Origin: a virus
IMG/VR virus record: IMGVR_UViG_3300038701_001414
Coordinates: 1-28,528 of that record
Length of the DNA: 28,528 nucleotides
Reading direction: 5' to 3' (one strand)
Of this stretch, positions 1 to 28,528 are shown one piece after another. The notes beneath the pieces are model-generated. The model searched no databases and was not told the origin of the DNA. It saw nothing but the letters and a program-made list of their open reading frames with translations. Positions within the stretch are counted from its first letter, which is position 1. Each line of letters opens with the position of its first letter. The position numbers and the translations under genes are program-made.

Positions 1-507
1 GGATGCCCATTTCACTCCGACTGACTCAGCAGAATCAGCCTCAAGTCTTTGACCATCGGACCCGACAGCCAATCTTGCAGCTGCTGAAGATGTCCGAGAG
101 ATTAGATCTCCTTTCGTTGTTTGAGGAGTAATAGCATCAAAAGATGTCTCGACTCCTCCCAGTATTTGAAAAAATGTCCCATCATACATGACGATGCAGA
201 TTTGTCCATTCTTAATGTCATCAGTGATCAAGGCATCAGATCCATTCTTTTTGATGGCTGTTGCCCCGATTGAGTTGACATTTAATGTTGCAGCTCCCGT
301 GATAGCGAAATTTGCTTTGAATTTAACAACAAGACCAGCAGATAGAGATGATATATCTGAGTCAATTGTGACGGCGAAATTGTTGCTTGATCCTGTGGCT
401 ACAGCGTAGTCCCCAGCATTCTCAAGCACATCGGTCCGCAGGTCGTTGTAATCCGAGGCATTTGCGACTTGCCCTGATGCCACGGATGCTGATGAGATAT
501 TTGACAT
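1..507 (-). CDS. Tail fibre / receptor-binding protein, N-terminal part (runs off window)
   Basis: The first 169 codons of a structural protein run off the left edge, so the 3' end is missing. The protein starts MSNISSASVASGQVANASDY and holds a beta-rich segment that ends in a TTKGDLISRTSS...RLAVGSDGQRLEADS...GVKW motif. That motif recurs in phage tail-fibre and tail-spike proteins just before the trimeric distal part. It is the last visible gene of the tail module, where fibres normally sit. The ATG follows the upstream stop by a few bases in an A-rich context (CAATAAAAATTTATG) with no Shine-Dalgarno. Fibre assignment is by motif and position; the receptor-binding end is not in view. Confidence 0.7.
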   Translation of the reverse strand, partial: MSNISSASVASGQVANASDYNDLRTDVLENAGDYAVATGSSNNFAVTIDSDISSLSAGLVVKFKANFAITGAATLNVNSIGATAIKKNGSDALITDDIKNGQICIVMYDGTFFQILGGVETSFDAITPQTTKGDLISRTSSAAARLAVGSDGQRLEADSAESVGVKWAS

Positions 508-513
508 AAATTT

Positions 514-1152
514 TTATTGATTAAGTGTAATAGTGACCTGCACTGTTGTGTCCTCTCCTGAGGCTTTCACATAAGACGGATCAAAAAGTGCATGATTGAA
601 TAAACGTCCATCTCCTAGACTCAGCGAGGCACTGTCGCAGTAAGTTCCGAATTCATAATATGTGTCATCCGATAGCTCAGCGTCCGCCCAAAAGAATTGA
701 AGTGTGATCTGATTTGCAGCAGTGATTGATGATGTTGATTTTGCTTTTCTATCTAATGCATTCCCTAGTTCTGTATCAGCTGCATCTGGAGTTGTGTTGT
801 CGTCTCCGATTTCTCCGTGAGTGATTTCGAGCGTATAATTTTGATCTCCTTTCAAGTGATGAATCATGAGATTTCTCCCACGCTCATCCGAAGTGACAAC
901 AAGATTCCGCACCTCTGTGGCTGTAGCAATAAAGTATTTTGATTGAATCGATTTCACTGTTTCACAAATTTCTGTGCAGCCTGTTCTCTTGATGTGCTCT
1001 TGAACAGCATCAACCATCCCCGATCTGTATCGGTTCACTGTGATGATTCCTTTCGGAGTCGCTCCATCAGGCACGCTCACAATGTTTTTGATCATGTTGA
1101 AGTGCTTGAATACATCCTTGAGGCTGACTGTTTTTTTCTTTGATTTTCTCAT
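514..1152 (-). CDS. Phage tail/baseplate structural protein
   Basis: A 212-residue protein starting MRKSKKKTVSLKDV. The 110-residue C-terminal half has a layout known from many baseplate and distal-tail proteins. A Thr/Asp/Ala stretch (DDNTTPDAADTELGNAL) is followed by a beta strand (ITLQFFWADAEL), an E-F-G segment, a GDGRLFNHALF motif and a closing strand (VQVTITL). It lies between the hub-like gene and the fibre gene, consistent with a fibre-attachment role. An upstream in-frame ATG at 1215 would overlap the previous gene by about 40 bases. The internal ATG at 1152 sits 22 bases after that stop, in the AATAAAAAAAATATG context typical of this genome, so it is preferred. Exact role unknown. 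Confidence 0.65.
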   Translation of the reverse strand: MRKSKKKTVSLKDVFKHFNMIKNIVSVPDGATPKGIITVNRYRSGMVDAVQEHIKRTGCTEICETVKSIQSKYFIATATEVRNLVVTSDERGRNLMIHHLKGDQNYTLEITHGEIGDDNTTPDAADTELGNALDRKAKSTSSITAANQITLQFFWADAELSDDTYYEFGTYCDSASLSLGDGRLFNHALFDPSYVKASGEDTTVQVTITLNQ

Positions 1153-1174
1153 ATTTTTTTTATTATCCACAGGT

Positions 1175-2590
1175 TTATCCCCATGATCCGAATCCCCAGA
1201 CAAGCTCATTTGCATCTGGACCCCAGTTGTAAGGTCCGCTTGATTTAACTGGAGTCAAGCCCTCAACAACATTGATCGGCTCTGAGAATGTCTGCAGTCG
1301 CTTAATGATTTGGGAGTCCGTGACGACGAGCTTTTTCCCTTGAGATAGAAGCCCGACCATCATATCTGTGAATCCGATCTCTCCTGAGGCGATGAAGTAG
1401 CAGACGAATTCCATCTCTGTGGGAGTTCTCATTCGAGCATCTATCCGATTGATTTTGAAATACTTGTCGATGCCGAATTCATCTGAATTGATTCGTACTT
1501 GCTGCCCTGTCCTCCATCCAGTCGTCGATGTTCTGAATGACCCCTCATAGCTTCCATCAAGCCACTTGAGCAGCTGAGCCTTTCCGAAAGAGAATGCCTC
1601 ATCGATTGAAATGATTTCAGGCTCGTTTTTGAGGTCTTGATATTCCCCATAAGTAGTGACTGAGCTGTGATCTTTGATTTGTGTAATCAGCCGAATGTGA
1701 GCATCTCCATAGATCTTGACCTCTTGACCCGATGTTGGTTTGGTCCCGTCAGGAAATTTCACGGCTTTCTCTGCAAAATTGTATAGGCAATCATAATCAG
1801 CAGGATCATGCAGCTGATCGGTCCCGACAGTTTGTGCCACCCCTGCCACTGTCACAGAGACATCTGAGTATTTATATATGCAAGAAAAAACTCTCTGAGT
1901 TCCATCAGCCTCGTAGATATCAGGAGTATCTCCCGCCCCATAGGTAAATTTATATTCTCCCCCAACTAAATAGATCGAATTACGAAGCTCGAGAATGTTT
2001 CGTCTGAAGTTGAGAGATGAAAAGACTGAATTCCCTTGAGTGTCATCGATCTCATAGGGAGCAGAGTTCGTCACTTCATCAAAAAATTGAATGTTCTTTG
2101 TTTCATCCACATACCAGTCCCATCCGATAATGTCAGCTATTCGCTGCAAGCATTTTGATACAGGCTCATAGTTGAATCTGATTGAGCTGATTGTGGGAGT
2201 TCCAGATGCGACTCCTGTTGATGTGAATCCTGATGTGAATGTGCTGATGATATCGTCGATGATCGCTTCCGCTGTCTGGTTCTCGTATGACTTAGCAACA
2301 AGTTTTCGATCAAGGTCGAATGAGTAGTCTTTGCATCTGAACACATGACGCTGGAGAAGCCCTCCGACGACTTGCTCATCTTTCTCAACAATTTTCCCTG
2401 CAAAGATTTTTGTTGCCCCGAGATACAATTCAACGACATCAGAAAGATCAGGCATTGATCTGCCTGTCTTTTTAAGCATTGAGAATTCGAGAGTGTCAGG
2501 CTCTTTTGTCAATCCCTGTGCATAGATAATGCTTTTATAATCTATGTCACTGCTTCTGTCTGTTGTCGCAATGTTGATTGTAACTGACAT
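1175..2590 (-). CDS. Tail hub / tail-associated protein
   Basis: A 471-residue protein directly downstream of the tape measure, separated by only a few bases (TAATATATG). It is beta-rich, without membrane segments or recognisable enzymatic motifs. The early part (DTLEFSMLKKTG, LYLGATKIFAGKIVEKDE, FRCKDYSFDLDRKLV) resembles the ring-forming domains of baseplate hub proteins, and the middle part (IADIIGWDWYVDETKNIQFF) is typical of gp27/gp44-like hub families. In siphoviruses this position is taken by distal tail or tail-associated proteins that close the tip and anchor fibres. No peptidoglycan hydrolase domain is visible. The structural role is confident; the precise family is inferred. Confidence 0.65.
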   Translation of the reverse strand: MSVTINIATTDRSSDIDYKSIIYAQGLTKEPDTLEFSMLKKTGRSMPDLSDVVELYLGATKIFAGKIVEKDEQVVGGLLQRHVFRCKDYSFDLDRKLVAKSYENQTAEAIIDDIISTFTSGFTSTGVASGTPTISSIRFNYEPVSKCLQRIADIIGWDWYVDETKNIQFFDEVTNSAPYEIDDTQGNSVFSSLNFRRNILELRNSIYLVGGEYKFTYGAGDTPDIYEADGTQRVFSCIYKYSDVSVTVAGVAQTVGTDQLHDPADYDCLYNFAEKAVKFPDGTKPTSGQEVKIYGDAHIRLITQIKDHSSVTTYGEYQDLKNEPEIISIDEAFSFGKAQLLKWLDGSYEGSFRTSTTGWRTGQQVRINSDEFGIDKYFKINRIDARMRTPTEMEFVCYFIASGEIGFTDMMVGLLSQGKKLVVTDSQIIKRLQTFSEPINVVEGLTPVKSSGPYNWGPDANELVWGFGSWG

Positions 2591-2593
2591 ATA

Positions 2594-4522
2594 TTAGACT
2601 TTGATTCTTCTCTTAATTTCAAGAGCTAATTCATCGGCAAGCATTCTCGCATGATCACGTCCAGTCATAACTGGTCCATTGAAATTGATCACGAGACCAC
2701 CACCACCGCCGAAGCCAGCAGCTGCTGCAGCTCTACCATTTGCCCCAGATAGAGGGACAACTGCCTCTGGTCCTGCTTCTCCAATTAGAGCGAGAGTCGG
2801 ACTTGTAACAATTCCACCCTTAGCAAGTCGAGGAATTTGCGAAAGAGCAGGGATAGGGATGCCGAGCTTTTCCCCTCCAGCCTTTGCAATGTTGTTGACC
2901 ATTGAAATAAATGAGTTGATCTTGTCGATGATACTGTTGATCATTCCTTTCACTACATCGCCAATCGACCTTGCTGCTGCAGTTGATTTCTCTTTGATCG
3001 CTTCCCATAGTCCTCCCCACGCCTCAACGACAGGAGCTGTGAGATCACGAAACATCGCAGAGATAGAATCCCAAAGATCTTTGACTCCATTCTTGAGCCC
3101 GCCCCAGATCTCTTGTCCTTTGTCTCTGATAGACCCCCACATCTCTCCCCAAAATTCGCTGATAGTAACGAGCCCCTCAGAGAACATTTGAGAGAGTCCC
3201 GCCCAGAATACCGAGATGAATTCAATGATACTTGCAAAGACCTCAAAGATATTGATCCCCATCGACTGAAAAGCTAGATCAACAAGACCAACAACAAATG
3301 ATGTGAAGAATAAGAAGTTTGCTTTTATGTTTTCAAAAGTTGTGACGAAATAGTTTTTGATGCCATTCCACACTGCCTCAGTAGCTGCCTTGATTTCATC
3401 CCAATGTCTCACGATCAGCATGACCCCAGCGATAAGAGCCCCGAAAGGTCCTGAGACGATGAGAGCAACTTTCCCAATGATTGAGTTTGAAATTGTCTCC
3501 CATACAGTTGCGACCTTCTCTTTGACAATGTCCCAATGCTTGACCATCCAGACGATCCCAGCGACGACACCACCAATGATCGCACCACCAATCAAGAATG
3601 GAGCGAGAGCGACAGCAGCTGCAACAAAACCAGTGATTGCTGCATAGATAGCAGGTAAGAGCCCACCAATAATGACCCCAGCGACAATGATGAGGACAGA
3701 CTTATGTTCCATCAGCCATGAGGACAGCTGTTGAATCTTTGTAATGAAAACACCGATGCTCTGAATGACGCTCGGCAGTTTGTTGACAGCGAAGTCTGCC
3801 ATCTTCTCGATAAGAGGGGCAAAGACAGGGATCAATTGCTCTCCGATGGCTTGCTTTGCATTGATCAGGTTCACTTTCATTTGTTCAAATTTTTCTCCCA
3901 CAGTAGGCACATGATCTCCCAGCTTCCCGAGGGATGTTTCAGCAGCTTCAAGAGTTGCTGTCATGAAAGCTGTTTCACGAGACATGTCTGCATTCGCTCC
4001 CATCAATTCCTCAATCCGAGCACGCACACGACCTGAAGAAATCCCGAAAGTATCGAGACGAGGAATCGATTGATTGGCAAGCATCAATGCGAAATTTTCC
4101 ATTGATTCAGTTGGACCAGATCCCATCGCACCACCAAGACGGACCGCTGTATTCATCAGCTTCGCCATCTCATCCTCTGATCCAGCAAGTCCCATCGCCA
4201 TCAGTTTGTTTCCTGACTCCATCAAAGAAACGTCATCAACAAGTCCAAGAGTCGCAGCTCTCATGTTGTCCATGACCTCAGCAGATGCGTCAATAGATTT
4301 TGCCAATGCATCGAATGTTAATTGTGTTCTTTCGTTTTGAGCTGCATCAATAGCAAGTTTCCCAGCAAGCCCCACGGCAGCAACTCCCACTCCCGCAAGA
4401 GCAAGTCCGAATTTCTTTGAAGCATCCTCAGCTCCTTTTAGGGAACCATGAAAGCTCTTCAGTCCTTTTGATGCCTCGTCTCTCATCCGCAGGATGATGT
4501 CGAGAGTGGTTGATTTTGCCAT
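2594..4522 (-). CDS. Tail tape measure protein
   Basis: A 642-residue protein that sets tail length and is ejected with DNA. Residues about 1-250 are helical and resemble the TP901-type core (FDALAKSIDAS, NKLMAMGLAGSEDEM, IGEQLIPVFAPL). Residues about 270-400 hold several hydrophobic helices (VLIIVAGVIIGGLLPAIYAA, APFLIGGAIIGGVVAGIVWM) separated by repeated W-x-x-I/V-K segments. The C-terminus carries the frequent tape-measure motif LAKGGIVTSPTLALIGEAGPEAVVPLS and then a Gly/Ala-rich linker. By the usual rule of about 1.5 angstrom per residue, the tail would be of the order of 100 nm. It follows the frameshifted chaperone pair, as in lambda-like phages. No lysozyme or peptidase insertion is seen. 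Confidence 0.92.
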   Translation of the reverse strand: MAKSTTLDIILRMRDEASKGLKSFHGSLKGAEDASKKFGLALAGVGVAAVGLAGKLAIDAAQNERTQLTFDALAKSIDASAEVMDNMRAATLGLVDDVSLMESGNKLMAMGLAGSEDEMAKLMNTAVRLGGAMGSGPTESMENFALMLANQSIPRLDTFGISSGRVRARIEELMGANADMSRETAFMTATLEAAETSLGKLGDHVPTVGEKFEQMKVNLINAKQAIGEQLIPVFAPLIEKMADFAVNKLPSVIQSIGVFITKIQQLSSWLMEHKSVLIIVAGVIIGGLLPAIYAAITGFVAAAVALAPFLIGGAIIGGVVAGIVWMVKHWDIVKEKVATVWETISNSIIGKVALIVSGPFGALIAGVMLIVRHWDEIKAATEAVWNGIKNYFVTTFENIKANFLFFTSFVVGLVDLAFQSMGINIFEVFASIIEFISVFWAGLSQMFSEGLVTISEFWGEMWGSIRDKGQEIWGGLKNGVKDLWDSISAMFRDLTAPVVEAWGGLWEAIKEKSTAAARSIGDVVKGMINSIIDKINSFISMVNNIAKAGGEKLGIPIPALSQIPRLAKGGIVTSPTLALIGEAGPEAVVPLSGANGRAAAAAGFGGGGGLVINFNGPVMTGRDHARMLADELALEIKRRIKV

Positions 4523-4524
4523 AG

Positions 4525-4713
4525 TTATTTGAATTTAGGTTGCTTGTTTTGCTTCTCACGCTTGTGAGCGATCATCCTTGCAAGCGTCATGATGAATTCT
4601 ATCGGTTGATCATGATATTCGTCCCATGTCCACCCCATCTCATGACAGAGTAGAGAGACAGTCATCATGTCAGTGAGCTCTGCTGACTTACCAGCGAAAT
4701 AGCGACTCCACAT
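4525..4713 (-). CDS. Tail assembly chaperone, frameshift extension (gpT-like)
   Basis: This short frame lies between the chaperone gene and the tape measure. From the first ATG it encodes 62 residues (MWSRYFAGKSAELTDMMTVS...), but the frame is open further upstream to 4755 and overlaps the end of the preceding gene in the -1 frame. That is the lambda G/GT layout, in which the extension is made only as a fusion after ribosomal frameshifting. The extension carries helical, Trp-rich segments (MGWTWDEYHDQPIEFIMTLARM) and a basic tail, as in gpT-like extensions that recruit the tape measure. The ATG at 4713 is therefore probably not a true start. Independent translation cannot be excluded. Confidence 0.7.
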   Translation of the reverse strand: MWSRYFAGKSAELTDMMTVSLLCHEMGWTWDEYHDQPIEFIMTLARMIAHKREKQNKQPKFK

Positions 4714-4730
4714 GTATCGCTCATAATCTA

Positions 4731-5156
4731 CTATTTCGCCGTTTGAAAAAGCGATTCAAGCAGAGGAGAAAGTTTCTGGATTACAGCGTCATAATCAGCA
4801 GGGTTCCCATCAAGGAGAATATCAGCGAGTTGCTTGTTGTCTGTGATGACAGGAGATTCAGCTTGAGTATTTTCAGGCTGTGCTGCCTTGTAAGAGACAA
4901 CTCCCAGCTCAAGGATTTTTTCTTCCATGTCGATTTGAATCTCAGCGTTGATGTCGCTTGTTTGTGCTTGCTTTGGATTGTTCGGATCAGGCTTCACTGT
5001 CATTCCTGACAGAGTGGTCCGCTTCAATTTGTTTCGCTCTCGGGCAGTGAAAAATGTTTTCACTTCAATCTCTGCCCCTGACGGAGCGATGAATTTTTCC
5101 ACCGCTCCTGATGTTTTTTCAACAGTTGACTCTGGCTTTGTGATTGGATCAGTCAT
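4731..5156 (-). CDS. Tail assembly chaperone (gpG-like)
   Basis: A 141-residue soluble protein immediately upstream of the tape measure, with a frameshift extension downstream. The N-terminal half has the motif GAEIEVKTFFTARERNKLKR, common in tail-assembly chaperones. The C-terminal half is helical (QIDMEEKILELGVVS; LADILLDGNPADYDAVIQKL). Such chaperones coat the tape measure until tube protein polymerises around it, and are absent from virions. The start has the context GAGAAAAAAATATG. The assignment rests on the motif, the size and the conserved gene order (tube, chaperone, tape measure). Confidence 0.8.
   Translation of the reverse strand: MTDPITKPESTVEKTSGAVEKFIAPSGAEIEVKTFFTARERNKLKRTTLSGMTVKPDPNNPKQAQTSDINAEIQIDMEEKILELGVVSYKAAQPENTQAESPVITDNKQLADILLDGNPADYDAVIQKLSPLLESLFQTAK
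4745..4751 (-). other. Candidate -1 ribosomal frameshift site
   Basis: On the minus strand CTTTTTC spans codons CTT-TTT-C of the chaperone, five codons before its TAG stop. The -1 frame is closed by TGA at 4756-4758 and is open from 4755 to the end of the extension. Any -1 slip must therefore happen in the short stretch 4755-4731, where this T-run is the only homopolymer that allows re-pairing (TTT slips onto TTT). The fusion junction would read ...LESLF-SNGEIVDYERYMWSRY. It is not a perfect X-XXY-YYZ heptamer, so a P-site slip is the likelier mechanism. Inferred from geometry. Confidence 0.55.
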
Positions 5157-5183
5157 ATTTTTTTCTCGGGATTACCCTGTTAT

Positions 5184-6176
5184 TTAGTAAGAAGTTTGTA
5201 AGTTAGTCACAGTGACCTCAATTGATTCAGTGTCAGTCGCATCATAGTGAGCTCTGAAGCTGATCGATTGCATGATCATGTCGTTGATCTTCACAGGTCG
5301 ACTCACTTCCATGATTGTCGCATTGTATAGATCAATTAAGATTTGAGGATCTGCTGCTGTTCCGATAGTCACGTCAGTGTTTTGAAGATCGATCCGCAGT
5401 GCTTTCTTAGTCCCAGCAAGCATGTCTGTTTGGAATGTAGAAGCTCCCTCCCATAATGCCTCGAGTTCTCCCTCGATCATCAGAGACTTGTTCAAGAAGT
5501 CTGTCGGCTCTGTATCTCCTAGAATATCGTCATCCTCAAGGTTTTGAGAGATTGTCAGTGAAAGTCCTTTGATTGTTGTTGCTGACGCTCCTGATAGCCC
5601 TGATTGAGCAGATGCCATCTTGAATGTCATGTGCTGTGGCAGGAATCTGTTTTCAACAGCGACACTCGGAGAAAGAGTTGCTGTCTCTCTTTTCTTCGCT
5701 CTTCCAGATCCAGAGAATTCGATGTATTTACCAAGTTCAACAGAGATTGTCAGAGTGTTAAGCATGAAGAGTGCATGCTTGTAATCTTGCCCTCCGACTG
5801 GATCATCAACGAATAGAGAAAGTGCTTGATGTTGAGAAGATTGCCCAACAGTTAGGACGTGATCATAGACATTCCCTGATGCATCCCCATTTGATGATGT
5901 TGAGAGTGACCCCAATACATTCAACAGTAGGAGAACAATTGAGTCGTCTGTGACATATCCTTTGATTGAATTCACGTCGACATATTCCTTGACAACATCT
6001 GCTCCGATAGAGTCTTCGATCACTCCGAGAGCTTGTTCATCAATAACTTTGTCAGACATTTCATCGATCTGAAAGTCGACGATTGGTAGGTAAAAGTCAG
6101 CAGCTGATTCAGCTGTCCCTCGAGACGTTTCTTTTGCGATTCCGACTTGAAGTCGTCGCCCAATTCCTTTTGCCAT
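5184..6176 (-). CDS. Major tail tube protein
   Basis: A 330-residue beta-rich protein starting MAKGIGRRLQVGIAKETSRGTA, an N-terminus typical of tail-tube proteins (K-E-T-x-R-G-T). Later segments (GYVTDDSIVLLLLNVLGS, KHALFMLNTLTISVELGKYIEFSG, KSLMIEGELEALWEG) alternate strands as in the gpV/Hcp-like tube fold. It lies between the terminator and small proteins upstream and the tail-assembly chaperone downstream, the standard place for the tube subunit. It is longer than lambda gpV, close to the size of tube proteins that carry an added domain. The start context is ATAAAACAAATTTATGG without a Shine-Dalgarno. Confidence 0.85.
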   Translation of the reverse strand: MAKGIGRRLQVGIAKETSRGTAESAADFYLPIVDFQIDEMSDKVIDEQALGVIEDSIGADVVKEYVDVNSIKGYVTDDSIVLLLLNVLGSLSTSSNGDASGNVYDHVLTVGQSSQHQALSLFVDDPVGGQDYKHALFMLNTLTISVELGKYIEFSGSGRAKKRETATLSPSVAVENRFLPQHMTFKMASAQSGLSGASATTIKGLSLTISQNLEDDDILGDTEPTDFLNKSLMIEGELEALWEGASTFQTDMLAGTKKALRIDLQNTDVTIGTAADPQILIDLYNATIMEVSRPVKINDMIMQSISFRAHYDATDTESIEVTVTNLQTSY

Positions 6177-6196
6177 AAATTTGTTTTATTGATTGA

Positions 6197-6394
6197 TTAG
6201 ATTTTTTTTCTTTGTTTCTCCCATTTAGCCTGAGCCTCTGCTGGAGAAGTAGCTTCGATGCTCATTGTTTTGTATTCCCCATCCCCTGCAAAGTGGAATC
6301 TCTGGATGCGACCTTTCTTTTCTTTTGGCTTTGACGGAGCAGCTGATTTGTTTTCATACCCTGTCATCGCTTTGTTTTTTGATTCTTCATTCAT
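6197..6394 (-). CDS. Small basic protein of the tail module, unknown
   Basis: A 65-residue hydrophilic, Lys-rich protein (MNEESKNKAMTGYENKSAAP...). The C-terminal 38 residues may form a small folded unit (RIQRFHFAGDGEYKTMSIEATSPAEAQAKWEK). That segment resembles short domains in which a strand pair precedes an A-EAQ-K-W helix, but no family is assigned. It sits between the tail terminator and the tail-tube gene, so a minor tail or assembly role is plausible by position only. The start follows TTAACATATATATATG. Confidence 0.6.
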   Translation of the reverse strand: MNEESKNKAMTGYENKSAAPSKPKEKKGRIQRFHFAGDGEYKTMSIEATSPAEAQAKWEKQRKKI

Positions 6395-6403
6395 ATATAT
6401 ATG

Positions 6404-6856
6404 TTAATTATAGACGTTATTTGATGCCCTCGCCTCAATGAAAACATTGAACACGATGAATGACTTGTCTCCCGAAGTGATTGCCTCTGGCTGAGTCGTT
6501 GATGGATTTATCTCCCCATCTGAGGCTCCTCCGAGAGTGGAGTTCTCATCGATCTTGTTCAATATCTTTTCAACGAGTTCCTCGACTTCAGTTGCCCCTG
6601 AGATAGAGTCTCCATTCATGACAATTGTGATCGGGAATGTGTATGTCCGCAGCACATCATAATTCGTAAGCCTTTCGCTCTGGACAGCAGCAGTGCTCAT
6701 GATTGCAGCAGGATATTCGTTGATGTTCTTTGCCTCGATTCCCTCTCTGAAGTCATCACTGACAACAAGAGAAAGATCTCCATCAGCAACAAGAGCATCC
6801 AGAATGCTCGTCTTTATCGCTGATTTGATTGTTGTGAGGTTCACTGTTGATGGCAT
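6404..6856 (-). CDS. Tail terminator / tail completion protein
   Basis: A 150-residue alpha/beta protein. The N-terminal helix (LTTIKSAIKTSILDALVADG), the central strand YTFPITIVMNG and the last strand FIVFNVFIEARAS match the layout of gpU-like tail terminators, which cap the tube once the tape-measure length is reached. It lies between the gp10-like neck gene and the tube gene, as expected. No catalytic residues are expected. A minor capsid or neck role is the alternative. Confidence 0.6.
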   Translation of the reverse strand: MPSTVNLTTIKSAIKTSILDALVADGDLSLVVSDDFREGIEAKNINEYPAAIMSTAAVQSERLTNYDVLRTYTFPITIVMNGDSISGATEVEELVEKILNKIDENSTLGGASDGEINPSTTQPEAITSGDKSFIVFNVFIEARASNNVYN

Positions 6857-6860
6857 ATTT

Positions 6861-7283
6861 TTATTGTGCTATCCGATCAACGACCATCTCTGTCGCTTTC
6901 TCGAAATGTTTATTTATCTTTGGCTCTGACTCCTGCACGATTCGGACCATGAAAGGATTTTGATCTCTTCCCTTTAATCCCTCATGAACAATGATCGCAT
7001 AGAATGCTGTCGGACCAACTGACCCGATGAGCCTGTCGGGAGTCGCAGGGCTCAAGCCAATTCCGAATGAAGATGCAAGCCAACCTGTACGCTTGACCCG
7101 AGGTGTTTTGAATTCAAAGATCCCGCTGTTTCCTGAGTCTCCCTCGTTTGCCACTTTCTGCACTTCGGCAAGTCCTGCATTGATTGCTTTCGCATAGATC
7201 GGTTTCGAGTATTGCGGGTACTTCGCAATGTTCTTGATAACTCTTTCGAGCCCTTTGATTTTAACGTCAGCAAATGAGGGCAT
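6861..7283 (-). CDS. HK97 gp10-like head-tail / neck protein
   Basis: A 140-residue protein beginning MPSFADVKIKGLERVIKNIA. The start of HK97-gp10-like proteins is usually a V-x-I-x-G-L-E/D-x-x-x-x-x-L segment, followed by helices and a C-terminal Y-A-x-x-V/I-H-E-G motif. Here that motif is clear (AFYAIIVHEGLKGRDQNPFM), followed by an amphipathic helix. An earlier in-frame ATG at 7340 would overlap the connector gene. The ATG at 7283 lies just after the connector stop (TAATCATATG) and is preferred. Gene order (connector, gp10-like, tail terminator, tube) supports the call. Confidence 0.75.
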   Translation of the reverse strand: MPSFADVKIKGLERVIKNIAKYPQYSKPIYAKAINAGLAEVQKVANEGDSGNSGIFEFKTPRVKRTGWLASSFGIGLSPATPDRLIGSVGPTAFYAIIVHEGLKGRDQNPFMVRIVQESEPKINKHFEKATEMVVDRIAQ

Positions 7284-7287
7284 ATGA

Positions 7288-7929
7288 TTAGAATTTAATT
7301 CTCTTATAACGATTGATGATCTGCTTGTGAGTCTCTTCAAGCATTGTCATCCATTTGATATTGGCTCCATTGAAGCTCGAGCTGTCTTTGCCGTGATCAT
7401 TCCGCCTCCGCCATGCTTTGATGACCAGCTCATCAGCAAGCTCTGAGATATCTTGTGGGAGATTGTGTTGAGACGGATCTCCCTCATTGTCGAAGTCGAT
7501 CAGGAATCCAGCTGTATATGTGACCCGATAATTATTGACTCCTTGATTCAGTTGAAAATAGCAGTGAATCATTCCGCAGAATGAGACTTGAGTTGTATTC
7601 AAAAAGCGATCAAGCTCGAGCTCGTAATCAGAAGCAGGGACCGCAGTCCATGTTTTGTTGTTAGGGAGCCCTGATGCATATTCAAAAGCCGATAATGCAG
7701 TGACAGGGATTTGATCGAGATAGATCTTATATGTCGGATTATCGATTGATAGAAGTTGTTGAGTGTAGACTGTTTGCTTAAAACGTCGATTGCATTGACC
7801 CTCAATGAATTGACTGACTCCATTCACAAGAGCATCGATGACTGAATCGTTTGAAGTTCCATTGTCTCCGATTTTTGCTTTCACTCTTGATTTGTCTGTG
7901 AGTCTAATTGATAGAGCTTGATCTGCCAT
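7288..7929 (-). CDS. Head-tail connector (adaptor) protein
   Basis: A 213-residue protein with the layout of gp6/gp15-like adaptors, which bind under the portal. A helical N-terminal part (SNDSVIDALVNGVSQFIEGQCNRRFKQTVY) resembles the family pattern of a paired helix ending in a C-x-R-x-F segment. Then come strands around IYLDQIPVTALSAFEYA, a segment NYRVTYTAGF, which is very frequent in these proteins, and a closing helical bundle (ISELADELVIKAWRRRNDHG). It lies between capsid-associated genes and the gp10-like gene. The start follows ACTTAACAAAAATATATG. Confidence 0.75.
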   Translation of the reverse strand: MADQALSIRLTDKSRVKAKIGDNGTSNDSVIDALVNGVSQFIEGQCNRRFKQTVYTQQLLSIDNPTYKIYLDQIPVTALSAFEYASGLPNNKTWTAVPASDYELELDRFLNTTQVSFCGMIHCYFQLNQGVNNYRVTYTAGFLIDFDNEGDPSQHNLPQDISELADELVIKAWRRRNDHGKDSSSFNGANIKWMTMLEETHKQIINRYKRIKF

Positions 7930-8074
7930 ATATTTTTGTTAAGTAGGAGCTATCCCCCGCAAGCGAGGGATTCACTCCAATGCTGGTAAATGTCCCGAGG
8001 AGAACAATGACCTTTGGAGGACGAGCCTCCAGCCTGACCCCCCATAATAGAGGGACCAGATGGATGCTAGTCAT
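7904..8074 (-). CDS. Possible small ORF in a structured spacer between capsid and connector genes
   Basis: The spacer between two head genes holds an open frame of 56 codons (MTSIHLVPLLWG...PPKVIVLLGTFTSIGVN...). Its ATG overlaps the stop of the upstream gene (TAATG), and it runs 26 bases into the connector gene. The hydrophobic core VIVLLGTFTSIGV could be a strand or a short membrane segment. The same DNA contains two hairpins: 7954-7969 (minus-strand CCCTCG/CGGGGG around a CTTG loop) and 8015-8031 (TGGAGG/CCTCCA). The spacer may therefore be an RNA element rather than a gene. The upstream context lacks the A-rich stretch of other genes. Tentative. Confidence 0.3.
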   Translation of the reverse strand: MTSIHLVPLLWGVRLEARPPKVIVLLGTFTSIGVNPSLAGDSSYLTKIYGRSSSIN

Positions 8075-8469
8075 TATGACTGCACAGATTTTTGATAGGC
8101 ATTACCTAGTTCAAAAACTGCTGAACATGGGATTGATGGAGTAGTTCCACCAACATCCAACACGACACGCAAGTATCGTTTTCGAGTTGTCCCAAGTCTT
8201 TCGACTGGAATTTCAACAACATCATTGTCGGCTGTAACTGCCCCAGTTGCTCCAGAGACATCAGTGAATGTTCCACCAGATGTTTCACATTCTTGAACCT
8301 TTAATGCATAAGTTTCATCAGCATCAGAAAGATCAATATCTCCTGCACAGATCACAGCTTTCGCTGAATTATATCCTTTTGTGTCAACGGCTGTCCCATT
8401 CGCATCAGCTGTTCGCACAGCAGGCACTAAAGAAACAACAGATTTCACGGCTTCGTAAACAGATTTCAT
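8074..8469 (-). CDS. Capsid decoration-like head protein
   Basis: A 131-residue beta-rich protein starting MKSVYEAVKSVVSLVPAVRT. The pattern GTAVDTKGYNSAKAVICAGD, then ALKVQECETSGGTFTDVSGA, and finally RKRYLRVVLDVGGTTPS is typical of small head proteins found next to HK97-type capsid genes. They are often called decoration or capsid-cement proteins. It follows the capsid gene and the acidic protein, as expected. The in-frame ATG at 8505 lacks the A-rich context, while 8469 has CGTAAAAATATG and is chosen. Decoration is inferred, not demonstrated. Confidence 0.6.
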   Translation of the reverse strand: MKSVYEAVKSVVSLVPAVRTADANGTAVDTKGYNSAKAVICAGDIDLSDADETYALKVQECETSGGTFTDVSGATGAVTADNDVVEIPVERLGTTRKRYLRVVLDVGGTTPSIPCSAVFELGNAYQKSVQS

Positions 8470-8579
8470 ATTTTTACGATTGCATTGTGAGGCGTGGTCC
8501 ACCATCTATGTATCGACTTTTGTTCATGAGCACGGACGCACTCATCGCATACATTGACCAGCAAGGGAGAGGCTGTCAC
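8466..8579 (-). CDS. Possible 37-codon ORF with CxxC motif, GTG start
   Basis: The gap after the acidic head protein is an open frame of 37 codons from a GTG (VTASPLLVNVCDECVRAHEQ...). Its TGA stop overlaps the next ATG (ATGA). It holds a CDEC pair and a His, a possible half zinc site. There is no ATG start, and the frame is the same as the upstream gene, so stop-codon readthrough would also join them. Without homologues this may be chance. The ATGA junction and amino-acid make-up are the only support. Confidence 0.25.
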   Translation of the reverse strand: MTASPLLVNVCDECVRAHEQKSIHRWWTTPHNAIVKI

Positions 8580-8597
8580 AAAATTGATAAATTCCCT

Positions 8598-8981
8598 TTA
8601 CTCCTGAGAGTCCTCTGTTGATTCAGCTTGAGCTTCTTCAGAGGCTTCTGTCTCTGATGATTCCTCTGCTTCTTCAGCAGACTCCTCTGCTTGAGCTTCT
8701 TCAGTCCCCGCAGCAGGTTCTTCTGCTGCAGCTTCTTCAGTTCCCTCAGCATCAGCTTCAGGAGCCTCTGCTGGAGCTTGAGCATCGGCTTGCACTTCCT
8801 CGGCAGAGCCTGCTTCCGCTTGAGCTTCTTCGTTTTGTGGAGTGATTTGTTCGTCATCCATAAGTTGAAGATACTCAGGACCAATGTTTTTTGCTTCGGC
8901 TTCTTCCATCGAAAGCTCGGTTCCGACCTTTTGTCGTTCGCCTCCCCATCCGACAGGCTTCAGCACTTTATACTTTGGCAT
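8598..8981 (-). CDS. Small head protein with long acidic disordered tail
   Basis: 127 residues in two parts. The first 40 (PKYKVLKPVGWGGERQKVGT...EAEAKNIGPEYLQLM) match a small domain seen in phage proteins next to the capsid gene, with K-V-L-K-P-V-G-W-G-G and an A-x-x-I/L-G-x-x-Y segment. The remaining 85 are almost only Glu, Ala, Ser, Asp, Thr and Gln and must be disordered and strongly negative. The gene lies between the capsid and decoration-like genes. The tail could act in assembly or bind positively charged partners. Function unknown. Confidence 0.6.
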   Translation of the reverse strand: MPKYKVLKPVGWGGERQKVGTELSMEEAEAKNIGPEYLQLMDDEQITPQNEEAQAEAGSAEEVQADAQAPAEAPEADAEGTEEAAAEEPAAGTEEAQAEESAEEAEESSETEASEEAQAESTEDSQE

Positions 8982-9020
8982 ATCTGAGTTGCTTAATGAT
9001 TAGCGATCACATGGATCTGT

Positions 9021-9047
9021 GAGCCCAGAGCAAGAGGCTCTGAGCTC
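9021..9047 (-). other. Strong hairpin downstream of the capsid gene
   Basis: On the minus strand GAGCTCAGAGC and GCTCTGGGCTC form an 11-bp stem (one U-G pair) around the 5-base loop CTCTT, about 25 bases after the capsid stop. No T-run follows, so it is not a classical terminator. Position between a highly expressed gene and lower-level ones suggests an mRNA 3'-end stabiliser, a processing site or a partial transcription block. Confidence 0.6.
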
Positions 9048-9072
9048 GTAAGATCGAGACGATCTCTGCTGT

Positions 9073-10242
9073 TTATGATGCAGCAGTTCTTGAAACATTA
9101 AATGCTTCAGCTAGTCCGATAACCGCAGCCATTTCAGCTTCGAATACCATTCCAACTTGTCCACTCTTCGCAACTTCTTTTGATCCGAATGTTCCAGATC
9201 TGTGTTGTTCAAGAGTCATGTCCGCTGCTTTCCCGATAGCAACTTGAGACATATCCCCGAAGATCAGGAATTTTGTGCTCACAGCTGTCGCAGATAAAGC
9301 AGGGCAATGTGGTGTTGTGAATACAGGGAATCCTAAGATTTCTCCCATAGGTTTCACAGCTCCCCCTGTAGGGTTATGAGCAAGGATTGAAGCAGATGCT
9401 GCTCCTCCGTAGCTCAATAGAGGGATGTTAGAGCTTGTTTGAGCTCGTAATGAAGCCCACACTGTTCGATGCATGTAGAAAGCACATCGAGGTAATAGAG
9501 ATTCAGCAATTCCACCGATCAATGTAGAAGCATCAGCTAATACATCGAAATCAGAGAAGTCAGTGTCTCCAGATCCAAGAGTTGTGATTGTCACATCATC
9601 AGATTGCAAGATCCCCACGAATGGAGCTCCCGTTCCGTTGAATACTTGCTTGTCAAGAGCGTTGTTCATAGCTTCAGCAGCTAGAGCAAGTAACCAGTCA
9701 GCAAGGTTTACATCAGCATCCCGAAGCAATGCTTTTGAAACAGCGAATGACAGTTGCCATCGTTTTGGTTCAAGTTTTGCAGAACCGAAAGCGATATTTG
9801 TGTCTGTCCCTTCTTGATCGTAATCAAGCCATTGTCCTTCAAGTGCTCCTCCAGTGTAATTTGGGACATCTTTCCCACCTGTTGAAACATTCCACTTTGT
9901 TGCTTGTGATACCACAAGCCCAACTGATGCAGCCACCCGTAGGATAGCGTCAGCAGTTTCGGTTGGAAGTAAGAATCCACCCTCTGAGTCAACGTCAGGA
10001 TTCAATGCTTTTCCTGAGAAAACCATGTCTTTCACGCTGACTGCAAATGTTTTCTTTTGTTCATCAGAAAGTCCTGATGCGTCTTTTCCGAAGACATTAC
10101 GATCAGCCCGCATTTTTTCAACAGTAGCCTTTGCTGCTGCTGCTGCCATCGGACCGACAACATTCTTCAGTTTTTCTTCAAGAGTTGCATCGAAAGCAGT
10201 TTTCATTGTTTCCTGCAACTCAGCTAACATTTTTTCGTCCAT
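9073..10242 (-). CDS. Major capsid protein, HK97 family
   Basis: 389 residues. Residues about 1-75 are a helical, charged region (MDEKMLAELQETMKTAFDATLEEKL...) of the delta-domain type that HK97-family capsids cleave during maturation. The rest shows the family layout: an N-arm with SGKALNPDVDSEGGFLLPTE (G-G-x-L-x-P motif), then spine helix and P-domain segments (ADWLLALAAEAMNNALDKQVFNGTGAP). A late segment MGEILGFPVFTTPHCP follows, as in the A domain near the C-terminus. It lies directly downstream of the protease gene. Cleavage probably occurs near residues 85-100, but the exact site cannot be fixed from sequence. Confidence 0.92.
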   Translation of the reverse strand: MDEKMLAELQETMKTAFDATLEEKLKNVVGPMAAAAAKATVEKMRADRNVFGKDASGLSDEQKKTFAVSVKDMVFSGKALNPDVDSEGGFLLPTETADAILRVAASVGLVVSQATKWNVSTGGKDVPNYTGGALEGQWLDYDQEGTDTNIAFGSAKLEPKRWQLSFAVSKALLRDADVNLADWLLALAAEAMNNALDKQVFNGTGAPFVGILQSDDVTITTLGSGDTDFSDFDVLADASTLIGGIAESLLPRCAFYMHRTVWASLRAQTSSNIPLLSYGGAASASILAHNPTGGAVKPMGEILGFPVFTTPHCPALSATAVSTKFLIFGDMSQVAIGKAADMTLEQHRSGTFGSKEVAKSGQVGMVFEAEMAAVIGLAEAFNVSRTAAS

Positions 10243-10252
10243 ATTTTTCGAC

Positions 10253-11530
10253 TTATTTTGAATTAGATTTGATCTTTTTGTTCAGGTCCTCGAGAGAGCT
10301 TGTGATTGCAGAGTTGCAAAGACGTAGGACACGCCGAGCAGCAATGTGTTGATCAAGCTCTTTTTTGTCATCGACCTTTCCAGCATCTTCATCCTCAGAG
10401 TCCTCGCTCTCAGGAGTGTCCGCAGGCATACCTCTGTGAAGCTCCTGAAGACTAGATGCAAGTTTATTCGCACCATTGATTTGTGATTTGATCAGTTCAA
10501 GTGACAGAGAAACAGATGCAGCTTTCGCTTTTTCATCATCCCCATCATCGATTGCGATTGAGTCTTGAATCTTTCGACCCGCAGCAACGATTGCCTCATT
10601 GATTACATTTTGCATTTCATTCATTGCAGCTCCCACTGATTCAGCGAGAGTGGCTTTCGTTTTCTTCATCCCTTTCGCTTCTTCTCCCTCGGCTTCTTCT
10701 GATTCGTCGCCAGCTTCATCTGAGTCCGATTCTTCGCTGCCTGAATCATCTGATCCAGCGTCGTCTGTTGCCTCTGGTTCTTCTTCTCTGGCTTCTTCAG
10801 TAGGTTCAGCAGGGATTTGAATTGTGTCCCCGACCTTGACTCCTTGCTCGGCAAGCTCTGGATTTTTTTCGAGGTCCTCTTCAGTCACGACATGATCGAC
10901 TTGTTCAGCCTCATCTTCATCGTCCAGCTTTGCATCATCGATAGGATCAGTCTCTTTTCGAGCGATCTCTTTCCCGAGTAAGCCCTTTGCAACGAATTCC
11001 TTGTAATCAAGCCCCGCACCTTTCATCAAGTCTGCAACATTTGGATTTGCAGGGATTGGCACGAAAGAGAATTCGAGTAACTCTTGCTTTGTGATTTCAT
11101 TCCCGACCATTTCATGCACGATCAATCCGACACTTGTTGTCGTAAGGATTCCCGCATCATAGGCAGCACGGACCTGCTGAGCGAATGGATTGACTGAAGC
11201 AGGAGCGAAACGACCCTCTGCAACAAGTACTCGCTTGCCGTCCACCTCTTCGATCCCCACCTTGTCAGTGATACCGATAGGCATTTCCCAGTGATCATGA
11301 GCCCAGAGGACCACTCCATTTTTCTTGTAGTTGTCGAGTTCCCACCCGTCAATGTTGATTGACTCTCCATGCCGATCAAGATCAGCAGTGCTGATCACAA
11401 CACGAAAAGTCCCATTGTCTTCGCTTGCTGCTTTGACATGGTTGATCTGTTCTTGAGCGAGTGCCCCTGCAAGTTTGTCTCGCAATTGCTTCGCTAGATC
11501 CTCGGTATATTTTTTGAATTGCTCATTCAT
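10253..11530 (-). CDS. Prohead protease fused to acidic scaffold-like domain
   Basis: 425 residues. Residues about 40-185 form a HK97-type prohead serine protease (herpesvirus assemblin fold). Strand FRVVISTADLDRHGESI, catalytic His in LWAHDHWEMPIG (about residue 78), catalytic Ser in TTTSVGLIVHE (about 133) and LEFSFVPIPANPNA-like strand are all present. Residues 200-290 are extremely acidic. Residues 290-425 are helical and probably coiled-coil (VGAAMNEMQNVINEAIVAAG; HIAARRVLRLCNSAITSSLEDLN). The long C-terminal part looks like a built-in scaffold, although the capsid protein also has a delta-like region. It is downstream of the portal gene and upstream of the capsid gene. Confidence 0.85.
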   Translation of the reverse strand: MNEQFKKYTEDLAKQLRDKLAGALAQEQINHVKAASEDNGTFRVVISTADLDRHGESINIDGWELDNYKKNGVVLWAHDHWEMPIGITDKVGIEEVDGKRVLVAEGRFAPASVNPFAQQVRAAYDAGILTTTSVGLIVHEMVGNEITKQELLEFSFVPIPANPNVADLMKGAGLDYKEFVAKGLLGKEIARKETDPIDDAKLDDEDEAEQVDHVVTEEDLEKNPELAEQGVKVGDTIQIPAEPTEEAREEEPEATDDAGSDDSGSEESDSDEAGDESEEAEGEEAKGMKKTKATLAESVGAAMNEMQNVINEAIVAAGRKIQDSIAIDDGDDEKAKAASVSLSLELIKSQINGANKLASSLQELHRGMPADTPESEDSEDEDAGKVDDKKELDQHIAARRVLRLCNSAITSSLEDLNKKIKSNSK

Positions 11531-11548
11531 AAATGTTTGTTAAGTTTT

Positions 11549-13780
11549 TTATATCTCAATTGTTTCTGGTCTTGTATAGCATCGACAACTTGCATGCAAG
11601 GATCCAGCCTCTACATCAGCATATTCGATGTTCAACACTCCTCCATCGGTTCCGACAACTTGGTCCCCGATATTGTAGAAGTTTGATTCAATGCTCACGA
11701 CTTTGCCGTGTTGTGGATAGCACCACTCGCACACTCTCTCATCTGCTGCTGTATACCACTTGATCGTCTTGACCACCCCCGAGGTTTTCCATACATCCTT
11801 GCTGGCTTCATTTGCGATTCTGAATGATTCGGTCCGTGCTACTCGTAGGGCTCTGGTCTTGTCAGCAAAGTCATAGACATCAGAGACAATTTCTTTCAGC
11901 TGGTCGATACTTGCCCCAGCCTGCAGCCCATCTTCGAGTTTAGCTTTCAATTGTCGGCGAGTTGTTTCGTTATAAGACTCTGACATCAATTCCACCGCAT
12001 GATCGATTCGAGCAAGTGTCTCAGCATTCAGCTCTTCGATCCCTGTCATCCCGATCATGTTCGCAGCTTCAGCAGCTTCTCCCTCATAGAGATCAACAAG
12101 CACGGGAGCAGCGAGATCAATCATTGCGACAACATTGTCCTTTTGATTGAAGAGCTCTTCTGGATCGATGCCCTTTGTTCTCTCACTGATCGACTTGATC
12201 GCATTTTCTAAGTTGTTAAGGACCTCATCTTTTTGTACTACATTATGGATTTGCACCTTGTGCAGCAATAGCTGCTCGAAGTTTGTGACACGCTCTCTGA
12301 ATGACTTATAAAAAGGTTCAAATTCTTCATCAGTTAGATTTTCAATACCTTTGAGCTTTCCTCGTTTCATCTTCTTAATGTTTTCAGCGAGAGCTTTTGA
12401 TAATGACTCAGCAATATCGTCTGAGACTTGCTTACGCTTGAGATGATTCTTGTAATGACGAGAGATAGGGCTTCGTTTCTCAGCATTCCTTTCCGCAGCT
12501 TTCTTCGACTTACCTCTTTGCTGTCCGACTTCTTTCTCATCGATTGGTCTACCGATTGGCACTTTGCTGAAATCTCCCATGACAGAATCTCCGCCTTGAA
12601 TTGGTCCGAGCCCGAGATATTCGTCACGAGCTTCATTGATTGAGATCACGGCTTGTCCACCAGTTCCCGCTGTCATCTTCTTGATTTGCATCTCTTCATT
12701 TTCAGGGACAGGATCTTTTGCTCTGACATAAAGATCTTGACCGAATAAAGGGATCAGGAATTCATTGATGCAGGACGTGATCATTGTGTATTTTGGTTTG
12801 ATTGTTCGCTTTGCATAAACATAGTCAGTCGCTTCAGCGTTTGCTCGATTCACATCATCAGTGATCCCGAGAACAGTCCGAGGCACTCTGAATCCAGCAA
12901 GGATCTTGTCACGAGCTGTCACAGATAGAGTGGAGAAGTCCATATCTTTCAAAGATTGCCCCATTTCAACGTATTTGCTGCCACTTGGCATGATTCCGAC
13001 CCGATGAGCATTCGATACACCTTGATGCCGATCAGCGAATGATTCTTTCAATACTTTCATCTGTTCGGGAGTCATAGCAGATGCTGCCTCAATAACTCCT
13101 CCGAGCTTTGCTCCGTTTTTGAAAAATGCTCGATTGAATTCATCAGCAAAGTCATCAGACTCAAGCCATTTGCTGATCTTTTGGATTGTCCCTTTCCCCT
13201 CGAATACGTTTTTCGGATTAGGGTATTTGATATGTAAAACCTGATAAGGCTGCAAGTCTTTCGTCAAGAATCCGTCTCTGAATTTGTAGCCACTGAGTCT
13301 ATATGGGAGAGATTCTTTTGATACAACAACACTGACACATGAAGGATCAAGGACATGCATTGCTGTCGGCTTGTCTCCCATGTTCTCCACTCCATCCAGT
13401 AATAGAAAGGCGTTTCCTGTAGCTTCAAGATGAGACCCCACTAAATAACGAAGATCGAAGCCTGTCATGTAATCATTGACCCCCTCTAATAGATCGAGGA
13501 CCTCATGATCCCACACTCTGACATGCTCTCCACTTGATTTGATTTGATACAACTCGATCTCCATGTTTCCGATTTCCTCTGAGATTGCATTGACACAAGT
13601 GAAAGCCCAGCCGATGAGTTTGTCCATCGCCTGCTTTTTTGTATACATATCTGTCCCGTTGAGAATTTGGGAGATGCTGTGAATAGCAGCAACTTCTCGA
13701 GGAGTAGGATCAGAAAGACTTTTTTGCCCCAATACAACAGACATTGCATCAGCCATTCGATTCGACAGTGATTTTTTCAT
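11549..13780 (-). CDS. Portal protein fused to MuF-type head morphogenesis domain
   Basis: 743 residues. Residues about 20-420 are a HK97-family portal (AFTCVNAISEEIGNMEIELY; LEATGNAFLLLDG; LHIKYPNP; FRVPRTVLGITDDVNRANAEA; INEARDEYLGLGPI). A Lys-rich, coiled-coil linker follows. Residues about 590-743 are a MuF domain: ALRVARTESFRIANEA, then CEWC near 684-687, a His in YPQHGK, and HASCRC near 730. These are the expected Cys/His metal-site residues. Start 13780 is chosen because the earlier in-frame ATG (13807) lies inside the terminator T-tract. The portal is normally at one capsid vertex as a 12-mer, so the fusion would put 12 MuF domains there. No toxin domain follows the MuF part. Confidence 0.9.
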   Translation of the reverse strand: MKKSLSNRMADAMSVVLGQKSLSDPTPREVAAIHSISQILNGTDMYTKKQAMDKLIGWAFTCVNAISEEIGNMEIELYQIKSSGEHVRVWDHEVLDLLEGVNDYMTGFDLRYLVGSHLEATGNAFLLLDGVENMGDKPTAMHVLDPSCVSVVVSKESLPYRLSGYKFRDGFLTKDLQPYQVLHIKYPNPKNVFEGKGTIQKISKWLESDDFADEFNRAFFKNGAKLGGVIEAASAMTPEQMKVLKESFADRHQGVSNAHRVGIMPSGSKYVEMGQSLKDMDFSTLSVTARDKILAGFRVPRTVLGITDDVNRANAEATDYVYAKRTIKPKYTMITSCINEFLIPLFGQDLYVRAKDPVPENEEMQIKKMTAGTGGQAVISINEARDEYLGLGPIQGGDSVMGDFSKVPIGRPIDEKEVGQQRGKSKKAAERNAEKRSPISRHYKNHLKRKQVSDDIAESLSKALAENIKKMKRGKLKGIENLTDEEFEPFYKSFRERVTNFEQLLLHKVQIHNVVQKDEVLNNLENAIKSISERTKGIDPEELFNQKDNVVAMIDLAAPVLVDLYEGEAAEAANMIGMTGIEELNAETLARIDHAVELMSESYNETTRRQLKAKLEDGLQAGASIDQLKEIVSDVYDFADKTRALRVARTESFRIANEASKDVWKTSGVVKTIKWYTAADERVCEWCYPQHGKVVSIESNFYNIGDQVVGTDGGVLNIEYADVEAGSLHASCRCYTRPETIEI

Positions 13781-13792
13781 GTGATTCTTGTT

Positions 13793-13836
13793 AAAAAAAG
13801 AGGACACTGCTCCGCAATTGCGTTGAACAGTGTCCT
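13793..13836 (-). terminator. Rho-independent terminator before the portal gene
   Basis: On the minus strand AGGACACTG and CAGTGTCCT form a perfect 9-bp stem. The loop contains a second small palindrome (CGCAATTGCG). The stem is followed by CTTTTTTT. It lies downstream of the terminase operon and upstream of the portal gene. Confidence 0.85.
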
Positions 13837-13891
13837 ATGGTTTGCCACTCGGACGTTTTGAATTGTTGGTCTACACTCCTATGATGCTAAT

Positions 13892-13921
13892 ACTATAACA
13901 TGCAATAAGATATTTCTACAA
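13892..13921 (-). promoter_or_regulatory. Candidate promoter upstream of structural operon leader
   Basis: On the minus strand TTGTAG (-35, 13916-13921) is followed after 18 bp by TATAGT (-10, 13892-13897), with TG at the extended -10 position. It overlaps the end of the 13916-14122 gene. Transcription would start near 13885 and meet the terminator at 13836 after about 50 bases. The -10 is the same TATAGT as the strong promoter at 25.3 kb. Confidence 0.5.
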
Positions 13922-14122
13922 GAGCTCGAATTGCATTTTTACTTCATCAAAGTCTTTGTCTGGCATATCTAGCTTGATATGCGGGATCATTACATCGATA
14001 TCTGTCGGCACGCCTTTTTTGAAAACAATTGTCGCCTTTGAGAATTTAGCACGCTCAGCAAGAGCGATGAGGCGAGCCCATTTGATATCGACCTCGATTG
14101 TAATTTTGTTTTGATCACTCAT
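13916..14122 (-). CDS. Small protein of terminase operon, unknown
   Basis: 68 residues (MSDQNKITIEVDIKWARLIA...). Its ATG overlaps the terminase stop (ATGA), so it is translationally coupled to it. Short strands at both ends (ITIEVDI; VKMQFELL) flank a helix and a basic segment (AERAKFSKATIVFKKG), a possible small alpha/beta fold. No family recognised. Its position between large terminase and portal suggests a packaging or head-assembly accessory, by context only. Confidence 0.6.
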   Translation of the reverse strand: MSDQNKITIEVDIKWARLIALAERAKFSKATIVFKKGVPTDIDVMIPHIKLDMPDKDFDEVKMQFELL

Positions 14123-15582
14123 AGAAGTTGGAATTCAAATGATTGATTTTTTGATTTGATTAGCTCAAGGATTAGATACACAAGCGAATCGACTAGATCG
14201 TCATGTTGCTCAATCCCGAAGCCTAGCAGCTGATGAATAAGATCTTCACATCCCTCCCGAGGGAATAGGATGAGTCCATTTTTGATGTGAGTGACAGCAA
14301 TTTTAAGCCGAGCCGTTTTGTCTCCGATAGGTTTGACAGGAATGACTGGAAGCCCTTGAGCGATCATCTCTTCAATCGCTGCCTGTTGATAAGCCACTTT
14401 CTCCACATAGAGAGTATGCATCCCGTCCCTTGCTGCAACGATACTCTCAGCCAGATTGATCGTCTCTCTGAAGTCGAGTCTCTGATTGATTGGATGCTTT
14501 TCGATGTAGATCTTCCGCTTTTGCTCATATTCGAGGATTTGCCCTGAGACTGCTGCAGTATAGTCAGCCGTCTCCCTTTTACTGATAGCAAGATCGAATG
14601 CTGTCCCGCTGAGCCCTTGAATCACATCTTTGCCCTCTGGAATAGCGTCATAGTAGTGAATATCCTCCTCAGTGATGATTTGCCCGTCATCAGGGACCAC
14701 TTTGAGCTGATACTCTCTCATCCATGCGATTGGTCCGACTTTCTTCTTTTCATAATCAAGATCTGCTTTTGTCGGATATTTTGCTGACCATGTGCAATGA
14801 CCAGTCTCATCGATGAGAGGATATCTGAGATGCTTGAATAGCCCCGTCTTTGACATTCGAGCCATGATTGCGTCTCTGTGCAAATGATTCCCGATAAGGA
14901 TCAGCCGAGCCCCTTTCTCTGTGGCAGGGATGATCTCTGACCGCAGCCATCGCTCAGTGGCATCTCTGTTTTCTTTTTTCCGTACCCATTCAAGATCTTC
15001 AGGATCATCTAATAGCACCAGCTTCGGACGATCTTGCCGATGACGAAGCCCACGGACCTTTTGACCACGAGATCGAGCCATGATTCGGACCCCATTGCCG
15101 AGGACCATGTTTTGAGCCTGCCATTCATCTTTGGACCCGAGGAACCAATCAGCGGGATCATCGCCTCTAATCTCTCCGAAATCCTGCTTGAGTAGCTTGT
15201 TCGCATCCATCTCTGCCTTGATGTTCGCAATGTTCATTGATGACTGAGCCTGAGTGTCTCCACCAATAATGACAAAAGGGTATTTGTCGGGATGCTTGAG
15301 CCCAGCGAATAAAGCAAAGGCAAGAGTTGCAAATGTTGATTTTGCACTCCCACGAAAGCCCTCGACAAGCAACATCAATTCCTCATGGTTCTCAAGTTCA
15401 GCAATTAGCTCTGGATGAAAGTCAGCAGGGGCTCTGTTGAAGTAGTGAGGGAGATATACCAAGCAGAAGCCGAGAAAATTATCCGTCAGCTTTTGCCTCA
15501 GCTTGTAGCTTGTCATTGCCTGCTGGATCTGGTTTTGAGGCAGCGGGGGCATTATCAGTTGTTTTTTCTTTTGGTTTGTCAT
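14119..15582 (-). CDS. terL: Terminase large subunit
   Basis: 487 residues. The ATPase domain has a Walker A-type segment GFRGSAKST (about 75-83), Walker B LVLLDDPED (about 188-196) and a coupling motif LILIGNHLH (about 227-235). The RNase H-like nuclease domain has the first acidic motif in GTAFDLAISKRETADYTAA (Asp about 330 and 340) and the last in HDDLVDSLVY (about 460-469). It pumps DNA through the portal and cuts concatemers. The first ATG overlaps the small-subunit gene by about 100 bases; ATGs at 15552 and 15516 are alternative starts. The domain begins after all three. The ATPase and nuclease motifs appear complete. Confidence 0.93.
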   Translation of the reverse strand: MTNQKKKQLIMPPLPQNQIQQAMTSYKLRQKLTDNFLGFCLVYLPHYFNRAPADFHPELIAELENHEELMLLVEGFRGSAKSTFATLAFALFAGLKHPDKYPFVIIGGDTQAQSSMNIANIKAEMDANKLLKQDFGEIRGDDPADWFLGSKDEWQAQNMVLGNGVRIMARSRGQKVRGLRHRQDRPKLVLLDDPEDLEWVRKKENRDATERWLRSEIIPATEKGARLILIGNHLHRDAIMARMSKTGLFKHLRYPLIDETGHCTWSAKYPTKADLDYEKKKVGPIAWMREYQLKVVPDDGQIITEEDIHYYDAIPEGKDVIQGLSGTAFDLAISKRETADYTAAVSGQILEYEQKRKIYIEKHPINQRLDFRETINLAESIVAARDGMHTLYVEKVAYQQAAIEEMIAQGLPVIPVKPIGDKTARLKIAVTHIKNGLILFPREGCEDLIHQLLGFGIEQHDDLVDSLVYLILELIKSKNQSFEFQLL

Positions 15583-16138
15583 CCTCTTTTTTTACGGGTA
15601 GATCAATCACTTTCTTTGCAGCTTCGATCTTCTTTGCCTCGGGGGGCTTCTCGACAACTCCCCAGACTTTGAATGCCTCGATGATTGCCTGCTCAGCCTC
15701 AGGGTTTATTGCCCTGCTCCGCATCTCCTCGACCTCGATTGTCCCGAGCTTCCTCTCATAGATACCTGAATCCATTTGAGACTGGAAGAGCTTATGCTCA
15801 AGAGCAGCAATTGTCTTTGCTGCGTTTGTTCTTTCATTCGGATCAGCGAGGGGATTGTTGACTGTATTCCAGAGAGTAGCTTGCAGCATTCGAGTCTGAT
15901 CTTCGATCTCTGCAATACGTCGCTTGACTTTGGCTTTCTCATATCGCCATGTCCTCTCTCCGATGATCTTCTTCTTTAGTTTTGAAATGTAGTGAGGATG
16001 CAGCTTGATTTTCTGCTCCTGTGGTCCACTGTTTAATACTTTGGAGATCTTAATCACGCCCATGTTCGGCTGCATAATCAGGACCTGTCTGACTCGCTCC
16101 ATGTGATATTGTTGAATCTCTTTTGAGTATTTAGGCAT
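15479..16138 (-). CDS. Terminase small subunit-like DNA-binding protein
   Basis: 219 residues from the ATG at 16138, which directly follows the upstream stop (AAATAAGACTATGCC); longer in-frame starts would cover that gene. An N-terminal helical segment (YSKEIQQYHMERVRQVLIMQPNMGVIKISKVLN) resembles a helix-turn-helix. A basic linker (ISKLKKKIIGE) and a long coiled coil (KVKRRIAEIEDQTRMLQATL, AAKTIAALEHKLFQSQM) follow, and the tail is Lys/Glu/Ala-rich and disordered. This DNA-binding plus oligomerisation layout and the position before the large subunit support recognition of packaging sites. Not a close match to one named family. Confidence 0.7.
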   Translation of the reverse strand: MPKYSKEIQQYHMERVRQVLIMQPNMGVIKISKVLNSGPQEQKIKLHPHYISKLKKKIIGERTWRYEKAKVKRRIAEIEDQTRMLQATLWNTVNNPLADPNERTNAAKTIAALEHKLFQSQMDSGIYERKLGTIEVEEMRSRAINPEAEQAIIEAFKVWGVVEKPPEAKKIEAAKKVIDLPVKKEDDKPKEKTTDNAPAASKPDPAGNDKLQAEAKADG

Positions 16139-16142
16139 AGTC

Positions 16143-16460
16143 TTATTTGTATTTTTTGCTCGTATGATAGTCGAGCCTCTCGAGCTTTGCATTCGGGGGA
16201 TGAGGACGACAGAAATCAATTGCATCAAGGAGGGAGGCTGCTTTCTCTCTGGCTTTGATAATAAATGGCTGGTAATGATCAGGGACATCTGGCTCAGGAT
16301 AGTTATTGATTGCATCGATAAACAAATTGACCAGCATAAGTGATTCTTTGTAAAAAGCGACCTGAGCTTTGAATGTGGGAGCGTTGCTGAGTCGATCAAC
16401 ATGCTGAGTTGCTTTCTTTCTCCGCTTCTTCACATTGGCTGTGTAACTTTTCCAGTTCAT
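16143..16460 (-). CDS. Small helical protein upstream of terminase, unknown
   Basis: 105 residues starting MNWKSYTANVKKRRKKATQH, with a very basic first 20 residues and several helices (AQVAFYKESLMLVNLFIDAIN; KAREKAASLLDAIDF). No family recognised. It lies directly before the terminase small subunit and has a 4-base gap to it. The ATG at 16475 is preceded by a chance GGAGGGGGGAG from the neighbouring inverted repeat; 16460 has the genome's usual AATAAAAACAATATG context and is preferred. A DNA-binding packaging helper is possible but unproven. Confidence 0.6.
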   Translation of the reverse strand: MNWKSYTANVKKRRKKATQHVDRLSNAPTFKAQVAFYKESLMLVNLFIDAINNYPEPDVPDHYQPFIIKAREKAASLLDAIDFCRPHPPNAKLERLDYHTSKKYK

Positions 16461-16482
16461 ATTGTTTTTATTCATCTCCCCC

Positions 16483-16566
16483 CTCCCCTACCGCATGATG
16501 CCCCCGAAAAATGGGGCTCAGGGGGCTTTTATTTATTTTGCGACGCAGGGTAGGGGAGTAGGGGAG
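16483..16566. repeat. G/C-rich inverted repeat, terminator-like on plus strand
   Basis: CTCCCCTACC (16483-16492) is repeated inverted at 16549-16558, and a second GTAGGGGAG lies at 16558-16566. Inside it GCCCCC (16500-16505) pairs with GGGGGC (16521-16526), followed on the plus strand by TTTTATTTATTTT, a plus-oriented terminator shape. The distal arms lie in the last codons of the 16529-16843 gene. There is no plus-strand gene nearby that would need it. Confidence 0.6.
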
Positions 16567-16843
16567 TCATCGGCATGTTTTGGCTTGATGCTTTTGCTGC
16601 CACAGTTAAGACGAGAGAATGCATCACTCCGTTGTTGCCCCGATAGTTCATTGCAAAAGTTCCATGTTCGAGCAGCATTTTCATCATTTGATGCTCTATC
16701 TTTTTGTGAGTCTTGAATCTTTCATCGATCCCCTTGAGTTTAGCGAGTTCTTGAGTCAGCTCACTGACTTTCTTTTCCTCAACCTCAAGCAGATCAATGG
16801 TGTGATTGATTGTCGTCTCACATTGTTCGCAGGGGCATTTCAT
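16529..16843 (-). CDS. Small coiled-coil protein with N-terminal CPCEQC motif
   Basis: 104 residues. It begins MKCPCEQCETTINH, with three Cys and a His that could hold a metal. A coiled coil follows (LLEVEEKKVSELTQELAKLKGI), then a helical segment with several Met. The last codons (TPLLPYPASQNK) are encoded by the arms of the inverted repeat, so the protein end may be shaped by the DNA element. No family recognised. It sits among small genes upstream of the terminase. Confidence 0.55.
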   Translation of the reverse strand: MKCPCEQCETTINHTIDLLEVEEKKVSELTQELAKLKGIDERFKTHKKIEHQMMKMLLEHGTFAMNYRGNNGVMHSLVLTVAAKASSQNMPMTPLLPYPASQNK

Positions 16844-16849
16844 ATGTTT

Positions 16850-17092
16850 CTATTTTGTTTCAGGGCTTGATCCATCTACACGCTGAAAAAACCAGCATGC
16901 AGTCCTGACGGGTAAGAGGGTTTCTATTTTATAATTGACGACATCACAAGGCTGCTCATGATCCATGCTTGTCACTGGCACAGCCCAAATGAAAGCCGCA
17001 AGAAAACCAAAACCGAAAGCCACGCCGACAAGTGAAAGGATAATCCCAATGGCTTCAATGATTTGAGTGATTGTATCTTCTTTTTTATTCAT
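16850..17092 (-). CDS. Small single-pass membrane protein
   Basis: 80 residues starting MNKKEDTITQIIEAIGIILS. One hydrophobic segment of about 30 residues (IIEAIGIILSLVGVAFGFGFLAAFIWAVP, about 10-38) is likely a membrane span. A 40-residue soluble tail with two Cys follows. The ATG at 17128 would overlap the neighbouring basic-protein gene; 17092 follows its stop (AAATAAATCTATG). Function unknown. Confidence 0.6.
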   Translation of the reverse strand: MNKKEDTITQIIEAIGIILSLVGVAFGFGFLAAFIWAVPVTSMDHEQPCDVVNYKIETLLPVRTACWFFQRVDGSSPETK

Positions 17093-17096
17093 AGAT

Positions 17097-17261
17097 TTAT
17101 TTTTTATGTGATTCAAGCAATGCCTCATGAGCGATCCGCTTCGCTTCTTTCTTTGCAGCTCGCCTTTTGGCTCCGTCTTTCATTTTCTTGAGATCTTTGT
17201 CTTGACGTTGTTTTTTGTGGATTGCTTGAGACTTGCTCAATGGGAACATTCTTTTTTTCAT
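17097..17261 (-). CDS. Very basic 54-residue protein
   Basis: A short gene read directly from the gap. The protein (MKKRMFPLSKSQAIHKKQRQ...) is about 40% Lys, Arg or His and predicted helical, ending ALLESHKK. Its ATG overlaps the stop of the upstream membrane-protein gene (ATGA). It may bind nucleic acid, by composition only. Confidence 0.6.
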   Translation of the reverse strand: MKKRMFPLSKSQAIHKKQRQDKDLKKMKDGAKRRAAKKEAKRIAHEALLESHKK

Positions 17262-17410
17262 AGGTTTCTTTTTTTCATCCTCTCTTTTACCCAGTCTTTA
17301 GGCTCAAGAAAAGGAGTCATTTTGATTAGCCAGATAATGCCGACAGCGAGAGCAAATTCAAAGGCGACTTGCCTGAATGCCTCGCCAATTTGTTCAAGAT
17401 CTTTTTTCAT
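17258..17410 (-). CDS. Small membrane protein, 50 residues
   Basis: A short gene read directly from the gap. The protein MKKDLEQIGEAFRQVAFEFA... has one hydrophobic segment (VAFEFALAVGIIWLI) and a basic C-terminus (VKERMKKRNL), so the C-terminus is likely cytoplasmic. It overlaps the upstream gene by 17 bases and the downstream gene by ATGA, which supports coding. Function unknown. Confidence 0.6.
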   Translation of the reverse strand: MKKDLEQIGEAFRQVAFEFALAVGIIWLIKMTPFLEPKDWVKERMKKRNL

Positions 17411-17585
17411 ATTCTTTTGGTTCTATGGCACGTTTAAGCTGATAAACCTCTGCCCTCAACGAGAGCATGTCAGCATAAGTCTCTTTGCTCCTTGCCCGAC
17501 CACTTTCGACCTTATTGATGAATTTGTTTGCGATCACAATCACGCTGTTAGCGAGAGCGACACATTGCTTTTGTTCTCTTGTCAT
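17394..17585 (-). CDS. Small helical protein, unknown
   Basis: 63 residues (MTREQKQCVALANSVIVIAN...), helical throughout and probably a short coiled coil (TYADMLSLRAEVYQLKRAIE). It sits 2 bases after the ParB-like gene and overlaps the next gene. No family recognised. Confidence 0.55.
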   Translation of the reverse strand: MTREQKQCVALANSVIVIANKFINKVESGRARSKETYADMLSLRAEVYQLKRAIEPKEYEKRS

Positions 17586-17587
17586 AG

Positions 17588-18316
17588 CTATTCAAGTGAA
17601 AAGATTAGATTCTGCTCTTGAAATTCTGCAAGGTCCATCGGCTGAATGCTCTCATAGTTCTCATCGACCCTGACTTTCACATTTACCCCTGCATCGATTT
17701 GCAGCGATACAGTACGAGCCTGACCACTTTTGCTGACCTCCTCGATTGTTTTGAGCATGCGAATGATGTTGAATAACCTCTCAGGAGATCCAACGAATTT
17801 CGCTTTGAAATTGCCGATGTTAGGATCATTGCTTGTCCCCTCCTCTTCTGGCTGTGATGGTGTTGTATTATCAAGATTTGCTGCAATAACAGTATTGAGA
17901 GCCAGTGGGGGAGCGACATCCAAATGATAATGCTGAAGAGGGATCTGATCAGCGAGAGGATGAACAAGATCAGTCAGCTTGTCTCCGTCGTAATGACCGA
18001 CATGATCATTGTCAGATAGAGCATATTCAAGCATTTTCGCTTCATTCTGCTCACAATAGACGACTGTGCAATTCGCAGTCTCTCTCCCCATTTCTTTCAA
18101 TACAGAAAGCCTTTGATTCCCACCGATTACGATGTGATCCTCAGTGACCAGCAGAGGCTTATATTGCCCTAATCTCTGGACCTGCTCTCGCAATCGCTTG
18201 AGATCATTGTCTGTTGTTTTTCTCGGGTTTTTATCCCACGGCTTGAGATTGTCGATATCAATGACGACATTGTGAGTAATTCGAGGCGGATTTGTTGCAA
18301 ATGTTTCGTTTTCCAT
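17588..18316 (-). CDS. ParB-like nuclease/CTPase-fold domain protein
   Basis: 242 residues. The N-terminal 100 residues carry the ParB/sulfiredoxin signature: DIDNLKPWDKNPRK, LREQVQRLGQYKPLLV, and the box VIGGNQRLSVLKEMG (GGNQRL at about 65-70). Residues 150-242 are a separate alpha/beta region without a helix-turn-helix. Phages often place such single-ParB-domain genes just upstream of terminase. In that setting, roles in DNA nicking, packaging or modification have been proposed, rather than segregation. It is the second gene of the unit from the promoter at 18.73 kb. No ParA partner is visible. Confidence 0.8.
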   Translation of the reverse strand: MENETFATNPPRITHNVVIDIDNLKPWDKNPRKTTDNDLKRLREQVQRLGQYKPLLVTEDHIVIGGNQRLSVLKEMGRETANCTVVYCEQNEAKMLEYALSDNDHVGHYDGDKLTDLVHPLADQIPLQHYHLDVAPPLALNTVIAANLDNTTPSQPEEEGTSNDPNIGNFKAKFVGSPERLFNIIRMLKTIEEVSKSGQARTVSLQIDAGVNVKVRVDENYESIQPMDLAEFQEQNLIFSLE

Positions 18317-18348
18317 AGTGTTGACAATTTATGTTCTTTTGTGACGTA

Positions 18349-18699
18349 TTATGTCCTGAATGATGTTGAATAAGTCATCCCCGCATTCAGCCTTGTTTTT
18401 ATGCTCTTCATGAGGACGAAAGCATGGGAGAATTTCCAGTCATCGAATAGCAAAATGTCGATGAACATTGACTCAGTGCTTTTTATATGAATCAGCTGAA
18501 TCATTCCCTTTTCAATGATCCATGAAGTGACATCCCTGTCGTCATCGATCATATCCTGATGAGCTGTCTGAGCGATGACCTTGAATCCATCTGTCTCATC
18601 GATTGATTCTCTGATTCGATTCTCTATGTATGAAAAATTTAAGTCCCGAGGTAGCCTGAAAAACTTTCCCGAGATGTGCCACATTTGATCAGTGTGCAT
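18349..18699 (-). CDS. 116-residue protein, faintly AdoMet-decarboxylase-like
   Basis: First gene downstream of the promoter at 18.73 kb. The alpha/beta order resembles the small AdoMet decarboxylase (SpeD) fold: strand HISGKFFRL, helix, strand GFKVIAQTAHQ, then GMIQLIHIKSTESMFIDILLFDD and a last helix. The catalytic ESH of SpeD reads ESM here, so an active enzyme of that type is unlikely. The resemblance is from pattern only and could be chance. The start follows AACCAATATG with a leader under 15 bases. Called unknown. Confidence 0.55.
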   Translation of the reverse strand: MHTDQMWHISGKFFRLPRDLNFSYIENRIRESIDETDGFKVIAQTAHQDMIDDDRDVTSWIIEKGMIQLIHIKSTESMFIDILLFDDWKFSHAFVLMKSIKTRLNAGMTYSTSFRT

Positions 18700-18713
18700 A
18701 TTGGTTTGTGTTT

Positions 18714-18743
18714 ATGATAACAAATGATGATATAAGATGACAA
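18714..18743 (-). promoter_or_regulatory. Promoter for ParB-terminase unit
   Basis: On the minus strand TTGTCA (18738-18743), an 18-bp spacer and TATCAT (18714-18719), with TG at the extended -10. It begins just after the terminator at 18.75 kb, a terminator-then-promoter junction between two units. Transcription would start only about 8-10 bases before the ATG at 18699. Confidence 0.6.
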
Positions 18744-18744
18744 T

Positions 18745-18772
18745 AAAAAAGAAAGGGGCAGTTAGCCCCTTT
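18745..18772 (-). terminator. Rho-independent terminator of the early unit
   Basis: On the minus strand AAAGGGGC and GCCCCTTT form a perfect 8-bp stem with loop TAACT, followed by CTTTTTT. It lies a few bases after the stop of the coiled-coil gene. The opposite strand also has a T-rich end, so it may work both ways. Confidence 0.9.
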
Positions 18773-18776
18773 GTTT

Positions 18777-19310
18777 TTATCCTTGACTTTCTTCCGATGG
18801 TTCAGCTGCTTCAGGGGCTGGCTCATCCATTGTTTCTGGAGCTGGTTCAGGAGTTGTTTCTGGTTCTTGTTCCTCTTTCTCTACTGGTGGAGCAGGTTTG
18901 ACTTTCCCGTCCTTATAAAACTCGTCTTTCACATAAGCAGCAAGCTTCCGCTTTGTGTTTGCTTGTTCTCTCAGAGAATTACATTGACCTCTTAACTCAT
19001 CGAGCTTTGCTTCGTAATTTGAGCATTGATTGTTATTAGATGAGATTTGATGCTCAAGTTCTTTCACTTTGTCTCGATCTTCTTTTTTGTGAGATCCCTC
19101 TAATGAAGTGACCTCTGCTCGAAGCTCTCCTCTTTTGACAATACACTTATCGATCTCTGCCTGTAGAGCAGGGAATTGAGCTTCTGCATTTTCGGCTGTC
19201 AGCTCGAAGTCATAAGCCTCGAATTCCAGCTTCTTGATTCGTTTCTCTTTGAATTCTGGCAATTGACCAGCGTCAGCTGGATATTGCTTTTCTTTTGTTT
19301 CTTCACTCAT
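18777..19310 (-). CDS. Coiled-coil protein with acidic Pro-rich tail
   Basis: 177 residues. Residues about 40-130 are a long coiled coil (ALQAEIDKCIVKRGELRAEV; KVKELEHQISSNNNQCSNYE). The last 40 are disordered, rich in Pro, Glu and Ala (PVEKEEQEPETTPEPAPE). Last gene of the early unit, immediately before its terminator and next to the exonuclease gene. Coiled-coil proteins in this position sometimes modulate nucleases, but no such family match is claimed. Confidence 0.6.
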   Translation of the reverse strand: MSEETKEKQYPADAGQLPEFKEKRIKKLEFEAYDFELTAENAEAQFPALQAEIDKCIVKRGELRAEVTSLEGSHKKEDRDKVKELEHQISSNNNQCSNYEAKLDELRGQCNSLREQANTKRKLAAYVKDEFYKDGKVKPAPPVEKEEQEPETTPEPAPETMDEPAPEAAEPSEESQG

Positions 19311-19337
19311 AGTTTTTTTGTTTAATGATTAGAGTGA

Positions 19338-20045
19338 TTAGCTTGTTAAGGCGAGGATCGATGCTCTCACATCTTTGTCCTCTGTGACACTCATCAGCCA
19401 ATTCAGATACTTGCCATCAGTCCGCAGCACATCCTCAAGAGGTTTCCCCTTGTATTTACCAAATGGGAGTGATGACATCAATATCGGCTCCTGAGTCATC
19501 TTGATCATTTGACTAATAGCAGCATCGTCATCTCCTGTAAGTTCTTTTCTCAGCAGCTTGAAGAGTTCCTCTAATACGAGAACATCAGCCAGAGCGTCAT
19601 GAGGAGCAAGCCCCATCAGGTCCACCTTGAGACCTTTCTCATAACGTAGGAATTGCAGTGAGTGGGAGCTCAAGTCTTTCCAGATATGACGAGCGATCCT
19701 GTATGTGCAGATATAAGATCCGAGAGTGATTCCCTCTCGTCGCAGCATTTCCACATCAAAAGCAGCATTGTGAGCAACAAAGATTTTTCCGTCATTTATA
19801 GCTTCAGAGATGATTGTCTTTGAGTCCGATTGCCCGAAAGGTGCAGCATCAGAAAGATCGTCCTCAGTGATGTGATGAATGGCTTTTGCGGATGACTTGA
19901 TTTCAGTGGGAGGTGTAATGAGCTCAACGAATTGAGTCCCGAGCACTTGATTTGCGAGAGCGATTTGCAACAGGCGATCTTTCTGACCTGCTCCTGTTGT
20001 CTCAGTATCAAAAAAAATAAGGTCTTTGTATTTTTTCATAGTCAT
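19338..20045 (-). CDS. DnaQ-family 3'-5' exonuclease with C-terminal DUF3820-like domain
   Basis: 235 residues. The DEDDh exonuclease core is complete: Exo I FFDTETTG (Asp and Glu about 13 and 15), Exo II VAHNAAFDVEML (Asp about 96) and Exo III PHDALAD (His and Asp about 148-153). The last 45 residues (LPFGKYKGKPLEDVLRTDGKY) match the small G-K-Y-K-G-x-P-L domain often attached to phage exonucleases. It probably trims DNA or RNA ends in replication or recombination; no polymerase is visible in the window. Start 20045 follows AAATAAAAATATG; earlier in-frame ATGs lie inside the upstream gene. Confidence 0.85.
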   Translation of the reverse strand: MTMKKYKDLIFFDTETTGAGQKDRLLQIALANQVLGTQFVELITPPTEIKSSAKAIHHITEDDLSDAAPFGQSDSKTIISEAINDGKIFVAHNAAFDVEMLRREGITLGSYICTYRIARHIWKDLSSHSLQFLRYEKGLKVDLMGLAPHDALADVLVLEELFKLLRKELTGDDDAAISQMIKMTQEPILMSSLPFGKYKGKPLEDVLRTDGKYLNWLMSVTEDKDVRASILALTS

Positions 20046-20049
20046 ATTT

Positions 20050-20214
20050 TTATTTATCAAAGATTGATTTTTGGTCTGGATTGTGATTTTCTTGTTTTCT
20101 TCTGCATTTGCGACAGACTCGAGCAAGAGCTATTGCTTTGCTAAATGACTGCCTTTTGGGAGCAGGCTTCTCGCAATCCCTGCATTCGTAGAAATATAGT
20201 CGTCGCTCTCTCAT
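20050..20214 (-). CDS. Small Zn-ribbon protein, 54 residues
   Basis: Read directly from the gap. MRERRLYFYECRDCEKPAPK...ARVCRKCRRKQ contains two C-x2-C pairs separated by about 20 residues and many Arg/Lys, a four-Cys zinc ribbon likely to bind nucleic acid. The ATG overlaps the upstream stop (ATGA), and it ends 5 bases before the exonuclease start. Function unknown. Confidence 0.65.
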   Translation of the reverse strand: MRERRLYFYECRDCEKPAPKRQSFSKAIALARVCRKCRRKQENHNPDQKSIFDK

Positions 20215-20414
20215 AGGTTCTTGGACCTCCCGAGAAATCCTGTATTTCTTGGAGTGTCATTTTGAATCAATAAGTCTCCGCACATTTTGCAGATGCCCCC
20301 GCCTGATCCATCGAGCCGAATATATCCTCGCATTTGAGTGGTCCCGTGTTTAGGGCAGGCAACAGTTGCATCAATTAGCTGCTCGAGCTTGATGATAGGG
20401 CTCTCTATTCTCAT
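20211..20414 (-). CDS. Small zinc-binding protein
   Basis: 67 residues with CPKHG and CKMCG (positions about 19 and 42), a three-Cys-one-His zinc site, plus a Gly-rich turn (RLDGSGGGI). It overlaps both neighbours by ATGA, so it is part of a tightly coupled run. No named family. Confidence 0.6.
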   Translation of the reverse strand: MRIESPIIKLEQLIDATVACPKHGTTQMRGYIRLDGSGGGICKMCGDLLIQNDTPRNTGFLGRSKNL

Positions 20415-20728
20415 AGGTTTGATATTTGATAAATACTCAGCAGCACTCTCATCATCTCAGCAATAGCCAGCAATGAGATAGCTGCAACAACTAAGATCTG
20501 GAAGATATCAATTTTATACCCGACTGACTTCACTCTCTTGACCATGAAATCTCTTGACTTGATCATCGCCTTGTCTGTCGACTTTGCAATGGTGTCGACA
20601 ATATCATGAGCAGCAATGGCAGTTGATTCCTCCTCTGTCTCAATGATTAGGGGCTCGTCGCAAATGGTCCCGAGCTGATACTGAGTGACTTTATTTTCTT
20701 CTCGTCTGATTGTTTTATGTATTTTCAT
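20411..20728 (-). CDS. Membrane-anchored protein, unknown
   Basis: 105 residues. The first 70 are soluble and helical (IVDTIAKSTDKAMIKSRDFMVKR), followed by one hydrophobic segment (IFQILVVAAISLLAIAEMMRVLL). That makes it tail-anchored with the bulk in the cytoplasm. ATGA overlaps on both sides. No family recognised. Confidence 0.55.
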   Translation of the reverse strand: MKIHKTIRREENKVTQYQLGTICDEPLIIETEEESTAIAAHDIVDTIAKSTDKAMIKSRDFMVKRVKSVGYKIDIFQILVVAAISLLAIAEMMRVLLSIYQISNL

Positions 20729-21069
20729 AAAAATTTTTTGATTCCATTTATTAGCTCAGCGAGTTTCTCGCAGGTCTCAGTTCCGCTCATTCGAAGTTTT
20801 CCGCTGTAATACCCGCCATCTGTCTTTTTCTCTCTAACATCAAAACCGAATGACGAGAGTCCCATAACAGAAACGAAAAGATCTGATGACAATATCCCTC
20901 TCTGAATAGGACCAAAACTTTTTGCCTTATAGTTGAACAACAGATCCAACTGAGTCCCCGCCTGATCAGTCCATGCAATCAATACAGGCTGACCAGTGGA
21001 CAAGATGAATGCGATCTCTTTGTAAGTCGAGGGATCATTGATGACAGTGTTGAATTCGTCTGTTTTCAT
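20725..21069 (-). CDS. Unknown early protein, 114 residues
   Basis: MKTDEFNTVINDPSTYKEIA... is soluble alpha/beta (FILSTGQPVLIAWTDQAGTQ; LDLLFNYKAKSFGPIQRG) with a C-terminal helix. Its stop overlaps the next ATG. No family recognised; by position an early-phase function. Confidence 0.5.
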   Translation of the reverse strand: MKTDEFNTVINDPSTYKEIAFILSTGQPVLIAWTDQAGTQLDLLFNYKAKSFGPIQRGILSSDLFVSVMGLSSFGFDVREKKTDGGYYSGKLRMSGTETCEKLAELINGIKKFL

Positions 21070-21075
21070 ATAAAT

Positions 21076-21429
21076 TTACATGTAAAAGCTCATATAGTGA
21101 TAGTCCTGATCTTCTTTCTCTGACCAGATGGCTGCCATTAAGTCCCCCCATGCTCGATAGGTAAGCAATAGCACCTGACCATCTGAGAATTTAGGGACAT
21201 TGTTTTCTTGATGTTGATGCTGCTCCCCTGTGGTCCGACGACCTTGTTCAAGGACACTCGCTCGGACCGCTTCGATATACGGAAATGCCTCAGGCTTAAA
21301 TGTCGCCTTGTAGTCCGCCCATCGCATTCCGTCATCAAAGAATCCTCCTGACCATCCGATCTGTTTTGAATTGTTTTCAACGTCTGAATGAGTGACCCAT
21401 TCGACGACTTTGATTGTTGATTGTGTCAT
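21076..21429 (-). CDS. Unknown early protein, 117 residues
   Basis: MTQSTIKVVEWVTHSDVENN... is rich in Trp and Tyr, with a short His/Gln-rich middle (GEQHQHQENN) and an aromatic end (DYHYMSFYM). No motif is recognised. Its ATG overlaps the upstream stop (ATGA). Confidence 0.5.
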   Translation of the reverse strand: MTQSTIKVVEWVTHSDVENNSKQIGWSGGFFDDGMRWADYKATFKPEAFPYIEAVRASVLEQGRRTTGEQHQHQENNVPKFSDGQVLLLTYRAWGDLMAAIWSEKEDQDYHYMSFYM

Positions 21430-21875
21430 AGCAATTGTTCTTGTTCATTTGTAAAAAATTCGCTCTTGACCCCTAGCACAGCAGCCATTGCTGAGTAAGT
21501 TTCTTTTGATGAGATGAAATGAGCTCTCGCTTCCCTCTCGATCTTCTCAAGGAATGATCGAGCCTCATCTTCAGTGAAAGGGATCCAGTACCCTGTACGA
21601 TTAGAGACAATAGGCAAGGCATAGATCACTCGCAACTCTCTGACAATTTGTCTGACTTTTCTGAGCGTGCTTTCGTGGGAGTCTATAGCGTCGGGATCTT
21701 TGTGATGCTTGCCGACTTTCGCTTGCATTGCCAATTCTTTTTGCTTGATCTTTCTGCCTGAATATGAGTATTGAACAATCAAGTTTGCAACGTCTTTTTG
21801 TTCTTGGCTCATCATGTGACTTTTTGCAGTTGCTTTTGTCACGGCTTCTTTCAGCCTTTCTTGATAGCTTTTCAT
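21426..21875 (-). CDS. Winged-helix-like DNA-binding protein
   Basis: 149 residues from the ATG at 21875. Residues about 20-110 contain helices followed by STLRKVRQIVRELRVIYALPIVSNRTGYWI, the pattern of a recognition helix and a two-strand wing. The same pattern appears in phage replication-associated proteins of the type V-R-x-x-I-x-x-L-R-x-x-x-G. A helical tail (EDEARSFLEKIEREARAHFI) follows. A longer reading from 21986 would overlap the upstream membrane-protein gene. It may organise replication, as it lies near the RecA-like ATPase. Moderate certainty. Confidence 0.6.
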   Translation of the reverse strand: MKSYQERLKEAVTKATAKSHMMSQEQKDVANLIVQYSYSGRKIKQKELAMQAKVGKHHKDPDAIDSHESTLRKVRQIVRELRVIYALPIVSNRTGYWIPFTEDEARSFLEKIEREARAHFISSKETYSAMAAVLGVKSEFFTNEQEQLL

Positions 21876-21876
21876 A

Positions 21877-22035
21877 TTAGAATTGAATACCGAATCCATA
21901 GTGAAGAATTGCGACGAGTGTGACAGCAAATCCGACAGCGAGCATTGTTGCGATGCATGCTTGATTTGCTCTCGCCTCTTGTTCAAGTTCTAGCTTTGTT
22001 TTATGTCTTAAAATATATTGTTTTTTGGTTTTCAT
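21877..22035 (-). CDS. Small membrane protein, 52 residues
   Basis: Read directly from the gap. MKTKKQYILRHKTKLELEQE...CIATMLAVGFAVTLVAILHY has a basic first half and one membrane span near the end. It carries the conserved leader GTACACTGATATG and ends one base before the next ATG. Its size and composition fit phage-encoded regulators of host membranes, but no function is known. Confidence 0.6.
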   Translation of the reverse strand: MKTKKQYILRHKTKLELEQEARANQACIATMLAVGFAVTLVAILHYGFGIQF

Positions 22036-22045
22036 ATCAGTGTAC
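22033..22045 (-). promoter_or_regulatory. Conserved 5' leader motif, copy 1
   Basis: Minus-strand GTACACTGATATG, preceded by AATAAAC and ending in the start codon of the 22035 gene. Two further copies precede the ATPase gene (23323-23335) and the 25248 gene (25246-25258). Confidence 0.5.
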
Positions 22046-22047
22046 GT

Positions 22048-23325
22048 TTATTTTTGATTAGCTTGATTTTTTGCGATGGCTTCTTGTCTGCCTTTCTCCA
22101 TCATTTCTCTCCTCGAGTTTCCAGTCTCTTTGTCATCGTCGATGACTTCTCCTCCTAGATCAGAGGCAACATCTGCTGCTGATCTTTCTTGTTTAGCCTC
22201 CGCTGGAGCGGGCTCCGTGGATGCCTCAGCCTGACTTGCGTCAGCACCTTGTGCAGCATCTTGCCCGCTACCAGTAGAAGCAGTATCAACTTTCCCATCA
22301 GCTAGATCCTCAGCAATCTGCTGATCTTTTTCACTCCAACCTCCATCTTTGGGAGGAGTCTCGTCACTCTCCCCCTGTGGTGGTGTCCCTTGTGAATCAT
22401 CAGATGAGTCGTTGTCATTTTTAGGTTCCTCTTTCTTCAGCTCTTCAGTACCAGCGAATAGATCAGCAATTGTTTCGAAGTTTTCCTCTACTAGATCGAA
22501 GCCTGTCCACTCTTTCACTTTGATCGGGAATGTTTCTCCATCCATAGGATTCAGTCCGAGCCGTCTCGCTTCTTTCACAATTCGCCTTTTAATAGCAGCA
22601 TAATCCTTTGGAGCGGGAGCCCCTGATTCATTCCATTCAGCGAGTCGCTTCCCATATTCCTCTGTGATAATTTCTTCAGGTTTATCTTGAAATAGACCAG
22701 TCCGATCTTTCGTCGACTGAGCAAGATGTGAGACAGCCAGCTCGAAAGCGATAGTCATCTCATAGTCGAACCCCTCTCGAGTGATGGCTTTCATTCCCAT
22801 CTTCTCAGGGACATTGACTGTTTTTCCTTTCCGCTCTTTTTGATTCATCACATATTCTTGTTTCGATCTTCCACAACAAATGACATGAACAGATGAGTCA
22901 AGGATTGAGTTGATGAATTTGTTATGTCGTGGAGTCATTTCTCCCCACACTGTAAATTTGTTTCTCCCATCAACTGATCGCTGCTCGACCATTTCAAGGA
23001 TTCCTCCCTCTCCTTGCCATTCATGAGTGATTGAGTCGATGATGATGACTTCCATCCCAGCCTCTTCAGCTGCATGTATAGCCTCAATATATCTCTCAGG
23101 AGTGAATGGAGGCGGAAGAGTGATCACGTTGTAGTCTCCCAGATGAGAATACAGATCAGCTGATCCATGCTCAGTGTCAATGACACATACTTTATTCAAA
23201 TCGCCGACGAGTCCTTTTGCCAGCATTAAGGCTGAATAAGTTTTCCCTGATCCACTTGGACCAAAGATTCCGACTCTTAGCTTTGCTTGTTTTCGCTCTG
23301 CTTTTCGCAATTGTAGTGTAGACAT
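22048..23325 (-). CDS. RecA-like ATPase of the Sak4/AAA_24 type
   Basis: 425 residues. Walker A GPSGSGKT (22-29), an Asp-Thr-Glu-His-Gly segment (VIDTEHGSADLY), Walker B VIIIDSIT (93-100) followed by HEW, and MTPRHNKFI in the position of the sensor region. This is the single-domain RecA-like family found in many phages near recombination genes; the related Sak4 proteins act in single-strand annealing or recombination. Residues about 280-425 form a disordered, acidic and Gln/Ala-rich tail, which may bind partner proteins. It carries the conserved leader and follows the small DNA-binding gene. Confidence 0.85.
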   Translation of the reverse strand: MSTLQLRKAERKQAKLRVGIFGPSGSGKTYSALMLAKGLVGDLNKVCVIDTEHGSADLYSHLGDYNVITLPPPFTPERYIEAIHAAEEAGMEVIIIDSITHEWQGEGGILEMVEQRSVDGRNKFTVWGEMTPRHNKFINSILDSSVHVICCGRSKQEYVMNQKERKGKTVNVPEKMGMKAITREGFDYEMTIAFELAVSHLAQSTKDRTGLFQDKPEEIITEEYGKRLAEWNESGAPAPKDYAAIKRRIVKEARRLGLNPMDGETFPIKVKEWTGFDLVEENFETIADLFAGTEELKKEEPKNDNDSSDDSQGTPPQGESDETPPKDGGWSEKDQQIAEDLADGKVDTASTGSGQDAAQGADASQAEASTEPAPAEAKQERSAADVASDLGGEVIDDDKETGNSRREMMEKGRQEAIAKNQANQK

Positions 23326-23335
23326 ATCAGTGTAC
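23323..23335 (-). promoter_or_regulatory. Conserved 5' leader motif, copy 2
   Basis: Minus-strand GTACACTGATATG, preceded by AATAAAA and ending in the start codon of the RecA-like ATPase. Identical in 13 bases to the copy at 22033-22045. Confidence 0.5.
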
Positions 23336-23337
23336 TT

Positions 23338-23547
23338 TTATTTGTTAAATTTTTTTATAAATTTGTTGACGTTGCTCACGGGGATCATGTATCTCGTCCC
23401 TCGACCTGTTCCCCATTTGATAGGTTTCAGATCTGACCAGTGTCGCTTGACGAATTCTCTGACTCCGATATAAGACTTTGGAAATCCCTCAGGCAAGTGA
23501 TCTCGAAGCTCTTTCATCGTCAGATATTCTCTGTCCGTTTCGATCAT
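23338..23547 (-). CDS. Small DNA-binding protein (excisionase/MerR-like helix-turn-helix)
   Basis: 69 residues. The order EYLTMKELRDHLPEGFPKSY..REFVKRH..WG.G.RYMI...V..FIKKF is that of short winged helix-turn-helix proteins used as excisionases or early regulators. First gene after the promoter with the palindromic spacer, so it may regulate its own unit. No integrase in view, so a regulatory role is the more likely. Confidence 0.6.
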   Translation of the reverse strand: MIETDREYLTMKELRDHLPEGFPKSYIGVREFVKRHWSDLKPIKWGTGRGTRYMIPVSNVNKFIKKFNK

Positions 23548-23580
23548 ATTTTTGAAAGATTATGTTTCTTATCTGTTGTT

Positions 23581-23609
23581 ATGATATATCATGTTCATGA
23601 TAGTGTCAA
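23581..23609 (-). promoter_or_regulatory. Early promoter with palindromic operator in its spacer
   Basis: On the minus strand TTGACA (23604-23609), 17 bp, TATCAT (23581-23586). The spacer begins with C and then holds TATCATGAACATGATA (23587-23602), an inverted repeat with 7-bp arms and a 2-bp centre. A second palindrome ATGATATATCAT (23581-23592) covers the -10. A dimeric repressor bound there would block RNA polymerase. Drives 23547 and the genes to 18777. Confidence 0.75.
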
Positions 23610-23615
23610 CTGATG

Positions 23616-23624
23616 TTATCCACA
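23616..23624 (+). promoter_or_regulatory. DnaA box
   Basis: TTATCCACA on the plus strand is a perfect DnaA box, between the early promoter and the plus-strand nuclease gene. A near match (ATATCCACA) lies at 25309-25317. One perfect box alone does not prove an origin; host DnaA could regulate the promoter. Confidence 0.45.
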
Positions 23625-23644
23625 TGCAAGATGATGACTTGTTG

Positions 23645-23650
23645 TAGAAT
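23645..23650 (+). promoter_or_regulatory. Candidate -10 for leaderless nuclease mRNA
   Basis: TAGAAT ends 6 bases before the ATG of the VRR-NUC gene, so transcription would begin at or next to the start codon. A good -35 is not seen 17 bp upstream. Supports, but does not prove, a leaderless mRNA. Confidence 0.3.
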
Positions 23651-23656
23651 GATCTC

Positions 23657-23983
23657 ATGAAAGAAAAAGATTTGCAAAAAATGATTTGCGAGTATCTGGA
23701 CATCAAAAAAGCCATGAGGAAATTGTGGTATATGAGAGTCAACTCAGGGATGCTCCCAGTAAGTTCCCCTAAATATAAAAATAGAATGATCAGGCTTGCT
23801 CCCAAAGGGACCAGCGATCTGATCATCTTTCTTGATGGTGGCAAATGTTTATTTGTAGAATTGAAATCCAGCAAAGGAAAGCAGACAGAATATCAAGAGC
23901 TATTTGAAAAGGAGATCTCCCAGCTAGGATATGAATATCATTTGATCAATTGCTTTGAAGATTTTGAGAAGCTGATCAAGTAG
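23657..23983 (+). CDS. VRR-NUC domain nuclease (only plus-strand gene)
   Basis: 108 residues. The domain's three conserved motifs are present: G-T-S-D at about 51-54 (PKGTSDLIIFL), E-x-K at about 68-70 (CLFVELKSSKG) and Gln at about 76-80. This is a PD-(D/E)XK-superfamily fold, stand-alone and short as in many phages, where it acts on branched DNA. It is divergent from the early unit with the control region between, and convergent with the Zn-ribbon gene (stop codons 1 base apart). No Shine-Dalgarno is seen. Confidence 0.85.
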   Translation: MKEKDLQKMICEYLDIKKAMRKLWYMRVNSGMLPVSSPKYKNRMIRLAPKGTSDLIIFLDGGKCLFVELKSSKGKQTEYQELFEKEISQLGYEYHLINCFEDFEKLIK

Positions 23984-23984
23984 A

Positions 23985-24239
23985 TTATAAAAGCGATGCC
24001 TGTTTCTCATGAAACTCATCCCATAAAGCAGCAAAAAGATCGACAGAGACTTTGTATTCATTGTGTAAATAAACAGCTCCGCAGCCTGTTTTATTCGGGC
24101 ATACCTGATAATGGAGATATCGGAATGATGCATTTTTTTTGTTCCTCTTTGATTTGAGCCCATTTCTCCAGACAACTGTTTTTCCACAATTAGGACAGAT
24201 TGACTGCTTGAGAAGTTGAGCTCTCTTTTTTTTATTCAT
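23985..24239 (-). CDS. Zn-ribbon protein
   Basis: 84 residues from 24239. A first pair CPNCGKTVVWRNG and a second CPNKTGCGAVYLHNE form a four-Cys zinc ribbon, with a Lys-rich segment between (KSKRNKKNAS). Could be an RNA- or DNA-binding regulator. The alternative ATG at 24245 is 2 codons longer; the second has the usual TTTATGAATAAA context. Converges with the nuclease gene. Confidence 0.65.
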   Translation of the reverse strand: MNKKKRAQLLKQSICPNCGKTVVWRNGLKSKRNKKNASFRYLHYQVCPNKTGCGAVYLHNEYKVSVDLFAALWDEFHEKQASLL

Positions 24240-24286
24240 AAACATTTGAATCCAAAGGCTTGCAGAGGTTTTGAGTTTAAGTGTTG

Positions 24287-24302
24287 CCCCCCCTACCCCC
24301 CC
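24287..24302 (-). repeat. G7-TA-G7 run
   Basis: On the minus strand GGGGGGGTAGGGGGGG. Two long G-runs can fold into a four-stranded structure with very short loops. It lies in the leader of the Zn-ribbon gene, about 48 bases before its ATG, next to CATGATTTTCATG, a small inverted repeat. Confidence 0.7.
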
Positions 24303-24321
24303 ATGAAAATCATGACAGATA

Positions 24322-24486
24322 TTAGCTGATCCACCTCTTGATCTCTTTCAATAGAGAGAGGCTGCTTGTCTTAGTTCGTGAGACATGGTGTCTGTCTCCT
24401 CGAGTCGTAGCATTTAAGATTCTACTCATTCGATCCAAAAGGAATTGAGGATCGTTTGAAGCGAGGCTCTTGTATCCCGCCGCCAC
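24322..24486 (-). CDS. Possible 54-codon ORF in non-coding block
   Basis: A GTG-started frame (VAAGYKSLASNDPQFLLDRM...) ending LSLLKEIKRWIS. The helical, amphipathic look and the end are protein-like, but there is no ATG or leader, and the start falls in a structured region. It overlaps another, Cys-rich frame. Tentative. Confidence 0.25.
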   Translation of the reverse strand: MAAGYKSLASNDPQFLLDRMSRILNATTRGDRHHVSRTKTSSLSLLKEIKRWIS

Positions 24487-24523
24487 ACTTATGTTGCCCT
24501 TGCGGTTTGGGATTCATGTGTAT

Positions 24524-24550
24524 AAAAAAATCCCCGCAGACATTGCGAGG
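24524..24550 (-). terminator. Rho-independent terminator, minus strand
   Basis: CCTCGCA and TGCGGGG form a 7-bp stem (one U-G pair) with loop ATGTC, followed by ATTTTTTT. It lies about 150 bases downstream of the next terminator, so a separate short transcript could end here. Confidence 0.7.
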
Positions 24551-24600
24551 TTTCAAAAGATTTGGTATTCTTTCCTCGTTATGTAAGCAATAACAATGAT

Positions 24601-24644
24601 AACATCTCGCCCGACAATTGTCGATGCGGGATGTTTTTGTTTTT
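24601..24644 (+). terminator. Rho-independent terminator, plus strand
   Basis: AACATCTCGC and GCGGGATGTT form a 10-bp stem (one U-G pair), with a second small palindrome (CGACAATTGTCG) in the loop, followed by TTTGTTTTT. No plus-strand gene precedes it; a plus-strand RNA from 24.25-24.6 kb would end here. Confidence 0.65.
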
Positions 24645-24701
24645 GTGGAAAGGTTGTGTATAATCTGATCAGTGTTGACATCGCCTTGAATCACAAGAAA
24701 C

Positions 24702-24732
24702 AAAAAAGCCCCTTTTTCCGAGGGGCTTTTTT
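24702..24732. terminator. Bidirectional terminator
   Basis: AAAAAAGCCCCT and AGGGGCTTTTTT form a long stem around loop TTTTCCG, with T-runs on both sides. It directly follows the stop of the small zinc gene at 24734. Confidence 0.92.
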
Positions 24733-24733
24733 T

Positions 24734-24892
24734 TTATGCAGTGACAAGAGATCGAGAGGCTTTTAATTGGCTTTTGATCTTTTGCTCGCATTTGCCTTTC
24801 TTTTCACAGAGAGGCACTTTTGATAATCCGTAAACAGTCCGAGTGACGAGAGAGGCTTTTGCCTCCCCGTCACAGATTAGACATTGATTCAT
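24734..24892 (-). CDS. Small Zn-binding protein, 52 residues
   Basis: Read directly from the gap. MNQCLICDGEAKASLVTRTV...PLCEKKGKCEQKIK has a C-x2-C pair and a C-x5-C pair, a plausible zinc site, with a basic end. It is the second gene after the strong promoter at 25.3 kb, and its stop is followed at once by a terminator. Confidence 0.65.
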   Translation of the reverse strand: MNQCLICDGEAKASLVTRTVYGLSKVPLCEKKGKCEQKIKSQLKASRSLVTA

Positions 24893-24909
24893 ATAGATTT
24901 GCTGAATTC

Positions 24910-25248
24910 TTAATTATATTCTACCTCAACCATCAGACAAGTGCTTGCTCTCCCATCATAGGAGCTGTCTGAGTAGTATGTGCTGAATTCGACAGGGAGA
25001 TTCAAGACTTTCTCTGTGATCTTTCTTTGAATAGCATTCTCTTGATCTCGGCATTTGTAACATCTTCGATTTTCTTCACATACACAATCAGCGGGAGTCT
25101 CTGGCTTATCAGCTAGGACCTTGATGCAGATCCATGAGCCATCTTCTCGGACGCTGAGATTTTTCCATCCCCACTCGTCTTTGAGCTGCTTCTTAATGTA
25201 AAGAGATCTGTTTTGATCGAAGCCGATCTTTTTCTCAGTTGTTTTCAT
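24910..25248 (-). CDS. Early Cys-rich protein of unknown function
   Basis: 112 residues, first gene behind the strongest promoter in the window. N-terminal part: MKTTEKKIGFDQNRSLYIKK and a Trp-rich segment (DEWGWKNLSVREDGSWICIK). The middle has DCVCEENRRCYKCRDQ, four Cys in C-x-C and C-x2-C pairs, probably one zinc site. A late segment (VEFSTYYSDSSYDGRAST) is polar. It could be a very early host-control protein. No family recognised. Confidence 0.6.
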   Translation of the reverse strand: MKTTEKKIGFDQNRSLYIKKQLKDEWGWKNLSVREDGSWICIKVLADKPETPADCVCEENRRCYKCRDQENAIQRKITEKVLNLPVEFSTYYSDSSYDGRASTCLMVEVEYN

Positions 25249-25258
25249 ATCAGAGTAC
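25246..25258 (-). promoter_or_regulatory. Conserved 5' leader motif, copy 3
   Basis: Minus-strand GTACTCTGATATG, one base different from the copies before 22035 and 23325, again preceded by an AATAA stretch and ending in the start codon. Confidence 0.5.
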
Positions 25259-25269
25259 TTATTGATTAT

Positions 25270-25304
25270 GTATATACTATAGCATACTTTAATATACTTG
25301 TCAA
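25270..25304 (-). promoter_or_regulatory. Strong sigma70 promoter with three 10-bp repeats
   Basis: TTGACA (25299-25304), 17-bp spacer, TATAGT (25276-25281), with TG at the extended -10. From the last base of the -35 onward the strand reads AAGTATATTA, AAGTATGCTA, TAGTATATAC: three related repeats at exactly 10-bp spacing. They lie on one face of the helix, as for repressor or activator sites. Confidence 0.8.
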
Positions 25305-25349
25305 GTAGATATCCACAATACCCCTATAAACAAAGGGAGTTTGAAAAAA

Positions 25350-25408
25350 CTTAAGATTTTCTTAAGATTATCTGAACCTATCATTTGCTGTCATTTGTTA
25401 TCAAATGA
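25350..25408. repeat. Short direct and inverted repeats upstream of promoter
   Basis: CTTAAGATT occurs twice 11 bp apart (25350-25358 and 25361-25369). TCATTTG occurs twice 10 bp apart (25381-25387 and 25391-25397), and the second is followed after TTAT by its inverse CAAATGA (25402-25408). The block is A/T-rich and has no gene; it may be a regulator site or a small origin element. Confidence 0.55.
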
Positions 25409-25434
25409 AAAAGCTCCCACTTACGGCGGGGAGC
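25408..25434 (-). terminator. Terminator of the lysis unit
   Basis: GCTCCC and GGGAGC form a 6-bp stem with loop CGCCGTAAGT, followed by TTTTT on the minus strand. It lies about 85 bases after the stop of the last lysis-unit gene; nothing else is seen between 25435 and 25520. Confidence 0.65.
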
Positions 25435-25520
25435 GAGCCGACTCTTTCGAGTATTTTCACATGAGCCAGCATGTGACGCTGTGAGGGGAATGAGCCCTCT
25501 TGAGATTGATCACCCCCTTT

Positions 25521-25727
25521 CTAAGCAGCGGAGTTTGTGTTCTTCTCCTTGCGATGATCGGGGCAATAAGGTCCCATCATGGACGTGTACTTGCCCGATG
25601 TGATTCCGTCTTGTCGGTCCATGCTGATCTCCCAGTGGTCCATGCCATGCCAGCTTGTGAGCCGACAATTCTTGTCGAGGCAATAGACAACGATGGGAGC
25701 TCGCACGCCCTCTTGTTGCTTTTCCAT
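25521..25727 (-). CDS. Small zinc-site protein at end of lysis unit
   Basis: 68 residues from the ATG at 25727 (MEKQQEGVRAPIVVYC...). CLDKNC and CPDH flank a Trp/Met/Asp-rich segment; these may form one metal site. The longer in-frame start at 25832 would overlap the upstream gene by 92 bases. The chosen ATG follows that gene's stop by 13 bases and has GGAG 7 bases before it, one of the few Shine-Dalgarno-like sites here. No family recognised. Confidence 0.55.
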   Translation of the reverse strand: MEKQQEGVRAPIVVYCLDKNCRLTSWHGMDHWEISMDRQDGITSGKYTSMMGPYCPDHRKEKNTNSAA

Positions 25728-25740
25728 CTTCTTCTCCTTT

Positions 25741-26055
25741 TCAGCTTGCAGCTGATCTTGTCGTTTCTGGTAAAGGGTTCGCATCCGCAGTAGCAGGGGC
25801 ATCGGGAAGCCCGTCGCTGGATCTCGTCTCATGAGCTGTTTCCTCTAAGAAAGGCTTTCGCCTCTCTTCAAATTTGATTTCGTTATCGATTCGCTCATAG
25901 CAATCAGGGCAAATCCCGTGAGAGATATTGAGACGAATTGATTCTTCTTTGATCATTGATAGGACCGCCGATGTGATCGGCTTCCACTCCCCCTCAATGA
26001 CGGGTTTATACACCCGAGGGGAGTCGCACCAAGAGCACAAAGTTATCACAGGCAA
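25741..26055 (-). CDS. Zinc-binding protein with CxxC and HGICPDC motifs
   Basis: 104 residues. CSWCDSPRVYKPVIEGEW (about 7-24) and ISHGICPDCYERI (about 44-56) reproduce a small zinc domain found in phage and bacterial sensor-linked proteins, where C-x2-C is followed by H-G-x-C-P-x-C. The last 35 residues are disordered. It lies between the lysozyme and the smaller zinc protein. Role in lysis or host interaction unknown. Confidence 0.6.
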   Translation of the reverse strand: MPVITLCSWCDSPRVYKPVIEGEWKPITSAVLSMIKEESIRLNISHGICPDCYERIDNEIKFEERRKPFLEETAHETRSSDGLPDAPATADANPLPETTRSAAS

Positions 26056-26061
26056 TCCTTT

Positions 26062-26634
26062 CTATTTATCAAAAAAGCCATGATTTGAGAGGATCGGGAC
26101 AAAACAATGCCCGCTCCACTCAAGCCACGGCTCGAAGTTCATCCATTCATAGAGTATCACAGTAGCCTCCAGATTATCTTGAGGATCATATATATCGAGA
26201 TGGAAGTTGTGAGAAAACCACGGAGCCCAGACAGTCGCATTGAGCTGTCCGAATCCGATATTCCCTTTGCTATTTTTTACATCTCCCTCTTGCTGCCCTC
26301 GTGGGAGCCCCATCCGAAAGGGCTCCCAAAAGTGAGCAGTCTCACTCTCACACTCGATGATAGCTTCAACTGCAGCAGCATCCTCAGGATCTGTCAATAG
26401 CTCCCTGATCTGTTGATGTATATATTCAGGGTTTGACCAGTCTTTCTCAATTTTTTTTGAGTTCTCTTGACCTGACTCTCTTGTTTCTGAGAGTTTCATT
26501 CCGATTGATTGAATTTGCTGTTTATTTGCGATCTGAGGCTGTTGATTGCTGTTCACGGGTTCTGGCTTCAGAATACCCCATAAGAGCAAGCTGAGCCCCA
26601 AAAGAATCGCAATGCCGAGGCATATTCGCCTCAT
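26062..26634 (-). CDS. SLT-type lytic transglycosylase with membrane anchor (endolysin)
   Basis: 190 residues. A hydrophobic segment at 4-22 (ICLGIAILLGLSLLLWGIL) is a signal-anchor. After a linker, residues about 85-180 have the lysozyme-like layout: catalytic Glu in AIIECESETA (about 96), KGNIGFGQLN (like the S-x-G-x-x-Q segment) and NLEATVILYEWM. It cleaves peptidoglycan and ends infection. The anchor suggests secretion by the host Sec system with later release, as in SAR endolysins. Downstream of the holin candidate. Confidence 0.8.
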   Translation of the reverse strand: MRRICLGIAILLGLSLLLWGILKPEPVNSNQQPQIANKQQIQSIGMKLSETRESGQENSKKIEKDWSNPEYIHQQIRELLTDPEDAAAVEAIIECESETAHFWEPFRMGLPRGQQEGDVKNSKGNIGFGQLNATVWAPWFSHNFHLDIYDPQDNLEATVILYEWMNFEPWLEWSGHCFVPILSNHGFFDK

Positions 26635-26651
26635 ATGGTTTCTATCAAGTG

Positions 26652-26897
26652 TTATTTCCCAGCGTACATCTTCCCCTGCTCTCCCTTGTGGGAGAAATAG
26701 AAGACAAAGGCTGCAGTTGCAAGTGTCATGAAGTCTTGAGCTTCAAGTTTCCCTGCCCAGAAGCCGAGGCAAGCTGTCAGAGCAAGCAGCAAGAAAACGA
26801 TCTTTGATGCACTCCCGATGAATTCGGAAATGCCTCCCCCGACTTGGGAGATCAATGACTTGAGCACGCTTGGCTCTGGTAAATTTTTCTCTGGCAT
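26652..26897 (-). CDS. Holin candidate, two membrane spans
   Basis: 81 residues. A polar N-terminus, an amphipathic stretch, then two hydrophobic segments (ASKIVFLLLALTACLGFWAG and FMTLATAAFVFYFS) and a basic end (HKGEQGKMYAGK). Small size, two spans and position right before the SLT lysozyme fit a class II-like holin. The call is by topology and context; other small membrane roles are possible. Confidence 0.65.
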   Translation of the reverse strand: MPEKNLPEPSVLKSLISQVGGGISEFIGSASKIVFLLLALTACLGFWAGKLEAQDFMTLATAAFVFYFSHKGEQGKMYAGK

Positions 26898-26911
26898 AAT
26901 GATACGAGTTA

Positions 26912-26917
26912 ATTATA
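26912..26917 (-). promoter_or_regulatory. Possible promoter -10 before holin
   Basis: TATAAT on the minus strand, 15 bases before the holin ATG. At a 17-bp distance the -35 would be TAAGAT, a poor match. The intergenic gap is A/T-rich with a repeated TTATC. Weak. Confidence 0.25.
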
Positions 26918-26953
26918 GTTTATCATCTCTTGTTATCTTACGCAATGAAGATG

Positions 26954-28024
26954 TTAGGCTTTGAATGGATTACCATTCTCATCAACAGGTTCTCCTTTGA
27001 AGTTCTTGAGTCGACCTGATTTTTTATATTCCATCATTTCGTTTTCTGAGATAGTGACAACAGGTCCGCCAGCAAAAACTGGAACCTTGAGCACTTGTCC
27101 GTTTTCTCCTCCGATTTCTTTCTCTTTGGTGTTTCGTCCATGAAATGCTTTCATCACATCTTCATGAGGAGCGACGATGAGATTCCCATCAAGTGAAAAA
27201 CATTCTTGAATTGAGTTTGCATGCTTCACAAAGACGAGTGCATTCTTTGGGAGTTTTGTGCTTGGTTCTGGCATAGGTTTATTTTTTAATGATGTTAGTG
27301 AAAAACGAATAATGTCATTGAATCGATATTGCTTGCTGAATTTTTTGATCTTCCAATCGTAGTGATCGAAGCCGAGCCAGTGATCTCCTTTGTCAGCATA
27401 AAGCATAATCACATGACCATATCGACTTGTTGATGGATCGTTGAGAATATATCCATCCTCATCAAGCGGCTTTCTCCCAGTCTGCACAGTCACAAGCAGG
27501 GGAGAGTATGTCAGACAGTGAGTGATGTTGTCATTGCTATCTCCTACCCACTCCCATCCCAGCCCCCACTCTTCCGTCCACTTGAGAGCTTTTTTAACAA
27601 GATCATCAGGCAGGTCGCTCATGTATTGATCCCATGTGTTGATGTTTTCAGAGAAAGGATGATCAGCTTCAGGGATGACTCCATGCATTCGCACAGACTC
27701 GACAACTGTTGACATGTAATTCCCTCGCCGAGTTGTGTTTGATCTTTTCGCTGTGAACCGATCAGAGTAGTTGACCTTTTCTCCTGTGATTAGATGGATC
27801 ATCGACTCGACGCAATTGAGCGTCCCGAATGTGACGCATGACATTGTGTCAAATTCCCCCCTCTTGCTTTGTGGTTCGTAATCTGGAAGAAACTCGGACC
27901 AATCAGATGACGGCATTATTTTCTCATGAGTGAGATTGCTCGTCATGCCGAAAATGTAGTCCTTTATGTTGGGACGATCCTCAACAAGCAGTCCGTTGTT
28001 TTGTTGTCTTTCTTTCTCGGGCAT
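26954..28024 (-). CDS. Papain-like (C1-type) cysteine peptidase
   Basis: 356 residues. Catalytic Cys in FDTMSCVTFGTLNC (about 63) follows a Gln/Gly-containing segment, the catalytic His is in YGHVIMLY (about 204), and Asp in GFDHYDW (about 220) may be the third residue. Segments such as NYSDRFTAKRSNTTRRGNY fit phage peptidases of the C1A type. Residues about 245-356 are a separate soluble part with unknown role. No signal peptide. It lies in the lysis unit, so degradation of cross-links or host proteins is likely; a virion-linked role is the alternative. Confidence 0.75.
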   Translation of the reverse strand: MPEKERQQNNGLLVEDRPNIKDYIFGMTSNLTHEKIMPSSDWSEFLPDYEPQSKRGEFDTMSCVTFGTLNCVESMIHLITGEKVNYSDRFTAKRSNTTRRGNYMSTVVESVRMHGVIPEADHPFSENINTWDQYMSDLPDDLVKKALKWTEEWGLGWEWVGDSNDNITHCLTYSPLLVTVQTGRKPLDEDGYILNDPSTSRYGHVIMLYADKGDHWLGFDHYDWKIKKFSKQYRFNDIIRFSLTSLKNKPMPEPSTKLPKNALVFVKHANSIQECFSLDGNLIVAPHEDVMKAFHGRNTKEKEIGGENGQVLKVPVFAGGPVVTISENEMMEYKKSGRLKNFKGEPVDENGNPFKA

Positions 28025-28035
28025 AGATTTGTTTT

Positions 28036-28407
28036 TTAATTATAATTTTTTTTACTTTTACGTTTACGCTTCTTTTTAGGCACTCCATGAGAATTGTATT
28101 TCTTCACAAAGATGAAATAAAACACACCCCAAGTGACGATGAGCGTCCCAAGATAACGAAGAGGAAGCGTTGACGTGAATGTTGTGTTCAGCTCTCCTGT
28201 AATCTTTGGGACAAGCCTGAGAAAAAAGAATGAATACGAGTTGATAATCTCCATGAGAAAATATCCCCCCAAAGACAAGAACCATAACCATGTTTCCGAT
28301 CCATTTTTCCTCGAGACAATTGCCAGCGATACGTTTGAGATCACAAGGATTGCAAGGAGTATTTGTGTTATAACTCCCAGAATCGCCGTGATGATATCGC
28401 TATTCAT
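28036..28407 (-). CDS. Membrane protein with about three spans
   Basis: 123 residues. Hydrophobic segments at about 8-31 (AILGVITQILLAILVISNVS), 41-63 (WLWFLSLGGYFLMEIINSYSF) and 85-104 (YLGTLIVTWGVFYFIFV), with a Lys/Arg-rich C-terminus (KKKRKRKSKK) on the cytoplasmic side. No family recognised; it begins the visible lysis-side block and may be a second holin or an inner-membrane accessory. Confidence 0.55.
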   Translation of the reverse strand: MNSDIITAILGVITQILLAILVISNVSLAIVSRKNGSETWLWFLSLGGYFLMEIINSYSFFFLRLVPKITGELNTTFTSTLPLRYLGTLIVTWGVFYFIFVKKYNSHGVPKKKRKRKSKKNYN

Positions 28408-28422
28408 ATTGTTTTTATTTAA

Positions 28423-28528
28423 TTATCCTAATGGTATCACTTCCGCTATTGCCGAAACAATTTCCTTTCCTCCCACAGCGACCAAAGCAACAAGAGCGAT
28501 AATCAAGAACAGCCAGAGTGCTTTGGCC
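28423..28528 (-). CDS. C-terminus of a membrane protein (start outside window)
   Basis: The last 34 codons enter from the right edge: AKALWLFLIIALVALVAVGG then a helix and stop. One span is visible. It ends 15 bases before the next gene. Its full size and role are unknown. Confidence 0.5.
   Translation of the reverse strand, partial: AKALWLFLIIALVALVAVGGKEIVSAIAEVIPLG

Follow-up and report, generated by a model that had tools for sequence, protein, structure and literature searches.

The early unit and the divergent nuclease gene

The window analysed here (28,528 bp) is a whole virus record without end repeats. One gene runs off its left end and open frames run off its right end, which identifies the record as a fragment. 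An Rfam search matched no family and a tRNA search found none. On the minus strand a tightly packed unit of early genes opens with a gene for a 69-aa protein (23338-23547), continues with a second gene encoding an AAA_24/Sak4-like ATPase (phrog_1366; 22048-23325) and ends at a terminator-like hairpin with an 8-bp stem and a T run (18752-18772, minus strand).

The earlier note had described the first gene product as a small helix-turn-helix protein, a description that agrees with its predicted structure and found no support at the level of sequence families: neither Pfam nor NCBIfam gave a match, PHROG returned only a family of unknown function at E 0.02, and a sequence search of the PDB with this protein and with the nuclease described below gave no credible match. 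As no homologues were found for an alignment, the protein was modelled with AlphaFold2 from its single sequence (mean pLDDT 87). Foldseek alone yielded no match below E 0.001 for this model, so the fold class rests on a second look with VIA-align, in which the top rows comprised Pukovnik Xis, BldC, GIsul2 Xis and a P2 phage protein (Z 5.7-6.5); together with RdfS these are included in rows 1-6 (Z 5.5-6.5, over 51-60 residues). Since such Z scores are only middling, the assignment to the excisionase/BldC-like winged helices refers to a fold class and not to a function.

The divergent gene (23657-23983, plus strand) probably encodes a VRR-NUC type nuclease, matching PHROG families of endonucleases/Holliday junction resolvases at E 9e-14 and 1e-10. 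The Pfam VRR_NUC model scored 20.8 bits, against a cut-off of 23.8; residues D54, E68 and K70, corresponding to the catalytic D and ExK of VRR-NUC enzymes, are conserved in the compared locus L093. Among the plus-strand genes tested, this is the only one with family support.

Upstream of the nuclease gene, the proposal of a leaderless mRNA with its own -10 element was not supported. A TAGAAT hexamer is present at 23645-23650, ending 6 nt ahead of the ATG (23657); at spacings of 15-19 the best -35 matched only three of six bases, leaving no credible plus-strand promoter, one of an unusual type aside. Shine-Dalgarno sites were found by pattern for 1/32 genes of the window, the same as in the control; their lack is general in this phage, so that their absence at the nuclease gene is not special. 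As a separate observation, TAAT occurs 13-26 nt upstream of start codons in 9/32 genes of the window compared with 2 in the control, in L136 (6/19 vs 0) and L118 (5/19 vs 0 in the control), and also in L114 and L004. Some of these copies are the stop codon of the previous gene; the motif could represent near-leaderless -10 elements or a translation signal.

Predicted leftward promoters and the TATCAT array

The promoter P1 lies on the minus strand at 23581-23609 and consists of the -35 hexamer TTGACA (23609-23604), a 17-nt spacer (CTATCATGAACATGATA, 23603-23587) and the -10 hexamer TATCAT (23586-23581). In 11/12 bases it agrees with the sigma70-type arrangement, in which TTGACA and TATAAT precede a gene and are separated by 16-18 bp; a consensus-like promoter for the leftward genes had been proposed in the earlier note. 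The start codon of the first gene follows 33 nt downstream of the -10, and transcription is predicted to start near 23574. Overall, the promoter scan was no richer than shuffled sequence (24 sites vs 22.6), and the case for P1 therefore rests on its rank and on its position ahead of the gene that opens a tightly packed unit: only two sites in the whole record, P1 and P2, reach 11/12 matches with a spacing of 16-18 nt, and P1 is tied for the best promoter match in the right half of the window. The segment 23581-23609 is very likely a strong sigma70-type start point for the leftward early genes, as judged from its sequence.

The other of the two, P2 (TTGACA-17-TATAGT; 25276-25304, minus strand), lies upstream of the gene at 24910-25248, and its spacer contains 10-bp direct repeats that belong to a tandem repeat of period 10 (25272-25299). 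A weaker promoter-like site, P3 (TCGACA-17-TATCAT; 24596-24624, minus strand), matches the consensus in 10/12 bases. A terminator hairpin about 65 nt past P3 makes the minus-strand stretch 24590-24525 a candidate small RNA (folding z -2.2). A further hairpin, strong, bidirectional and terminator-like, with a 12-bp stem and A and T tracts, is found at 24702-24732, directly after the gene at 24734-24892. The 13-mer TCATTTGTTATCA occurs in the window at 18715-18727, in the promoter-like site that precedes 18699, and at 25391-25403, in a palindrome (TCATTTG-TTAT-CAAATGA) lying upstream of P2.

Three TATCAT half-sites are arranged over P1 as ATGATA-TATCAT-GTTC-ATGATA (23581-23602, without strand), an array that contains both of the palindromes reported earlier. 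The first of these, TATCATG-TT-CATGATA (16 bp; 23587-23602), fills 16 of the 17 bases of the P1 spacer and proved to be single-copy when the whole record was searched for it; the second, ATGATATATCAT (12 bp; 23581-23592), covers the -10. Because the 16-bp palindrome lies upstream of the predicted start, it would not form a hairpin in the P1 RNA. A perfect palindrome with arms of at least 7 and a gap of at most 4 was obtained in 7.6% of dinucleotide shuffles of the same 109-bp interval, so that the palindrome by itself is not significant. The repetition is rarer: one hexamer present three times within 22 bp was found in 14/2000 shuffles, and is unique to the array within the record. More widely, the 1,573 intergenic bases contain 9 copies of TATCAT/ATGATA, compared with 1.7 expected, and none of 3000 shuffles reached 9. 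This enrichment is partly post hoc, as TATCAT was picked for the test after P1 had been seen, and ATAACA and some A-rich hexamers have intergenic counts equal to or above it.

These figures bear on two readings of the array. The simpler one, which we regard as possible though on the whole doubtful, is a plain strong early promoter for which TATCAT is a preferred -10, while the palindrome and the extra copies are unbound by-products of AT-rich sequence. It accommodates the frequency of palindromes in shuffles and the use of three of the nine intergenic copies as -10 hexamers, at P1, at P3 (24624) and in TTGTCA-18-TATCAT at 18743. An exact scan of viral contigs for the -35 plus palindrome pattern also found no conserved copy elsewhere, and among the 65 loci compared the full 16-bp palindrome was present only in the window, with none in the genome loci added later. 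On the other hand, six intergenic copies lie outside recognised -10 hexamers (shuffle P = 0.005), and these, like the rare and unique triple half-site, count against it. An operator made of TATCAT half-sites over the P1 spacer and -10 is plausible from the sequence, and P1 is best read as a strong, repressible early promoter, a reading with a putative operator to which we give about an even chance.

Another reading of the short inverted arms and their small spacer, in a fragment whose genes include no recognised integrase, is a recombination site of the Xer/dif type or of another kind. The best dif match here reached 15/28, below the 16-17 found at several unrelated places in the window; the dif/Xer site was rejected, and we consider a recombination site of any kind extremely improbable.

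The product of the first gene is a candidate autoregulator of P1, given its modelled fold. RdfS, a member of the excisionase/BldC class, binds and represses its own promoter, and proteins of this class bind head-to-tail to direct repeats or to AT-rich DNA (PMC11963761). The precedent and the fold together support an autoregulator in general and not specifically one acting through the palindrome, which, given the preference for direct repeats, is not the expected target of the 69-aa protein. By analogy, a better fit to the class than the palindrome would be the direct repeats of 10 bp located in the spacer of P2 (25272-25299).

The earlier note had combined these elements, all of which are present at the positions it gave, into a regulated early switch. 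A lysogeny-type switch acting on both sides, on the early operon and on the nuclease gene, would account for the operator-like repeat that separates these divergent genes, and its repressor could be missing from the record, which is a fragment at both ends. This proposal was not supported: no usable -35 was found on the plus strand (3/6), neither a CI-like repressor nor an integrase was recognised among the genes of the fragment, and the divergent gene encodes an enzyme of DNA metabolism rather than a regulator. We consider such a switch improbable.

DnaA boxes and a candidate origin

The perfect DnaA box reported between the two divergent genes was recovered as TTATCCACA at 23616-23624 (plus strand), at about -42 to -50 of P1. 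In total five TTWTNCACA matches were identified in the record (1163, 23616, 24180, 24517 and 24655), four of them clustered within about 1.05 kb; four boxes within 1.1 kb were not obtained in any of 300 whole-window shuffles. Such a cluster of boxes is a feature of DnaA-dependent origins. P2 shows nearly the same arrangement as P1, with a DnaA-like box carrying one mismatch (ATATCCACA; 25309-25317, plus strand) upstream of its -35. Read on the minus strand, the boxes start 15 bp (P1) and 13 bp (P2) before the -35, and the joint shuffle probability of a box within 30 bp of both promoters is about 3e-5. At P3, TTATACACA and CTTTCCACA are found within 40 bp upstream. A DnaA link to P1 and P2 is thus statistically supported, with an action of DnaA on them predicted from these positions. 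Among 12 related records, a comparison of strong promoters with DnaA boxes did not reveal an arrangement like that of P1 and P2.

The noncoding interval 24246-24733 (without strand) contains the boxes at 24517 and 24655 (both minus) and is flanked by those at 23616, 24180 and 25309. No iterons were found in the cluster, so the interval can only be a candidate origin; with regard to an unwinding element, AT-rich patches were located at 23501-23700 and 25201-25400. A reading in which the region serves mainly replication control, with the boxes between P1 and P2 forming an origin and the promoters at its edges interacting with DnaA binding, is compatible with a repressible P1 and is, in our judgement, tentative and rather unlikely as the main account. 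The clustering and the DnaA-like boxes upstream of P1, P2 and P3 speak for it, as do related phages whose lambda O-like replication gene, accompanied by repeats, harbours paired DnaA boxes spaced 135 or 147 bp (the label is our own reading of the sequence, not a family match). The lack of iterons weighs against it, together with the position of box 24180 inside a gene, a GC skew without a clear turn at the cluster and the failure to identify an initiator. In two of the compared loci, L136 (2203-2769) and L145 (1455-1994), genes that resemble lambda O by eye and probably serve replication contain repeats flanked by paired DnaA boxes, and these are probable origins of their phages.

Proposed model, known systems and relatives

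Taken as a whole, we propose that P1 forms an early-operon control region repressed through TATCAT and subject to DnaA influence or joined to an origin, a model whose chances we judge to be evenly balanced. The RNA polymerase of the host, carrying the housekeeping sigma factor, would initiate at P1 near 23574, and the transcript would cover the 69-aa winged-helix gene, the ATPase gene and the downstream early genes up to the terminator at 18772-18752. A TATCAT-recognising protein, possibly a symmetric dimer as the palindrome suggests, would occupy the three half-sites over the spacer and the -10 and block the polymerase. Through the box just upstream of the -35, host DnaA may influence P1, or the box may form part of an origin dispersed over the interval from P1 to P2. 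A broader version, in which a phage-wide TATCAT operator and DnaA boxes set almost equally far upstream of the two strongest promoters tie early transcription to the replication-initiation state of an uncultured patescibacterial host, appears unlikely.

Early promoters with overlapping operators are known from lambda (PR/OR), 434 and P22. P1 resembles them as a strong promoter of the sigma70 type whose spacer and -10 carry symmetric repeats, with a small DNA-binding protein encoded first and a divergent gene nearby. It differs in that no divergent promoter or CI-like repressor was detected in the region, in an array of three hexamer half-sites where those phages have several full operators, and in a first gene with an excisionase fold rather than a Cro/XRE fold. 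The predicted fold of the 69-aa product is that of the excisionase, BldC and RdfS autoregulators (HTH_17 group); unlike their targets, which are direct repeats or AT-rich, P1 carries a palindrome, and direct repeats are found at the P2 spacer. The promoters of dnaA, mioC and nrdAB in E. coli are regulated by DnaA, and P1 resembles them in its DnaA box close upstream of the -35, whereas here phage genes are concerned, two promoters share the arrangement and DnaA binding is predicted. As it stands, the region is well formed and, for a phage control region, largely ordinary.

Protein scans with the ATPase, the nuclease, the terminase and the helix-turn-helix protein as queries, together with whole-record searches, revealed no close relative, no relative of the 69-aa protein and no locus sharing this combination of promoter and operator; the nuclease relatives are distant. 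Terminase relatives with 45-56% identity were found in assemblies named Taylorbacteria, Nomurabacteria, Kaiserbacteria, Peribacteria and other Patescibacteria, and also in Acidobacteriota (48-49% identity). The host is probably patescibacterial (CPR), an assignment to be taken as a lead given that metagenome bins can be wrong. The closest record with relatives of both terminase and ATPase (L066/G001) has a GC content of 57% and commoner Shine-Dalgarno sites than the window, and its phage may have a different host. To our knowledge, control signals in phages of Patescibacteria have scarcely been described. Provided that the half-sites and the paired DnaA boxes prove to be real, they would offer these phages' early promoters a concrete model open to testing, and would connect the early transcription of a phage with the DnaA of its host.

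A highly conserved leader was observed between a helix-turn-helix gene and an ATPase gene in L098 and L099 (genome G022, about 6310 down to 5923, minus strand; genome G023). It comprises a promoter (TTGACT-17-TATAAT), an early ACCAGTAAGGG and a terminator (CCCCTTACTGG...CAGTAAGGGG), and none of the Rfam families matched it at their cut-off. In G023 the leader is overlapped by a short open frame. Judging from the sequences, ACCAGTAAGGG may be able to base-pair with the stem of the terminator, in the manner of an attenuator.
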